Positions 1 to 64,000 of a stretch of 64,000 nt of DNA are shown here, in pieces; within the stretch, counting starts at the first letter, position 1, and every line of letters begins with the position of its first letter. The notes under the pieces were generated by a model. That model had not been told where the DNA came from, made no database searches, and saw only the letters and a list, made by a program, of their open reading frames with translations. Origin of the DNA: Phaeospirillum sp. (GTDB lineage Bacteria; Pseudomonadota; Alphaproteobacteria; Rhodospirillales; Magnetospirillaceae); assembly GCA_030651575.1 (NCBI GenBank), contig JAUSFB010000065.1:1-64000 (forward strand), in the 5' to 3' direction. The position numbers were made by a program, and so were the translations under genes.

Positions 1-2
1 CC

Positions 3-275
3 CCATTGTTCGGGGAAGTGCTGATGGGTGCGCTCTGGCTGGAACATAATGGGATAAGAGGTGATATCAGCACTGTCGAATCACTGGTAACTAACCGGCT
101 GGAGGGGTTGAGTCAGACAGACCTGCTGTCCCGAAAAACAACGATACAGCAGGCCATTGACGCGCTCAGTCAGAGGGTTGACACGCACACTTCCGAAGAA
201 GAAGTAGTGCTGAAGATGCTTGAGAAAGCGCTGGAAGCCGAAGGCCAGGGCAAGGGTTACCGTGCGCTGATATAA
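3..275 (+). CDS. Hypothetical protein, 3' part of a truncated gene
   Basis: The frame is open from the window edge to a TAA at 273-275. The first possible start, TTG at 6, has no visible ribosome site, so this is probably the C-terminal end of a longer gene. About 90 residues are visible. They are mostly charged and predicted helical, with a hydrophilic stretch rich in Thr, Glu and Lys near the end. I do not recognise a family. Base composition and codon use match the low-GC left block (to about 1540) and not the rest of the window. It lies 39 bases upstream of the acetyl-CoA synthetase gene on the same strand, so the two may have been co-transcribed in the donor genome. Confidence 0.5.
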   Translation, partial: PLFGEVLMGALWLEHNGIRGDISTVESLVTNRLEGLSQTDLLSRKTTIQQAIDALSQRVDTHTSEEEVVLKMLEKALEAEGQGKGYRALI

Positions 276-314
276 CGGTGAGCCAGTGGCGAGTTCCGGG
301 GAGGATGTCCAGCT

Positions 315-2228
<1,914 letters not shown>

Positions 2229-2248
2229 GCCTTACGCCTGAGGTACAG

Positions 2249-2285
2249 CGAGGCCCGTGGAGCAATCCGCGGGCCTCGATTTTTT
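2249..2285 (+). terminator. Rho-independent terminator after acsA
   Basis: The arms at 2249-2261 and 2266-2278 form a 13-bp stem with one G-T wobble. The stem is closed by a GCAA tetraloop and followed by an A and six T. It lies 21 bases after the acsA stop codon and before the hydrolase gene, whose ribosome site begins at 2291. Confidence 0.85.
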
Positions 2286-2298
2286 AAGACAGGAATTC

Positions 2299-3111
2299 AT
2301 GGTGAAAATCTTGCTCGAAGCGATCCTCGCCTTCGGAGGATTGTATCTGGCGCTGATCGGGGTCTTGGCCCTGTCGCAGCGCAGCATGATCTACCACCCC
2401 GATCCAACCCGGTCGGACCCGGTCGAAGCCGGCGTGCCCGAAATGGTCCCGGTACCGCTCAAGGCCGATGACGGCTGGCTGATCGGCGGCTGGTACGCCC
2501 CGCCCCGCGATCCGGCCAAGGCCACCGTGGTGTTCTTTCACGGCAATTCCGGCACCATCGGCTCGCGCGCCTTCAAGGCCCGCGTCCTGCTGGATGCCGG
2601 TTACGGCGTGTTCCTGCTGGAATATCGCGGCTATGGCGGCAATCCCGGCCGCCCCACCGAAGCCGGGCTTTATGCCGATGGCCACGCCGCGATCCAATGG
2701 CTGACCAGCCGAGGCGTTTCCGCCTCCCGGCTGGTGCTGTACGGCGAGTCCCTGGGCTCTGGCGTCGCCATGGAAATGACGCGGCTGATCGAGCCCATGA
2801 TGGTGGTGCTGGAATGCCCGTTCACCAGCCTGCCCGATCTGGCCCCCAGCTATATCCTGCCGGTTCTGGCGCGGGCGGCCATGGTGGACCGCTTCGACAA
2901 TCTGTCCAAGATCGGCGGCCTGAAGGCGCCATTACTGGTGGTGCATGGCGACCTGGACGAAACGACGCCGGTGGCCCTGGCCCACATCCTTCTCGACGCC
3001 GCCGACACGGTCAAGAACGGCGTATTCCTGCCGCACGGCCATCACAACGACCTGTGGGACCACGGTGCGGCCGAACACATCCTGAACTTCATGGCGCGGC
3101 GGAGCGACTGA
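2299..3111 (+). CDS. Alpha/beta hydrolase, membrane-anchored (ABHD13/BEM46-like)
   Basis: Serine hydrolase of unknown substrate, 270 aa. A hydrophobic N-terminal segment (about residues 5-25) suggests a signal anchor, which would place the hydrolase domain outside the cytosol. Catalytic-type motifs are the oxyanion region FFHGNSG, the nucleophile elbow GESLGSG, an acid in HGDLDETTP and a His in HGHHNDLW. This order is typical of the BEM46/ABHD13 group. The ATG at 2299 was chosen over an upstream GTG at 2257 because AGGA at 2291-2294 precedes it and because the GTG lies inside the terminator stem. It is probably a single-gene unit, as it is bounded by a terminator upstream and a convergent gene downstream. 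Confidence 0.8.
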   Translation: MVKILLEAILAFGGLYLALIGVLALSQRSMIYHPDPTRSDPVEAGVPEMVPVPLKADDGWLIGGWYAPPRDPAKATVVFFHGNSGTIGSRAFKARVLLDAGYGVFLLEYRGYGGNPGRPTEAGLYADGHAAIQWLTSRGVSASRLVLYGESLGSGVAMEMTRLIEPMMVVLECPFTSLPDLAPSYILPVLARAAMVDRFDNLSKIGGLKAPLLVVHGDLDETTPVALAHILLDAADTVKNGVFLPHGHHNDLWDHGAAEHILNFMARRSD

Positions 3112-3118
3112 TACCAAC

Positions 3119-3196
3119 GGCCATAACGGCTAACCTTCGGTCAGTCATTATGGCGCCCTCAAACGCCGTCCAACGGTCGAAAGTTTCGACCGCTGG
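3119..3196. repeat. Nested palindromes between convergent genes
   Basis: The 87-base gap between two convergent genes holds two inverted repeats. GGCCATAA at 3119-3126 faces TTATGGC at 3148-3154. CGGTCGAAA at 3174-3182 faces TTTCGACCG at 3184-3192 with a single central G, and the pairing extends to CCA/TGG across one mismatch. No T-run follows on either strand, so they look more like a palindromic intergenic repeat than ordinary terminators. Between them lies CCCTCAAACGCCG, similar to the end motif of the intercistronic repeat described elsewhere in this window. Confidence 0.5.
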
Positions 3197-3198
3197 CA

Positions 3199-3777
3199 TC
3201 ACTTCACCGCGACGTGATTGACCACCCATTTGACACCCTCGACCTCGCGGGCGAAGGCCATCGCCTTGGCGACATCCTCGGCGTCGCGGGCGGTGCCCAT
3301 CAGGGTGACGACGCCGTTCACCATGCGGACCACATAGGCGCCGGAAATGTCGGTCTGTCCCAGCAGACCGGCGTAAATCCGCTGCTCACGACCGACTTCG
3401 GGGAAAAAAGCGGTGGCGTCAGGAATTTCGGTCACGATCAGATCGTTGAACACCGTATCGACGCCGTCCATGGCCTTGGCCACCTGCTCGACGCGGCGGC
3501 GATGCTCGGGTTTGGCGACGGCCCCGGTCAGCAGCACGGCGCGATCCCAGGCCAGAACCGAGACGCCCTTGAAAACGGCGGCGTCGCCCTGGCGCAGTTG
3601 GAACATGATATTACGGCCGATGGAATCATCCTGGTTGCGCTCGGCGCGCCCGCGTATGACCCGACCGGAGGAGTCGACCGCCACTGCCGAGGTCCGCGGC
3701 GCTTCGCCGCCCGGCGTAACGCCGCAGGCGGCCAGCAGCAGGACGGGAAGGAGCAGGGAGAGCCTAGATTTTTTCAT
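3199..3777 (-). CDS. BON-domain lipoprotein (OsmY-like)
   Basis: Predicted periplasmic, lipid-anchored protein of 192 aa. The start at 3777 gives MKKSRLSLLLPVLLLAACG, a textbook lipoprotein signal with lipobox LLAAC; starts at 3786 or 3792 are possible but less signal-like. After a short linker come two BON-type modules (roughly residues 60-125 and 130-190), recognisable from the alternating pattern around VSVLAWDRAVLLTG and VNGVVTLMGTA. BON proteins usually bind phospholipid or help maintain the envelope. The start lies inside the 3' end of the VTT-domain gene (14-base overlap), so the two are probably translated together, and both point to envelope maintenance. Confidence 0.8.
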   Translation of the reverse strand: MKKSRLSLLLPVLLLAACGVTPGGEAPRTSAVAVDSSGRVIRGRAERNQDDSIGRNIMFQLRQGDAAVFKGVSVLAWDRAVLLTGAVAKPEHRRRVEQVAKAMDGVDTVFNDLIVTEIPDATAFFPEVGREQRIYAGLLGQTDISGAYVVRMVNGVVTLMGTARDAEDVAKAMAFAREVEGVKWVVNHVAVK

Positions 3778-4492
3778 TGTCGCCATTCTCATCAAGGGCC
3801 GCCTCGGTGGCGGCATCCAGACGCCGGCCGTGGCGATAACGCTGGAACAGCCAGACGCCGATCACCCCGGATGCGACGAACAATATCACGCTGGCCCCGA
3901 TCCGAAAGACCGGATCGACCTGGATGCCGCTGCCCAACAAAGCGAACACCGCGGTCTGCGGCAGGTAGCCCAGCAACGAGCCCAGAAAGAACGGCACCGC
4001 CACCACGCCGGACACCCCGGCGGCGAGATTGGTCAGCAGATTGCTGCCCACCGGCAGCAACCGCATCAGTAGCGACATGGAAAAGGTATTGCCGGCCAAA
4101 AAGTCATCGACGCGGGCGATGCGGTCGGGAAAGCGAGTGGCGATGAAGGCGCGGCCCATGAACCGGGCGTAAAAGAACGCCCCGACGCAGCCCGCCAGCG
4201 AGGCCAGGCTGGACCACAGCAGCCCCTCGGCGAAGCCAAAGGCGTAACCACCCAGGAAACAGACCGCCTGACGCGGCAGGCCGATGGCGATGGCGATGGC
4301 GCCCATCAGGACGAACAGGGCGTCGCCGGACAAGCCCTTGCCGCGAATCTGGGAATCGACCCACTGGGTGTCCAGCGCGTCCTTGATCCCCATCTCCTCG
4401 ATCAGAAAACCGATGGCGACGAAGGTCAGGATCAGAATCAGACCCCGCAGCAGGGCGCGGGGATGCAGCAAGGGATGGCGCGAACGGGTCAT
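3764..4492 (-). CDS. TVP38/TMEM64 (VTT domain) inner-membrane protein
   Basis: Polytopic membrane protein of 242 aa in the DedA/VTT superfamily, which includes lipid scramblases and undecaprenyl-phosphate carriers. An N-terminal transmembrane helix (about 15-35) is followed by a glycine-rich core with GLPRQAVCFLGGYAFG and FFYARFMGR, then MSLLMRLLPVGSNLLTNLAAG, the typical re-entrant loop pattern, and two further helices. The C-terminal tail is charged. It follows the glycosyltransferase gene by 76 bases and overlaps the BON lipoprotein gene. A polyprenyl-phosphate glycosyltransferase next to a VTT protein suggests a lipid-linked sugar step, but the substrate is not deducible. Confidence 0.8.
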   Translation of the reverse strand: MTRSRHPLLHPRALLRGLILILTFVAIGFLIEEMGIKDALDTQWVDSQIRGKGLSGDALFVLMGAIAIAIGLPRQAVCFLGGYAFGFAEGLLWSSLASLAGCVGAFFYARFMGRAFIATRFPDRIARVDDFLAGNTFSMSLLMRLLPVGSNLLTNLAAGVSGVVAVPFFLGSLLGYLPQTAVFALLGSGIQVDPVFRIGASVILFVASGVIGVWLFQRYRHGRRLDAATEAALDENGDNEKI

Positions 4493-4568
4493 GCGGCGGC
4501 GGGGCTTCCGCCCCGCGTCCCGGCCGGAGACGAGGCCCCCGAACCTTCATCGCGGAAGCCCCGGAGCA

Positions 4569-5324
4569 TCACTCCAGCCCCTCGACCACCGGATTGCGCG
4601 CCCGGCGGATCAACCACATCATTCCGACGATATCGACGATGCCGACCCACAGCCGGTTCCACACCCCGTATTTGGAGACGCCGCGTTCGCGCGCCCGGTG
4701 GTTGACCCGCACCGTCTCCACCGTGCCGCCGGCCCGGATCACCAGGGCGGCCATGAAACGATGCATATGGTCAAAGCGCGGCAAGTCGAGAAACAGGGCG
4801 CGCGGCAGCAGTTTGATGCCGCTGCCGGAATCGGGAATGCCGTCCTTCAGCAATTTGGACCGGACGGTATTGGCCAGCCTGGATGACAGGCGGCGCAGGC
4901 CGTTGTCGCGACGATTGGCGCGCCAGCCGGTGATCATCAACCCCGGCCGCGCCAAAGCGGGAGCGTTGCGCCAGCGGTCCAGCATGGCCGGCAAGTCGGC
5001 GGGGTCGTTTTGTCCGTCACCATCCAGGGTGCCGATCAAAAGGCCGGCCGCATGCTTGACCCCGGTGGCGACCGCCTGGCTCTGGCCGCAGCTGGCGCGA
5101 TGACGCACCACCTTGAGACGGGGATGCAGGGTCTTGGCCTGGGCCAGCACGGCGGGAGTGGAATCGTCCGAGCCGTCATCCACATAGACGACCTCGAACA
5201 CCACCTTGCCCTGCAAGGCGGTGTGAATCTCATCCAGCAGCGGCAAGATGTTCTCGGCCTCGTTCTTGACCGGAACCACGACGGAAAGTTCCGGGGAAAG
5301 CTCCGACCCGGCGAGGGCGATCAC
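4569..5324 (-). CDS. Family 2 glycosyltransferase (polyprenyl-phosphate type)
   Basis: GT-A fold transferase, 251 aa, resembling dolichol/undecaprenyl-phosphate mannosyl- or glucosyltransferases. The N-terminal part shows [26 protein letters not shown] and the metal-binding region [11 protein letters not shown] (about residues 95-105). A hydrophobic patch occurs only near the C-terminus, so it is probably a peripheral or monotopic membrane enzyme. The GTG start overlaps the accA stop (GTGA), so translation is coupled to accA. Downstream is the VTT-domain membrane gene, a plausible partner for moving the lipid-linked product. The sugar donor cannot be read from the sequence. Confidence 0.8.
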
Positions 5325-6274
5325 GACAGCCCCGCCCGCCCCATCTCCAGGAACTTCTCGCGCCGTTTGGCCCGCAGCACACCGCCTTCGGTGTCCGACA
5401 ACTCACGCAGCGCGGATTCCAGCGACATGGACAGGGTCTGGAACATCTGATCGATATTACGATGGGCGCCGCCCATGGGCTCGGGAACCACCGCGTCGAT
5501 GATGCCCAACTTCAAGATGTCCTGGGCGGTCAAACGCAGTTGCTCGGCGGCGTCCTTGGCGTTGTCGCTGGAGCGCCACAGAATCGAGGCGCAGCCCTCG
5601 GGGCTGATCACCGAGTAAATGGCGTGTTCCAGCATCAGCACGGTATTGGCGGTGGCCAGCGCGATGGCGCCGCCAGAGCCGCCCTCGCCGATGATCACCG
5701 AAATCAGGGGAACGCGGATGCCAAGACAGGTCTCGATCGAGCGTGCGATGGCCTCGGCCTGACCGCGCGCCTCGGCATCGACGCCGGGATAGGCGCCGGC
5801 GGTATCCACCAGGGTGATGACCGGAATCTTGAAATGGTCGGCCATCTCCATCAGGCGCACCGCCTTGCGGTAGCCCTCGGGCTTGGCCATGCCGAAATTA
5901 TGCTTGATGCGGCTTTCGGTGTCGTGGCCCTTCTCGTGACCGATCACCATGACCGACCGGCCCCGAAAGCGGCCCAGCCCGCCGACGATGGCCAGATCCT
6001 CGCCAAAGGCGCGGTCGCCGGCCAGCGGCGTGAAATCGTCGATCAGCGCGGCGATATAGGCCAATGCGTGCGGCCGCTCGGGGTGGCGGGCCACCTGAGT
6101 CTTTTGCCACGGCGTGAGCTTGGCGTAAGTCGACCGCAGCAGCTTGTCGACCTTGGCCTGGAGCTTGCTCACCTCGTCGGCGATGTTGACATCACCGCTA
6201 TCGGACAGGTGGCGCAGCTCCTCGATTTTGCCCTCGAGCTCGGCGATGGGCTTTTCGAATTCAAGGATATGCAT
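5321..6274 (-). CDS. accA: Acetyl-CoA carboxylase carboxyltransferase subunit alpha
   Basis: Alpha subunit of the carboxyltransferase half of acetyl-CoA carboxylase. Together with AccD it moves the carboxyl group from biotin-BCCP to acetyl-CoA to make malonyl-CoA for fatty acid synthesis. The length of 317 aa is typical. The start at 6274 gives [17 protein letters not shown], which matches the usual AccA N-terminus; in-frame starts at 6286 and 6310 would add non-conserved residues. The crotonase-like core includes [10 protein letters not shown] and [12 protein letters not shown], the oxyanion/CoA region. The gene follows corC and overlaps the glycosyltransferase gene by four bases. No strong ribosome site is visible. 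Confidence 0.95.
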
Positions 6275-6319
6275 GCGGCATGTCATACAAGCAGCCGCGC
6301 TTTGGAGCAAGGAGGGTTT

Positions 6320-7612
6320 TTACTTCGCCGGGCTGCCGTCCTTGCCGGGCGGGGTGACGCGCAGCGATGTGATCTGGTTGCGCTGGCGCCGGGCAATCTC
6401 GAACCGGAAGCCGTAGAAGCGGAACACCTGCCCCACATCGGGGATCTGACGGGCCTCGTGCAGGACCAGACCGGCGATGGTGGCGGCCTCGTCATCGGGC
6501 AACCGCCATTCGAACTCGCGGTTGAGGTCGCGGATCGGCACCGAACCATCGACGATGAACGACCCGTCCGACTGCGGCCGCACCCCGGCCACCGTCACGT
6601 CATGCTCGTCGGCGATCTCACCGACGATTTCCTCCAAGATGTCTTCCAGGGTCACCACCCCCATCAGCGAGCCGTACTCGTCCACCACCAGGGCGAAGTG
6701 TTCGCGACGCTTGCGAAAGGCCTGCAACTGCTCCAGCAGGGTGGTGGAATCGGGGATGAACCAGGGCGGCGAGGCCAGTTCGACCACGTCGAGCCGGTCC
6801 ACCTCGCCATCCAGGCCCCGGACCGCCCGCAGCATGTCCTTGGCGTGGATGATGCCGACGATATTGTCGGGATCGTCTTTCCACAGCGGCAGACGGGTAT
6901 AGGGGCTGACGACCACCTGATCGAGGATGACGGAGGGTATCTGGCCGGCGTCGATGGTGATGGTATTGCGGCGATGGGTCATCACCTGCCCCACCTCCAC
7001 ATCGTTCAGTTCCAGGATCGAGCGCAGCATCCGCCGCTCTTCCCTGACCTCATCCTCGCCGGCATGAACCTCGATGGCGCCCCGCAACTCCATCATGGAG
7101 CTTTCCAGGGTGACGGTCGGGGCATAGCTGGCTCCGAACAGGCGGAACAGCAGACGCACCACCACATCGACCGCACGAACGAACGGCGACAGGATGGCGA
7201 CGACGAAGGTCACCGGCCCGGAGAACAGCAACGCCATACGGTTGGCGTGGTAGATGGCGTAGGTCTTTGGCATCACCTCGCCGAAAATGACGATGATGAT
7301 GGTCATGGCGGCAGAGGCATAGGCGATGCCGGCATCGCCGAACAGTCCGACCAGGACGCCGGTGGCCAGGGAGGACGACAGGGTATGGGTCAGGCTGTTG
7401 CCCAACAGCAGCGACCCGATCAGGCGGTCGCGCGAATCGGTCAGGCGGTTGACCCGCCGGGCGCTGAGGCTGCCATCTTGTTCCAGCTGGTGCATCACCG
7501 GCCGCGACACCGCCGTCAGCGCCGTCTCGGTCCCGGCAAAGAAGGCCGAGCCCGCCTGTAAGACGATGATGGCGACCACGGACAGGGACAGGAACAAGGT
7601 GGAGTCGATCAT
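6320..7612 (-). CDS. CorC/HlyC-family membrane protein (CNNM + CBS domains)
   Basis: Integral membrane protein of 430 aa, likely a magnesium/cobalt efflux-type transporter or its regulator. Domain order is a DUF21/CNNM membrane region (about 1-190, four hydrophobic segments, beginning MIDSTLFLSLSVVAIIVLQ), a CBS pair (about 200-330, probably nucleotide-binding) and a C-terminal CorC_HlyC domain (about 345-425, with DGSFIVDGSVPIRDLN). The start at 7612 was chosen because it overlaps the aroB stop (ATGA) and has GAGGGAA upstream. The transport role is inferred from the family; the exact ion is unknown. Confidence 0.85.
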   Translation of the reverse strand: MIDSTLFLSLSVVAIIVLQAGSAFFAGTETALTAVSRPVMHQLEQDGSLSARRVNRLTDSRDRLIGSLLLGNSLTHTLSSSLATGVLVGLFGDAGIAYASAAMTIIIVIFGEVMPKTYAIYHANRMALLFSGPVTFVVAILSPFVRAVDVVVRLLFRLFGASYAPTVTLESSMMELRGAIEVHAGEDEVREERRMLRSILELNDVEVGQVMTHRRNTITIDAGQIPSVILDQVVVSPYTRLPLWKDDPDNIVGIIHAKDMLRAVRGLDGEVDRLDVVELASPPWFIPDSTTLLEQLQAFRKRREHFALVVDEYGSLMGVVTLEDILEEIVGEIADEHDVTVAGVRPQSDGSFIVDGSVPIRDLNREFEWRLPDDEAATIAGLVLHEARQIPDVGQVFRFYGFRFEIARRQRNQITSLRVTPPGKDGSPAK

Positions 7613-8724
7613 GGGGCTGATTCCCTCGCCATCTCGGCCAGCAGAGCCGCCAGTTCGGCCTCGGGCACGTCGCGGGTCAGGAAGCTTTGACCGATGCCCC
7701 TGGCCAATACAAAGGTGACCTTGCCGTCCTTGACCTTCTTGTCGCCCTGCATGTGCGACAGCAGACGGTCCACATCCCATTCGCGCCGACCGGGCAGGCC
7801 CGAGGGCAGACCCAGCGCGTCCAGATGCCGGACCAGCCGCCCGGCATCATCCGGGGCCGCCAGACCCAGCCGGGCCGACAGGCGGAACGCCATCACCATG
7901 CCGATGGCTACCGCCTCGCCATGCAGCATCTCGTCGGAAAAGCCGGTTTCGGCCTCCAGGGCATGGCCGAAGGTGTGGCCGAGATTGAGCAGGGCGCGCA
8001 CACCGCCCTCACGCTCATCGGCGGCGACGATGCGGGCCTTGGCGCGGCAGCTGACCGCCACCGCATGGCGACGGGCGTCCAGGTCGCCGTCGATCAGGCG
8101 GGCGGCGTTGGTCTCCAGCCACCCAAAGAACGGGGCATCGTCGATCAGGCCGTATTTCACCACCTCGGCGTAACCGGCCAGCACCTGGCGGCGGTCCAGG
8201 GTGTCGAGGGTGTCGATATCGGCCAGCACCAGCCGGGGCTGGTGAAAAGCGCCGATCAGATTCTTGCCGTGCCGGGTATTGATGCCGGTCTTGCCGCCCA
8301 CCGAGCTGTCGACCTGGGACAGCAAGGTGGTGGGAATCTGCACAAAATCGACGCCGCGCAGCAAAATGGCCGCGGCAAAGCCGGTCAGGTCGCCGATAAC
8401 GCCGCCGCCCAGCGCCACCACCATGACGCCACGCTCGGTGCGGGCCTCCAGCATGGCGTCCAGCAGGGATTGCAGATGGCCGAAATCCTTGGTCTTCTCG
8501 CCGGCCGGCAACACCGTATGCATGGGCGTGACGCCGGCAGCCACCAGACTGCGCTCCACCCGCTCCAGATAAAGCGGCGCCACCCGGTCATCGGTCACCA
8601 CCAGGGCGCGGTTGCCGCGCATCGCCGGGGCGATCAATTCGCCGGCCCGGTCCAGCAGGCCGGGACCGATATGAATGGGATAGGAACGCTCGCCCAACTC
8701 GACGATTATTGTCGTTGTTGTCAT
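7609..8724 (-). CDS. aroB: 3-Dehydroquinate synthase
   Basis: Second step of the shikimate pathway: converts DAHP to 3-dehydroquinate using NAD and a divalent metal in the cytosol. 371 aa, normal length. Visible motifs are the NAD-binding VVALGGGVIGDLTGF, the substrate region GGKTGINTRHGKNLIGAF, and the metal-ligand segment LNLGHTFGHALE with two His. The start ATG at 8724 is preceded by GAGGG at 8732-8736, which belongs to an intercistronic repeat and not to unique sequence. aroK lies immediately upstream on the same strand, separated only by that repeat, and corC is coupled downstream. Confidence 0.97.
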   Translation of the reverse strand: MTTTTIIVELGERSYPIHIGPGLLDRAGELIAPAMRGNRALVVTDDRVAPLYLERVERSLVAAGVTPMHTVLPAGEKTKDFGHLQSLLDAMLEARTERGVMVVALGGGVIGDLTGFAAAILLRGVDFVQIPTTLLSQVDSSVGGKTGINTRHGKNLIGAFHQPRLVLADIDTLDTLDRRQVLAGYAEVVKYGLIDDAPFFGWLETNAARLIDGDLDARRHAVAVSCRAKARIVAADEREGGVRALLNLGHTFGHALEAETGFSDEMLHGEAVAIGMVMAFRLSARLGLAAPDDAGRLVRHLDALGLPSGLPGRREWDVDRLLSHMQGDKKVKDGKVTFVLARGIGQSFLTRDVPEAELAALLAEMARESAP

Positions 8725-8730
8725 GTTTTA

Positions 8731-8848
8731 TCCCTCAAGCGCCGGGCGGTCACATCCGTGACCTGGGCTACGCGGCATGGGCCGCGCCGGCCGTTGGCCG
8801 CAATTCCGCGCCAGGGCGCGTCGGTATGTTGGTCCCTCAAGCGCCGGG
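8731..8848 (-). repeat. Intercistronic structured repeat, copy 1 (aroK-aroB)
   Basis: Fills the gap between the aroK stop and the aroB start. End motifs TCCCTCAAGCGCCGGG lie at 8731-8746 and 8833-8848, 102 bases apart. The core carries hairpins GGTCAC/GTGACC (8748-8753 and 8758-8763, loop ATCC), CGCGGC/GCCGCG with loop ATGG, CGGCC/GGCCG, and CGCGCC/GGCGCG near the aroK end. Read in the gene direction, the end motif contains CTTGAGGG, and its GAGGG is 7 nt before the aroB ATG. Related copies occur near 23823-23942 and 52690-52912. Confidence 0.8.
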
Positions 8849-8849
8849 C

Positions 8850-9419
8850 TCATTTCGCGGGCTCCAGATACTCGATCACCCCGGCCATCACGCGGGCGAC
8901 GGTGGCCTCGGGGGCTTCGTCCGAGGAATCGACGATGATATCGGCTTCGGCGTAAATGGGATAGCGGACCTCCATCAGCCGGCCGAGGATCTCGCGCGGG
9001 TCGCCCTGCTTCAGCAGCGGCCGGTGGTCGCGGCCGGTGGTGCGCTTGATCAGCAGATCGAGGCCGGCGCGGATCCAGACCGAGATTCCGGTCTGTTTGA
9101 TCCGCTCGCGGGTGGTGGGATCGATGAAAGCGCCGCCGCCGGTGGCCAGGATCACCGGGGCACCGTCCAACAGCCGACCGATGACCTTGCGCTCGCCATC
9201 ACGAAAGCTGCCCTCGCCAAAGCGGGCGAAATAGTCGCTGATGGTGCAGCCGGCGGCGGCTTCGAATTCCACGTCGGCATCGACGAAGTCCAGCCCCAAC
9301 CGGGCGGCCAGCCTTCGGCCAACACAGGACTTGCCCGCGCCCATCAGGCCCACCAGCACCACCGTACGGTCGATACGCCCACTCAGCCGCGAGGCCAGCA
9401 GGGCGAGATCCTCAGCCAT
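8850..9419 (-). CDS. aroK: Shikimate kinase
   Basis: Phosphorylates shikimate at the 3-hydroxyl with ATP, feeding chorismate synthesis. 189 aa, normal length. The P-loop VGLMGAGKSCVGRRLA sits at about residues 22-37, followed by the shikimate-binding DADVEFE, the RDGERKV segment, the GGGAFIDP loop and the lid RTTGRDHRPLL. The start at 9419 gives MAEDLALLASRL and is preceded by GGGAGAAG. A much longer open frame extends upstream but lies antisense to the secreted-protein gene and is discounted. The stop codon abuts the intercistronic repeat that leads into aroB, so aroK-aroB form one operon. Confidence 0.95.
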   Translation of the reverse strand: MAEDLALLASRLSGRIDRTVVLVGLMGAGKSCVGRRLAARLGLDFVDADVEFEAAAGCTISDYFARFGEGSFRDGERKVIGRLLDGAPVILATGGGAFIDPTTRERIKQTGISVWIRAGLDLLIKRTTGRDHRPLLKQGDPREILGRLMEVRYPIYAEADIIVDSSDEAPEATVARVMAGVIEYLEPAK

Positions 9420-9577
9420 TGCGACGCTTCTCCCGGAATTCTGTCTTACCAGCCCGCAGCCGGCGTTGATCCATGGCGACGAGGCCGATACACTGCCCTG
9501 CCGCCTTTTAGCCGTCCCGCCCCGGCCGTGTCCACAAATCCATGTCGCCGGGCGTTCAACGAGGTCGTTCTTATCCC

Positions 9578-9718
9578 ATGAGCAGACTTGCCATCCTGTT
9601 GGTCGTCGCACTGCTGGTCGTCGTGGCCGGTGGCGCCGTGCTTCTTTCCTCTTGGGACCCGCAGCCTCCCTCGGCAAAGGTCGAAAAGGTGGTTCCCGAT
9701 GAAAAGTTTCCGCGCTAG
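9578..9718 (+). CDS. Small membrane peptide, 46 aa
   Basis: ATG at 9578 opens a 46-residue frame ending in TAG at 9716-9718. Residues 4-24 form one strong hydrophobic segment (LAILLVVALLVVVAGGAVLL), followed by a short charged tail containing DPQPPSAKVEKVVPDEKFPR. This suggests a single-pass membrane peptide or an uncleaved signal-like anchor. Its 3' end overlaps the start of the secreted 594-aa protein by 20 bases in another frame, so it may act as a translational leader or be a genuine small protein. No recognised family. It sits in the divergent gap between aroK and the next gene. Confidence 0.5.
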   Translation: MSRLAILLVVALLVVVAGGAVLLSSWDPQPPSAKVEKVVPDEKFPR

Positions 9719-11483
9719 CCGTCTGGCCGCCCTGGCGATCGCCGCCGGGCTGCCGCTTTGGCTGACCGCCGCGCCGGCCTTGGCCCAGGCCCCGGAACAG
9801 GGCCAGCCCATGCCGCTGGGGCCGCATTCCCAATCCGCTCCGCCCCTGCAGGACGAGCCGACCCCCACCTTCCTCAAGGTGGTGCCGTCGCCGCTGCTGG
9901 AACCGGCCAAACCCCCGGTCGCCGGCGGCCGCTTTGACATGGAAGAGCTGAAAGCCCCCGATATCGAGGCGATCGGCGTGCTCGACGACAAACAGGGAGG
10001 GCTGGGAGCCGGCCTGTGGCACGGCAGCCCGGCCACGCTGGTCCGTCTGTTGCTGCCGCAATTGCCGGCGGCCCCGGCATCGCGCACTCTGCGCTCGCTG
10101 GAACGCCGGCTGTTGCTGACCGCCGCCGCCGCCCCCGAGGGGGGCAAGGGCCTGCTGCCGCCGCTGCTGGAACTGCGGGCCGAACGGCTGTTCGCCCTGG
10201 GCGAGATCGAAGGGCTGGCCGGCCTGCTCAAGGCCGCGCCGGGGGCGCTGACCTCTCCCGGCCTGTCGCGGCTCAAGATCGACACGTTCCTGCTGGCGGG
10301 CGACGCCAAGGCCGCCTGCGCCGAGGCCGCGGCCTCCGGCTCCGGCGAACCCGGCATGCAGGTGTTCTGCATGTTGACCGCCGGCAAGACCCTGGAAGCC
10401 AATATGGCGATCGACCTGATGCGCGAGCGCAAGGATGCCGATCACGCCTTCATCGCCGCCGCCGAGGCCATGGCCGGCACGCCGCCCGCCAAGGTGACCA
10501 GGCTTCCCCATCCGACGCCGCTGCATCTGGCCACCTTCAAGGCCGCCAAGATGGCGTTGCCGCCCGACGCCGCCACCTCGGCGTCGCCGGCGCTGCTGCG
10601 CGCCATGATCGACTCTCCCGGTCTGGCCGTGGAAACCCGCCTGCTGGCGGCGGAGCGGGCCGAGACGCTGGGGGCGCTCGACACCGATTCCCTGCGCAAG
10701 CTCTATGGCGCCGTCACCTTCACTCCGGCGGAACAGCAGGCGGCCCTGACCCAAAGCGACAAGACGCCGCGCGGCCGCGTCCTGCTGCTGCGCGGAGCCG
10801 GCGGCGAACCGACGCCCTCCATCCGGGCCGAACTGATCAGCCGCATCCTGGCCGCAAGCGCCGAACGGGGGGCGTTCAGCGCCACCGCCCGGCTCTATGC
10901 TCCGGTGATGGCCGAGCTCAAGGCCGCCCCCGAACTGGCCCCCTTCTCTCCCATGCTGGCCCGCGCCCTTCATGCCGCCGGCCGGCCGGAAACAGCCAAT
11001 GCCTGGATGGCGCTGGCCAAATCCAACCCCGCCACCGCCAGAGCCGCCGACGATCTGTGGCCGTTGACGCGCCTGAGCCGTGGGGGAGCCGGCGAATCCG
11101 CCTCGCCCGAGACCTATGCCGCCTGGCTGTCCGCCCGCGAGCTGCCGGCGGATCAGGCAGAGCGCCGCGCCGTCATGGCGCTGGAACTGCTTCAGGCCGT
11201 GGGTGAAAAGGTACCGAACGCCCAATGGCTGGCGACGCCGCCATCATCGACCGCCGCCGCGCCAGGGCCGAAACCGGCGCTGAAGGCCATGCTGCGCAAC
11301 GCCGCCGAAGGCTCGCGCACCGGCGAGACTCTCCTGCTGGCCCTGGTGGCGCTGGGCGAGACCGGCCTGGACAAGGCCGACCCCGACACCCTCAACCGCA
11401 TCGTGACGTATCTGCGCCTGATCGGTTTGGAGCGGGAAGCCCGCGAACTGGCGGTGGAGGCGGCCCTGGCCAACGGGGTGTGA
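9699..11483 (+). CDS. Secreted helical protein of unknown function
   Basis: 594 aa. The ATG at 9699 gives a classical Sec signal: MKSFRASRLAALAIAAGL, a hydrophobic core, and a probable cleavage after APALAQA. A Pro-rich linker follows (about residues 28-60). The rest is Ala- and Leu-rich and looks like stacked helical hairpins, similar in feel to TPR or solenoid proteins, with repeated AGxxExA-type segments. No catalytic motif is evident. I cannot name a family with confidence. The frame is open further upstream to 9588, but the signal peptide fixes the start. It is co-oriented with the overlapping 46-aa membrane peptide and convergent with nth. Confidence 0.75.
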   Translation: MKSFRASRLAALAIAAGLPLWLTAAPALAQAPEQGQPMPLGPHSQSAPPLQDEPTPTFLKVVPSPLLEPAKPPVAGGRFDMEELKAPDIEAIGVLDDKQGGLGAGLWHGSPATLVRLLLPQLPAAPASRTLRSLERRLLLTAAAAPEGGKGLLPPLLELRAERLFALGEIEGLAGLLKAAPGALTSPGLSRLKIDTFLLAGDAKAACAEAAASGSGEPGMQVFCMLTAGKTLEANMAIDLMRERKDADHAFIAAAEAMAGTPPAKVTRLPHPTPLHLATFKAAKMALPPDAATSASPALLRAMIDSPGLAVETRLLAAERAETLGALDTDSLRKLYGAVTFTPAEQQAALTQSDKTPRGRVLLLRGAGGEPTPSIRAELISRILAASAERGAFSATARLYAPVMAELKAAPELAPFSPMLARALHAAGRPETANAWMALAKSNPATARAADDLWPLTRLSRGGAGESASPETYAAWLSARELPADQAERRAVMALELLQAVGEKVPNAQWLATPPSSTAAAPGPKPALKAMLRNAAEGSRTGETLLLALVALGETGLDKADPDTLNRIVTYLRLIGLEREARELAVEAALANGV

Positions 11484-11495
11484 CGTCAAGGCCCC

Positions 11496-12131
11496 CTACA
11501 CCCCCTCCTTGCCCTTGAACCCGCACAGATCGCGGACGATACAGACGGGGCAGGCGGGCTTGCGGGCCTTGCAGACATAGCGGCCGTGCAGGATCAGCCA
11601 ATGATGGGCGTGGTCCAGCCAACGCTTCGGCGTCGCCTTCAGCAGGCCCTGTTCGACCTCCAGCACCGTCTTGCCCACGGCCAGCCCGGTGCGGTTGGCG
11701 ACCCGGAAACAATGGGTGTCCACCGCGATGGTGGGTTCGCCGAAGGCGATGTTGAGCACCACATTGGCGGTCTTGCGCCCGACGCCGGGCAGGGCCTCCA
11801 GCGAATCACGGTCGTGCGGCACCGCGCCGCCGTGCTTTTCCAATAAAATCCGCGACAGGGCGATGACGTTCCTGGCCTTGGTCTTGTAGAGACCGATGGT
11901 CTTGATCGCCTCGGCCAGACGCTCCTCGCCCAGCGCCACCATGGCCGCCGGAGTGTTCACAGTGGCGAACAGCGGCCCGGTCGCCTTGTTGACCCCCACA
12001 TCCGTGGCCTGGGCCGACAGCACCACCGCCACCAGCAAGGTATAGGGGTCGGAATGCTCCAACTCGCTCTTGGGCTCGGGATTGGCCACCGCCAGCCGGG
12101 CGTAAAATTCATCGGCCTGCCTGGGGGTCAC
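11496..12131 (-). CDS. nth: Endonuclease III (DNA glycosylase/AP lyase)
   Basis: Base-excision repair enzyme that removes oxidised pyrimidines and nicks AP sites. 211 aa, normal length. The helix-hairpin-helix LPGVGRKTANVVLN carries the catalytic Lys, with the catalytic Asp in AVDTHCFRV. The 4Fe-4S cluster ligands follow the C-x6-C-x2-C-x5-C pattern in CKARKPACPVCIVRDLC. The GTG at 12131 is preferred because it overlaps the TGA of the upstream phosphatase gene (GTGA) and gives a normal N-terminus; an ATG at 12236 would add 35 low-complexity residues. Confidence 0.95.
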   Translation of the reverse strand: MTPRQADEFYARLAVANPEPKSELEHSDPYTLLVAVVLSAQATDVGVNKATGPLFATVNTPAAMVALGEERLAEAIKTIGLYKTKARNVIALSRILLEKHGGAVPHDRDSLEALPGVGRKTANVVLNIAFGEPTIAVDTHCFRVANRTGLAVGKTVLEVEQGLLKATPKRWLDHAHHWLILHGRYVCKARKPACPVCIVRDLCGFKGKEGV

Positions 12132-12901
12132 GCCAGCACCCGCAGCGCCTCGGCATGGACGCGGGCGTCGCCGGTGGCGCAGACCCGGCCTTCGGAATGG
12201 ATGGTCAGCGGGTTGCCCGACCAGTCGGTCATACATCCGCCCGCGCCCTCGATCACCGGAACCAAGGCGGCGAAGTCATAGGGCTTCAGGCCGGCTTCCA
12301 CCACCAGATCGACGAAGCCCGACGCCACCAGGGCATAGGCGTAGCAGTCGCAGCCATAACGCGGCCGCTTGACCCTTGCCGCGACGCGGTCCCAGGCGGG
12401 GCGGGTCTGGGGACAAAACAGCTCGGGCGCGGTGGTGTAGGCATAGGCATGGGCAAGATCGGGACAGGCGCGCACGCGGGCGGGGACGCCGTTGAGGGTG
12501 GTGGGCCGCCCGACCGCGCCCAGCCACCGCTCCTGGGTGAAGGCCTGATCGATGATCCCCAGCACCGGCCGGCCACGATGGGCCAGGGCGATCAGGGTGC
12601 CAAAGCTGGGCTTGCCGGTGATGAAGGCGGCGGTGCCGTCGATGGGGTCCAGCACCCAGACCCATTCGGCGCCGCAATTGGTCCGGCCATGTTCCTCGCC
12701 CAGGACGCCATGACCGGGCGCCTCGGCGGCGAGGATGGCGCGCATGGCGGCCTCGACCTCGCGGTCGGCGATGGTGACCGGGCTGTCATCGGCCTTGTCG
12801 TCCACCGCGACGGGGGTGCGGAAATACCGGGCGACCACTGGCCGGGCGGCATCGGCCAACCGTTCGGCCAGGGTGACGAATTCTGCGGGGATCACGGTCA
12901 T
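12128..12901 (-). CDS. Inositol monophosphatase-family phosphatase (HisN-like)
   Basis: Mg-dependent phosphomonoesterase, 257 aa. It shows GEEHG and the signature DPIDGTAAFITGKPSFGTLI, then a C-terminal motif around DFAALVPVIEGAGG. In alphaproteobacteria this branch often serves as histidinol-phosphatase (HisN), but the substrate (histidinol phosphate, inositol phosphate or PAP) is not certain, and no other his gene is present. The ATG at 12901 gives MTVIPAEFVTLAERLADAA. It is divergent from msbA and coupled to nth. Confidence 0.8.
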   Translation of the reverse strand: MTVIPAEFVTLAERLADAARPVVARYFRTPVAVDDKADDSPVTIADREVEAAMRAILAAEAPGHGVLGEEHGRTNCGAEWVWVLDPIDGTAAFITGKPSFGTLIALAHRGRPVLGIIDQAFTQERWLGAVGRPTTLNGVPARVRACPDLAHAYAYTTAPELFCPQTRPAWDRVAARVKRPRYGCDCYAYALVASGFVDLVVEAGLKPYDFAALVPVIEGAGGCMTDWSGNPLTIHSEGRVCATGDARVHAEALRVLA

Positions 12902-13002
12902 GGCGCTTGGACTCGGGTCTGGGGAGGGCTCTGGCCCAAGTGTGGCGCGAAACGGAGCGGATGAACACCCGGCTTTGACCCGATCCCCCAGAAACCCCAC
13001 CA

Positions 13003-13031
13003 TTGGCCGGAAACGCCTTGCGTGCTATGGT
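13003..13031 (+). promoter_or_regulatory. Candidate sigma70-type promoter for the lipid A operon
   Basis: A -35-like TTGGCC at 13003-13008 and a -10-like TATGGT at 13026-13031 are separated by 17 bases, in the gap ahead of msbA. This rests on visual match only. Confidence 0.3.
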
Positions 13032-13076
13032 CCGGCCGGCATTCGTGCGCCTTATTGGGAAGTCTGGGTTAGCGTC

Positions 13077-14861
13077 TTGAATAAGCAGAAGATTTCTCTC
13101 GACCACTCCACCCTTGTCCTGGTCCGCCGCCTCTTTCGGGAGGGGATGCGGCCCTATCTGGGCAAGGTGATGATGGCGGTGGTGTGCATGGTGGTGGGGG
13201 CGGCCGCCAATGCCGGCTATGCCTTGCTGATGGACCCGGTGGTCAACAAGATCTTCACCGAGCGTCAATCCGACTTCCTGTGGCCGCTGGGGCTGGCGGT
13301 GCTGGGCACCTTCCTGCTGAAGTCGGTGTGCAATTACGGCGAGGCGGTCTTCCTGTCCAAGGTGGGGCTACGGGTCATCGCCGACATGCAGGCGCGGCTG
13401 TTCGGCCATCTGATGCGGCTGGACATCGCCTTTTTCCACGCCAATTCCACCGGCCGCATCCTGTCGCGGCTGACCAACGACATTTCGTCCATGCGCTTTG
13501 CCGTGTCGGACGCCCTGACCGGAGCCGGCAAGGACGCCTCGTCGCTGGTGTTCCTGGTGGGGGCCATGTTCTATCAGGACTGGCGGCTGTCGTGCTGGAC
13601 CTTCTTCGTGTTTCCCATCGCCATCCTGCCCATCGCCAGGCTGGGCCGGCGCATGCGCAAGGTCACCGACAACACCCAGGAGCATATGGGCCAGCTGACC
13701 ACCTATCTGGAGCAGGCGGTCCAGGGCATCCGGGTAGTCAAGGCCTATGGCATGGAAGAGTACGAAAAGGCCAAGGTCCACTCGCTGGTCGAGATGCTCC
13801 AGGAACTGACCTACAAGGCGGCCCGGGTGCGCTCGGCCTCGTCGCCGATCATGGAAATGCTGGGCGGCGTCGCCATCACCGTGGTGATCCTGTACGGCGG
13901 CACCCGCGTCATCGACGGCCAGACCACGCCGGGCGCCTTCTTCTCGTTCATCACCGCCCTGATGCTGGCCTACCGGCCGCTGAAGTCGCTGGCCTCGCTC
14001 AACACCAATCTTCAGGCCGGACTGGCGGCGGCGGCGCGCACCTTTTCGGTGCTGGACGCGCCGCCCTCGATCCAGGACCGCCCCGACGCCACCGAGCTGG
14101 TGGTGCTGGAGGGCAATGTCCGCTTCGAGGGCGTGTTCTTCACCTATGACGGCGCCAAGGCGGTGCTGGACGGCATCGACCTGATTGTTCCGGGCGGCAA
14201 GACCGTGGCGCTGGTCGGGCCGTCGGGGGCCGGCAAGACCACGGTGCTGAACCTGCTGCCCCGCTTCTACGACGTCACCGACGGCCATGTCCTGATCGAC
14301 GGCCAGGACGTGCGCGGCGTCGCCATGGCCAGCCTGCGGTCCAAGATCGCCCTGGTCAGCCAGGAAATCACCTTGTTCGACGACACCATCCGCGCCAACA
14401 TCGCCTATGGCCGTTTCGGTGCGAATGACGAGGAGATCGAGGCCGCCGCCCGCTCGGCCGCGGCGCACGACTTCATCGTCAGCCTGCCCGACGGCTATGA
14501 CACCGTGGTGGGCGAACGCGGCCTCAACCTGTCGGGCGGCCAGCGCCAACGTCTGGCCATCGCGCGGGCCATGCTGAAAAACGCCCCCATCTTGCTGCTG
14601 GACGAAGCCACCAGCTCGCTCGACACCGAATCCGAGCGTCAGGTCCAGACCGCCCTGGAAAAGCTGATGAAGGGACGCACCACCATCGTCATCGCCCATC
14701 GCCTGTCCACCGTGGTCAACGCCGACCTGATCCATGTGATGGATCGCGGCCGGGTGATCGAGTCCGGCGATCACAACGCCCTGATTGCGCGGGACGGCGT
14801 CTATGCCCGGCTTTACGCCATGCAGTTCGTCGACGACGCCGCCGCGACCTCTGGTCCTTGA
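13077..14861 (+). CDS. msbA: Lipid A/phospholipid flippase, ABC exporter MsbA
   Basis: Half-size ABC exporter that flips lipid A-core across the inner membrane. About 594 aa from the TTG at 13077. An N-terminal six-helix transmembrane domain (about 25-330) precedes the nucleotide-binding domain, with Walker A GPSGAGKTT (about 380), signature LSGGQRQRL (about 485), Walker B ILLLDEATSSLD and an IAHRLST switch His. The start is uncertain: TTG at 13077 lacks a close ribosome site, and ATG at 13147 is the next option. It heads a run of lipid A genes, which supports MsbA over other exporters of the family. Confidence 0.85.
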   Translation: MNKQKISLDHSTLVLVRRLFREGMRPYLGKVMMAVVCMVVGAAANAGYALLMDPVVNKIFTERQSDFLWPLGLAVLGTFLLKSVCNYGEAVFLSKVGLRVIADMQARLFGHLMRLDIAFFHANSTGRILSRLTNDISSMRFAVSDALTGAGKDASSLVFLVGAMFYQDWRLSCWTFFVFPIAILPIARLGRRMRKVTDNTQEHMGQLTTYLEQAVQGIRVVKAYGMEEYEKAKVHSLVEMLQELTYKAARVRSASSPIMEMLGGVAITVVILYGGTRVIDGQTTPGAFFSFITALMLAYRPLKSLASLNTNLQAGLAAAARTFSVLDAPPSIQDRPDATELVVLEGNVRFEGVFFTYDGAKAVLDGIDLIVPGGKTVALVGPSGAGKTTVLNLLPRFYDVTDGHVLIDGQDVRGVAMASLRSKIALVSQEITLFDDTIRANIAYGRFGANDEEIEAAARSAAAHDFIVSLPDGYDTVVGERGLNLSGGQRQRLAIARAMLKNAPILLLDEATSSLDTESERQVQTALEKLMKGRTTIVIAHRLSTVVNADLIHVMDRGRVIESGDHNALIARDGVYARLYAMQFVDDAAATSGP

Positions 14862-14872
14862 GGAGGGCCGCC

Positions 14873-15580
14873 ATGGGGCTGGCCAAACGCATCGGCAAGA
14901 ACGAGGGACTGCGGGGGCTGCTGTGCTGGCTGGGGTCGCTGTACATCCGTCTGGTCCATGTCACCAGCCGCTGGCAAGTCGTCAACGGCGACCACGCCAA
15001 CCGACTGTGGGACGCGGATAAACCGTTCATCCTGGCCTTCTGGCATGGCCGCATCCTGATGATGCCCAAAAGCTGGCGGGGCTCGGTCCCCATCCACATG
15101 CTGATCAGCCAGCATCGCGACGGCCAGCTGATCGCCCGTACCGTCGCCCATTTCGGCATCGACACCGTCGAGGGCTCGACCACGCGGGGCGGCAGCGCCG
15201 CGTTGCGCGCCATGCTGAAATTCCTGAAAAGCGGGGAATGCGTCGGCATCACCCCCGACGGTCCCAAGGGGCCGCGCATGCGGGCGACCATGGGCATCAT
15301 CAACGTCGCCAAGCTGGCGGGGGTTCCCATTCTGCCCGCCACCTTCTCCACCAGCCGCCGCCGGCTGCTGGGCAGCTGGGACCGCTTCGCGGTGGCGCTG
15401 CCGTTCTCGCGCGGGGTCTTCGTCTGGGGCGATCCCATCGCCGTGACGCGCGACGCCTCCGAGGCCGAGCTGGAACAGGCGCGCCGGACGGTGGAAGCCG
15501 GGCTGAACGCCATCACCGCCGAGGCCGACCGCCGCCTGGGCCTGACTACGCCGGAACCGGCCGAAACGGAGGCGGCATGA
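14873..15580 (+). CDS. Lysophospholipid acyltransferase-like protein (DUF374)
   Basis: 235 aa. DUF374 members resemble glycerolipid acyltransferases. Visible features are a hydrophobic N-terminal segment (about 15-30), LAFWHGRILMMP with a His-containing catalytic-like motif, LISQHRDG, STTRGGSAALRAML and TPDGPKGPRM, the conserved substrate pocket of the family. The ATG at 14873 has a strong ribosome site GAGGAGGG at 14860-14867, which overlaps the msbA stop. Its position between msbA and waaA indicates a role in outer-membrane lipid assembly; the precise acyl acceptor is unknown. Confidence 0.8.
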   Translation: MGLAKRIGKNEGLRGLLCWLGSLYIRLVHVTSRWQVVNGDHANRLWDADKPFILAFWHGRILMMPKSWRGSVPIHMLISQHRDGQLIARTVAHFGIDTVEGSTTRGGSAALRAMLKFLKSGECVGITPDGPKGPRMRATMGIINVAKLAGVPILPATFSTSRRRLLGSWDRFAVALPFSRGVFVWGDPIAVTRDASEAELEQARRTVEAGLNAITAEADRRLGLTTPEPAETEAA

Positions 15581-16857
15581 TCTACCGCCTCTATCGCGGG
15601 CTGACCAGCCTGGGCGCACCGCTGATCGCGCTGTATCTCGACCGCCGCAAGCGGCGCGGCAAGGAAGACGCCCTGCGCTTCCCCGAACGCCTGGGCCGGC
15701 CGGGCAGCCCCCGCCCCGCCGGACCGCTGGTGTGGATTCACGCCGCCTCGGTGGGAGAATCGCTGTCCATGCTGCCGCTGGTCGAGCGCCTGTGCGCCCG
15801 CCGGCTGGGAGTCCTGCTGACCACCGGCACCGTCACCTCGGCCCGCCTGATGGCCGAGCGGCTGCCGGCCGGCGCGGTGCACCAGTATGTCCCGGTCGAC
15901 CGCATGGCCTATGTGCGCGGCTTTCTCGACCACTGGCGGCCCGATCTGGCGCTGTGGGCGGAGTCCGAATTCTGGCCTAACATGCTGACCGAAAGCCATC
16001 GGCGCGGCATTCCGCTGGTGCTGGTGCAAGGCCGCATCTCGGCCCGCTCCTTCGCCGGCTGGAAGAAGGTGCCCGGCTTCATCCGCCGCCTGCTGTCCTG
16101 CTTCGACCTGTGCCTGGCCCAGACCGAGGGCGACGCCCAACGCCTGAAGGCGCTGGGCAGCCGCGACGCCCGCTGCCTGGGCAATCTCAAATACGCCGCC
16201 CCGCCACTGCCCGCTGACGAGGCCGAGCTGGCGCGGCTGCGGGCCGCCATCGCCGGCCGGCCGGTCTGGCTGGCCGCCAGCACCCACCCCGGCGAGGAAG
16301 GCATCATCGCCGAGACTCACCGCGTCCTGGCGGCGCGCTTTCCCGGCCTGCTGACCCTGATCGCACCCCGTCACCCCCAACGCGGCCCCGACATCGCCCG
16401 CGAGATGCTGGCGCTGGGACTGTCGGCCGGCCTGCGCTCCACCGGTGGGCTGCCCCATGCCGGCACCCAGATTCATATCGCCGACACCATGGGCGAGCTG
16501 GGGCTGTTCTACCGGCTGGCCGACATCGTCTTCATGGGCAAGAGCCTGACGGTGGGTGGCGGTCAGAACCCGTTCGAACCGGCCCGCATCGGCGCCGCCA
16601 TCCTGTTCGGCCCCGCCATGGACAACTTTCCCGACATGGCGCCGCGCATGATCGAAGCCGGAGCCGCGCTCAGGGTCGCCGATGGCGACGGACTGACCGA
16701 GGCGTTGGAAAAACTGCTGGCCCAGCCCGACCGGGTGGCCCGCATGAAGCAGGCGGCACTGCGCTGGGCCGAGGCCGAGGCCGGAGTGCTCGACGCGGTG
16801 GAGCAAGCGCTGGCCCCCACTCTGACCGTACTGGAGGGCCGCCATGCGCGCCCCTGA
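15577..16857 (+). CDS. waaA: 3-Deoxy-D-manno-octulosonic acid (Kdo) transferase
   Basis: Adds Kdo from CMP-Kdo to lipid IVA at the cytosolic face of the inner membrane. 426 aa, normal length. An N-terminal anchor (about 1-25) precedes the conserved HAASVGESLSMLPLV, whose Glu is the catalytic base of the family. Further on are LWAESEFWPNM, and, in the CMP-binding half, AASTHPGEE and GGGQNPFEPA. The start overlaps the upstream stop as ATGA. The 3' end overlaps lpxK by 14 bases, so translation is coupled along the lipid A operon. Confidence 0.95.
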   Translation: MIYRLYRGLTSLGAPLIALYLDRRKRRGKEDALRFPERLGRPGSPRPAGPLVWIHAASVGESLSMLPLVERLCARRLGVLLTTGTVTSARLMAERLPAGAVHQYVPVDRMAYVRGFLDHWRPDLALWAESEFWPNMLTESHRRGIPLVLVQGRISARSFAGWKKVPGFIRRLLSCFDLCLAQTEGDAQRLKALGSRDARCLGNLKYAAPPLPADEAELARLRAAIAGRPVWLAASTHPGEEGIIAETHRVLAARFPGLLTLIAPRHPQRGPDIAREMLALGLSAGLRSTGGLPHAGTQIHIADTMGELGLFYRLADIVFMGKSLTVGGGQNPFEPARIGAAILFGPAMDNFPDMAPRMIEAGAALRVADGDGLTEALEKLLAQPDRVARMKQAALRWAEAEAGVLDAVEQALAPTLTVLEGRHARP

Positions 16858-17821
16858 ATTCTGGCGAAGCGACAACATCCTGGCGCGCGGTCTGGCGCCG
16901 CTGGGGGCGATCTATGCCTGGACAGTGGCGCGACGCCTGGACCGGGCCGAGGAATACCGCCCGGCGGCGCCGGTGATCTGCGTCGGCAATATCGTGGCCG
17001 GCGGGGCCGGCAAGACTCCCGTCGTCCTCGATCTGGCGCGGCGGCTGCTGGCGGCGGGGCGGCGGCCGCATCTGCTGACGCGGGGCTATGGCGGCTCGGA
17101 GGTGGGGCCGCGCGCCGTCGACCTCGACCGCCACGATTCCATCCGGGTCGGCGACGAGGCGCTGCTGCTGGCGGCCGAGGCTCCCACCTGGGTGGCCCGC
17201 TGGCGGCCCGACGGCGCGGTGGCGGCGATGGCCATGGGGGCCGATCTCATCATCATGGATGACGGCTTTCAAAACGGCAGCATCGCCAAGGATCTGTCGC
17301 TGGTGGTGGTGGACGGCCCCTATGGCTTTGGCAACGGCCGCCCGATTCCGGCCGGCCCCTGCCGCGAGCCGGCGGCGGTCGGTCTGGCCCGCGCCGACGC
17401 GGTGGTGATCATCGGCGAGGACCCCACCGATGTGGCGGCCCAGGCGGAGGCGGCCAAGGTGATGGTGCTCCGCGCCCGCCTGCGCCCCGGCCCCGAGGCC
17501 GCCGCGCTGACGGGCCGCAAGGTCGTGGCCTTCGCCGGCATCGGCCGGCCGGAAAAGTTCTTCGACACCCTGCGGCACTGCGGCGCCCGGCTGGTGACCA
17601 CCAGCGCCTTTCCCGACCACCACCCCTATACCCGATCCGAGATTGAAGACCTGCTGGCCGAGGCCGAGGCCAACGAGGCCATCGCCATCACCACCGCCAA
17701 GGACCATGTTCGTCTGGCGGCGGATCTGCAAGCGCGGGTCCAGGTTTTATCGGTGACGCTGGACTGGCGCGACCCCAGTCAGCTATCTCCTTTGTTCGAC
17801 CGCATCGGAGTGAGTGTGTGA
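16844..17821 (+). CDS. lpxK: Tetraacyldisaccharide 4'-kinase
   Basis: Phosphorylates the 4' position of the lipid A disaccharide, giving lipid IVA. 325 aa. The N-terminus has a hydrophobic stretch and the characteristic extended P-loop CVGNIVAGGAGKTPVV (about 46-61). The conserved LTRGYGG and DDGFQN motifs follow; DDGFQ is diagnostic for LpxK. It overlaps waaA upstream and the acyltransferase gene downstream by four bases. In pathway order LpxK acts before WaaA, although the gene lies after it. Confidence 0.95.
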   Translation: MRAPEFWRSDNILARGLAPLGAIYAWTVARRLDRAEEYRPAAPVICVGNIVAGGAGKTPVVLDLARRLLAAGRRPHLLTRGYGGSEVGPRAVDLDRHDSIRVGDEALLLAAEAPTWVARWRPDGAVAAMAMGADLIIMDDGFQNGSIAKDLSLVVVDGPYGFGNGRPIPAGPCREPAAVGLARADAVVIIGEDPTDVAAQAEAAKVMVLRARLRPGPEAAALTGRKVVAFAGIGRPEKFFDTLRHCGARLVTTSAFPDHHPYTRSEIEDLLAEAEANEAIAITTAKDHVRLAADLQARVQVLSVTLDWRDPSQLSPLFDRIGVSV

Positions 17822-18678
17822 AACGTTTCCGTCAACGCCTGGAATACTTTGCCGCCCGCGCCATCTGGGGACTGTTCGGACTGCTTCCCGTGGATGCCGC
17901 CTCGGCCCTGGGCGGGTGGCTGGCCCGCACGGCCGGGCCGTTGCTGCGCGCCAACCGCATCGCGCGGCGCAATCTGACCCGCGCCTTCCCCGACAAAAGC
18001 GCCGCCGAAATCGAGTCCATCATGCGCGGCATGTGGGACAATATCGGCCGCGTCGCCGGCGAGTTCCCCCATCTGGAACAAATCTCCACCGAGCGGGTCG
18101 AACTGATCGGCGGCGAGAATATCGATCTGCTGCGCGACGACGGCCAGGCCGGCATCTTCATCTCCGGCCATGTGGGCAACTGGGAGCTGAACGGCGCGGT
18201 GGCGGTGGCGCGCGGCCTGCCGCTCCATCTGGTCTATCGCGCCGCCAACAACCCATGGGTCGAGGACCTCTATCGCAAGGGCCGCAAGAGCGCGGCGGTG
18301 GCCTTGATCCAAAAGGGCTCGGAAGGGGCACGCCAGGCCCTGATCGTGCTGAAGAAGGGCGGCCATCTCGGCATGCTGGTCGATCAGAAGATGAATGACG
18401 GCGTGCCGATTCCATTCTTCGGCCGCGACGCCATGACGGCTCCGGCCATGGCCCAGTTCACCACCAAGTTCAAATGCCCGCTGGTGCCCGCGCGGGTCGA
18501 ACGCCTGAACGGCGTCAACTTCCGGGTGACGATTTATCCGCCCATGGAATTCCCCCATACCGGCGACCCCCACGACGACAACCGCCTGCTGCTGATCCGC
18601 ATCAACGCCCAGCTGGAAGAGTGGGTGCGGGAACGCCCCGATCAATGGCTATGGGTGCATCGGCGCTGGCCGGAATGA
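17818..18678 (+). CDS. Lipid A biosynthesis lauroyl-type acyltransferase
   Basis: LpxL/HtrB-family late acyltransferase that adds a secondary acyl chain to Kdo-lipid A. 286 aa, near the usual length of about 300. The catalytic HxxxxE motif is ISGHVGNWEL (about residues 118-127), with LVYRAANNP and MLVDQKMNDG downstream. An N-terminal hydrophobic region suggests membrane association. The GTG start overlaps the lpxK stop (GTGA). Which acyl chain or position it serves cannot be read from the sequence; LpxL-type is the best guess because it directly follows lpxK. Confidence 0.88.
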   Translation: MKRFRQRLEYFAARAIWGLFGLLPVDAASALGGWLARTAGPLLRANRIARRNLTRAFPDKSAAEIESIMRGMWDNIGRVAGEFPHLEQISTERVELIGGENIDLLRDDGQAGIFISGHVGNWELNGAVAVARGLPLHLVYRAANNPWVEDLYRKGRKSAAVALIQKGSEGARQALIVLKKGGHLGMLVDQKMNDGVPIPFFGRDAMTAPAMAQFTTKFKCPLVPARVERLNGVNFRVTIYPPMEFPHTGDPHDDNRLLLIRINAQLEEWVRERPDQWLWVHRRWPE

Positions 18679-18703
18679 GCAATGCGACCGAGGGACATCA
18701 AGT

Positions 18704-19603
18704 ATGACCGCCTATCTGGCCGCGCCGGGCTTCGAGGCTGATCTGCGCGCCGAATTGGGCGAGGTGGCCGAGGAGCATGGCCGCCTGATGCTGGTTCCCG
18801 GCCCGCCCCGGCCCGCCGCCTGGGCTCAGAACATCTGGCTCGATCCCGTCCTCCACGAGGTGGCGTCCATCGGCGAGGCGGCCAAGGCGTTGCGCGCCAT
18901 CCAACGCAACTGGTGGCCCTATGAATTCCATCTGCACCGCCGCACCGCCCTGCTGGTGGACAAGCTGCCCAAGGTCTCGGCCAAGCCGCTGGGCTTTGGT
19001 CAACCGGCCCCCGCCGCGCCACTGGGCTCGTTCGTCTGGCTGGACGAGCGCCGGCTGCTGGCTTCGGCCGCCTGCTCCAGCGCCTTTCCCAATGGCGAGG
19101 TCAGCCTGATCGAGGACCGCCAGACGCCGCCCAACCGCGCCTATCTCAAGCTATGGGAGGCCCTGACCCTGGCCGACCGCTGGCCCAAGCCGGGCGAACG
19201 TTGCCTCGATCTGGGCGCCAGTCCGGGGGGCTGGACCTGGGTCCTGGCCTCCACCGGGGCTCGGGTGATCAGCATCGACAAGGCCCCGCTGGCCCCGGCC
19301 ATCGCCGCCATGGCCAATGTGGAACACCGTCTGGGCAGCGCCTTTGGTCTGGAACCGGCCGAGATCGGCCCGGTGGACTGGCTGTGTTCGGACGTGATCT
19401 GCTATCCCGAGCGGCTGTGGACGCTGGTGGAGCGATGGCGGACCTCCGGCCTCGCCCGCAACTTCATCTGCACTTTGAAATTCCAGGGCGACACCGACCA
19501 CGCCGCCGCCCGCCTGTTCGCCTCGGTTCCCGGCTCGCGTCTGGTTCACCTGTCGCACAACAAACACGAACTGACCTGGATGCTGATCGCGGAAGAAAGC
19601 TGA
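18704..19603 (+). CDS. SAM-dependent rRNA methyltransferase, RlmM-like
   Basis: 299 aa Rossmann-fold methyltransferase of the FtsJ/RlmM type. SAM-binding motif I is CLDLGASPGGWTWVLASTG (about 166-184), with a following acidic residue in ISIDKAPL and a DVICYPER region. The N-terminal half (about 1-150) matches the accessory part seen in the 23S rRNA C2498 2'-O-methyltransferase group, but the protein is shorter than the E. coli enzyme. The start ATG at 18704 has GAGGGA about nine bases upstream. It is co-oriented with the lipid A genes after a 25-base gap, so it may be carried on the same transcript without functional connection. Confidence 0.7.
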   Translation: MTAYLAAPGFEADLRAELGEVAEEHGRLMLVPGPPRPAAWAQNIWLDPVLHEVASIGEAAKALRAIQRNWWPYEFHLHRRTALLVDKLPKVSAKPLGFGQPAPAAPLGSFVWLDERRLLASAACSSAFPNGEVSLIEDRQTPPNRAYLKLWEALTLADRWPKPGERCLDLGASPGGWTWVLASTGARVISIDKAPLAPAIAAMANVEHRLGSAFGLEPAEIGPVDWLCSDVICYPERLWTLVERWRTSGLARNFICTLKFQGDTDHAAARLFASVPGSRLVHLSHNKHELTWMLIAEES

Positions 19604-19700
19604 AATCCGCCAAACGCTGAAAACCACCGGCCTTGCCTGATTATATCCTTGGGAGTAAACCAGTACCCATTGGAAATAATTCATCGGGTTCGGGGGCTTC

Positions 19701-20804
19701 ATGGCCGTACCAACACTTCCACCGCCGGTCGAAATCGACACGGACACCAAGAAAGCCGTCATCGAAGGCCTGAAGAAGGTGCTGACCGCCTTCCAGCAGG
19801 CTGGGCTGGTGGATGGGGCCACCACCTATCAGCAGATCATTTCCAACCCGGCGGTGCTGCAATCCTTCATCCGGACCTTTCAGGACCAGCGCGCGCTGGT
19901 CGATGACATCGTGCGCGCCAAAAGCGGCGGGGAGCCGGTGCGGGACGAGGCGACGCCGCTGATCTGCGGCATCAGCCTGGCTCAGATCCAGCAGCTCCTG
20001 GTCCGCACCTGCGCCAAGAAGGTGTTCGAGGCCGGCAAGCCCATGGAGACCGTCACCGAGACGATCACCAAGAAAAGCATGTTCGGCCTGATCAAGAAAA
20101 TCGAGCAGGTCGAGCGCCAAAGCGTCGATCCGGTGGAAGAGCGCAAGGTCCGCGAACTGACCCGCTACATCGCCTTCGGTTGGCAGCTGTCGCTGCTCGA
20201 CGCCTATCGCTCCATGCTGAGTTATCCCCAGATCATGGAAATCGGCGAAGATATCGTCGCGTTGCAGTCGATCGAGAATATCGAGGCGGTGTCCAGGTTC
20301 GACCCCGGCCAGTTGAAGAAAGTCAAGACCGCCGTCGGCGCCGATTTCGGCGCCATCCTGGCCGACCGCCCCCAGGCGATCAACGGCATTTCGGTGTGGA
20401 ACCGGGAGATGTACGAGTTCTACCGCAAGACCCTGGGCGACAAGGCCTGGGCGTTCTTTGCCCGCGATTCCGCCTTCTTCAACGTCTGCGCCGCCCTGGA
20501 CAAGCCGGTGGCCAAGATCTTCGGCGAGATGCTGTGCTATATCGCGGCCGAGAATCTGACCGAAATCCAGCGCCTCAATATCGACAAGGTCGAAGTCGTG
20601 GTCCACGGGCTGACCAGCGCCTTCGGCAATCGCCTGCCCCATATCCTGGCCATTCCGTCATTCGGCAAGGATATCTTGCGCAAGATGGTCGACAACCTGA
20701 TCCACATGCAGCAGGAGAAGGATAAACTGATGTTCTCCTTCGCCCTGTCCTTCAAGGCGATGGTCCCCGCCGTGGATGAATGGATGGCGAATCTCAAGCA
20801 TTAG
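19701..20804 (+). CDS. Conserved-looking hypothetical protein, 367 aa
   Basis: I do not recognise a family. The protein appears soluble, with no signal peptide and no clear membrane segment. It is strongly helical, with Lys/Glu-rich stretches around KKSMFGLIKKIEQVE and an aromatic block near WNREMYEFYRKTLGDKAW. Cys residues occur singly. Codon use is typical of the window, so it is a real gene of this genome and not a recent arrival. It ends by overlapping the convergent dehydrogenase-like gene by four bases. The 97 bases upstream contain no obvious promoter. Confidence 0.75.
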   Translation: MAVPTLPPPVEIDTDTKKAVIEGLKKVLTAFQQAGLVDGATTYQQIISNPAVLQSFIRTFQDQRALVDDIVRAKSGGEPVRDEATPLICGISLAQIQQLLVRTCAKKVFEAGKPMETVTETITKKSMFGLIKKIEQVERQSVDPVEERKVRELTRYIAFGWQLSLLDAYRSMLSYPQIMEIGEDIVALQSIENIEAVSRFDPGQLKKVKTAVGADFGAILADRPQAINGISVWNREMYEFYRKTLGDKAWAFFARDSAFFNVCAALDKPVAKIFGEMLCYIAAENLTEIQRLNIDKVEVVVHGLTSAFGNRLPHILAIPSFGKDILRKMVDNLIHMQQEKDKLMFSFALSFKAMVPAVDEWMANLKH

Positions 20805-21643
20805 CCGGTCGGCGTGACGATTCCCGCCAACCCTTCGCGATAGCTGGGATATTTCAGCGCGACTCCCAGCTCATCCTTCATGCGGCGATTGTCGACCCGC
20901 TTGTTGTCCGCGTAAAAACTGAGCGCCATGGGCGACAGGGTGGTCTTGGCCTCGTCCCAGGGCAGTTCCGGCGGCGGCTCGACTCCCAGCAGGCGGCAGG
21001 CATGGGCGATGACCTCCTGGGGGGGGGCCGCGTCGTCGTCGCACAGATTATAGATCGCTCCCGGAGCCGGCCGCGCCAGCGAAGCCAGGACGGCCTGGGC
21101 GATGTCATCCACATGGATACGGCTGAACACCTGACCCGGCTTGTTGATCCGCCGCGCCTCGCCGGCCCGGACCGTGTCGATGGCCGAGCGGCCCGGCCCA
21201 TAGATGCCGGCCAGCCGAAAGATATGAACCGGCAGGCCGCTGGCTTGCCAGGCCCGTTCAGCGGCAAGGCGGCGGCGCGAGCGGTCGAGGGTAGGGGCGG
21301 GCGGCGTGCTCTCGTCGACCCAGCCGCCGCCGTGATCGCCATAGACTCCGGTGGTGGACAGATAACCGACCCAGCCGGGGGCCAGAGCCCGGATCGCCGC
21401 GCCCATGACGTCCAGCACCGGATCGCCGGCCCCGTCAGGCGGCACCGAGGACAGAACCGCCGTCACGCCATCCAGCGCGCCGTCCGGAAGGGGATGATCG
21501 CGGTCAAACGGCAGGACGGCGATGCCGGGCAGGTCGGGACACTCGCCGGACCGGCTGGTGCCGGCGACGCTCCACCCGGCGGCCAGCAGGCGACGCGCGA
21601 TCACCCGACCGGAAAACCCCAGCCCGAACAGGAAGAGCTTCAC
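20801..21643 (-). CDS. NAD(P)-binding Rossmann-fold protein (YeeZ-like SDR)
   Basis: Atypical extended short-chain dehydrogenase/epimerase, 280 aa. The dinucleotide motif FLFGLGFSGRVIARRLL lies at residues 4-20, followed by a basic residue in GTSRSG that suggests NADP. STTGVYGDHGG carries the YG pair seen in the YeeZ/NAD-epimerase group, and FRLAGIYGPGRS is the usual RLxxxYGPGR element. The substrate is unknown. The gene lies directly downstream of ctrA in the same direction (stop and start adjacent), so it could be read through from ctrA. Confidence 0.75.
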   Translation of the reverse strand: MKLFLFGLGFSGRVIARRLLAAGWSVAGTSRSGECPDLPGIAVLPFDRDHPLPDGALDGVTAVLSSVPPDGAGDPVLDVMGAAIRALAPGWVGYLSTTGVYGDHGGGWVDESTPPAPTLDRSRRRLAAERAWQASGLPVHIFRLAGIYGPGRSAIDTVRAGEARRINKPGQVFSRIHVDDIAQAVLASLARPAPGAIYNLCDDDAAPPQEVIAHACRLLGVEPPPELPWDEAKTTLSPMALSFYADNKRVDNRRMKDELGVALKYPSYREGLAGIVTPTG

Positions 21644-22354
21644 CTAGCCGGCCTTGGCGCGATGGCCAGCCTGGGGGGCCTCGGGATCGCGCAGGACATA
21701 GCCGCGACCCCATACCGTCTCGATATAGGACTCGCCGCCGGTGGCGGTGGACAGCTTCTTGCGCAGCTTGCAGATGAAGACGTCGATAATCTTCAGCTCG
21801 GGCTCGTCGATGCCGCCATAGAGGTGGTTGAGGAACTGTTCCTTGGTCAGGGTCTGGCCCTTGCGCAGACTCAGCAGTTCCAAAATACCGTATTCCTTGG
21901 CGGTCAGGTGCAGCGGCTCGCCGGACACCGCGACAGTACGGGCATCCAGATTGACCGACAGCTTGCCGGTCTCGATCCTGGACTGGGCGTGGCCCTTGGA
22001 GCGGCGAACGATGGCCTGGATGCGGGCGACCAGCTCGCCCTTGTCGAACGGCTTGGTCAGGTAATCGTCGGCGCCCGAGCCCAGGCCCTTGATCTTCTTG
22101 TCCGGCTCGGTCAGTCCCGACAAGATCAGCACCGGCGTCTCGATCCGGGCCGAGCGCAGCCGGCGCAACACCTCGTAACCGTCCATGTCGGGCAGCATCA
22201 GGTCCAGCAGGATGATGTCGTAATCATAGAGCTTGCCGATCTCAAGGCCGTCCTCGCCGAGGGCAGTCGTATCCACGACCATGCCTTCGGCCTTGAGCAT
22301 GGCTTCGATGACTTTCGACATCATCGGATCATCTTCGACTACCAGAACGCGCAT
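21644..22354 (-). CDS. ctrA: Cell-cycle response regulator CtrA
   Basis: OmpR-family transcription factor, 236 aa. The receiver domain (1-120) has acidic residues EDD at 7-9, phosphoacceptor Asp51 in IILLDLMLP and Lys in LTKPFDKGE. The winged-helix domain (about 130-230) includes the CtrA-diagnostic [17 protein letters not shown] and WGRGYVL. In magnetospirilla and relatives CtrA controls flagellar and motility genes more than viability. It is divergent from fliI across a 112-base gap that carries a TTAACCAT half-site, suggesting autoregulation and control of fliI-fliJ. Confidence 0.95.
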
Positions 22355-22392
22355 CGATAGGGTTCCCGGTTTCTTTCCGTCTCCACGATATC

Positions 22393-22400
22393 TTAACCAT
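22393..22400 (+). promoter_or_regulatory. Candidate CtrA half-site between ctrA and fliI
   Basis: TTAACCAT lies in the divergent gap between ctrA and fliI, 67 bases upstream of the fliI start. It matches the short CtrA recognition motif described in Caulobacter. A full TTAA-N7-TTAA box is not present, so this is suggestive only. Confidence 0.35.
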
Positions 22401-22466
22401 AAGGGGGTATTCTGGCCAGTTCAAGCCGACTAAACTTCTTGGACTGAATGACGGGAGAGGCTCGCC

Positions 22467-23819
22467 TTGAAATTTCTTGTCCGCAACCTGATCAATGACA
22501 TCGAGCGGGTCTCCAATATCCAGGTTTATGGTCGGGTGGCCGGAGTCCAGGGCATGCTGCTGGAAGCCGGCGGCGTGCAACGGACCATCTCGGTGGGCGA
22601 TCGCTGCAACGTCATCGCGCGCGACGGGCGCAAGGTGGTGTGCGAGGTGGTGGGCTTCCGCCAGGGTCGCGCCCTGCTGATGCCGTTCTCTGCCATCGAG
22701 GGAATCGGGCTGGGCTGCCGGACCGAGGTTCAAGACGCCGAGCCGGTGATCTATCCCGACCATGGCTGGCTGGGCCGCTGTATCAACGGCTTTGGCGAGC
22801 CGGTGGACGGGCTGGGGCCGCTGCCCAACGGCGACGTGGCCTTTCCCATCCGCAACCCGCCACCGCCGGCCCATTCCCGGTCTCGGGTGGTGGGCAAGAT
22901 CGATCTGGGCGTGCGGGCGGTGAACAGCTTCCTGACCTGCTGCCGGGGCCAGCGCATGGGCATCTTCGCCGGCTCGGGTGTCGGCAAGTCGTCGCTGTTG
23001 TCCATGATGGCGCGCAACACCTCGGCCGACATCTCGGTGATCGGGCTGATCGGCGAACGCGGCCGCGAAGCGCGCGAATTCATCGAAGACGACCTGGGGC
23101 CGGAGGGCATGAAGCGCGCTGTGGTCGTGGTCTCGACCTCGGACGAAAGCCCGCTGATGCGGCGCCAGGCCGCCTATGTCACCCTGGCGGTGGCGGAATA
23201 TTTCCGCGACGACGGCCTCGACGTGCTGTGCATGATGGATTCGGTGACCCGCTTCGCCATGGCCCAGCGCGAAATTTCACTGTCGGCGGGCGAGCCGCCG
23301 GCCTCGAAGGGCTATACCCCCACCGTCTTCGCCGAGTTGCCCCGCCTGCTGGAGCGCGCCGGACCGGGCGTGGGCAAGGGCTCGATCACCGGCCTGTTCA
23401 CCGTGCTGGTGGACGCCGACGACCATAACGAGCCCATCGCCGACGCGGTGCGCGGTATTCTCGACGGTCATATCGTGCTGGATCGCGGCATCGCCGAGCG
23501 TGGCCGCTATCCCGCCATCAACATCCTGCGCAGCGTATCGCGAACCATGCCAGCCTGCAACAATGCCCAGGAAAACGATCTGGTCCGCCGCGCCCGCTCG
23601 CTGCTGTCCACCTACGAGGACATGGCCGAACTGATCCGCCTGGGCGCGTATCGTCGCGGCACCGACCCGGCGGTGGACGAAGCCATCCACTATTACCCGG
23701 CCATCGAGGCCTTTTTGGGCCAGCTGAAAACCGACGCCACCAACCTGCCCGACTGCTACGCCCAACTGGCCGAGATCCTCGGCATGCCGTTCGACGGCGA
23801 CGGCATGGGAAAGAAGTAG
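22467..23819 (+). CDS. fliI: Flagellum-specific export ATPase FliI
   Basis: Hexameric ATPase that energises flagellar type III export at the cytosolic face of the basal body. 450 aa. An N-terminal beta-barrel (about 10-80) precedes the F1-like core, with Walker A GSGVGKSS (about 170-177), [13 protein letters not shown], Walker B region [16 protein letters not shown] and the C-terminal helical domain. The TTG start at 22467 is supported by GGGAGAGG at 22453-22460. fliJ follows after an intercistronic repeat, and the pair diverges from ctrA. No other flagellar genes lie in the window. Confidence 0.95.
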
Positions 23820-23822
23820 GGT

Positions 23823-23942
23823 GCCGGCGCCCGAGGCCCATTCACACCGACGAACCGACCGGCTCGGAATTACAGCCACGGGCCGGCGCGGCCCATGGTG
23901 TGCGAGCCAAGGGGCCGGACGGCCCCGCCCGGCGCTTGAGGG
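23823..23942 (+). repeat. Intercistronic structured repeat, copy 2 (fliI-fliJ)
   Basis: Occupies almost the whole gap between the fliI stop and the fliJ start. The end motif CCCGGCGCTTGAGGG lies at 23928-23942, and a degenerate copy lies at the fliI end (23823-23839). A hairpin GGGGCC/GGCCCC with loop GGAC lies at 23911-23926, in the position held by different bases in the other copies. A second hairpin pairs CGAACC with GGCTCG near 23851-23866, using a wobble. GAGGG at 23938-23942 is 9 nt before the fliJ ATG. Confidence 0.78.
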
Positions 23943-23951
23943 CCATTCATA

Positions 23952-24386
23952 ATGGCCCAGAAAGGTCTTAAAACCCTCATCCGGCTGTCCAAGTGGACCG
24001 TGGACGAGAAGCAGCGGATTTTGGTGGGGCTCCAGGGCCGCGAGGACGAAATTCTGTCTTGGATCAAGCAGTCCGAGGAGCAGTTGAAGGAGGAACAGCG
24101 GGTCGCCGCCGAGGATTCCACCGGGGTCGGCTTCTCCTATGGCGCCTTCGCCAATGCCTGGCTGGGGCGGCGGCAGCAGCTGTTCGCCATGCTGGAGATG
24201 ATCCGGGCCGAGATCATCCGAGCCCGCGAGGAATTGGCCGAAGCGTTCAACGAGTTGAAGACCTACGAACTGACCCAGCGCGAGCGCGACCGCCGGGCTC
24301 AGGCCGAGCGCGACAAGAAGGAACAGGCCTTCCTCGACGAAATCGGCCTCAATATCCACCGCCGCAAAGATAAGGACGAGGGTTAA
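23952..24386 (+). CDS. fliJ: Flagellar export chaperone/stalk FliJ
   Basis: 144-aa coiled-coil protein, almost entirely helical. Long amphipathic stretches occur at about 50-70 and 85-135, and the charged tail is typical of FliJ, which bridges the FliI ATPase ring to the export gate. Sequence identity between FliJ proteins is low, so the call leans on size, coiled-coil character and its place directly after fliI. The start ATG at 23952 follows GAGGG of the intercistronic repeat. Confidence 0.85.
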   Translation: MAQKGLKTLIRLSKWTVDEKQRILVGLQGREDEILSWIKQSEEQLKEEQRVAAEDSTGVGFSYGAFANAWLGRRQQLFAMLEMIRAEIIRAREELAEAFNELKTYELTQRERDRRAQAERDKKEQAFLDEIGLNIHRRKDKDEG

Positions 24387-24634
24387 GGGCCGGCGAGGCC
24401 AGCACGTTCTGTGGGTGCCGGTCCTCGCCGTCCGTGGCGGTCTCGCGCTCCGAACGGGGGGAGGGATACGCGGGATCCGTCATCGTCCCGCGTGGTCTCC
24501 CTGAGATTGGAGCGCGGGGCTGCCAGGGACCGCGAACAGCGGAAGGGGGGGATGCCGGAGGCGACCCTGACTGCACAGTAGAATAATTCAACACTATGGG
24601 CCTGACAAGATCATTCTGCGGCGCTAATGGCGGA
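24387..24634. other. Intergenic region with a strong hairpin, no gene recognised
   Basis: A 248-base gap between fliJ and the convergent extensin-like gene. It contains a perfect 8-bp stem ACGCGGGA/TCCCGCGT at 24468-24475 and 24486-24493 with a 10-base loop, flanked by GGGAG and CTCCC runs that could extend it. No T-run follows, and no coding frame with plausible start was seen. It could be a terminator region or a small RNA, but nothing more can be supported. Confidence 0.4.
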
Positions 24635-25333
24635 TCAGTAGCCGCACAGCCGGTGTGGGCCGATATCCAGGTGGAGATGGTCGTTGTGCAGGCGATTGTG
24701 ATTGGGGGTGAGCACCACGTTGAAATGCTCGCACGAGGCCCGCGCCACCTCCTGGAGGAACTCGCTGCGCTTACCGGCGCCTTTCCAGTCCTTCTTGACC
24801 GAGATCGCCGTACCGTCGGCCAGCTCGAATCCCCCGATATCGATGGCCTGGCCCCTGGCGTGCTCGGACAGGCGGCCACCCCGGCTGCCGCCCGCGCCGG
24901 CGGCGGCGACGGTGGTTTCGGTCCGCCGGGTGCGGCAGTCATAGGTGCCCATATGGACCAGCCGCGCCACCCTTTGGCCAAAGACCTTCATGGCGGCGGG
25001 TTCCACCACCAGGGCCTCGAACCGCTCGATAGTGCGGGCCATGGAGCAAGACAGCATACCCGGCCGGTTCCAACTCAACCGGGCGTCGCCGCTGACCTTG
25101 ACCGGATTGGGGATGCGGCAAGCGCCCGCCGGACCGGGGGCCTGGGGCTCGAACACGACACGGCGGTCGCGCAACTCCTTCAGGCAGGCGGCATCGGGGT
25201 CGAGAACCGGCGGCGGCGCGACCGCGACCGGGCGCAGCGGCGCGGCGCAGGCCCCGACCAGCAGAACACCCAGGATGACGATGGCGCGACGAATGGACAA
25301 GGGGGCGCATCCGCAAGATGGAATTCCAACCAT
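24635..25333 (-). CDS. Extensin-like lipoprotein (peptidase M15-type fold)
   Basis: 232-aa predicted lipoprotein. The lipobox is LLVGAC at about residues 23-28. After a Pro-rich linker the C-terminal extensin-like domain contains SEHARGQAIDIGGF and NDHLHLDIGPHRLC, whose His and Asp residues match the zinc-binding pattern of D-Ala-D-Ala carboxypeptidases in this superfamily. Cys residues at conserved spots suggest disulphides in the periplasm. A peptidoglycan role is likely but unproven. The start at 25333 lacks a clear ribosome site; TTG at 25300 would still leave a short lipoprotein signal. Confidence 0.8.
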   Translation of the reverse strand: MVGIPSCGCAPLSIRRAIVILGVLLVGACAAPLRPVAVAPPPVLDPDAACLKELRDRRVVFEPQAPGPAGACRIPNPVKVSGDARLSWNRPGMLSCSMARTIERFEALVVEPAAMKVFGQRVARLVHMGTYDCRTRRTETTVAAAGAGGSRGGRLSEHARGQAIDIGGFELADGTAISVKKDWKGAGKRSEFLQEVARASCEHFNVVLTPNHNRLHNDHLHLDIGPHRLCGY

Positions 25334-25419
25334 CTAGCGGAATTATCGCGGAAAAGTCACGACATATCATGTCGCTGCGGACAGATCTTAATCAAACAGG
25401 TTAATGATTGGTTAAGATC

Positions 25420-25743
25420 TTACGCCAGCTTGACCGCCGTTCCATTGGCCGAGACGATCAGCATGGTCTTGCTGTCGCCGCCCACCACTTCGTAATCCAG
25501 ATCGACTCCGATCACGGCGTCGGCGCCCAACTCGGCGGCGCGGGCCTGGAGATCGGCCAGAGCGGCCTGCTTGGCCTCGCCCAAAATCTTCTCGTAGGAG
25601 CCGCTGCGGCCGCCGACGATGTCGCGCACGCTGGCCAGCATGTCGCGAAAAATATTGGTGCCCATCACGGCGTCGCCCGACACGATGCCGAGATAGGTGG
25701 TGACGTTGCGGCCATCGACGCCGTCGGTGGTGGTGATGATCAT
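25420..25743 (-). CDS. YbjQ/DUF74 heavy-metal-binding domain protein
   Basis: 107 aa, a normal size for the UPF0145 family, which forms pentamers of unknown function. Recognisable segments are [12 protein letters not shown] at the N-terminus, [18 protein letters not shown] and [19 protein letters not shown]. The ATG at 25743 is chosen because a strong ribosome site, GAGGAGGA, lies 5-6 bases upstream; a start at 25812 would add unconserved residues. It is divergent from mog. Confidence 0.88.
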
Positions 25744-25849
25744 GCGGTCCTCCTCGGAAGTGAAGTCCAAGGCTTCATCATAGCCTTGACCTGGGGCGGT
25801 GGCTGTCTCCAAACTCGCCGCCTCGAAAATTTGTCAGGACCGCTCTCCC

Positions 25850-26386
25850 ATGACCGAGCAAGTGCCCATCGGCATCGTCACCATCTCCGACCGCGCCAGC
25901 CAGGGAGTCTACGAAGACAAGGGGGGGCCGGCCATCCATGCCGAGCTGACCCGCTTCTTGTCGACACCGTGGCGGCCGGTGGCGCGGGTGATCGCCGACG
26001 AGCAACCGCTGATCGAAGAAACCCTGAAGGAGTTGGCCGATCAGGAAGGCTGCGCCCTGATCGTCACTACCGGCGGCACCGGCCCGGCACCGCGCGACGT
26101 GACGCCCGAAGCCACCCAGGCGGTGTGCGACAAGATGATGCCGGGCTTCGGCGAGCTGATGCGCCTGGAAAGCCTGAAGGTGGTCACCACCGCCATCCTG
26201 TCGCGCCAGACCGCCGGCATCCGGGGCCGCAGCCTGATCGTCAATCTGCCGGGCAAGCCCTCGGCCATCGCCGATTGCCTGGTGGCGGTGATGCCGGCCA
26301 TCCCCTATTGCATCGACCTGATCGGCGGCGGTTTCATCGACACCGACCCGGCGGTGTGCAAGGCGTTCCGGCCCAAGGCGAAGTGA
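25850..26386 (+). CDS. mog: Molybdopterin adenylyltransferase
   Basis: Adenylates molybdopterin during molybdenum cofactor synthesis. 178 aa, MoaB/Mog fold. Key segments are GIVTISDRASQGVYEDKGG, IVTTGGTGPAPRDVTPEAT (substrate-binding loop with the catalytic-type Asp) and LIVNLPGKPSA. The additional length and the GVYEDKGGPAI segment favour Mog over MoaB. No other moa or moe gene is nearby, so it stands alone here. The start is ATG at 25850 and the protein runs from MTEQVPIG. Confidence 0.9.
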   Translation: MTEQVPIGIVTISDRASQGVYEDKGGPAIHAELTRFLSTPWRPVARVIADEQPLIEETLKELADQEGCALIVTTGGTGPAPRDVTPEATQAVCDKMMPGFGELMRLESLKVVTTAILSRQTAGIRGRSLIVNLPGKPSAIADCLVAVMPAIPYCIDLIGGGFIDTDPAVCKAFRPKAK

Positions 26387-26492
26387 CGCCGGCTGTCCCG
26401 TGACATAACTTTATATCGGACTATTGACCGGGCTCAAGGTGAAGCGGCGGCGCGCCTGTTGATGTGATGCTCCACCTTCGGAGCTTCCTCGC

Positions 26493-26888
26493 ATGACCGT
26501 GATCGCCGCTTCCCTCGACCCCAAGGCCGAAATGCTGGCCCTGCTGAACAACGCCGTCGCCGCCCACGCCAATGTGGTGCAAATCCGCGTGGCGGGAGAC
26601 GACGCCATGGTCGAGACCCTGGCCACCGGCGCGGTAGTCGCGACGGCGGGCTGGACCCTGGCGCGGTGCGCCCAGGCCCTGCCGGCGGTATTCGGCCTGT
26701 GCGACGGCGCCGACGACTACGAATACGGCAGCACCCGCACCGCCCGCATGACCGGCGAGAAGGCCCCCCTGCCCCCCGGCGTCACCATGGTGTTCATCCA
26801 GTTCTTCCCGGCCCGCGACGGCCAGCGCCACTTGGTGGCGCGGCTGACCTACGACTCCGACACCTGCTGCGGCACCTGCGGCGGCTGA
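26493..26888 (+). CDS. Small orphan protein with Cys-rich tail
   Basis: 131 aa, no family recognised. It looks soluble, with no signal peptide. The most distinctive part is the C-terminus, DSDTCCGTCGG, with three Cys in five residues followed by Gly-Gly, which could bind a metal or be processed. The middle has GADDYEYGS and a GEKAPLPPGV segment. Codon use fits the genome. It is preceded by a 106-base gap after mog and followed by a hairpin before the convergent MFS gene. Confidence 0.65.
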   Translation: MTVIAASLDPKAEMLALLNNAVAAHANVVQIRVAGDDAMVETLATGAVVATAGWTLARCAQALPAVFGLCDGADDYEYGSTRTARMTGEKAPLPPGVTMVFIQFFPARDGQRHLVARLTYDSDTCCGTCGG

Positions 26889-26917
26889 TATATTTCCGAA
26901 CATGGACGGCGGAGAAT

Positions 26918-26939
26918 CCGGGAGGCGTCAACCTCCCGG
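26918..26939. terminator. Hairpin between convergent genes
   Basis: A perfect 8-bp inverted repeat, CCGGGAGG/CCTCCCGG, with a 6-base loop between the small orphan gene and the convergent MFS gene. No clear T-run follows on either strand, so termination is plausible but not certain. Confidence 0.45.
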
Positions 26940-26955
26940 TTGGGACTCCCCAGGC

Positions 26956-28158
26956 TTACCGCAAGATCCGAAGCGCCAGCGGCCCCAGCGCCACCACCGC
27001 CCCCAGTGAGGCAAAGGCCAGTCCCCAGGCCAGACCGGTGGTTGCTCCGCCGGCCAGATCCAGCACCAGGCCAAAGGCCAGCGGCCCGATGAATCCAGCG
27101 CCGAATCCCAGCAGGGAGTGGATGGCGATGGTGGCGCCGCGCCGCGCCGGCTCGGCCTCGATCACCGCGCCGGTGGTCAGCGCCGCCGAATCGATCTGGA
27201 TCAGCACACTATATAACAGCATCAAACCGACCACGACGCCGTAGGGCAGCCCCCCGCAAAAGCCGATCCCCGCCGCCCCGAGACCAGAGGCCGCCATGGC
27301 GGCGGCGCAGACCCGGCGACGGTCGAACCGCACCGCCATATCGGCGCCGACGATGCTGGCCGCCATGGCCAGCAGGGCGGCGAGAGTGGCGACGGCGGTG
27401 GGTGACGGGCCGGCAGCGCCGGGCTGCGACGCCAACACCCAGGCCAGGAAAGCCACCATCCACGACCGCGCCCCGAACAGCTCCCAGACATGGGCGGCAT
27501 AGCCCAGCACATATCCCATGGCGGCGCGGTTGCGCAGAACCGGCGCGAAGTCGAACGGATGGGTCTTATGAACCGGCGCCGCGATCCGCACCGCTGGCAA
27601 GCTTGCCGCGACCAGGACCGCCGCCGCCAGCGCCGCGCCCGCCGCCAGGGCGAAGGCGGCCCGCCAGCCAAAGCCCTCGGCCACCACCCCGGTGATCAGG
27701 AACGAACCCGAACTCCCCAGCGAGAAACTGGCGGTGTAAAAGCTGATCCAACGCGCCTGCTTCGGCCCGGTCGCCCGATCGACCAGGGCCTTGAGCCCCG
27801 GCATATAGGTACCGGCCAGCCCGACGCCGCCCAGCGCCCGCCAACCCAGCGCCGACCAGAAGCCCTCGGCGGTCAGGGTGAAGCCCAGGGCGGAAACGGC
27901 GGCAATCAGCGCGCCGGCCAGATAAACCCGCTTGGCGTCGATGCGGTCGGTCAGGGTGGTGAGGACCGGCACCGCCACGGTATAGCCGGCGAACACCACG
28001 CCCGAGATCCATCCGGCCTCGGTATTGGACAACCCCCACTCGGCGATGAAGCCGGGCAACAGCGCCGGAAACGAAAACACCCCGACCATGGTCAGGACTT
28101 CCGCCGCGCACAGGCAGAAGACGGCTTTGGCTCCGGTCGAGGCGGCGGCGGCGGTCAT
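26956..28158 (-). CDS. MFS transporter, unknown substrate
   Basis: 400 aa with about twelve hydrophobic segments. An MFS-like loop follows helix 2 (LTTLTDRIDAKRVYLAGAL), and a matching region lies in the second half (DMAVRFDRRRVCAAAMAA). The substrate cannot be inferred: neighbours are unrelated and no family-specific motif was recognised. It is divergent from the large REC/PAS/GGDEF/EAL gene across about 110 bases. The ATG at 28158 is the first start of the frame that precedes helix 1. Confidence 0.8.
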   Translation of the reverse strand: MTAAAASTGAKAVFCLCAAEVLTMVGVFSFPALLPGFIAEWGLSNTEAGWISGVVFAGYTVAVPVLTTLTDRIDAKRVYLAGALIAAVSALGFTLTAEGFWSALGWRALGGVGLAGTYMPGLKALVDRATGPKQARWISFYTASFSLGSSGSFLITGVVAEGFGWRAAFALAAGAALAAAVLVAASLPAVRIAAPVHKTHPFDFAPVLRNRAAMGYVLGYAAHVWELFGARSWMVAFLAWVLASQPGAAGPSPTAVATLAALLAMAASIVGADMAVRFDRRRVCAAAMAASGLGAAGIGFCGGLPYGVVVGLMLLYSVLIQIDSAALTTGAVIEAEPARRGATIAIHSLLGFGAGFIGPLAFGLVLDLAGGATTGLAWGLAFASLGAVVALGPLALRILR

Positions 28159-28269
28159 GAGCGAAGGGTAACACCACTTCGGCGATCAGGCGACGGAGAG
28201 GAACCGCGACTTGTTCAATCGATAAGAAAGCCCGATCCCGACTCGGCGAACGTTTACAAGGTTGATAAG

Positions 28270-31200
28270 ATGTTGCATGGTCTGTTCGTTATGACCTTCA
28301 TCATCGATTCCGTCCGTCTGCTGATTATCGAAGACAACCCTGGCGATCAGCGGTTGATCGAAATTGAACTGGCCGATGCAACGCAGGGCTGGACCACCCG
28401 CGGCTGCGCCACGCTGGCCGAGGCGGCGACGCTGGCGCCCTTTGATGATTTCGACTGCATTCTGTCCGACCTGGGACTGCCCGACGCCTCTGGAATCGAG
28501 TCGGTTCTATCGCTCAAGGCCTGGGCTCCCGACAAGACCCTGGTGGTCCTGACCAGCCTGGATGACGAGCGGGTGGCCCAGGAAGCCATCCGGGCCGGAG
28601 CCCAGGACTATGTGGTCAAGTCCGAGGCCGGTATGACCGTGCTGCCACGGGTCATCCGCCACGCCATGGAGCGTCAGCACGCCCGCAGCGCGCTGGAGGC
28701 CTCACACCGGACCGCCCAGGCGTTGCTGGACGCCAGCCACGACGTCGCCCTGCTGCTGGACTCGAACGGCGTCATCTTGACCCTCAACGCCGAGGCCGAG
28801 CAGTATTTCGACCGCTCGCTGACCGACCTGATCGGCTATTCGATCTTCGAGTTACTGCCGCCCAGTCTGGTGGCGCACCGCCACGCTTACCTGCTCCAGG
28901 CGCTGGAGACCGGCCAGACCGTCGAATTCGAGGATACCGACGGCCTGCATTGGTTCGCCAACCGCCTGTTGGCGGTGATGGGGATCGCCCCTGGCGAACA
29001 TCGCTGCGCCATGTTCTCGCGCGATATCACCTCGGCGCGGGCCGCCGCCGCCAAATTGGCCGAGGCCAAGGAAGAAGCCGACTTCGCCAACCGGGCCAAG
29101 ACCGACTTCATGGGCCGCATGAGCCGCGACATCCGCACCCCGCTGAACGACGTCATCGGCTTTTCCGAGATGATGTCGTCCGAGATGCTGGGGCCGATGC
29201 TGCCGGCAGGCTACCGCGAATACGCCGACTCCATCCTCAACTCCGGCAGCCAGATCCTGAAGCTGCTCGACCGCATCACCGACGTATCCATGCTGGAATC
29301 GGCGCTGCTGAAGGACGAGGTGTCGTACCGCGATCTGGTGGAGCTGTCGCCCGACCTGATCTGCGTCTGCGTCGACGGCGTTATCGAACGCATCAACGCC
29401 GCCGGCCTCGGCATGCTGCGCGCCCCCTCGTCAAGCGCGTGCGAGGGCAAGCACATCACCGAGTTCATCCATCCCGACTACCGTTCGATCTTCGACAGCG
29501 GGCTCGACACCTTGTACGAGGAAGGCCACCCGGTGCCGGTCAAGGTGGTGACCTTCGCCGGACGGGTCCGCGACGTCGAGCTGTCGGCGGTGCCGCTGCG
29601 CCGCGAGAACCAGAACGCCACCCTGCTGGTGGGCCGCGACACCACCGAGGTGACCGCCGCCATGCGGGCGGTGGCGGCACGCGAACACCGCATCCGCGCC
29701 ATCATGGACACCGTGCTGGACGGCATCATCACCATCGACGAAGATGGCACCATCTTGAACGCCAACCTGTCGGTAGAGCGGATCTTTGGCTTTTCGCTGT
29801 CGGAAGTGGTCGGCGCCAATGTCTCGATCCTGATGCCCGAGCCCGATGCCGGCCGGCATGACGCCTATATCAAGAACTACCTCGCGACGGGGGTCGGCGC
29901 CATCATCGGGGTCGGCCGCGAGGTCCTGGGCAGGCGCAAGGACGGATCGGCCTTCCCGGTCCATCTCTCCATCTCGGAACTGCGGGTGGAAAAGCGCCGG
30001 CTGTTCACCGGCACCATCCGGGATCTGACCGAAAACAAGCAGCTGGCCCAGCGCGTCGCCTATCTCGCCAATCACGATTCGCTGACCGACCTGCCCAACC
30101 GCGCCCTGCTGTCCGACCGTCTGGGACAAGCCGTGGCCATGGCGCGGGCCAGCCGCCAGCATGTGGCGATTCTGACCATCGACCTGGACGGCTTTACCAC
30201 CATCAACGACTCGCTGGGCCACGACGCCGGCAACACCTTGCTGCGCGAGACCGCGCGGCGGCTGGCGCAGGGGGTCGGGACCACCGGCACGGCGGCGCGG
30301 CTGGCCGGCGACGAGTTCGCGGTGGTGCTGGCGCAGTTAGGCGACCTGGGCGCGGTTTCGGCGGCGGTCGAGCATATCCGCGAAATCCTCGCCAAGCCGT
30401 ATATGGTGCATGGTTCCGAACTGGTCATTCCAGTGGATATGGGCGTGTCGATCTATCCCCGCGACGGCGAGGACGCGTTGGACCTGCTGCGCAACGCCGA
30501 AATGGCGCTGCATTCGGTCAAGCGTCAGGTGGACGAACGGCTGGGGTTCTTCGACACCGCCATGTCCTATGCGGTGACCGAGCGCCTGACCCTGGAACGC
30601 TCGATCAAGGCCGCGCTCAAGGCCGGTCAGTTCGAGCTGTTCTTCCAGCCGCAGATCGACCTCGGCAATTACCGGCTGGTGGGGGCCGAGGCCCTGATCC
30701 GCTGGCGTCATCCCGAGCTGGGCATCATCTCGCCGGACAAGTTCATTCCCGTCGCCGAGGAAACCGGCCTGATCGTCCCCATGGGGACCTGGGTCTTGCA
30801 ATCCGCCTGCGCCCATCTGCGCCAGTGGAACGACAAGCGCCTGGTGAGCAAGGACTTCCGCCTGGGGGTCAACGTCTCCGGCCGCCAGTTCCGCGAGCAG
30901 GATCTGCCCGCCATTGTCGCCGAGGCCATCGCCGAAGCGGGGGTGAACGCCCGGAACCTCGACCTGGAACTGACCGAAAGCATGCTGATGGCCGATGGCG
31001 AGGGGACGCTGAAAATGCTGCGCGCCCTGGCCAAACTGGGCGTCACCCTGTCCATCGACGATTTCGGCACCGGCTATTCGTCGCTGGCCTATCTCAAACG
31101 CTTCCCCATCAATACGGTCAAGATCGACCGCGCCTTCGTGCGCGACCTGGACCAGGACGAAGACAGCCGCGTCATCGTCAACGCCATCATTTCGCTGGCC

Positions 31201-31401
31201 CATTCGCTGGCGCTGAAGACCATCGCCGAGGGTGTCGAGACCGAGAGTCAGGCGGCGCTGCTGGCCAGCCATGGCTGCGACGAAATCCAGGGCTACCTGA
31301 TCGGTCGCCCACTCCAAGTTGAAGATTTTACCACGTTCGTTGCTGGATATAATACAAGAGGCATCGGTAAGTTTCACCCGATCGGGGCGAGACAACAGTG
31401 A
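28270..31401 (+). CDS. REC-PAS-degenerate HisKA-PAS-PAS-GGDEF-EAL signalling protein
   Basis: 1,043-aa cytosolic cyclic-di-GMP protein. Order: receiver domain (about 14-130, phosphoacceptor Asp67), PAS (about 145-255), an H-box-like segment at 280-300 (FMGRMSRDIRTPLNDVIGF) in which the phosphoacceptor His is replaced by Arg286, then two PAS domains (about 340-450 and 460-580), a GGDEF domain with AGDEF at 679-683, and an EAL domain with E807-A808-L809, LELTES and DDFGTGYSSLAYLKRF. The EAL motifs look intact, so phosphodiesterase activity is likely; cyclase activity is doubtful. ATG at 28270 has AAGG upstream; ATG at 28291 is an alternative. A DivK-like receiver gene follows 13 bases later. 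Confidence 0.88.
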   Translation: MLHGLFVMTFIIDSVRLLIIEDNPGDQRLIEIELADATQGWTTRGCATLAEAATLAPFDDFDCILSDLGLPDASGIESVLSLKAWAPDKTLVVLTSLDDERVAQEAIRAGAQDYVVKSEAGMTVLPRVIRHAMERQHARSALEASHRTAQALLDASHDVALLLDSNGVILTLNAEAEQYFDRSLTDLIGYSIFELLPPSLVAHRHAYLLQALETGQTVEFEDTDGLHWFANRLLAVMGIAPGEHRCAMFSRDITSARAAAAKLAEAKEEADFANRAKTDFMGRMSRDIRTPLNDVIGFSEMMSSEMLGPMLPAGYREYADSILNSGSQILKLLDRITDVSMLESALLKDEVSYRDLVELSPDLICVCVDGVIERINAAGLGMLRAPSSSACEGKHITEFIHPDYRSIFDSGLDTLYEEGHPVPVKVVTFAGRVRDVELSAVPLRRENQNATLLVGRDTTEVTAAMRAVAAREHRIRAIMDTVLDGIITIDEDGTILNANLSVERIFGFSLSEVVGANVSILMPEPDAGRHDAYIKNYLATGVGAIIGVGREVLGRRKDGSAFPVHLSISELRVEKRRLFTGTIRDLTENKQLAQRVAYLANHDSLTDLPNRALLSDRLGQAVAMARASRQHVAILTIDLDGFTTINDSLGHDAGNTLLRETARRLAQGVGTTGTAARLAGDEFAVVLAQLGDLGAVSAAVEHIREILAKPYMVHGSELVIPVDMGVSIYPRDGEDALDLLRNAEMALHSVKRQVDERLGFFDTAMSYAVTERLTLERSIKAALKAGQFELFFQPQIDLGNYRLVGAEALIRWRHPELGIISPDKFIPVAEETGLIVPMGTWVLQSACAHLRQWNDKRLVSKDFRLGVNVSGRQFREQDLPAIVAEAIAEAGVNARNLDLELTESMLMADGEGTLKMLRALAKLGVTLSIDDFGTGYSSLAYLKRFPINTVKIDRAFVRDLDQDEDSRVIVNAIISLAHSLALKTIAEGVETESQAALLASHGCDEIQGYLIGRPLQVEDFTTFVAGYNTRGIGKFHPIGARQQ

Positions 31402-31414
31402 AGGGATGGGGACT

Positions 31415-31789
31415 ATGACGGGAACCGTCGTCATCGTCGAAGACAACGCGATGAACATGAAACTGCTGGAGCAGGCGCTCAGCATTGCCGGCTATGCCAC
31501 GGTCAAATCCTCCGATGGCGACGGCTTGGTCGATCTGACCGCATCCAGCGGGGCGGCGGTCATCTTGATGGATATCCAGCTGCCCAAATATTCCGGGGTG
31601 GACCTGCTGAAGCTGCTGAAAGCCGACGCCCGCACCAGCAAGGTTCCGGTGGTGGCGGTGACCGCCTTCGCCGACCCCGATTCGGTGGCCGGCTTCCTGG
31701 CCGAAGGCTTCGAGCAAGTGATCACCAAGCCGATTTCCATCCGCAAGCTGCTGGACGAGGTGGCGCGCTATTGCAGCGTCACAGCCTGA
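31415..31789 (+). CDS. Single-domain response regulator, DivK-like
   Basis: 124-aa stand-alone receiver domain. Acidic pocket residues Glu9-Asp10, phosphoacceptor Asp53 in ILMDIQLPK, Thr in VAVTAFA and Lys in VITKPIS are all present. The N-terminus MTGTVVIVEDNAMNMKLLEQ closely resembles DivK, the CtrA-pathway receiver. However, it is encoded just after a c-di-GMP protein and not next to pleD, so it may instead be a partner of that protein. ATG at 31415 has AAGGGATGGGG upstream. Confidence 0.8.
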   Translation: MTGTVVIVEDNAMNMKLLEQALSIAGYATVKSSDGDGLVDLTASSGAAVILMDIQLPKYSGVDLLKLLKADARTSKVPVVAVTAFADPDSVAGFLAEGFEQVITKPISIRKLLDEVARYCSVTA

Positions 31790-31812
31790 TTCCGATTCAA
31801 CGTCGCCGCCCC

Positions 31813-31841
31813 TTGCAATCGGATTTACCCCAGGCTATAAG
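31813..31841 (+). promoter_or_regulatory. Promoter for rpmI-rplT
   Basis: A -35 TTGCAA at 31813-31818 and a -10 TATAAG at 31836-31841 are spaced by exactly 17 bases, about 90 bases before rpmI. It is a good sigma70-type match at the expected place for a ribosomal protein operon. Confidence 0.55.
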
Positions 31842-31860
31842 CGTCCCCTTCCTGAATGAA

Positions 31861-31882
31861 CAAGGCTGTTAGGGCTGCCTTG
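31861..31882 (+). promoter_or_regulatory. Leader hairpin upstream of rpmI
   Basis: CAAGGC at 31861-31866 pairs with GCCTTG at 31877-31882 in the untranslated leader downstream of the promoter. In other bacteria L20 binds the leader of this operon to repress it; whether this hairpin serves that purpose is only an inference. Confidence 0.3.
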
Positions 31883-31927
31883 CCATTCGTGCTCGCTGAG
31901 ACACTTCAAGATCAAGGATAAGCGAAA

Positions 31928-32131
31928 ATGCCCAAGATGAAGACCAAGAGCTCCGCCAAGAAGCGGTTCAAGCTCACCGGCACCGGAAAGGTAAAGGGCA
32001 ACGTCGCGTTCAAGCGCCACTGCCTGAGCGCCAAGACGTCGAAGATGAAGCGCCAGGCGCGCGGCACCTTCATGCTGTTCAAGACCGACAGCGACAACGT
32101 CAAGAAGTTCTACCTGCCGAACGGAGGCTGA
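31928..32131 (+). CDS. rpmI: 50S ribosomal protein L35
   Basis: 67-aa, highly basic ribosomal protein. The N-terminus [21 protein letters not shown] and the segment around [18 protein letters not shown] are characteristic of bL35. It comes three bases before rplT, the usual rpmI-rplT pair. infC, often found just upstream, is absent here, where a DivK-like gene and a dedicated promoter are found instead. Confidence 0.97.
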
Positions 32132-32134
32132 TCC

Positions 32135-32491
32135 ATGGCTCGCGTCAAGCGGGGCGTGACCACTCACGCCCGTCACAAGAAGATTCTCAAGCTCGCCAAG
32201 GGCTATCGCGGCCGTTCGTCGACCTGCTTTCGTATCGCGATTCAGAAGGTCGAGAAGGCGCTGCGTTACGCCTACCGCGATCGTCGCGCCAAGAAGCGTA
32301 ATTTCCGCGCCCTGTGGATCCAGCGCATCAACGCCGGCGCCCGTGCCCATGGCATGGTCTATTCGCGCTTCATGGACGGCCTGAAGAAGGCCAACATCGC
32401 GCTCGACCGCAAGGTGCTGTCCGACATCGCCATCCGCGAGCCGGAAGCGTTCAAGTCGCTGGTGGACAAGGCCCAGGCCGCCCTCCAGTAG
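32135..32491 (+). CDS. rplT: 50S ribosomal protein L20
   Basis: 118-aa basic protein of the large subunit, required early in 23S rRNA folding; in several bacteria it is also an autogenous repressor of this operon. [29 protein letters not shown] and [15 protein letters not shown] are signature regions of bL20. It is separated from pheS by a terminator-like hairpin. Confidence 0.98.
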
Positions 32492-32520
32492 GACTTCCTT
32501 ACGGAAGCGAAGTGATGGAG

Positions 32521-32550
32521 AGGGGCCGGCCCGTTTGGGGCGGCCCCTTT
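32521..32550 (+). terminator. Terminator or attenuator between rplT and pheS
   Basis: AGGGGCCG at 32521-32528 pairs with CGGCCCCTT at 32541-32549, and a short run of T follows. It lies 30 bases after rplT and less than 30 bases before the pheS start. It may end the ribosomal transcript partly and so set the level of pheST, in the manner of an attenuator, though no leader peptide was found. Confidence 0.6.
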
Positions 32551-32577
32551 TCCTGTTCCAGGGGATAGGACAAACCC

Positions 32578-33654
32578 ATGCAGGACCTCGATAAGATCCG
32601 CGCCGAAGCACTGGCCTCCGTCACGGCGGCCACCACTCCGGAGCAGTTGGACGCCGCCCGTGTCGCCGCCCTCGGCAAGAAGGGAACCATTTCGGGCCTG
32701 ATGAAGGCCTTGGGCGCCATGAGCCCCGACGAGCGCAAGGCCGCCGGCGCCACGCTGAACGCGGTGCGCGACGAAGTCGCCGCCGCGCTGGACGCCGCCA
32801 AGGCCGTGCTGGACGCCAAGGTGCTGGACGCCAGACTGTTGCGTGAACGAATCGATGTCGCCCTGCCGGCGCGCCCCGATGCCCAGGGCCGCATCCACCC
32901 CATCAGCCAGACCATCGAGGAAATCACCGCCATCTTCGCCCAGATGGGCTTTACCGTGGCGGAAGGCCCCGATATCGAGGACGACTTCCACAACTTCACG
33001 GCGCTGAACATCCCGCCCGAGCATCCGGCCCGCCAGATGCACGACACCTTTTATTTCGGCGAGCGGCCCGAAGGCGGCCGTCATCTGCTGCGCACCCACA
33101 CCTCGCCGGTGCAAATCCGCACCATGTTGAGCGGCAAGCCGCCGATCCGGGTGCTGGTGCCGGGCCGCACCTATCGTTGCGACTCCGATATGACACACAC
33201 CCCCATGTTCCATCAGGTCGAAGGGCTGGTGATCGACGAGGCCACCCATATGGGTCACCTCAAGGGCTGCCTGATCGAGTTCGTGCGCGCCTATTTCGAG
33301 GTCGACGACGTGCCGGTGCGCTTTCGCCCCAGCTTCTTTCCTTTCACGGAACCCTCGGCCGAGGTCGATATCGGCTGTTCGCGCGAGGGCGGCGAGTTGA
33401 AGATCGGCCCCGGCGCCGGCTGGCTGGAAATCCTGGGCTGCGGCATGGTGCACCCCAATGTGCTGCGCAATTGCGGCATCGACCCCGACCGCTACCAGGG
33501 TTTCGCCTTTGGCATGGGCGTCGAGCGGGTCGCCATGCTGAAATACGGCATCCCCGATCTGCGCACCTTCTTCGACTCCGACCTGCGCTGGCTGAAGCAT
33601 TACGGCTTCGTCCCGCTGGATGTCCCCACGCTTTCGGGAGGGTTGACCCGATGA
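32578..33654 (+). CDS. pheS: Phenylalanyl-tRNA synthetase alpha subunit
   Basis: Catalytic subunit of the alpha2beta2 enzyme that charges tRNA-Phe. 358 aa. An N-terminal coiled-coil arm (about 1-90) contacts tRNA. The class II core has motif 2 around [12 protein letters not shown] and the Phe-binding region [10 protein letters not shown], and motif 3 is [14 protein letters not shown]. The gene overlaps pheT as ATGA. The upstream hairpin may regulate expression of the pair. Confidence 0.98.
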
Positions 33655-36047
33655 AGTTCACCTTCGCCTGGCTCAAGGATCACCTTGAGACCACCGCCAC
33701 CCTGGATCAGATCGAAACCGGTCTGACCGCCATCGGCCTGGAGGTCGAAGGCATCCATGATCCGGCCAAGCAGCTGGACGGCTTCATCGTCGGCCATGTC
33801 CTCGCCGCCGACAGGCACCCCAATGCCGACAAGCTGCAACTGTGCACGGTCGACACCGGCAACGGCGCCATCCAGGTGGTGTGCGGCGCTCCCAACGCGC
33901 GGGTCGGGCTCAAGGTGATACTGGCGCTGCCCGGCACCTTGATTCCCCATAACGGCGAAGTCCTCAAGAAGGGCAATGTCCGGGGCGTCGAAAGCCAGGG
34001 CATGATGTGTTCGTGGCGCGAGTTGAAGCTGGGCGAGGACCATGACGGCATCGCCGAGCTGGCCGCCGACCTTGACCCCGGCGTCAGACTGCTCGACGTC
34101 ATGAGCTTCGACCCCATGATCGAAATCTCGGTCACCCCCAACCGGGCCGATTGCCTGGGCGTGCGCGGCGTCGCCCGCGACCTCGCCGCCTTCGGCCTCG
34201 GCAGCCTGAAGCCGCTGAAGGTCGAGCCGGTACCCGGCGCCTTCAAGAGCCCCATTGGCGTCCGCCTGGAGTTCGAGGCCGAGACCGCCAACGCCTGCCC
34301 GCTCTTCGCCGGCCGCCATATTCGCGGCGTCCGGAACGGCGACAGCCCGCAATGGCTGAAGGACCGCCTGACCGCCATCGGCCTGCGGCCCATTTCGGTG
34401 CTGGTGGACATCACCAACTTCTTCACCTACGACCTCAGCCGGCCGCTGCACGTCTTTGACGCCGCCAAGGTCAAGGGCGACATCCGCGCCCGGCCGGCCA
34501 GAGCGGGCGAGACCCTGGCGGCGCTGAACGGCAAGACCTACGCCCTGGAAGAGGGTATGACGGTGATCGCCGATGATGCCGGCCCCGAGGGTCTGGCCGG
34601 CATCATCGGCGGCGAGCATTCCGGCTGCACCGAGGCCACCACCGAGGTCTTCCTGGAAGCCGCCTATTTCGATCCCATCCGCACCGCCGCCACCGGCCGC
34701 AAGCTGGAAATCCTGTCCGACGCCCGCTTCCGCTTCGAACGCGGCGTCGATCCCGCCTTCGTGGTGCCGGCCATGGAGCTGGCCACCCGCATGATCATCG
34801 ATCTGTGCGGTGGCGAGGCCTCGGAACCGGTGATCGCCGGCACCGAGCCCGACTGGCAGAAATCCATCGTGCTGCGGCCCGAACGGGTCGCGGCTCTGGG
34901 CGGCGTCGAGGTCCAGACCGCCCGCCAGGAAGCCATCCTCAACGATCTCGGCTGCGCCGTCGCCGAGCACGATGACGGCCTGCTGATCAATCCGCCGTCC
35001 TGGCGCGGCGACATCACCGCCGAGCACGATCTGGTAGAGGAAATCATCCGGGTCAACGGCTATGACAACATTCCGTCGGTGCCGCTGCCACGCTCGCCCA
35101 TGCCAAAGCCGATCCTGACCGCCGGTCAGCGCCGGGGCGGTTGGGTGCGGCGTCAGCTGGCCTCGCGCGGACTGGTGGAAACCGTCACCTGGTCGTTCCT
35201 GCCCGAGGCCCAGGCCAAACTATTCGGCGGCGGTCAGCCCGAGATGCATCTGGCCAATCCCATCTCCAGCGATCTGGACGTCATGCGTCCCTCGGTGCTG
35301 CCCAACCTGATCGCGGCGACGGGCCGCAATGCCGATCGCGGCATACGCGACCTCGGCCTGTTCGAGATCGGGCCGCAATTCGACGGTCCCGAGCCCGGTC
35401 AACAGCGCCAGATCGCCGCCGGCATCCGCGCCGGCAAGGCCCGTGGCCGCCACTGGGCCGAATCCGCCCGCCCGGTGGACGCCTTCGACGCCAAGGCCGA
35501 CGCCATCGCCGCCATCGCCGCCGCCGGGGCCAATCCCGACTCGCTGCAAGTGGTGGCCGAGGCGCCGGGCTGGTACCACCCCGGCCGCTCCGGCTCGCTG
35601 AAGCTGGGCAACAAGCTGATCGCCCTGTTCGGCGAGATCCACCCCGGCATCCTGGGCAACCTCGACGTCAAGGGACCGGTGGTCGGCTTCGAGCTGTTCC
35701 TGGAGGCCCTGCCGCCGGCCAAGACCAAGGCCACCAAGGCCCGGCCGCTGCTGAAGGCTTCGGCCTTCCAGCCGTTGGAGCGCGACTTCGCTTTCACCCT
35801 GGACAGCGCCGTCTCCGCCGATGCGGTGGTCCGCGCCGCCAGGGGCGTCGACAAGGCCCTGGTCGCCGATGTGACGGTGTTCGACCTCTACGAAGGCGAC
35901 AAGATGGCGGCGGGCAAGAAGTCGCTGGCCATCACCGTGACCCTGCAACCGGTGGAAAAGACCCTGACCGACGAGGAAATCGAGGCGGTCGGCGCCAGGA
36001 TCGTCCAGGCAGTCGCCAAGGCCACCGGCGGCGAGCTGCGGGGATAG
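33651..36047 (+). CDS. pheT: Phenylalanyl-tRNA synthetase beta subunit
   Basis: Beta subunit, 798 aa, with the full domain set: EMAP/OB-like tRNA-binding domain (about 40-150, [19 protein letters not shown]), B3/B4 editing region (about 215-385, with IIGGEHSG), B5, the catalytic-like core (about 480-690) and a C-terminal ferredoxin-fold anticodon-binding domain (about 705-798). The ATG at 33651 overlaps the pheS stop; a longer upstream frame lies within pheS in another register and is discounted. It is followed by a strong hairpin at 36058-36089. Confidence 0.98.
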
Positions 36048-36057
36048 GGCACTGTCC

Positions 36058-36089
36058 ACGCCCGCCGGGGACAACTCCCTGGCGGGCGT
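36058..36089 (+). terminator. Hairpin after pheT
   Basis: ACGCCCGCC at 36058-36066 pairs with GGCGGGCGT at 36081-36089, and the inner bases extend the stem to about 14 bp around a CAAC loop. It is placed just after the pheT stop, but only a weak T-run follows, so it may be a terminator or an mRNA-stabilising stem. Confidence 0.55.
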
Positions 36090-36129
36090 GGGATTCCTTG
36101 ACCGTCGAGAACAATCGCGCGCCGTGATC

Positions 36130-36711
36130 ATGCCCACCATCATTCTGGTTCGCCACGGCGAGACCGCCTTCAACCTGGAGGGCCGCGTCCAGGGCCACCA
36201 GGACTCGCCGCTGACCATTCGGGGAACCGAACAGGCCTGTCGCTACGGCCTTGTCATTCGCCGGCTGATCACGGATGGCCGGGACTGGCGGGTGGTGTCG
36301 AGCCCGCTGGGCCGCTGCGCCCAGACCACCGGCATCCTGTGCGAGATCGCCGGCCTCGACGCCTCGACCGCCACCTTCGATCATCGCCTCAAGGAAGTGG
36401 ACACCGGCAGCCTGTCCGGCCGGCTTAAAGCCGAATTGCCGCCCGAGGCAAGCGGCGGAAGCGGCCTCGGCCACTGGGTCTTCCGCAGCCCCGACGGCGA
36501 AAGCCATGCCGCGGTCGCCACCCGGCTGGCTTCCTGGCTGGCCGATATTCCGGCGGGGGACAAACTGGTGGTGGTCAGCCACGGCATCGCCGGCCGGGTG
36601 CTGCGCGGACTCTATCTCGGCCAGGACCCGGACGAGGCCATGCGCGGCGACAGCCCCCAGGACGCGGTGTTCATCCTGAGGGCCGGCCTGATCGAGCGGA
36701 TCGCGTGCTGA
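36130..36711 (+). CDS. Histidine phosphatase family protein (phosphoglycerate mutase-like)
   Basis: 193 aa, branch-1 histidine phosphatase. The phosphohistidine signature LVRHGETAFN is at residues 6-15, a second catalytic His is in VVVSHGIAGRV, and a conserved Arg is in SSPLGRC. Proteins of this size include cofactor-dependent phosphoglycerate mutases, CobC and broad phosphatases. CobC (alpha-ribazole phosphatase) is possible because cobD and cobQ lie close, but they are not in the same operon. GTG at 36124 is an alternative start; no clear ribosome site is visible. Confidence 0.8.
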   Translation: MPTIILVRHGETAFNLEGRVQGHQDSPLTIRGTEQACRYGLVIRRLITDGRDWRVVSSPLGRCAQTTGILCEIAGLDASTATFDHRLKEVDTGSLSGRLKAELPPEASGGSGLGHWVFRSPDGESHAAVATRLASWLADIPAGDKLVVVSHGIAGRVLRGLYLGQDPDEAMRGDSPQDAVFILRAGLIERIAC

Positions 36712-36736
36712 ACCGCAAAGCGCCCTCGCGCGGCGG

Positions 36737-37597
36737 CTACAGATTATCCTTCAACCACGCCTGCAACCTGCCCCAACCGTCCCTGGCCGGCGCTTCGCGG
36801 TAGGACGGGCGGTAATCGGCGTGAAAGGCGTGCGAAACGTCGGGGTAGACCTTGATCTCCACCGGCACCCTGGCCAGCTTCACCGCCGACCGCATCTTTT
36901 CCACCGTATCTTGCGGAATGCCCTGATCGGCGCCGCCATAAAGGCCCAACACCGGAGCCTTCAGCTCTGCCGCCACATCGACCGGATGCTTTGGAGTCAT
37001 GGCCGAAACATCGCCGGTCAGCTTGCCGTACCACGCCACCGCCGCCTTGAGGTTGGGATTATGGGCGGCGTACAGCCAGGCGACACGCCCGCCCCAGCAA
37101 AAGCCGGTGATGCCGAGCCGCGCCGGGTCACCGCCATTGCCGGCCACCCAGGCGGCGCAGAAGTCCAGATCCGACAACACCTGGACATCGGGCACCTTGG
37201 AGACGATGGAAGACAAGATGGTGGGAATGGCCGGGATCACCGAGGGATCGCCCTGGCGGAAATACAGCTCCGGGGCGATCGCCAGATAGCCCAGCTTGGC
37301 CAGCCGGCGGCAGATATCGCGGATATGCTCGTGAACGCCAAAGATTTCCTGAACCACCAGCACGGTGGGAAACGGCCCCTTGGTCGCCGGCATGGCGGCA
37401 TAGGCCGGCATGGCCGTGCCGCCATCGACGGGAATCATCACCACCCCGGCCGACAGGCCGCTGGTGTCCGTGGCGATGGCGGTGGCTTCGGCCGGACTGA
37501 CCGCCAGTGCGTAACCAGTCGCCAGCACCGCCGCCGACACGAAACCGCGCCGGGTCATATCCATATTGGGCCGCAGGCTCTTCACATGATCGTCCAT
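36737..37597 (-). CDS. Dienelactone hydrolase family protein, Tat-exported
   Basis: 286-aa alpha/beta hydrolase. The N-terminus carries a twin-arginine signal, [18 protein letters not shown], so export of the folded protein to the periplasm is expected. The nucleophile is a Cys in GFCWGGRV, the dienelactone hydrolase hallmark, with an Asp in GGADQGIP and a His in [12 protein letters not shown]. The substrate is unknown; no aromatic degradation cluster is nearby. ATG at 37597 is preferred because GGGGAG lies eight bases upstream. It is divergent from cobD. Confidence 0.85.
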
Positions 37598-37677
37598 CGC
37601 CATCACTCCCCGGCTGAAGTCCTGCCGCAAAGATGGCATCGCAGTATCGGGGAAACAATGGGCTGGTTGACGGACGA

Positions 37678-38703
37678 ATGCCCACGGCCCATTTTGACGC
37701 CATGTTTCCCTTGTTCATGCATTTTGGCCATGCGCCCGACCCGCTGCTGCTGCTGTTCATGGCCATTGCCCTGGACGCGGCATTGGGCGAAATGGGCTGG
37801 CTGTTCCATCTGATCCCCCATCCGGTGGTGATGATCGGCCGCACCATCGCGCTGCTGGACAAGCGATTGAACAAGCCGGAACGCTCGGACCGGGATCGCC
37901 GGTGGCGCGGAATCATGCTGGCGCTCGGCATGTCGGCGCTGGCCGTGGCCATTGGCGGAGCGATCGCCTTCCTGGCCCGCGCCCTGCCTCATTTCTGGCT
38001 GGTCGAGGTCTTCATCGCCGCCACCCTGCTGGCCCAACGCTCGCTGTTCGAGCATGTCCACGACGTGGCGGTGGCGCTGGCCGCCAACGGGATCGAGGCC
38101 GGACGCTACGCGGTGTCGCGCATCGTCGGCCGCGACCCCCAGTCGCTGGACGAATACGGCGTGGCTCGCGCCGCCATCGAAAGCCTCGCCGAGAACTTCG
38201 CCGACGGGGTGGTGGCGCCGGTGTTCTGGTACGCCGTGGCGGGGCTGCCCGGCCTGATGCTGTACAAGACGACCAATACCCTGGACAGCATGGTCGGCTA
38301 CCGCAACGACAGGTACCGCGCCTTCGGCATGGCCTCGGCCCGGCTGGACGATCTGTTGAATCTGGTCCCCGCCCGGCTGGCCGGCCTGATGCTGGCGCTG
38401 GCCGCGCCCTTCGTGCCCAAGGGCAAGCCGGTGGCGGCGCTGACGACCATGATCGCCGATGCCCGCCACCACCGCTCACCCAATTCCGGCTGGCCCGAGG
38501 CCGCCGCCGCCGGCGCGCTGGGTCTGGCCCTGGGGGGGCCGCGCAAATATCCCGGTCTGGTGGTGGATGAAAAATGGATCGGATCGGGCCGCGCACGGGC
38601 CGGCATTACCGACATCCACCGGGCCTTGCATCTGTTCACCGTCGCCTGCGTCCTGAATACTGGGGCGGTGATTCTGGTGCTCTGGCTGCAATCCCAAACT
38701 TAG
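37678..38703 (+). CDS. cobD: Adenosylcobinamide-phosphate synthase CobD/CbiB
   Basis: Membrane enzyme that attaches the aminopropanol arm to adenosylcobyric acid. About 341 aa with several hydrophobic helices. Conserved family segments are [12 protein letters not shown] near the start, [33 protein letters not shown] and a C-terminal [16 protein letters not shown]. The start is uncertain between ATG 37678 and ATG 37702, neither with a strong ribosome site. No cobalamin riboswitch is recognisable upstream. cobQ lies nearby on the opposite strand. Confidence 0.93.
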
Positions 38704-38740
38704 GCTATAGTCGCCGTAGCGGACGACTCCGGATGTGCTC

Positions 38741-39058
38741 ATGGCCAACCCAGACGATCCCATGCCGGCGCGCATCGCGTCATGGCTGGATGACGGCAAA
38801 ATCCGACGCCACAACGACTATATCGGGCGTGGCCGGTGCTATGGCCGCTTGTCCGACGACCTCTTGCTGCGCAGTTGGAGCATCTCGCGGCAATGCAGCC
38901 TGATCTGCCCCGGCGATCCGGACCTGATGCACGAACAGGCCGATCTGAGTTCGGAGATGGAGTTGCGCGGCATCCAACTGCCGGGCGCGCCGAACCACGA
39001 CGCCTTTCAGACCGCGCTGAACAGCAGGATTCCGCCGGCGCTCACCCCGGACGAGTAG
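38741..39058 (+). CDS. Small hypothetical protein after cobD
   Basis: 105 aa, no recognised family. It is acidic overall, with no signal peptide and several Cys ([23 protein letters not shown]). GTG at 38735 would add two residues. Its 3' end overlaps the convergent cobQ gene by 17 bases. It lies 37 bases after cobD in the same direction, so co-transcription with cobD is likely, but there is nothing in the sequence that ties it to cobalamin chemistry. Confidence 0.55.
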
Positions 39059-40523
39059 CGATCCGCCACAGCCGATCAATCTCGACATGCCGCTCCAGAT
39101 GGTCGGCCAACCGATCCAGCACATCGTCCACCAGAGTCTCATAGGCCAGGCCAGCCCCCCGACCAGGACGCAGTCCGGCCAACAGCCCGGCGCGGAAGGT
39201 GTCCGAGGCGAACAGGCCGTGCAGGTAACACCCCGAAACCAAGCCGTCGCGCGACATCGCGCCATCGGGCGCGCCACCCAGGGTCAGCATGGGCCGCGCC
39301 GCATCGGGGCCGGTGGTGCGGCCCATATGCATCTCGTAGCCCCGGACCGCGACGCCCTCGGCATCCAGGCCGGAAACCTCGGTCAGCACCTTGTCGCCGG
39401 CCATCACCGTGTCCACCGCCAACAGCCCCAGGCCGCTCGCCACCGAACCGGCCGGACCTTCCACCCCCAACGGATCGGCGATGCTTTGCCCCAGCATCTG
39501 ATAGCCGGCGCAGATGCCCAATACCCGACCGCCCCGCCGCAGATGGGCCTTGAGATCGATGTCCCAACCCTGCTGGCGCAGGAAATCCAGATCGGCGATG
39601 GTGGATTTCGAGCCGGGCAGGATGATCAGGTCGGCGTCAAGGGGCAGCGGCCGCCCCGGCGCCACCATGTCGAGCCGCACATCGGGCTCGGCCGCCAGCG
39701 GGTCGAAATCATCGAAATTGGCGATGCGCGACAGCCGGGGAATGGCAATGCGGATGCCCTCTCCCCCACTAGACCGACCGGTCAGGGATGCCGCGTCCTC
39801 GGCCGGCAGCAAGGCGGCGTCGGCGAACCAGGGAATGACGCCGAGGCAGACGAGGCCGGTATGGGCCCGGATGATCTCCACCGCCGGGGCGAACAGGGCG
39901 GGGTCGCCGCGAAAGCGGTTGATGACATAGCCCATCAGGCGCGCCCGCTCGGATTGCGGCAACAGGGCATGGGTGCCGACGATGGCGGCGATGACGCCGC
40001 CCCGGTCGATATCGGCCACCAGCACCACCGGCACGTCGGCGGCCTCGGCAAAGCCCATATTGGCGATGTCGGCGGCGCGAAGATTGACCTCGGCGGCGCT
40101 GCCGGCCCCTTCGATCACCATCAGGTCGGCGGCGGCTTCCAACCGCCCATAGCTTTCCAGCACCCTGGGCAGCAATGACGGCTTCAAGGCGTGATAGTCG
40201 CGCGCCGTGGCGGAGGCGATGACCTTGCCCTGGACCACCACCTGAGCTCCGGTCTCGCTTTGCGGCTTCAACAGCACCGGATTCATGTCGGAGCGCGGCC
40301 GCACCCCGCAGGCGCGGGCCTGCAACGCCTGGGCGCGGCCGATCTCGCCGCCATCCTCGGTAACGGCGGCGTTGTTGGACATGTTCTGCGGCTTGAACGG
40401 CAGCACGCGCAGACCGCGCCGGCTGAACAGCCGGCACAGCCCGGCGGCCAACAGCGACTTGCCCACGTCGGAGCCGGTGCCTTGCAGCATCACGGCCGGG
40501 GTGCGGGATGGAATTTCGATCAT
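39042..40523 (-). CDS. cobQ: Cobyric acid synthase
   Basis: ATP- and glutamine-dependent amidase that amidates four side chains of adenosylcobyrinic acid a,c-diamide. 493 aa. An N-terminal dethiobiotin-synthetase-like ATPase has P-loop [18 protein letters not shown] (about 12-29) and [17 protein letters not shown]-terminal class I glutamine amidotransferase-like domain has the catalytic Cys in [11 protein letters not shown] and a His in CYLHGLF. The start at 40523 gives MIEIPSRTP; an in-frame start at 40586 is not needed. It converges on the small gene after cobD. Confidence 0.96.
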
Positions 40524-40640
40524 GCCGGCGACTGTCGCAGACCAAAGATGCGGGGGCAAGGGCTGCGGACGCGGCCCACCCGGCACTTGCGACCTTTATA
40601 AAAGTTGTTTTCACTGGTCCTACCGCGCTATGACCGAGGC

Positions 40641-41339
40641 ATGAGCACCTCGCTTCGCCTTGATATCGCCGGTCGTGAGTTGGTGATGGCGGTCCGCCGG
40701 TCGGGCACCGCTCGCCGCATGAGCCTGCGCATGACCCCCGGCGGAGTGGTGGTGGTGGTGCCGATGGGGGTTCCGCTGGCCGAGGCCGAACGCTTTGCCC
40801 ATCACCAGCGGGACTGGATCGCCGGCCGGCTGGACGCGACGCCCGAGCGGATCGCCCTGGCTCCCGGCGTCGAACTGCCCTTCATGGGCATCGCCCACAC
40901 CATCAGCCACCAGCCCACCGCCCGACGCGGCGTCTGGGCCGAGGAGGGACGGATCAACGTATCGGGCGGCGCGGAGCATGTGGCGCGACGGGTCGAAAGC
41001 TTTCTGCGCGATGAAGCCCGGCTGGTGCTGGCCCACCGCTCGCGCATCCTGGCGGAGGGTATCGGCCGCCGGGTCAACCGGGTGAGCGTGCGCGACACGC
41101 GCTCGCGCTGGGGCTCGTGCACCGCTGCTGGCGATTTGTCGTTCTCGTGGCGGCTGATCCTGGCCCCGGCCTGGATCTTGGACTACGTCGTCGCCCATGA
41201 AGTGGCCCATCTGGCCGAAATGAATCACGGCCCCGGTTTCTGGCGACTGGTCGAAACCCTGACCGGCGACCCGAAGCCTGCCCGCTCCTGGCTGAAATCG
41301 CACGGCCCCGGCCTGCACCGATATGGATTGTCCGCATGA
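40641..41339 (+). CDS. DUF45/YgjP-type metallopeptidase
   Basis: 232 aa. The zinc site VAHEVAHLAEMNHGPGFW (HExxH-like HEVAH plus downstream His) and the upstream SRWGSCTAAGDLSFSWRL are diagnostic for the YgjP/M48-like group, related to WSS1/SprT proteases. There is no signal peptide, so it is probably cytosolic. The ATG at 40641 gives MSTSLRLDIAGREL; an upstream ATG at 40605 is less likely. Its stop overlaps the start of the Bcr/CflA gene (ATGA). The substrate is unknown. Confidence 0.85.
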   Translation: MSTSLRLDIAGRELVMAVRRSGTARRMSLRMTPGGVVVVVPMGVPLAEAERFAHHQRDWIAGRLDATPERIALAPGVELPFMGIAHTISHQPTARRGVWAEEGRINVSGGAEHVARRVESFLRDEARLVLAHRSRILAEGIGRRVNRVSVRDTRSRWGSCTAAGDLSFSWRLILAPAWILDYVVAHEVAHLAEMNHGPGFWRLVETLTGDPKPARSWLKSHGPGLHRYGLSA

Positions 41340-42544
41340 CCCCCATCACCCCCACCCGCACCCTGGCGGTGCTGCTGACCCTGCTGGTGGCGTTCGGACC
41401 GGTCTGCACCGATCTCTATCTGGCCTCGCTGCCCGACATGGCGCGCGACCTCAAAACCGACACCACCATGGTCCAGATGACTCTGTCGGCCTTCGTGATC
41501 GGCTTTGCCGTGATGCAGTTGGGCTATGGCCCGCTATCGGACCGTTTCGGCCGCCGCCGCGTCATCATGGGCGGCGTGGTGCTGTATGTGGTGGCCAGCC
41601 TGTTCTGCGTCGTCGCCCCCACCATCGAGACCCTGATCGCCGGCCGTTTCGTCCAGGCGCTGGGGGCCTGTTGCGGCCCAGTGGTCAGCCGCGCCGTGGT
41701 GCGCGACATCTTCCCGCGCGAGCAGGCGGCCAAGGTGATGAGCTACATGGCCTCGGCCATGGCGCTGGCGCCGCTGGTGGCCCCCACCATCGGCGGCTGG
41801 TTCCATATCTGGTTCGGCTGGCGCTCCAACTTCCTGCTGCTGGCCCTGTTCGGAGTAATTTTGCTGGTCATGGTCTGGCGGCTGCTGGGCGAAACCAATC
41901 AACAGCCCGACCCCACCGCGCTGGACCTCGGCCGCATGCTGGAAAACTACGGAGCCCTGCTGCGCGACCGCACCTTCATCGGCTATGTCCTGACCGTCAC
42001 CATGATCTTCGGCGGCGTCTTCATCTATCTGTCCAGCGCATCCTTCGTGCTGATCGACACCTTGGGGGTGCCGCCGCAATATTTCGGCCTGGGCTTCTCC
42101 ATGGCCTCGGTGGGCTACATCATCGGCGGCTTCATCGCGGCCCGCGTCACCCACCGGGTCGGAATCGAGCGCATGGTCGGAATCGGCGTCACCGGCTGCA
42201 CCATCGCCGGCAGCCTGATGGCCGGTCTGGCCTGGGCCGGCTTTCCCCAGCCGGGACTTGCCGGAGTCGCCTCGGTGATGGTTCCGGTGATGCTGTTCTT
42301 CTCGTTCGGCGCCCTGGTGCTGCCCAACGCCACCGCCGGGGCCATCGCGCCGTTCCCCCACATGGCCGGCACCGCCTCGGCCGGAGTCGGCTTCACCCAG
42401 ATGGCGGGCGGGGCGGCGATCGGCTGGGTCGCCGGCCTGGTGTTCGACGGCAGCGCCCGCCCCATGGCCACCGCCATGGCGGTACTGGGCGCAGCGGCCA
42501 TGGCGGTGTTCTTCAGCCTGGTGCGGCGGGAAGCCAGACCGTGA
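41336..42544 (+). CDS. Bcr/CflA-family multidrug MFS transporter
   Basis: 402 aa with about twelve hydrophobic helices. Family features are the N-terminal CTDLYLASLPDMARDL after helix 1 and the motif GPLSDRFGRRRVIMGG between helices 2 and 3, followed by RFVQALGACCGPVVSRAVVRD, which is typical of the Bcr/CflA drug exporters. The exact drug is not predictable. It is coupled to the upstream metallopeptidase gene, and its 3' end overlaps the convergent histidine kinase gene by 32 bases. Confidence 0.88.
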   Translation: MTPITPTRTLAVLLTLLVAFGPVCTDLYLASLPDMARDLKTDTTMVQMTLSAFVIGFAVMQLGYGPLSDRFGRRRVIMGGVVLYVVASLFCVVAPTIETLIAGRFVQALGACCGPVVSRAVVRDIFPREQAAKVMSYMASAMALAPLVAPTIGGWFHIWFGWRSNFLLLALFGVILLVMVWRLLGETNQQPDPTALDLGRMLENYGALLRDRTFIGYVLTVTMIFGGVFIYLSSASFVLIDTLGVPPQYFGLGFSMASVGYIIGGFIAARVTHRVGIERMVGIGVTGCTIAGSLMAGLAWAGFPQPGLAGVASVMVPVMLFFSFGALVLPNATAGAIAPFPHMAGTASAGVGFTQMAGGAAIGWVAGLVFDGSARPMATAMAVLGAAAMAVFFSLVRREARP

Positions 42545-43919
42545 AGGTCGTGCCCTCGCCGACGGTGCTGTCGATGGTCAGCAGGCCGCGATGGCGGTTG
42601 ACGATGTGCTTGACGATGGCCAGCCCCAGGCCGGTGCCGCCCATCTTGCGCGACCGGGCGGTATCGACCCGGTAGAACCGCTCGGTCAGGCGGGGCAGAT
42701 GCTCCTTGGCGATACCGTCTCCGTGATCGCGGATCGAAACCCGGACCACCGGGTCGGAGCGCAGCAACGAGCCGGCGGCGCGCGGCAATTCGACGGCGGC
42801 GGCGGCGCGAACCTCGATCACGGTATCGTCGCGGCCGTATTTGACGGCATTGTCCAGCAGGTTCTGAAACACCTGGGCCAGATCGTCGGGCTGGGCCATC
42901 ACCGCCGCCAGCCCGGGATCGAGGTCGAGAGCGATGGTCATGCCCCTGGCCTGAGCCAGCGGCTTCAGCGCCTCGGCGGCGACGGCGACCAGCCGGCCGA
43001 GATCGACCCGCTCGCCCGGAGCGGTGTGCTCGTTCAGCTCGATGCGCGACAAGGACAGCAGATCGGCCACCAGCCGGCTCATGCGGCCGGCCTGCTCGCC
43101 CATGATGCCAAGAAACTTCCCACGCGCCTCCTCGTCGTCGCGGGCCGGCCCTTGCAGGGTTTCGATGAACCCCGACAGCGCCGCCAGCGGCGTGCGCAGC
43201 TCGTGACTGGCATTGGCGACGAAATCGGCCCGCATGCGCTCCATGCGCTTGACCGTGGTCAGATCGTGCAAAGTGAGAATGGCGGTGCCGCCATCGGCGG
43301 GCTGACCCTCCAACCGCTCGGCCCGCGCCAGGAACACCCGTTCCAGCGGCACCATCTGGGTGAACTCGCACTCGCGCGAGGCCGCCTGCCCCGCCAACAC
43401 CGCCTCGGTGATCTCCAGCACCCCCGGATCGCGTAAAAAAGCCGCCATGTCGCGTCCCGCCAGATCGCGGCCGAACAGCCGCGCCGCCGCCTGATTGGCC
43501 CGAACCACCCGGCGCGCCGGATCAAGCAGCAGCAGTGGATCGGGCAGATTATCGAGCAGGCTTTCGTTGCGCCGCGCCGATTCGGCCAACTCGGCCGATT
43601 TAAGCTGCCAGGTGCGGCGCAGGCCCCCGACGGCGGCCACGGTCTCGGCCAGGGTGGCGTCCTCGCGCCCCGGCGGCGGTCCCGCTTCGCCGCCCAGCGC
43701 CAGCGAGCGGATCCACCGCGCCAAGGCGTCCAGATCGCCGAGATGCGAACGCACCATCACCGCCAGGGCCACCGCCACCGCCGCCCAGGCCGCGAAAGCC
43801 GGCCAGGGCGCCAGATGACCGGCAGCCGCCAGAATCATCAGCACGACCCCGGAGGGACTGGACAGCAGCACCGCCACGGAAACGACCCGCCCGATGGTAA
43901 CGACGCCACGCTGCGTCAT
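42513..43919 (-). CDS. Two-component sensor histidine kinase, PhoR-like
   Basis: 468 aa. Two N-terminal hydrophobic segments (about 12-55) anchor it in the inner membrane with a very short periplasmic part. A PAS domain (about 115-215) and HisKA with the H-box FVANASHELRTPLAALSGF follow, then a HATPase domain with N-box FQNLLDNAVKYG, G1 RDHGDGIAKEHL and G2 GGTGLGLAIVKH. This matches the phosphate sensor PhoR, which is also nearly all cytosolic, but no phoB, pst or phoU is in the window. It begins three bases after the malic enzyme stop. Confidence 0.82.
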   Translation of the reverse strand: MTQRGVVTIGRVVSVAVLLSSPSGVVLMILAAAGHLAPWPAFAAWAAVAVALAVMVRSHLGDLDALARWIRSLALGGEAGPPPGREDATLAETVAAVGGLRRTWQLKSAELAESARRNESLLDNLPDPLLLLDPARRVVRANQAAARLFGRDLAGRDMAAFLRDPGVLEITEAVLAGQAASRECEFTQMVPLERVFLARAERLEGQPADGGTAILTLHDLTTVKRMERMRADFVANASHELRTPLAALSGFIETLQGPARDDEEARGKFLGIMGEQAGRMSRLVADLLSLSRIELNEHTAPGERVDLGRLVAVAAEALKPLAQARGMTIALDLDPGLAAVMAQPDDLAQVFQNLLDNAVKYGRDDTVIEVRAAAAVELPRAAGSLLRSDPVVRVSIRDHGDGIAKEHLPRLTERFYRVDTARSRKMGGTGLGLAIVKHIVNRHRGLLTIDSTVGEGTTFTVWLPAAPG

Positions 43920-43922
43920 GGG

Positions 43923-46223
43923 TTACTTCGTCGCATCATAGCAGGCCAGCACCGCCATATTGACGATATCGTTGGCGCTGGCGTCCATGGAGGTGATCTG
44001 CACCGGCTTGGACAGGCCCACCAGGATGGGGCCGATGACGCTGGCGCCTCCCAACTTTTGCAGCAGCTTCGAGCTGATGGTGGCGGAGTAGAGGCCGGGC
44101 ATCACCAGCACATTGGCCGGCTCCTTCAGGCGGCAGAACGGATAATGGCCCAGCAGTTCGGGGTCGAGCGCCACATCGGCGCCCATCTCGCCGTCATAGA
44201 CGAAGTCCACATTGCGACGGTCCAGGATCTCGACCGCTTCCCGCACCCGCTCGGCCCGGTCGTTACTGGGATTGCCAAAGGTGGAATAGCTGATCATGGC
44301 GACGCGGGGCTCGTGACCCATCTGGCGGGCCTTGTGGGCGGTCTGCACCGCGATATCGGCCAGCTGTTCCGGAGTCGGCGTCTCCATCACCGTGGTATCG
44401 GCGACGAACACCACCCTGCCCTTGGCGATGAACACCGTCATGCCGAACATCAGTTCGCCCGGCGTCGGATCGATCACCTTTTGAATTTCCTCGAACGCCT
44501 GCCAGTAATTGCGGGTCAGGCCGGTCACCATGGCGTCGGCGTCGCCGGCCTGGACCATCAGGGCGGCAAAGATATTACGCTCCTGATTGACCAGACGCTG
44601 GGCGTCGCGATACAGCGCCCCCTTGCGCTGCATACGCTGGTACAGCATGTCGGTGTAGTGCCTGGTCCGGGGCGACAGCCGGGAATTGACGATGTCCAGG
44701 GATTCGGCGGCGGGCAGGCCGATATTCTTCATGGTGGCGCGGATGCGCTCTTCCCGGCCGATCAGGATGGGATGACCCAGGCCGGCATTGCTGAAGGCCA
44801 CGGCGGCGCGGATCTGCTTTTCCTCCTCGCCCTCGGCGAACACCACCCGCTTGGGATTGGCCTTCACCACCTCGGTGATGGCCTGCATGCTGTTCGATGT
44901 CGGGTCGAGCCGGGCCGACAGCTCGCGCTTATAGGCGTCCATGTCGACGATGGGCTTGCGCGCCACCCCGGTATCCATAGCGGCCTTGGCCACCGCCGGC
45001 GGAATCGCCGCGATCAGCCGGGGGTCGAACGGCACCGGAATGATGTAGTCGGCCCCATAGCGCAGGCGGCGGCCGGAATAGGCGGCGTCGACCTCGTCGG
45101 GCACGTCCTCGCGCGCCAGGGCGGCGATGGCGCGGGCGGCCGCCATCTTCATGGCCTCGTTGATGGTCGAGGCCCGCACGTCCAATGCACCGCGAAAGAT
45201 ATAGGGGAAACCCAGCACGTTGTTGATCTGGTTGGGATAGTCGGAACGGCCGGTGGCGACGATGGCGTCGGCGCGCACCGACTTCACCTCTTCCGGGGTA
45301 ATCTCGGGATCGGGATTGGCCATGGCGAAGATGATCGGCCTGGCGGCCATGGCGGCGACCATCTCGGCCGTCACCGCGCCCTTGACCGACAGGCCCAGAA
45401 ACACGTCGGCGCCGTCCAGCGCCTCGGCCAGGGTGCGGGCCTTGGTCGGCACCGCATGGGCCGACTTCCACTGGTTCATGCCTTCGGTACGGCCCTGGAA
45501 GATCACGCCCTTGGTGTCGCACAACAGCGCGTTCTCGTGCCGCACGCCCAGGCACTTCATCAGTTCGAGGCAAGCGATGCCGGCGGCCCCGGCGCCGTTG
45601 ACCACCACCTTGACCTTGGCAATGTCGCGGCCGGTAAGGTCCAGGGCGTTGATCAGGCCGGCGGCGGCGATGATGGCGGTGCCGTGCTGATCGTCATGAA
45701 ACACCGGAATCGGCATCAGCTCGCGCAGGCGCTGCTCGATGATGAAGCATTCGGGGGCCTTGATGTCTTCGAGGTTGATGCCGCCGAAGCTGGGACCGAG
45801 ATAGCGCACCGCCCCGATGAACTCCTCCACATCCCTGGTGTCGACTTCGAGATCGATGGAATCCACGTCGGCAAACCGCTTGAACAGTACCGCCTTACCC
45901 TCCATCACCGGTTTGCTGGCCAGCGCCCCCAGATCGCCCAGACCCAGCACGGCGGTGCCGTTGGAAATCACCGCCACCAGATTGCCCTTGGCGGTATAAT
46001 CATAGGCCAGCGCCGGATCACGGGCAATGTGCAGGCAGGGAAAGGCCACGCCGGGGGAATAAGCCAGCGACAGGTCGCGCTGGGTGGCCAACGGCTTGGT
46101 CGGACATATCTCGATCTTGCCGGGCCGCCCGGAGGCGTGCATCAGCAAGGTGTCGCGCTCCAGCGCGTCGATCGCCTTGGACTCGTCGCCGCCGGATGCG
46201 GGCGTGTTGAAGGTCGCTGCCAT
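43923..46223 (-). CDS. maeB: NADP-dependent malic enzyme fused to phosphotransacetylase-like domain
   Basis: 766-aa MaeB-type protein that decarboxylates malate to pyruvate with NADP. The N-terminal malic enzyme part (about 1-430) shows [25 protein letters not shown] and [15 protein letters not shown] (nucleotide-binding). The C-terminal part (about 440-766) is a phosphate acetyl/butyryltransferase-like domain, with KPIQITS-like end, usually regulatory and binding acetyl-CoA. ATG at 46223 gives [11 protein letters not shown]. phoR directly follows in the same direction, so the two may share a transcript. Confidence 0.95.
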
Positions 46224-46322
46224 GATTCGTATCATCCCTGTTTATTGCCGTCATAGCCTTGGACGATTAAAGCGCGGCCCCGCCTGTGCCGTCACCCTCG
46301 GAAATCCGTCGGATGAATGTCC

Positions 46323-46841
46323 TCAGTGACGCTTGCCCATGGCGCGCTCGAAGATGTGGATATTGGTGCCTCCGGTCTTGTCCAGCAGCGCCCTGGCCGC
46401 GATTTCCTCGGTCGGGCTCTCGACGCTGACCCACACGATGACGCTGCCGGCGGCCAGGGCGCGGGCGAAGTCGCCGGAATCCGGGATGGCGGCGACCTCG
46501 TCGAGCAATTCCTTCAAGGCGACGCCGCCGACGCCGGCCGCCACCAATCCGGCGATCGCCACGCCCACCGGGCCGGCGGCCAAGGCGATCAGACCGGCGG
46601 CCACCAGGGGGCCTTCGTATTTCAGTTCGCCCACCAGGGCGACGAGGCCGTCGCGCCACTTCTGGGCCTTGCCGCCAGCCACTTCCAGCGAATCGTGCGA
46701 GGTCAGCACCGACAGGCGATCCCGTTGGATGCCGGCCTCCAGCAGGGCGCTGATGGCGGTCTCGAACTGGCCGCGATCGGCGAAGGTGCCGACGACTTCA
46801 CGCAGGGCGGCGGTGCGGGATTGAGTAATGGTGGTGGTCAT
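46323..46841 (-). CDS. General-stress-type hypothetical protein with glycine-rich hydrophobic core
   Basis: 172 aa, resembling the loosely defined group of general stress proteins that pair a small ferredoxin-like N-terminal domain with a Gly/Ala-rich hydrophobic segment. Residues 20-50 read GTFADRGQFETAISALLEAG, typical of the alpha-beta start of such proteins. The segment 78-115 is Ala/Gly-rich and could insert into a membrane as a hairpin. A strong ribosome site, GAGGAG, precedes the start. The role is unknown. Confidence 0.65.
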   Translation of the reverse strand: MTTTITQSRTAALREVVGTFADRGQFETAISALLEAGIQRDRLSVLTSHDSLEVAGGKAQKWRDGLVALVGELKYEGPLVAAGLIALAAGPVGVAIAGLVAAGVGGVALKELLDEVAAIPDSGDFARALAAGSVIVWVSVESPTEEIAARALLDKTGGTNIHIFERAMGKRH

Positions 46842-47155
46842 GATGGTCTCCTCGTCATCGCCTGGGGCATCAATTGTGCGCCATGGCGGCGACGCTGCCT
46901 AGGGCCGGCGTGACAGTTCCGCCAGGATCACCGCCTTTAACGGCGGCAATTTTGCGGTCAATGACATTCCGAACCACCGATGCGTCGATTCCGCCGAGAT
47001 ATCCATGAACCAGGATGTTACGGAATCCGGAGATTCGATGCCAAATCCTCGCTCCGAAAGGCCGACCCGGCTGGAAAAGAGCGTGGACCTTGCACCCGCC
47101 CTTACCCATGATAGTGTGCCCGACTATTCATCCTTCCTGAGGCAGCAGACCGCCC
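46842..47155. other. 314-base intergenic gap before mutS
   Basis: Apart from the HepT-like remnant, this stretch holds the presumed mutS promoter region, in which no convincing -35/-10 pair was found. A short plus-strand frame beginning at 47005 runs into mutS out of frame and is not considered a gene. Confidence 0.5.
46870..47109 (-). pseudogene. Remnant of a HepT-like (DUF86) toxin gene
   Basis: A 79-codon minus-strand frame contains RIWHRISGFRNILVHGYLGG, which carries the HepT signature R-x4-H-x-Y, followed by a degraded form of the usual VWxxI helix (VVRNVIDRKI). The matching part covers about residues 21-60, only the C-terminal third of a HepT protein. Upstream codons do not match the family, and the mutS start lies just beyond, so the N-terminal two thirds and the MntA-type antitoxin partner are missing. 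It is most likely a decayed toxin-antitoxin module. Confidence 0.5.
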
Positions 47156-49801
47156 GTGACCGCCCACCAGCCCCCCATTCCGGACGACGCCACCCCGATG
47201 ATGGCGCAGTATCTCGCCATCAAGCGGGCGCACGCTGATTGCCTGCTGTTCTACCGCATGGGCGATTTCTATGAATTATTCTTTGATGACGCCGTCCAGG
47301 CCTCGGCGGCGCTCGACATCGCGCTGACCAAGCGCGGCAAGCATCTGGGCGAGGATATCGTCATGTGCGGCGTGCCGGTCCGCGCCGCCGAGGCCTATCT
47401 GGCCAAGCTGGTGCGCTCGGGCTTCAAGGTCGCCATCGGCGAGCAGATGGAAGACCCGGCCGAGGCCAGGAAACGCGGCTCGAAATCGGTGGTGGCCCGC
47501 GACGTGGTCCGCATCATCACCGCCGGCACCCTGACCGAGGACACCTTGCTGGACTCCCGCAGCCATAACTATCTGGCGGCGGTGGCCGAGGCGCAGGGTG
47601 GGTTCGGCCTCGCCTGGATCGATGTCTCGACCGGCGATTTCTCGACCCAGGCGCTGTCGCCCAAGACCCTGGCCGCCGCCCTGGCGCGACTGTCGCCCGG
47701 CGAGCTGCTGGTCGGCGACCGGCTGATCGGCGCCGAATCGCTGTTCGAGGTCTGGGCCGAGTGGAAAAACGTACTGTCGCCGTTGCCTTCTGCCCGGTTC
47801 GATTCCGAGAACGCCAAGCGCCGGCTGGAGGCGCTGTACGGCGTCGGCGCCCTGGACGGCTTCGGCGCCTTCTCGCGCGCCGAACTGGCGGCCGGCGGCG
47901 CCCTGGTCGACTATATCGAGCTGACCCAAAAGGGCAAACTACCCCGGCTGTCACCGCCAAAGCGCCTCACCGAGGGCGCGGTGATGGAGATCGACGCCGC
48001 CACGCGGCGCAACCTGGAACTGGCCGAGACCCTGACCGGCGAGCGGCGCGGCTCCCTGCTGGCGACCATCGACCGGACCGTCACCGGAGCCGGGGCGCGG
48101 CTGCTGGCGGCGCAACTGGCGGCGCCGCTGACCGCCCCGGCCAAGATCGACCGCCGCCTCGACATGGTGGCGTTCTTCGTCGAGCATGACGGGGTGCGCG
48201 GAGCCCTGCGCGACTCCCTCAAACGCTGCCCCGATATCGAGCGCGCCCTGTCGCGCCTCAGCCTGGGACGCGGCGGGCCGCGCGATCTGGCCAGCATCCG
48301 CGACGGTCTGGCCGAAGTGCCGGCCTTGCGCAATCTGGTCTGTCAGCCGGCATTGGACGCCCCGCCCGGCCTGGCCGACTGCGCCGTGGCCCTGGGCGAG
48401 CATTCGGCGCTGGTGGATCGCCTGACCCGCGCCCTGGCGCCCGAACTGCCCCTTAACGCGCGGGACGGCAACTTCATCGCCGAGGGCTACCACCCCGCCC
48501 TCGACGAAACCAAGGCCCTGCGCAACGAGGGCAAGGGCGCGGCCATGCGCCTGCAACTGCGCTATGTGGAAGAGACCGGCATCCCCAGCCTCAAGGTCAG
48601 CCACAACAATATCATCGGCTACCATATCGAAGTGCCGGCCCGTCAGGCCGACAAGATGGGCGACGCCTTCATCCACCGCCAGACCATGGCGACCTCGGCC
48701 CGCTACACCACGCCCGACCTGATCGAACTGGCTGCCAGGATCACTGGCAGCGCCGATCGCGCCCTGGCCCTGGAGCAGGAACTATTCAACGATCTGGTGA
48801 ACGAGGTCACCTCCCGCGCCCCCGAGATCGCCCGCGCCGCCACCGCCCTGGCGACCCTGGACGCCAACAGCGCCCTGGCCCTGCTGGCGGCGACCCGGCG
48901 CTGGACCCGCCCCTCCGTGGACGATACCGACGCCTTTTTCATCAAGGGCGGCCGCCACCCGGTGGTCGAGGCGGCGTTGGAGGCCGCCCAGGCCGGCAGC
49001 TTCGTCGCCAATGACTGCGACCTGTCGGACGCCCAGCGGCTATGGCTGGTCACCGGCCCCAACATGGCGGGTAAAAGCACCTTCCTGCGCCAGAACGCCC
49101 TGATCGCGGTGCTGGCCCAGATGGGATCGTTCGTACCGGCGGAATCGGCCCATCTCGGCGTGGTCGACCGGCTGTTCTCGCGGGTGGGGGCCGCCGACGA
49201 TCTGGCGCGCGGCCGCTCGACCTTCATGGTCGAGATGGTGGAGACCGCCGCCATCCTCAACCAGTCGGGGCCGCGCGCCCTGGTGATCCTGGACGAGATC
49301 GGGCGCGGCACCGCCACCTTCGACGGCCTGTCCATCGCCTGGGCGGTGGTCGAGCATCTGCACGAGGTCAACCGCTGCCGCGCCCTGTTCGCCACCCATT
49401 ATCACGAGCTGACCCGGCTGGCCTCCAAGCTGGACTCGCTGTCTTGCCACATGATGAAGGTGAAGGAGTGGCAAGGCGACGTGGTGTTCATGCACGAGGT
49501 CGGCGCCGGCGCCGCCGACCGCTCCTATGGCATCCATGTGGCCCGCCTCGCCGGTCTGCCCGCCGCCGTGGTCGGACGGGCGGAAGAGGTGCTGAGCATT
49601 CTGGAAAAGTCGGATCAGGCCTCGGGCATGGCCAAGCTGGCCGACGACCTGCCCCTGTTCGCCGCCATGTCCGCCCGCCCCAAACCGGCCGCCCTGCCCA
49701 AGCCCTCGGTGGTTGAGGAGACCCTGAAGGGCGTCAACCCCGACGACATGACGGCACGGCAGGCGCTGGATCTGGTCTACGAGCTGAAGCGGCTGTTGTA
49801 A
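47156..49801 (+). CDS. mutS: DNA mismatch repair protein MutS
   Basis: Mismatch-recognition ATPase, 881 aa, full length. Domain I holds the mismatch-binding F-x-E motif in [12 protein letters not shown] (about 36-47). Connector, lever and clamp domains follow, then the ATPase with Walker [14 protein letters not shown] (about 634-646), [14 protein letters not shown], Walker [11 protein letters not shown] and the FATHYHELT switch. The C-terminus has the short dimer or tetramer tail. The GTG start at 47156 yields [19 protein letters not shown], a normal N-terminus. It is convergent with rmuC. Confidence 0.98.
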
Positions 49802-49804
49802 GCG

Positions 49805-51199
49805 TCAGGAATCCTCGCCCGTATCCTCGATGGTGGCGGCCCCCATAGCCAGCAGGGCATCGACGCCGGTATCGGGAATAGCCTCGACCGAGCGCAGGCG
49901 GCGGTCGATGGCGCGGCGGCGAACCGCGACGGCGTCGATGCTGGACGAGGCTTCCTGCAACTTCTTCTGCACCTTGTCGAGCACATCGCCATACTTGCCG
50001 AATTCGGTCTTGACCGCGCCCAGGATCTCCCACACCTCGGAGGAGCGTTTTTCGATGGCCATGGTCTTGAAGCCCATCTGAACCGCGTTGAGGATGGCCC
50101 CCAGGGTGGTCGGCCCCGCCGCCACCACCTTGTAATCGTGCTGAATCATGTCCATCAGGCCGGGACGGCGCAGCACCTCGGCATACAGGCCCTCGGTGGG
50201 CAGGAACAAGATGGCGAAGTCGGTGGTGGTGGGCGGATTGATGTATTTGTCGCGGATATCGCGGGCAAAGCTCTTGACCCGAACCTCCAGCGCCTTGGAG
50301 GCCGTCTCCACCGCCTCCGGATCGGCGCGTTCCACCGCCATCTGGAGCCGCTCGTAATCCTCGTTGGGGAATTTGGAGTCGATGGGCAGCAGCACCTCCG
50401 GCTCGTCGTCGCCCTTGCCCGGCAGACGGATGGCGTAGTCCACCCGCTCGGCGCTACCCTTGCGACAATTGGCTTCCCGCATGAACTGATCGGGACGAAA
50501 AATCTGCTCCAGCAGATTGCCCAGCTGGACCTCGCCCCAGGTACCGCGGGTCTTGACGTTGGTGAGCACCCGTTTCAGGTCGCCAACGCCATTGGCGAGG
50601 CTTTGCATCTCGCCCAGGCCCTTATGAACCTGCTCCAGCCGGTCACTGACCAGCTTGAACGATTCACCCAGGCGCTTTTCCAAGGTGCCCTGAAGCTTTT
50701 CGTCCACGGTGTGGCGCATCTGCTCCAGCTTGGCGGTGTTCTCGCCGCGCAGCTTTTCCAGCTGCTCCGCCACGGTGCGGGTCTGCTCGGTCACCGCCTT
50801 GGTGACGGTCTCCAGCCGCTCCTTCAAGGTATTGGTCAGGCTGTCGCCCTGCTGCTTGAGGCCGGTGGCGACCTCCTCACGCAGGTTGCGGCCCTGAGCG
50901 GCCTGATCGGCGCGGAATTCCGCCAGCTTTTGCTCTACCAACACGCGCAGCTCGGTGTGGTTCTTTTCCGCCATGGTCACCGCGCCGTCCTGAAAGACGC
51001 GGATCAGGCCGCTGATCTCCTCGCGCCCCAGGCGGGCATGGGTGGCGGCCTCGTCGCGGCCGCGCCCCGCCTCGTCGCGCAAGACCCGCTCCAGCCGCTC
51101 CAGCCGTTCGGACAGGTCTTCCTTCCGCCGCAGCAGCAACACCAGCACCGCCGCCAGGGCGGCAAAGGACAACGCGGCGGAGACGATGGAATAAATCAT
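49805..51199 (-). CDS. rmuC: DNA recombination protein RmuC
   Basis: 464-aa protein of the RmuC family, which limits DNA inversion at inverted repeats and has a PD-(D/E)xK nuclease-like core. An N-terminal hydrophobic helix (about 2-22) anchors it, then a long coiled coil (about 25-200), then the conserved domain with TRGTWGEVQLGNLLEQI, LLPIDSKFPNEDYERL and FLPTEGLYAEVL. ATG at 51199 overlaps the rsmD stop (ATGA) and excludes a long low-complexity extension in the same frame. Confidence 0.92.
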   Translation of the reverse strand: MIYSIVSAALSFAALAAVLVLLLRRKEDLSERLERLERVLRDEAGRGRDEAATHARLGREEISGLIRVFQDGAVTMAEKNHTELRVLVEQKLAEFRADQAAQGRNLREEVATGLKQQGDSLTNTLKERLETVTKAVTEQTRTVAEQLEKLRGENTAKLEQMRHTVDEKLQGTLEKRLGESFKLVSDRLEQVHKGLGEMQSLANGVGDLKRVLTNVKTRGTWGEVQLGNLLEQIFRPDQFMREANCRKGSAERVDYAIRLPGKGDDEPEVLLPIDSKFPNEDYERLQMAVERADPEAVETASKALEVRVKSFARDIRDKYINPPTTTDFAILFLPTEGLYAEVLRRPGLMDMIQHDYKVVAAGPTTLGAILNAVQMGFKTMAIEKRSSEVWEILGAVKTEFGKYGDVLDKVQKKLQEASSSIDAVAVRRRAIDRRLRSVEAIPDTGVDALLAMGAATIEDTGEDS

Positions 51200-51753
51200 G
51201 ACGTCCTCTGATAAACCACGAACACCAGTTGAGCCGCGCCGTGGCGGCGGCGGTCCACCTCCTCGAAGCCGGCGGGCGGGACAAACTCCTCGTCCGCCGC
51301 CACCTCGACCACCACCAGCGCGTCCCCGGCCAGCCAACCCTTGGCGGCAAGGCCGGCGAGGCACGGCCCCACCAGCCCGGAACGATAAGGCGGATCGAGG
51401 AAGGCCAGGGCGCAGGGAGCGGGCGCGGCGGGCGGCTTGGCGGCGTCGGCGCGGATCACCTTGGCACGGCCCTCCTCGCCCAACGCCGCGACATTGGCGT
51501 AGATGGCGGCCAGGGATTCCGGGTTCAGTTCGAGAAAACTTGCATGGGCCGCGCCACGCGACAGCGCCTCCAGCCCCAGCGCCCCCGAACCGGCGAAGGC
51601 GTCGACCACCACCGCGCCCTCCAGTTCCACCAGATCGGTATGGGCCAGGATGTCGAACAGCGCCTGGCGCACCCGGTCGGCGGTGGGACGGGCGACCCGG
51701 CCGGACGGGGCGGCCAGCCGCCGGCCCTTATGGAGTCCGGCGACGAGGCGCAT
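51196..51753 (-). CDS. rsmD: 16S rRNA (guanine(966)-N2)-methyltransferase
   Basis: Methylates G966 of 16S rRNA. 185 aa, normal length. It begins MRLVAGLHKGRRLAAPSG, has RPTADRVRQALFDIL, SAM motif VVDAFAGSGALGLEALSRG (about 48-66) and the catalytic LDPPY motif, all classic RsmD. Its start lies 26 bases inside the end of the pseudouridine synthase gene, and its stop overlaps rmuC, so three genes are coupled. Confidence 0.96.
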   Translation of the reverse strand: MRLVAGLHKGRRLAAPSGRVARPTADRVRQALFDILAHTDLVELEGAVVVDAFAGSGALGLEALSRGAAHASFLELNPESLAAIYANVAALGEEGRAKVIRADAAKPPAAPAPCALAFLDPPYRSGLVGPCLAGLAAKGWLAGDALVVVEVAADEEFVPPAGFEEVDRRRHGAAQLVFVVYQRTS

Positions 51754-52681
51754 GGGGCTTTGCCCTATCGGTTGTCGCCCGGCCGGGGGCCTCGGTCCTG
51801 GTGCCGTCGGCGGCGTAATAGGGCTTCACCTGCTTCTTGGCCTCGGCGGCGTATTTATCGTCGGCCAGCTTTTGCTTGCGGGCCTTGGCGGCGACGCGCT
51901 GATCCTTCTCGCGCTCGCCGGCCGGCTTTTCCTCGGCCTTGGCGTGCAGCACCGCCTTGCCCTCGCCCATCTGCTCGCGCAGCACCTTGCCCGGAACCTC
52001 TTCCACCGCGCCCTCGTCCAAGGTGCCCAGCTGGAACGGGCCATAGGCGATGCGGATCAACCGGGTCACCGGCCAGCCGAGGAAATCCATCACCCGGCGG
52101 ATTTCGCGATTCTTCCCCTCGCGCAGGCTGACGGTGAGCCAGGCATTGGCCCCCTGCTGGCGGTCGAGGATGGCCTTGATCGAACCATAGGCGGCGCCAT
52201 CGATGGTGATGCCCTGCTCCAGCCGGGCCAGGACCTCGACCTGAACTTCGCCATGGACCCGCACCCGATAGCGGCGCACCCAATTGTTGGAAGGCAGCTC
52301 CAACTTGCGCGCCAGCTCGCCATCATTGGTCAGCAGCAGCAGACCCTCGGAATTCAGGTCGAGCCGCCCGACCGAAACCACGCGGGACATGCCCTCGGGC
52401 AGCTTATCGAACACGGTCGGCCGACCCTCGGGGTCGCGATGGGTGGTCACCAACCCGGATGGCTTGTGATACCGCCATAGCCGGGTGCGTTCCGGCTCGC
52501 CCAGCGGCTGGCCGTCCACCACCACGATGTCCCTGGCCGTCACCACACAGGCGGGGCTGTCCAGCTTGGAGCCGTTGACCACGACGCGGCCGGCGGCGAT
52601 CCAGCGCTCGGCATCGCGCCGCGAGCACAGGCCGGCGCGGGCCAGCCGCTTGGCGATGCGCTCACCCTTTTCTTCGGTCAT
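51728..52681 (-). CDS. RsuA/RluB-family rRNA pseudouridine synthase
   Basis: 317 aa. An N-terminal S4 RNA-binding domain (about 8-55) precedes the catalytic domain, with the active-site Asp108 in VGRLDLNSEGLLLL and REGKNREIRRVMD. The C-terminal tail (about 235-317) is long, Lys/Ala-rich and disordered, typical of alphaproteobacterial RluB-like enzymes. RluB (23S) is more likely than RsuA (16S), but the sequence alone does not decide. The ribosome site, GAGGG nine bases upstream, is part of the intercistronic repeat array that fills the gap to the preceding gene. Confidence 0.9.
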   Translation of the reverse strand: MTEEKGERIAKRLARAGLCSRRDAERWIAAGRVVVNGSKLDSPACVVTARDIVVVDGQPLGEPERTRLWRYHKPSGLVTTHRDPEGRPTVFDKLPEGMSRVVSVGRLDLNSEGLLLLTNDGELARKLELPSNNWVRRYRVRVHGEVQVEVLARLEQGITIDGAAYGSIKAILDRQQGANAWLTVSLREGKNREIRRVMDFLGWPVTRLIRIAYGPFQLGTLDEGAVEEVPGKVLREQMGEGKAVLHAKAEEKPAGEREKDQRVAAKARKQKLADDKYAAEAKKQVKPYYAADGTRTEAPGRATTDRAKPHAPRRRTP

Positions 52682-52689
52682 ATATTTTG

Positions 52690-52912
52690 TCCCTCAAACG
52701 CCGGGCGGGCGCATCCGCGCCCTTGGCTCTCGCGGCATGGGCCGCGCCGGCCCTTGGCCACAACTCCGAGCCGGGTGGCTCGTCGGTTATTTTGTCCCTC
52801 AAACGCCGGGCGGGCGCATCCGCGCCCTTGGCTACGCGGCATGGGCCGCGCCGGCCCTTGGCCGCAACTCCGAGCCTGCGGCTCGTCGGTTATTTTGTCC
52901 CTCAAACGCCGG
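52690..52912 (-). repeat. Intercistronic structured repeat, tandem copies 3 and 4
   Basis: Two head-to-tail units with three end motifs at 52690-52705, 52795-52810 and 52898-52912, giving periods of 105 and 103 bases. The units are nearly identical except near the last hairpin (CGAGCC/GGCTCG with loop GGGT in one and TGC in the other). Each carries GGGCGC/GCGCCC with loop ATCC, CGCGGC/GCCGCG (or a close form) and CGGCC-type stems. The array fills the gap between the PuuD-like gene stop and the pseudouridine synthase start and supplies the latter's GAGGG. Confidence 0.85.
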
Positions 52913-52920
52913 ATGCCCGC

Positions 52921-53634
52921 TCATGAACACGCCTCCACGAAGGCCCGCAGCAGGGCGGCGTCGGCCGGGCTGATATGGTATTCGGGATGCCACTGCACCC
53001 CGATGCAAAACCGCCGGGTCGGGTCCTCGATACCCTCGATCACCCCATCGGGGGCGACGGCGTCGACCACACAGTTGGGGGCCACCGCCTTGACCGCCTG
53101 ATGATGGGCCGAGTTGACCGCGATCCGCGCCGCGCCGACAATGGCGGCCAGCTTCGAGCCCGCCACCACATCCACGTCATGGCCGGGTTCGGTACGGGGA
53201 TTGGGCTGTTCATGGGCCAGACAGTCGCCGATCTCGTCGGGGATGTGCTGGATCAGAGTCCCACCCAGGGCGACGTTCATCAACTGCTGACCGCCGCAGA
53301 TGCCGAGAATCGGCAGGTCGCGGTCCAGCGCGCCCCGCACGATGGCCATCTCGAATTCGGTCCGCCGCGCCTTCAGGGTCACGGTGGCGTGGCGGCTGGC
53401 GGCCCCGAACAGCGCCGGATCGACGTCGAAGGCTCCGCCGGTGACGATCAGCCCGTCGATCAGGTCGAGATAAGCCGCCGCCAATTCCGGCTCGTGCGGC
53501 AGCAAGACGGGCACGCCGCCGGCGGCAACCACCGTCTCGCAATAGTTCTGGCGCAGGGCGTACCACGGCATCTTGGAATAGCCGCCGGCCTTCTCGCTGT
53601 CCAAGGTAATGCCGATGATCGGTTTGGAACTCAT
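52921..53634 (-). CDS. Class I glutamine amidotransferase, PuuD-like (gamma-Glu-GABA hydrolase family)
   Basis: 237 aa, peptidase C26 family. MSSKPIIGITLDSEKAGG at the start, the nucleophile elbow LGICGGQQLMNVALGG with catalytic Cys, and the C-terminal His in GVQWHPEYH are conserved. PuuD hydrolyses gamma-glutamyl-GABA in putrescine degradation, but no other puu gene is present, so the real substrate may be another gamma-glutamyl compound. The ATG at 53634 is chosen because GAGGG of a lone repeat end lies 11 bases upstream. Confidence 0.85.
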   Translation of the reverse strand: MSSKPIIGITLDSEKAGGYSKMPWYALRQNYCETVVAAGGVPVLLPHEPELAAAYLDLIDGLIVTGGAFDVDPALFGAASRHATVTLKARRTEFEMAIVRGALDRDLPILGICGGQQLMNVALGGTLIQHIPDEIGDCLAHEQPNPRTEPGHDVDVVAGSKLAAIVGAARIAVNSAHHQAVKAVAPNCVVDAVAPDGVIEGIEDPTRRFCIGVQWHPEYHISPADAALLRAFVEACS

Positions 53635-53644
53635 TATTGGTCGA

Positions 53645-53660
53645 TCCCTCAAGCGCCGGG
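53645..53660 (-). repeat. Lone end motif of the intercistronic repeat
   Basis: TCCCTCAAGCGCCGGG is identical to the end motif in the aroK-aroB copy and again places GAGGG just before a start codon, that of the PuuD-like gene. The following sequence differs from the usual core. It contains another hairpin, GCATCGC/GCGATGC at 53707-53723, and the neighbour beyond is divergent tadA, so this may be a remnant or a related subtype. Confidence 0.6.
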
Positions 53661-53770
53661 CGCGAACTCCGCTAAAGCTCCAGGTCGCTCAACGCTCCCG
53701 CGCTTCGCATCGCTTTGCGATGCCTTCCTATACAGTTCCAGCCGGCGCGAAGCCATGCTAAAGCGGAGCC

Positions 53771-54208
53771 ATGAACGGGTTCATGCAGATCGCCTTCGAG
53801 CAGGCCGCCGCCGCCGCCCAGCGCGGCGAGGTGCCTGTGGGCGCGGCGCTGGTCAGGGACGGCGTGGTGCTGGCCGCCGACGGCAACCGGGTCGAGGAGC
53901 TGCGCGACCCCTCCGCCCATGCCGAAATGCTGGTGATCCGCGCCGCCGCCCAGGCCGGCAACGGGCGGCTGGAAGGCTGTGATCTCTACGTCACCCTGGA
54001 GCCCTGCCCCATGTGCGCCGCCGTGATCTCGCTGGCCAAGCTGCGCCGGGTCTATTTCGGCGCCTACGACCCCAAGAGCGGCGGCGTCGAGCACGGCCCC
54101 AAGGTGTTCGACCACTCCACCTGCCACCACCGGCCCGAGGTTTATGGCGGCATGGACGAAAACCGGGCGGCCGAGCTGCTGCGGGCGTTCTTCAGGGAAC
54201 GGCGCTAG
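53771..54208 (+). CDS. tadA: tRNA-specific adenosine deaminase
   Basis: Zinc enzyme that converts A34 to inosine in tRNA-Arg. 145 aa. Catalytic HAEMLVIRAA (His-Ala-Glu) at about residues 53-62 and the zinc ligands in LEPCPMCAAVI are clear, with DPKSGGVEHG further on as in TadA. The start at 53771 gives MNGFMQIAFEQAAAAA. The 3' end overlaps the convergent HAD gene by four bases. Confidence 0.95.
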   Translation: MNGFMQIAFEQAAAAAQRGEVPVGAALVRDGVVLAADGNRVEELRDPSAHAEMLVIRAAAQAGNGRLEGCDLYVTLEPCPMCAAVISLAKLRRVYFGAYDPKSGGVEHGPKVFDHSTCHHRPEVYGGMDENRAAELLRAFFRERR

Positions 54209-54885
54209 CGGGACGTCACCCGCTCCAGCCACGCCGTCAGGTCATCGGTGATGTGATGAACATGGGAGAGGTCGGCGTCGTCCTGCTTCAGCACATCCGA
54301 ATCGGGATGGTTGTCCTCGCGCACCCACAGCGTAGTCATGCCGATAGCCGCTGCCGGCGCCAGATTGCGGTGAATGTCTTCGACCATCAGCGCCGAGCGG
54401 GGATCGACGGCGTGGCGCGTCACCATCATCCGGTAGCATTCCGGCTGCGGCTTTGGGATGAACCCGGCGGCCCGGATGTCGAAGATTCCCTCGAAATGCC
54501 GGGTGACGCCAAGCCGCGCCAGCACGTTCTCGGCATGGCGCTCCGAGCCGTTGGTGAAGATCAGCTTGCGGCCCGGCAGCGTCGCCAGCGCCACATCCAG
54601 CCGGGGCGCGGCGTCCAGCACGGTGCAATCGATGTCGTGGACGAAAGACAAGAACGCCTCGGGCTCGATCCGGTGCATCAGCATCAGGCCGCGCAACGTC
54701 GTGCCGAATTCGCGATAATAGCGTTTTTGCAGGGCGAAGGCCTCGTCCATGGGCAAGGCCAGCCGGTCGGCGATGAAGCGCCGCATGCGGATGTCGATCT
54801 GGGGAAACAGGCTCGACGCCGCCGGATACAGCGTATTGTCGAGGTCGAAGACCCAGGATTCGATGTGGGAGATATCGGGTTGCAT
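54205..54885 (-). CDS. Pyrimidine 5'-nucleotidase-like HAD hydrolase
   Basis: 226-aa haloacid dehalogenase-type phosphatase. Motif I is WVFDLDNTLYPA (about 12-23), motif II is IFTNGSERH, a Lys is in AGFIPKPQPECY and motif IV is LMVEDIHRNL. The LDNTLYP form is characteristic of the SDT1/PHM8 pyrimidine 5'-nucleotidase group. ATG at 54885 gives MQPDISHIESW. It is divergent from metZ, with the riboswitch between. Confidence 0.88.
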   Translation of the reverse strand: MQPDISHIESWVFDLDNTLYPAASSLFPQIDIRMRRFIADRLALPMDEAFALQKRYYREFGTTLRGLMLMHRIEPEAFLSFVHDIDCTVLDAAPRLDVALATLPGRKLIFTNGSERHAENVLARLGVTRHFEGIFDIRAAGFIPKPQPECYRMMVTRHAVDPRSALMVEDIHRNLAPAAAIGMTTLWVREDNHPDSDVLKQDDADLSHVHHITDDLTAWLERVTSR

Positions 54886-54923
54886 GCATGATAGGTAGTC
54901 CCCAAGCGGGGACAACGCAAGTC

Positions 54924-54953
54924 TTGACGCCCCGCCGGCCCCGGCGCTATGAC
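54924..54953 (+). promoter_or_regulatory. Promoter of the metZ transcript
   Basis: A -35 TTGACG at 54924-54929 and -10 TATGAC at 54948-54953 are spaced by 18 bases. Transcription would start right at or just before the SAM-II aptamer, which is the expected arrangement. Confidence 0.55.
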
Positions 54954-54957
54954 TTGG

Positions 54958-55012
54958 ACCGTGGTGATTTGTCCGACCGGATTGCGGCCACGTTAAACAA
55001 CCCGCTAAAGAG
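54958..55012 (+). promoter_or_regulatory. SAM-II riboswitch (metA motif)
   Basis: S-adenosylmethionine-sensing pseudoknot in the metZ leader. Helix P1 pairs CGTGG at 54960-54964 with CCACG at 54988-54992. The pseudoknot helix pairs GCGG at 54984-54987 with CCGC at 55002-55005. The invariant TGATTTG, GGATTGC, GTTAAA and GCTAAAG elements are present. It would switch off metZ when SAM is plentiful. A terminator hairpin follows at 55033-55066. Confidence 0.92.
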
Positions 55013-55032
55013 GTTCGCGCGCTCCCCCGAAG

Positions 55033-55066
55033 AGCCCCGGCCCCCTTTCCACGGGCGGGGCTTTTG
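55033..55066 (+). terminator. Terminator in the metZ leader
   Basis: AGCCCCG at 55033-55039 pairs with CGGGGCT at 55056-55062, and TTTTG follows. It sits between the SAM-II aptamer and the metZ ribosome site, so it could serve as the expression platform for transcriptional control, in addition to masking by the pseudoknot. Confidence 0.7.
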
Positions 55067-55083
55067 TACTTTCAGGAGGCGAT

Positions 55084-56301
55084 ATGAGCAGCGGCGATTC
55101 CAACACTTCCCCCAAGGCAGCCCGCAGCTGGCGTCCCCGCACCCGCGCGGTGCGCGGCGGCCTGACCCGTACCGGCTTTTGCGAGACCTCCGAGGCGCTG
55201 TTCATGACCTCGGGCTATGTCTATGACAGCGCCGCCGAGGCCGAGCAGAGCTTTGACGGCACCCTGGACCGCATGGTCTATTCCCGCTTCAAGAACCCCA
55301 CCGTGGCCATGTTCGAACAGCGCCTCGCCGAGATCGAGGGCGCCGAGGCCTGCCGCGCCACCGCATCCGGCATGGCGGCGGTGCATGCCGCCCTGATGTG
55401 CCAGTTGAAGGCCGGCGACCGCATCGTGGCGTCGCGCGCCCTGTTCGGCTCGTGCCAGTGGATCATCAACGAGCTGTGCCCCAAATTCGGCATCGAGCGG
55501 GTGTTCGTCGACGGCCCCGATCTGGCCGCCTGGGCCGCCGCCCTGTCCCAGCCCGCTACCTGCGTCTTTATCGAGACCCCGGCCAATCCGACCCTGGAAA
55601 TCATCGACATCGCGGCGGTGGCCGAGCTGGCCCACAAGGCCGGCGCCCGGCTGGTGGTCGACAACGTCTTCGCCACCCCCATCCTGCAAAGCCCGCTGAC
55701 CCTGGGCGCCGATGTGGTGGTCTATTCCGCCACCAAACATATCGACGGCCAGGGACGCTGCCTGGGCGGGGCGGTGCTGGCCGATCACGCCTTCTGCCAG
55801 GACGTGCTCGGCCCCTATCTGCGCAACACCGGCCCGGCCTTATCGCCGTTCAACGCCTGGCTGCTGCTGAAGGGGCTGGAAACCCTGGACTTGCGGGTCG
55901 AACGTCACTGCGCCAACGCCTTGAAGGTGGCGCGCTTCCTGGAATCCCGCCCGGAAGTGGCCCGCGTCCTTTATCCCGGCCTGGAAAGCCACCCCCAGCA
56001 CGCCCTGGCGGCGCGCCAGATGAGCGGCTGGGGCTCCATCCTGGCGATGGAGCTGAAAGGCGGCAAGGCGGCGGCCTATGCCATGCTCGACGCCCTGGAA
56101 CTGATCGACATCTCCAACAATCTGGGCGACGCCAAAAGCCTGATCACCCATCCCTGGACCACCACCCACCAACGCCTGTCACCCGACGACAAGCTGGCCA
56201 TGGGTATCGGAGAGGGGCTGGTGCGCCTGTCGGTGGGAATCGAGGACGGCGACGATCTGGTCGAGGATCTGGGGCGGGCCTTGGACCGGATCGGGACTTA
56301 A
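55084..56301 (+). CDS. metZ: O-succinylhomoserine sulfhydrylase
   Basis: PLP enzyme that makes homocysteine from O-succinylhomoserine and sulfide, in the methionine pathway. 405 aa. It shows the Cys/Met-metabolism fold, with YSRFKNPTVAMFEQRLAEIEG near the start and the PLP Lys in YSATKHIDGQGRCLGG (about residue 219). Discrimination from cystathionine gamma-synthase rests on the metZ-type N-terminus and the SAM-II leader. The ribosome site AGGAGG lies at 55074-55079. Regulation by SAM is expected. apaG follows. Confidence 0.95.
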   Translation: MSSGDSNTSPKAARSWRPRTRAVRGGLTRTGFCETSEALFMTSGYVYDSAAEAEQSFDGTLDRMVYSRFKNPTVAMFEQRLAEIEGAEACRATASGMAAVHAALMCQLKAGDRIVASRALFGSCQWIINELCPKFGIERVFVDGPDLAAWAAALSQPATCVFIETPANPTLEIIDIAAVAELAHKAGARLVVDNVFATPILQSPLTLGADVVVYSATKHIDGQGRCLGGAVLADHAFCQDVLGPYLRNTGPALSPFNAWLLLKGLETLDLRVERHCANALKVARFLESRPEVARVLYPGLESHPQHALAARQMSGWGSILAMELKGGKAAAYAMLDALELIDISNNLGDAKSLITHPWTTTHQRLSPDDKLAMGIGEGLVRLSVGIEDGDDLVEDLGRALDRIGT

Positions 56302-56377
56302 AAATCCCGGAACCCTTCCATATCGGGTGGTGGAAGCCTAATATATAGGGGCCTAACCGGCTTTCAGGACGCTTTGC

Positions 56378-56770
56378 ATGTACAGCCAGACGACGCGCGG
56401 CATTGTGGTGACCGTCAAGACCTTTTATCTGGACGATCAGTCGTCTCCAGCCGACAACCACTATGTCTGGGCCTACCGCGTTCGGATCGAGAATCGGGGC
56501 GACCAGACGGTCCAGCTGATGAACCGCCACTGGATCATCACCGACGCCATCGGCCGCACCCAGGAGGTCAAGGGCTCGGGCGTCGTCGGCGAGCAACCGG
56601 TGCTGCACCCCGGCGACGGCTACGAGTATACCAGCGGCACGCCGCTGTCCACATCGTCAGGCATCATGCACGGCACCTATCAAATGGCGGGAGAGCAGGG
56701 CGAGACCTTCGACATCGTCATTCCGCCATTCTCGCTGGACAGCCCCCATGACCGGCCACGCCTGAATTAG
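56378..56770 (+). CDS. apaG: ApaG domain protein
   Basis: 130 aa, a fibronectin type III-like beta-sandwich of uncertain molecular role, linked to Co2+ resistance and Mg2+ efflux in enterobacteria. Diagnostic segments are [28 protein letters not shown] and GPQPVL-like [17 protein letters not shown], with a final [11 protein letters not shown]. It lies 76 bases downstream of metZ in the same direction, a frequent pairing in alphaproteobacteria. Confidence 0.95.
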
Positions 56771-56773
56771 AAT

Positions 56774-56816
56774 CCTTGTAATTGGCAAGGGACGGGACCA
56801 CATCCGACTAGGTCCC
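56774..56816 (+). other. Two small hairpins ahead of folE
   Basis: CCTTG/CAAGG at 56774-56778 and 56786-56790, then GGGACC/GGTCCC at 56794-56799 and 56811-56816, lie in the short gap between apaG and folE. They may end the apaG transcript or structure the folE leader; no T-run is present. Confidence 0.35.
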
Positions 56817-56844
56817 GATCTCCCACCATCCGAGGGGAACTGCC

Positions 56845-57495
56845 GTGAGCGTCGACGATACCAGTCTGGTTCTGCCCAAAGAACTGCGTCCCAAGGACAA
56901 CCGGCGGCCCAGCCGCGCCCAAGCCGAAGAGGCCGTGCGCACCTTGCTGCGCTGGGCCGGCGACGACCCCGACCGCGAAGGCCTGATCGGCACCCCCGAC
57001 CGGGTAGTGCGGGCCTATGAGGAATTCTTCGCCGGCTACGATCAGGACCCCACCGAGATCTTGCACCGGACCTTCGAGGAAACCGACGGCTATGATGAGA
57101 TGGTGCTGCTGCGCGACATCCGTCTCGAATCCCATTGCGAGCACCATGTGGTGCCGATCATCGGCAAGGCCCATGTGGCCTATCTGCCCGACCGCCGGGT
57201 GGTGGGCATCTCCAAGCTGGCCCGCGTGGTCGAAATCTATTCACGACGTCTCCAGATCCAGGAGAAGCTGACCGCCCAGATCGCCAACACCATCAACGAC
57301 GTGCTCCAGCCCAAGGGCGTGGCGGTGGTGATCGAGGCGGCGCATCAGTGCATGACCACCCGCGGCATCCATAAGCCCGGCGTCACCATGGTGACCAGCC
57401 GCATGCTGGGCGAATTCCGCGACAACCCCGCCACCCGGCGGGAGTTCATGGCCCTGATCCACAATCAGCACAATGGCGGCCTGTCGAACGTCTGA
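56845..57495 (+). CDS. folE: GTP cyclohydrolase I
   Basis: Type IA enzyme converting GTP to dihydroneopterin triphosphate, the first step of folate synthesis. 216 aa. Zinc ligands are in [13 protein letters not shown] and in [10 protein letters not shown] (Cys and His/Cys), and the substrate pocket has [20 protein letters not shown]. The GTG at 56845 has GAGGGGAA upstream. It is the last gene of the metZ-apaG-folE run and converges with the PAS/GGDEF/EAL gene. Confidence 0.97.
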
Positions 57496-57509
57496 TTCCT
57501 GCCCGCGCC

Positions 57510-59618
57510 CTAAACCAGACACGCCTGTCTTGCCCCGGCCAGGGCCGGCACGCCCGATTCCAGCAGGCGGCCAAAGGCCTCGGCGTCCACCGGGCGGCTG
57601 AACAGGTAGCCCTGCATGGCGGTGCAGCCGCATTCGGCCAGAAAATCCGCCTGACCCTGCGTCTCGACCCCCTCGGCGATCACCGCGAAATTCAGATTGG
57701 CGGCCAGGGCGATGACCGAAGCGATGATGGCGCCGTCCTTGGTGTCGTCGGGCAAATCATCGACGAAGGTCCGGTCGATCTTCAAGGTGGTGACCGGAAA
57801 CAGCTTCAAATAGGCCAACGAGGAATAACCGGTACCGAAATCATCCAGCGACACCTTGACTCCCATGGCGGTCAACTGCCCCAGAATCTCGATGGCGCGA
57901 TCCACGTCGCTGGCCATCATGGTCTCGGTGATCTCCAGCTCCAGCATGAAGGGCGACAGGCCGGACCGGGCCAACGCCGCCTTGACCTTGTCTTTCAGGC
58001 GTCCGTCATGAAACTGGGCCGGCGACAAATTGACGCTGATCGACGGCAGGCAAAGCCCGGCCGCGCGCCAGCGGGCCATCTGGGCGCAGGCCTGCTCCAG
58101 CACCCAATCGTCGATGGCTCCGATCAGGCCGGCGCGCTCGGCCACCGGGATGAATAGCGCCGGCGACACCGGACCGCGCTCGGGATGGGTCCAGCGGATC
58201 AGCGCCTCGGCCCCGATGATGCCGCCCAGGACCACATCGACCTTAGGCTGGTAGGCCAACTGGAACTGCCCGTCGGCCAGGGCGTGGCGCAGATCGTTCT
58301 CCAGATTGACCCGCTCGGCCACCTGGCGGTTCATATCGATATCAAAACAACTAAAAGGGTGGCCATTGCGCTTGGCATGATACATGGCGGCATCGGCGCG
58401 CGACAGCAAGCTTTCGGCATTGTCGGCGTCGTCGGGGTATAGCGCCACGCCGATGCTGGTCGAGGAAAACAGCTCCAGTTCGTCGATGACGAAGGGTTCG
58501 GCAAAGGCATACAGCACCTTGTCGATGCAGACCTTGGCGGTGCCATGGTCGGCGACGGTGGGCAGCACGACGGCGAACTCGTCGCCGCCCAGCCGCCCGA
58601 TGATGTCGCTGGAACGCACGCAGGCTTTCAGGCGGCGCGCCACCTGCCGCAGCAGTTCGTCACCGACGGCATGACCGAAACTGTCGTTGATGTCCTTGAA
58701 ACGGTTGACGTCCATGTACAACACCGCCAGCCGTTCGCCATTCCGCTCGGCCCGGATGATGGCGTCGGCCAGGGCTTCCATCACCGTCCGGCGATTGGCC
58801 AGCCGGGTCAGGCTGTCATGGCTGGCGTGAAAACGGATCCGCTGCTCGTTGCGGCGATGGCTGGTGATATCGCGCAGCAACAGCACATAACGATCGGCGC
58901 CGCTGTCCTCGCCGGCGATGGCGGTGACCGCCAGGGCGGTGGGAAACGGGTCGGCGTTCTTGCGTCGCGCCCAGGACTCTCCCGACCATGGACCGCCGGT
59001 GGCGGCCCGCCGCCACGTCTCCTCGATTTCGGCAAACCCGATCATTTCGACAGCGAACAGGTCGTAGGGTCGCCCCACCACCTCGACGGCGGCCCAGCCG
59101 GTGATCCGCTCGAAGGCGGTATTGACCGCCAGCACCACATGATCGGAATCGGTGACCACGATGGCCTCGCCCACCGTCTCGAACACGGCGGCGGCCAGTC
59201 GCAGCGAATCCTCGGCCCGCTTGCGCTCGCTGATGTCTTGAACAGTGCCCTCGTAGCAGAGCACCCGCCCCTCGGCATTGCGCACCGCACGGGCATTCTC
59301 GCTGATCCAGATGACGTTGCGGTCTTTGCCGTGAACGCGGGCCTCGAAATTGCGCACCACCGAATCGCGATCCAGACTCTCCTTGAAGCGGTCGCGGTCG
59401 GCGGGATTGACATAGAGGTCGCGCGCGATATCGGTCAGACCGGCGATCATCTCGGCCGGATCATCATAGCCGTAAATCCGGGCCAGGGCCGGATTGGCGT
59501 CCAGATAGCGGCCATCGGGAGTCGTGCGGTAGATGCCTTCGACCGCATTTTCGAACAACGAGCGATAGCCGCTCAGATCATCGTCGCGCAGGGCCGGAGA
59601 AGGGGGACTGCCGATCAT
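57510..59618 (-). CDS. PAS-PAS-GGDEF-EAL cyclic-di-GMP protein
   Basis: 702 aa, cytosolic with no membrane segments. Two PAS domains (about 10-130 and 135-255, with YEGTVQDISERKRAEDSLR as a PAC end), a GGDEF domain (about 265-425) with the canonical RLGGDEFAVVLP, and an EAL domain (about 440-690) with GAEALIRWTHPERG, LEITETMM and DDFGTGYSSLAYLKLF. Both catalytic motifs look intact, so it could make or degrade c-di-GMP depending on the PAS input. ATG at 59618 follows GGAGG; a GTG at 59639 lacks a ribosome site. Confidence 0.9.
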   Translation of the reverse strand: MIGSPPSPALRDDDLSGYRSLFENAVEGIYRTTPDGRYLDANPALARIYGYDDPAEMIAGLTDIARDLYVNPADRDRFKESLDRDSVVRNFEARVHGKDRNVIWISENARAVRNAEGRVLCYEGTVQDISERKRAEDSLRLAAAVFETVGEAIVVTDSDHVVLAVNTAFERITGWAAVEVVGRPYDLFAVEMIGFAEIEETWRRAATGGPWSGESWARRKNADPFPTALAVTAIAGEDSGADRYVLLLRDITSHRRNEQRIRFHASHDSLTRLANRRTVMEALADAIIRAERNGERLAVLYMDVNRFKDINDSFGHAVGDELLRQVARRLKACVRSSDIIGRLGGDEFAVVLPTVADHGTAKVCIDKVLYAFAEPFVIDELELFSSTSIGVALYPDDADNAESLLSRADAAMYHAKRNGHPFSCFDIDMNRQVAERVNLENDLRHALADGQFQLAYQPKVDVVLGGIIGAEALIRWTHPERGPVSPALFIPVAERAGLIGAIDDWVLEQACAQMARWRAAGLCLPSISVNLSPAQFHDGRLKDKVKAALARSGLSPFMLELEITETMMASDVDRAIEILGQLTAMGVKVSLDDFGTGYSSLAYLKLFPVTTLKIDRTFVDDLPDDTKDGAIIASVIALAANLNFAVIAEGVETQGQADFLAECGCTAMQGYLFSRPVDAEAFGRLLESGVPALAGARQACLV

Positions 59619-59731
59619 CGGCCTCCATTTAGTGGACACGTTCTAAGTTGAACTTGCCACTGCCGGTCTGCTTGCGGCAAGACAATCCGGCGCATACCCC
59701 CTCGGCACGAAACAAAGGGCGGGATTCCGGA

Positions 59732-61627
59732 TCAGGACAGTCCGGCGGAAGGCAGATATTCCGGAACCAGCCGGCGCAAGATGGCAAGGGCCGCGCGGGG
59801 CTGATGGGCGCGGCAGGCCTGGCCGAGTTCGGCGATGGCAACGCCCAGCTCCTCGGCATCCACCGCGCGCGGCGCGGCCACCAGGACGCCGGGCCGGCCG
59901 GTGGCGACCGGCGGTTCGGCCCCGTGGAAAATCTCCTCGAACAGCTTTTCGCCGGGGCGCAGGCCGGTAAAGCTGATCTGGATGTCCTTGTCGGGGCGCA
60001 GGCCGGCCAGACGGATCATCTGGCGGGCGAGATGGACGATCCGCACCGGCTCGCCCATGTCGAGTACAAAGATCTTGCCGCGATAATCCGGGTGTTCGAC
60101 CCCAAAGGCCGAAGCCTGCAACACCAGTTCCACCGCCTCGTGCACCGTCATGAAATAGCGGGTCATGTCGGGATGGGTGACGGTGAGGGGGCCGCCCTCG
60201 GCCAGTTGCTTTTGAAACAGCGGCACCACCGAACCGGTGGAACCCAAAACGTTGCCGAACCGGACTGTGACGAACCGGGTGCCGCCCGGCTGCTCGCCGG
60301 CGGCAAGATCCAGCGCCTGGGCGTACATCTCGGCCACCCGCTTGGACGCGCCCATGACATTGGTGGGATTGACCGCCTTGTCGGTGGAAATCTGCACCAT
60401 CAGGCCAACCCCGGCCTTGATGCAGGAATCCACCACGATCCGGGTGCCGACCGCGTTGGTCAGCATGCCCTCTTCCGGATTGCACTCCACCATGGGAACG
60501 TGTTTGAGGGCGGCGGCGTGGAAGACCAGTTCGGGGCGATGCTCCGCCATCACCGAGCCCACCCGCACCGCGTCGCGCACATCGCCCAGCACCGGCACAT
60601 GCTCCAGCCCGCCATTCAGGCGCGAAAGCTCCTGATCGATGGTGTACAGATTGAACTCGCAGGCCTCGAACAACACCAGCCGCGCCGGTCCAAAGGCGCT
60701 GATCTGGCGGACCAGCTCCGAACCGATGCTGCCGCCGGCGCCGGTAACCATCACCCGGCGGCCCTTGATCAGGCCCTCCATGCTGGTCCGGTCCAGCGCC
60801 AGTTGCGGCCGCCCCAGCAGATCCTCCACCGCGATCGGCCGCAGGGTCAGTTGCTCCTCACCGACCCCGGCCCGCAGGTCGGTCAGGCGCGGAATCCGCG
60901 CCAGCACCATGCCCAGCCGGTCGGCGGTGTCGAGCAGATCGCGCACCACCGCGCCATCCAGGCGATGATCGGTGATGATGAGGTGGTGCGGACTCTGTCC
61001 CCGACGCCGCAGCCCTTCGACCACCGCCTCCAACTCGTCGATGGAGCCCAGCACGTCGATGCCGTGAATATTGCGCCCGACCCGAGCCCCGCGCTCGCTG
61101 ACCAGACCGACCGCCCGATATTCGGCGTCATCGGCCCGCGTGGCGCGAATGAACAGCTCGGCCTCGTCGCCGGCTCCCACCAGCAGGGCCGGGATGGCGT
61201 CGCCACGGGCCGAGCGAACCGCCTGAACCCGGTCCTTGAACATGCGATAAAAGAAACGCGGCCCCCCCAACAGGGACAGCAACACGAACCAGTTGATGAT
61301 CAGAACCGAGCGCGGCAGGCTTTGCAGCCGGGTCATCAGGAACAGCAGGGCCATGAAAATCAGCACGGTCAGCGTGCTGGCCCGCACCAGGGCGGTCATG
61401 TCGCTGACCGAGGCATACCGCCACACCCCGCGGTAAAGTCGCTGGGACAGAAACACCGGCACCGCCACCGCGGCGAACAGGGCGGTCCCCAGCAGCAGAT
61501 CGCCGCTTCCCCAGTATTGCCAGATGCCATCACCCAGGCGCAGATACAGCGCCGCGACGAACGATGCCGCCGCCATGACGACGTCGTGGGCGAAAGCCAC
61601 ATGAGCGCGAGACAGTTTTTCCTTCAT
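59732..61627 (-). CDS. CapD/FlaA1-type nucleoside-diphosphate sugar epimerase/dehydratase
   Basis: 631 aa. Four or five N-terminal hydrophobic segments (about 10-130) precede a Rossmann-like region (about 145-270) and the catalytic SDR domain (from about 285), with TGAGGSIGSELVRQ and the STDKAVNPTNVMGASKR motif, in which Met replaces Tyr as in 4,6-dehydratases of the FlaA1/WbpM/PglF type. The likely reaction is UDP-GlcNAc 4,6-dehydration or 5-epimerisation for surface polysaccharide or glycan synthesis. It is divergent from the asparagine-synthase-like gene, which probably belongs to the same pathway. Confidence 0.9.
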   Translation of the reverse strand: MKEKLSRAHVAFAHDVVMAAASFVAALYLRLGDGIWQYWGSGDLLLGTALFAAVAVPVFLSQRLYRGVWRYASVSDMTALVRASTLTVLIFMALLFLMTRLQSLPRSVLIINWFVLLSLLGGPRFFYRMFKDRVQAVRSARGDAIPALLVGAGDEAELFIRATRADDAEYRAVGLVSERGARVGRNIHGIDVLGSIDELEAVVEGLRRRGQSPHHLIITDHRLDGAVVRDLLDTADRLGMVLARIPRLTDLRAGVGEEQLTLRPIAVEDLLGRPQLALDRTSMEGLIKGRRVMVTGAGGSIGSELVRQISAFGPARLVLFEACEFNLYTIDQELSRLNGGLEHVPVLGDVRDAVRVGSVMAEHRPELVFHAAALKHVPMVECNPEEGMLTNAVGTRIVVDSCIKAGVGLMVQISTDKAVNPTNVMGASKRVAEMYAQALDLAAGEQPGGTRFVTVRFGNVLGSTGSVVPLFQKQLAEGGPLTVTHPDMTRYFMTVHEAVELVLQASAFGVEHPDYRGKIFVLDMGEPVRIVHLARQMIRLAGLRPDKDIQISFTGLRPGEKLFEEIFHGAEPPVATGRPGVLVAAPRAVDAEELGVAIAELGQACRAHQPRAALAILRRLVPEYLPSAGLS

Positions 61628-61789
61628 TCCCCAGCCTTTGGCCCCCAGCCTTGGGATTGCGTTCGGACCTCATACTTAGCCGACCCCGCCCATCAGTCCA
61701 AGCCGGAATAGTCATGGCGGCTGGAACCGGATGGGGAAATGCGCTATGGCTGAAGCCTACACCCTTTCCGCCGGAGTCCCGTCGCCCAC

Positions 61790-63547
61790 ATGTGTGGTCT
61801 CGCCACCATCTTCGCCTACGCCCCCGAATCCCATCTGGTCGATCCGATGGAGATGATCCGCATCCGCGACGCCATGCGCAGCCGCGGTCCCGATGGCGAG
61901 GGCGCCTGGATGGGAGCCTATGGCCGGGTGGTGATGGGGCATCGGCGGCTGTCGATCATCGATCCCAGCCCCGCCGGAGCCCAGCCCATGGTCTCCGCCG
62001 ACGGCGACGCGACCATCGTCTTCAACGGCGAGATCTATAATTACCGCACGCTCCGCAAGCGGCTGGAAGCCCAGGGGGTCAAATTCCGCTCCGGCTCGGA
62101 TACCGAGGTGGTGCTGGAGATGTACCGACGCGAAGGCCCGGCCATGCTGGCCTCCCTGCGCGGCATGTTCGCCCTGACCATCTGGGATGCGCGGCGCAAC
62201 GGCCTGCTGGCGGCCCGTGACGGGCTGGGAATCAAGCCGCTTTACATCGCCGATGACGGCAAGACGGTGCGGATCGCCTCCCAGGTCAAGGCGTTGCTGG
62301 CCGGCGGCCGCGTCGACACCAGCCCCGACCCCGCCGGCCATGCCGGTTTCTTCCTGTGGGGCCATGTCCCCGAGCCCCATACCTTGTATCGCGGCATTCG
62401 GGCGATGAAACCCGGCGTCTGGGAATGGTGGAGCCAAAGCGGCGAACGCGAGTCCGGAACCTTCTTCGATCTGGGGGCCGAACTGCGCCACCCCCAGCCG
62501 GTGGCCGGAGTCGATCTGCGGGCGGCGCTGGAAGACTCGGTGGCGCATCATCTGATCGCCGATGTGCCGGTGGGAGTCTTCCTGTCGGCCGGCCTCGATT
62601 CCACCACGTTGTGCGCCATGGCGGCCCGTCAGGCGCCGGGACAGCTGCGCTCCGTCACCCTGGCCTTCGCCGAATTCGAGGGCACCGAGCGCGACGAGGC
62701 CCCGCTGGGCGAACTGGCCGCCCATCATTTCGGTTCCGATCATACCACGGTCCGCATCCCCGGCAGCGACTTCGCCGCCCAGCGCGAGCGGATTCTGGCC
62801 GATATGGACCAGCCCTCCATCGACGGCGTCAACGTATGGTTCGTCGCCCGCGCTGCCGCCGCCTGCGGCCTTAAAGTGGCGCTGTCGGGACTGGGGGGCG
62901 ACGAGCTGTTCGCCGGCTACGACAATTTCCGCCAGATTCCCCGGCTGGTCTCCCTGCTGCGGCCCTTCGCGGCGATGCCGTCGCTGGGGCGCGGCTTTCG
63001 GCTGGCCAGCGCCAGCCTGATCCGCCGCATGGCCCCGCCCAAGCTGGCCGGCATCCTCGAATACGGCACCTCGCTCTCCGACGCCTATCTGCTGCGGCGC
63101 GGTCTGTTCATGCCGTGGGAGCTGGCCGATGTGATGGACCCCGACATGGCCCGGGCCGGGCTGGAAAGTCTGGCCCCCCAACTGCGTCTGGCCGAGGCCG
63201 CCGCCGGCATGGGCGACGCCCAGCTGGCGATCTCGGCCATGGAAATGCAGTTTTACATGCGTAACCAGTTGCTGCGCGACGCGGATTGGGCCGGCATGGC
63301 CCATTCCCTGGAGATCAGGGTGCCGCTGGTCGACACCGCCTTGTTGCGCGGCGTTCTCGCCCTGCACGCCGCCGATAAGGCGCCCTCCAAGCGCGACATG
63401 GCGCTATGCGCCAGTCCGGCCCTGCCCGACCCCATCCTCAACCGCCCCAAGACCGGCTTTTCCGTGCCGGTGGCCGATTGGCTGGGCGAACCTTCGTTGC
63501 GCGGCTGGGCCAGACGGGTCCACGCCGCCGCCATGGGGACGCCATGA
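61790..63547 (+). CDS. Asparagine synthase-like glutamine amidotransferase
   Basis: 585 aa, AsnB family. Cys2 in MCGLATIF is the N-terminal nucleophile of the glutaminase domain (about 1-210), with RGPDGEG and HRRLSIID. The synthetase domain (about 225-560) contains the PP-loop GVFLSAGLDSTTLCAMA and LSGLGGDELFAGYDNF. Such proteins next to polysaccharide genes usually amidate a sugar acid or a peptide, not free aspartate. The ATG overlaps nothing upstream. The stop overlaps the following deacetylase start (ATGA), so the two act in the same operon. Confidence 0.88.
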   Translation: MCGLATIFAYAPESHLVDPMEMIRIRDAMRSRGPDGEGAWMGAYGRVVMGHRRLSIIDPSPAGAQPMVSADGDATIVFNGEIYNYRTLRKRLEAQGVKFRSGSDTEVVLEMYRREGPAMLASLRGMFALTIWDARRNGLLAARDGLGIKPLYIADDGKTVRIASQVKALLAGGRVDTSPDPAGHAGFFLWGHVPEPHTLYRGIRAMKPGVWEWWSQSGERESGTFFDLGAELRHPQPVAGVDLRAALEDSVAHHLIADVPVGVFLSAGLDSTTLCAMAARQAPGQLRSVTLAFAEFEGTERDEAPLGELAAHHFGSDHTTVRIPGSDFAAQRERILADMDQPSIDGVNVWFVARAAAACGLKVALSGLGGDELFAGYDNFRQIPRLVSLLRPFAAMPSLGRGFRLASASLIRRMAPPKLAGILEYGTSLSDAYLLRRGLFMPWELADVMDPDMARAGLESLAPQLRLAEAAAGMGDAQLAISAMEMQFYMRNQLLRDADWAGMAHSLEIRVPLVDTALLRGVLALHAADKAPSKRDMALCASPALPDPILNRPKTGFSVPVADWLGEPSLRGWARRVHAAAMGTP

Positions 63548-64000
63548 GCCTGCGCGAGGCGCTGGCCGCCCCCGCCCTGGGACTGTGGCGGCTGGTGCGG
63601 CCCTTGCTGCCCCGGATCGATGGCGACTTTCGCATCCTGATGCTCCACGACGTTCCTGTATCGCAACAAAATGCGCTTCGCCAGTTGGTGAGCGGACTTG
63701 CGGCGCGCAACCTGTTGATCGATCCCGCCGAGGCGGAGCGGCGGCTGGGAGGGGGCGGGGGCAAGCCGGGAGTGTTGCTCAGCTTCGATGACGGCTTCGC
63801 TTCCAACGGAGAGGTCGCCGAGGCCATTTTGACGCCGCTGGGGGCCAGGGCGCTGTTTTTCGTCTGCCCCGGTCTGATGGCCCTGACCGGAGCCGCCCAA
63901 CGATCCGCCATCGCCGCCAATGTCTTGCGCGGGCGCAGGGCCGCCCCGGAGGGCTTGATGGACTGGACGGGGGTGGAACGATTGGCGGCTGCCGGCCATG
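63544..64000 (+). CDS. Polysaccharide deacetylase (NodB-like), 5' part
   Basis: The ATG at 63544 overlaps the asparagine-synthase-like stop, and the frame stays open to the window edge, about 152 codons. After LMLHDVP comes GVLLSFDDGFASNGEVAE, NodB motif 1 with the Asp pair of family 4 carbohydrate esterases. Motif 2 (H-x3-S/T) has not yet been reached. A role in trimming N-acetyl groups from a surface polysaccharide fits the neighbouring CapD-like and AsnB-like genes. The 3' end is cut by the window. Confidence 0.85.
   Translation, partial: MSLREALAAPALGLWRLVRPLLPRIDGDFRILMLHDVPVSQQNALRQLVSGLAARNLLIDPAEAERRLGGGGGKPGVLLSFDDGFASNGEVAEAILTPLGARALFFVCPGLMALTGAAQRSAIAANVLRGRRAAPEGLMDWTGVERLAAAGH

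Follow-up and report, generated by a model that had tools for sequence, protein, structure and literature searches.

MIRUs of mycobacteria stand in tandem in operons, and their copies are oriented with the genes. A review describes them as short, mobile repeats whose insertion at a start codon couples a small reading frame to the following gene, at a −4 spacing and with little effect on that gene (PMC12548453, in the part of that account used here). The BOX element of pneumococcus is structured and built around tandem internal modules, the number of which varies; the length of its arrays differs between strains (PMC3049150, in part). REPs are intergenic palindromes that occur in many copies and carry compensatory changes (part of PMC2817692), and the TAACTGA repeats of the Beggiatoaceae are direct repeats located just upstream of start codons, in the ribosome-binding region (part of PMC4679880). 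Here, we describe a repeat of about 104 bases that is interspersed, rich in hairpins, located mainly between genes and widespread in the order of its host genome, which we take to be Rhodospirillales.

The array studied lies in a window of 64,000 nucleotides from Phaeospirillum sp. (assembly GCA_030651575.1, contig JAUSFB010000065.1, positions 1–64,000, forward strand). Tandem Repeats Finder placed it at 52,683–52,912, with a period of 105, 2.2 copies, 95% matches and a score of 414; the next-best of the five tandem arrays in the window scored 61. An exact 16-base end motif is present at 52,689–52,704, 52,794–52,809 and 52,897–52,912, at spacings of 105 and 103 bases. The exact motif positions and Tandem Repeats Finder thus agree on the arrangement that had been proposed from the letters of the DNA before any database search (the sequence-only reading), namely two nearly identical head-to-tail units of 105 and 103 bases with three end motifs. 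In the sense of both flanking genes, the motif reads CCCGGCGnnTGAGGGAC, and the array runs on the minus strand in the order motif, unit, motif, unit, motif. A single unit read on this strand consists of four hairpins followed by the motif with its final TGAGGGAC.

The array spans the gap between two minus-strand genes. The upstream gene (52,921–53,634) ends in ATGA, and its product resembles a gamma-glutamyl-gamma-aminobutyrate hydrolase of the PuuD kind, for which the best model was below cut-off. The first end motif, with no unit ahead of it (52,897–52,912, minus strand), starts 7 bases past this stop. It is followed on the same strand by the first unit (52,794–52,896, with a period of 103 bases), comprising four hairpins and the end motif at 52,794–52,809, and by the second unit (52,689–52,793, with a period of 105 bases), in which the hairpins lie at about 52,767–52,782, 52,749–52,759, 52,731–52,746 and 52,707–52,722 and the motif at 52,689–52,706. 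The array ends 8 bases before the ATGA start of the downstream gene (51,728–52,681), which encodes an rluB-like pseudouridine synthase of 317 amino acids by profile match; TIGR00093 was above cut-off, and the best model was RluB, below the RluB cut-off. Within the last motif, the Shine-Dalgarno-like GAGGGA (52,690–52,695, minus strand), a putative ribosome-binding sequence, lies 8 bases ahead of the rluB-like ATG. The array has ATGA at both ends and carries no coupled frame, and no ATG was found within 16 bases past the internal motifs of its units. The two units are identical at 0.943 of positions overall and at 0.925 in the hairpin core, where they have 6 differences.

Three other copies were found in the window. 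A degenerate copy (53,644–53,732, minus strand, 19.9 bits) precedes the puuD-like gene, with its motif ending 10 bases before the ATG. A one-unit copy with two motifs (8,730–8,847, minus strand; unit at 8,730–8,828) separates aroB from an upstream gene that is presumably aroK-like, and its motif ends 6 bases before the aroB ATG. Another one-unit copy, with one motif (23,843–23,944, plus strand), ends 8 bases before an ATG. The claim that other sites have a single unit therefore held for the window; genome-wide, tandem arrays occur at other sites as well. Among 60 strong sites of this genome (those with at most one mismatch, out of 71 candidates), 35 had one motif, 16 had two, six had three and three had four, while a 60-copy sample from relatives had one motif at 53 sites and two at seven.

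Allowing up to two mismatches, the motif occurs 108 times in the genome, compared to 12 times for a reversed control, which excludes chance; about 100 of the 108 positions were listed. BLAST with the unit gave 71 pieces in this draft genome of 87 contigs (G000). After the exclusion of five loci with rearranged units, 48 distinct units were available, 40 of which entered the own-genome alignment from which a covariance model was built. With this model, G000 had 90 matches and all 17 genomes of the genus had between 3 and 149 each, counts that are to be read as “at least”, since no more than 150 candidates were scored per genome. The first focal unit matched at 52,794–52,893 with 116.6 bits, and the second, with 121.1 bits, was the best of the matches listed for the 17 genomes. 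A search of 57 non-overlapping loci of relatives with the same model gave 60 matches. In the order as a whole, matches with rough E-values were found in 46 of 120 sampled genomes (the own genome included), in 26 of 67 genera and, by a hand count from the table, in 15 families. Fifteen distant copies from eight families of the order have one layout: a hairpin, a linker, hairpins, AAGCCAAG or a near version of it, a variable hairpin and a GCCCGGCG-like motif with TGAGG. Rfam covariance models with E-values up to 1 gave no match in the window at 52,600–53,000 or in eight loci of relatives, and a known RNA family was rejected for the stretches searched. A phage origin was likewise rejected, as there was no match in the phage collection. 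Four plasmid records, from Azospirillum (one), Niveispirillum (two) and Tistrella (one), matched 25–53% of the query. We found no title or abstract opening that describes the element in a literature search that mostly excluded subscription journals, in which it may be in print.

To place the copies relative to genes, flanking genes were called by a simple score for codon usage, with 38 open reading frames of the window as the training set. The 60 strong sites of G000 comprised 39 that were sense to both flanking genes, seven antisense, seven convergent, two divergent and five undetermined. The relatives’ sample (60 high-scoring copies, 40 from G008, 16 from G014 and four from G003, so that full units are favored) gave 20 sense, 18 antisense, 16 convergent, four divergent and two undetermined copies. 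For the context counts in this sample, a looser rule had stretched four of the 60 arrays by chance motif-like matches; a stricter rule left the main counts unchanged. The sense-to-antisense ratio differed between the two sets (39:7 vs. 20:18, p = 0.0018), and the orientation bias of G000 was not replicated in G008, G014 and G003. It follows that supply of a ribosome site is not general to all copies.

The spacing to the start codon was more consistent. An ATG is present 6–11 bases past GAGGGA in 20 of the 41 G000 sites that have a co-oriented downstream gene, with a peak at 8 bases, which is also the focal spacing, and 7–11 bases past the motif in 11 of 24 cases in G008, G014 and G003. The gene starts with ATGA in 17 of the 20 near sites, compared to 9 of the 20 far ones (p = 0.019). 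Since the spacing peak is repeated in the relatives and the orientation bias is not, start-codon placement is a repeatable feature for part of the family and no general rule. The GAGGGA of the last motif is a putative Shine-Dalgarno sequence. About half of the co-oriented sites lack an ATG at 6–11 bases, which argues against a ribosome-site reading. A check against the anti-Shine-Dalgarno sequence gave no 16S match in the G000 assembly. The completeness of this assembly is given as 99.99%; rRNA may be absent from the draft or masked. A coupled small frame is not a general trait of the copies: a scan of 65 motif pairs found an ATG 3–16 bases past the first motif in eight and an ATGA overlap after the second motif in only one.

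We compared the same gaps between species, using the one genome per species in the collections and reading the rluB-like gap by eye. Named relatives identify the genus as Paramagnetospirillum/Magnetospirillum; from matching contig coordinates, G008 is probably the MAG VK2_bin-0414, G014 P. kuznetsovii LBB-42 and G010 P. caucaseum SO-1. In nine of 17 species, there is no insert, and the two genes overlap or abut. G000 has two units, G008 has one (51.8 bits), G014 a motif remnant and G001 a lone motif, while G007 has a different sequence upstream and no visible motif. A lone motif in G012 (L071) and a motif–unit–motif insert in G009 (L069), both at the start of the rluB-like gene, are in frame and form N-terminal extensions of the RluB-like protein. 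In G002, a single unit, flanked by a 27-base direct repeat, forms a 35-codon frame with ATGA overlaps with the genes on both sides; having only one motif, it was found apart from the scan of motif pairs. At three further gaps, the motif was sought in the 260 bases ahead of the gene. The gap at a NUDIX gene has three motifs in G000 and none in 16 of 16 other species, and the pgk gap, with four in G000, is free of the motif in all 15 other species that could be read (G012 being unreadable). The aroB gap has no motif in 13 of 14 readable others (G001 and G013 being unreadable; contig edges or partial hits were responsible in all three cases). The exception is G008, in which a 34-codon frame past the first motif overlaps aroB at its end through an ATGA. 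In G014 and G008 (L199 and L200), the gap upstream of pgk has a different palindromic repeat with CCCGCG-type arms in place of the four-motif array of G000.

Presence and unit number at one gap thus differ between species. A fixed two-unit array common to all relatives, which the sequence-only reading had named as the outcome that would speak against it, is not what the 17 species display at the rluB-like gap. Its proposal that the motif boundary allows the copy number to change was supported in part, in that array size varies between loci and between species; unequal crossing-over at the motif is one possible mechanism. In both the rluB-like and aroB gaps of G000, the insert has an ATGA on either side, as would result if insertion had duplicated the overlap. 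A broader proposal would be that this is an undescribed, order-wide, mobile RNA-structured element that enters translationally coupled junctions, brings along a stop, a ribosome-binding site and sometimes a start codon, and through its unit number sets the coupling of the neighboring genes. We put this forward only tentatively, as improbable in its full form.

Units of the same array are much more alike (mean identity 0.968; 14 pairs from eight arrays) than pairs taken from different arrays (mean 0.763, maximum 0.935; 300 pairs), and the units are identical in two distinct arrays from the loci of relatives. The focal pair, in contrast, ties with one pair at L093 for the lowest within-array identity (0.943). 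The first bases after internal and terminal motifs match over a mean of 2.6 bases within arrays and only 1.3 bases between them (26 sites, p = 0.0025), with seven matching bases in the focal array. This agreement indicates that duplication took along some flanking DNA and occurred in place. In its core, the unit at 52,794 shows a single difference from a unit of L113, on a different contig, compared to six from its neighbor, making exchange between loci likely. The neighbor has a rare variant, GTTGTGG (two of 40 units), and other marks that it has in common with the L130 unit, which also points to such exchange.

These comparisons bear on the simplest account, put forward in the sequence-only reading, that one unit was recently duplicated in tandem by unequal crossing-over at the end motif. 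The array-specific spacer and motif shared by the units and the differences in unit number between species are as such an event would predict, whereas the closer similarity of one unit to a distant copy than to its neighbor is not, and we consider this account unlikely. Judged from its differences, the focal pair is no fresh copy. Where near-identity had been ascribed to either a recent event or gene conversion, recency was thus not upheld, while exchange between loci appears likely. The best fit to these data is duplication in place and later conversion between loci, with slippage and unequal crossing-over fitting alike.

The explanation that we favor, with moderate confidence, is that the array, two copies of an interspersed repeat, arose when one copy entered an ATGA junction, was tolerated through the end motif, was duplicated in place and was partly converted. 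A copy of the element would have entered the stop/start overlap between the puuD-like and rluB-like genes. The insertion was presumably tolerated because the end motif supplies a TGA stop and the GAGGGA ribosome-binding sequence at a suitable distance, with the result that both genes would retain their ends and the second gene its start signal. Slippage or unequal exchange, with breakpoints inside the motif or just beyond it, would then have duplicated the units locally, and conversion from other copies in the genome would have overwritten them in part. No transposase was identified for the element, which counts against this explanation.

The four helices of the unit were assigned by eye from the alignment and then counted. 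In the own-genome units, 95.6% of cells were paired, and 97 two-sided changes were found, compared to 33.5 in shuffled alignments; none of 500 shuffles reached 97. For two weaker measures of the five, 29 of the 500 shuffles reached the number of pairs with a two-sided change, and 41 reached that of further pair types. The relatives’ set, which excluded own-genome copies but was aligned with the covariance model, had 94.3% paired cells, 229 two-sided changes (66.7 in shuffles) and 18 of 22 pairs changed on both sides, and no shuffle out of 500 reached it on any of the five measures. The four hairpins of the unit thus covary. Single-sequence folding gave no significant z-score on the plus (−1.52) or minus (−0.56) strand, so the structural evidence is the covariation and not the folding energy. 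No mod-3 rule for unit length was seen by eye. The last helix has many different stem sequences around a GGA loop. CsrA is a natural reader of GGA loops; binding by CsrA was rejected, as no match to it was found in any of the 17 genomes, while the control search was positive in three of 14 genomes.

The paired changes in all four hairpins, together with the conserved linkers and a GGA loop that is invariant in the 40 own-genome units, could reflect a functional cis-acting RNA under selection, such as a module for mRNA stability, processing or regulation, with unit number tuning the expression of the operon. When mismatches are counted by the strand on which they form G-U, the relatives have a ratio of 30:11 in favor of the element-sense RNA (p = 0.004; p = 0.002 when pooled with the own genome), a hint that selection acts on the RNA. 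The corresponding ratio of 20:12 in the own genome was not significant (p = 0.22), and the alignment of the relatives was fitted to the model. Furthermore, the GGA loop is not retained in several distant copies, as many as 34 of the 60 copies from relatives are convergent or antisense, and most other species have no copy at the four sites examined, so that no single site is conserved. We regard this function as improbable, to about the same degree as a recent simple duplication. Palindrome correction is a known mutation route, and template-switch repair of imperfect palindromes could have made the paired changes without selection, in a functionless repeat amplified by slippage. Consistent with this process, helices 3 and 4 show symmetrical swaps from G-C to C-G and few intermediates; the process leaves unexplained the conserved linkers and end motif in the 15 distant copies from eight families, as well as the G-U strand asymmetry. 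We consider it quite unlikely.

Compensatory changes have also been reported for REPs (PMC2817692, in part), which the present repeat resembles in being intergenic, palindromic and present in many copies. A REP/BIME-like DNA element would be moved by a RAYT (Y1) transposase that recognizes the hairpins. The units here are, however, arranged head to tail rather than alternating, with four hairpins per unit. A RAYT-driven REP was rejected, as Y1_Tnp had no match in G000 and was found in only four of the 17 genus genomes, with a control search that was positive in five of 14 genomes, including E. coli. This origin is very improbable.

In its logic, the element appears closest to MIRU, in its array build to BOX and in its palindromes to REPs, and it probably works like the mycobacterial or the pneumococcal element. 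Coupled frames of the kind described for MIRU are found here in two inserts, on both sides of the G002 insert at the rluB-like gene and on the downstream side of the G008 insert at aroB. Tandem copies also vary in number, here between loci and between species. MIRUs belong to a different phylum and were likened by description, not by sequence, and most copies of the present element have a Shine-Dalgarno-like end without a coupled frame. The likeness to BOX is in the tandem units in variable number; according to the part of PMC3049150 used, the boxA and boxC ends of BOX are distinct, and its terminal inverted repeats resemble those of an IS, whereas the units here share their end motif. Judged by eye, the repeat has no inverted termini and no A- or C-type end modules. 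Like the TAACTGA repeats, the present copies lie just ahead of start codons; those repeats differ in having seven-base units, no predicted structure and little Shine-Dalgarno character, as the portion of PMC4679880 used describes them. We have filed the element under the general kind of small interspersed intergenic repeats, as one that would work like MIRU, rather than under a named family. It would give the order a MIRU-like element family, with length markers useful for strain typing, and offer a natural experiment on the entry of mobile DNA into gene-dense operons with translation left intact. Another question that it would raise is by what means a structured repeat is moved in a genome where neither a RAYT match nor inverted ends were seen.

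A subset of copies in G000 (L098, L099, L111 and L131) is edged by longer AT-looped hairpins of the GAGCCAATTCATTGGCTC type, perhaps terminators. Two contig ends of G000, C2:309,881 (L096) and C23:101,675 (L107), fall inside arrays of similar units of 103–107 bases, which suggests that an array broke the draft assembly at each of these points.
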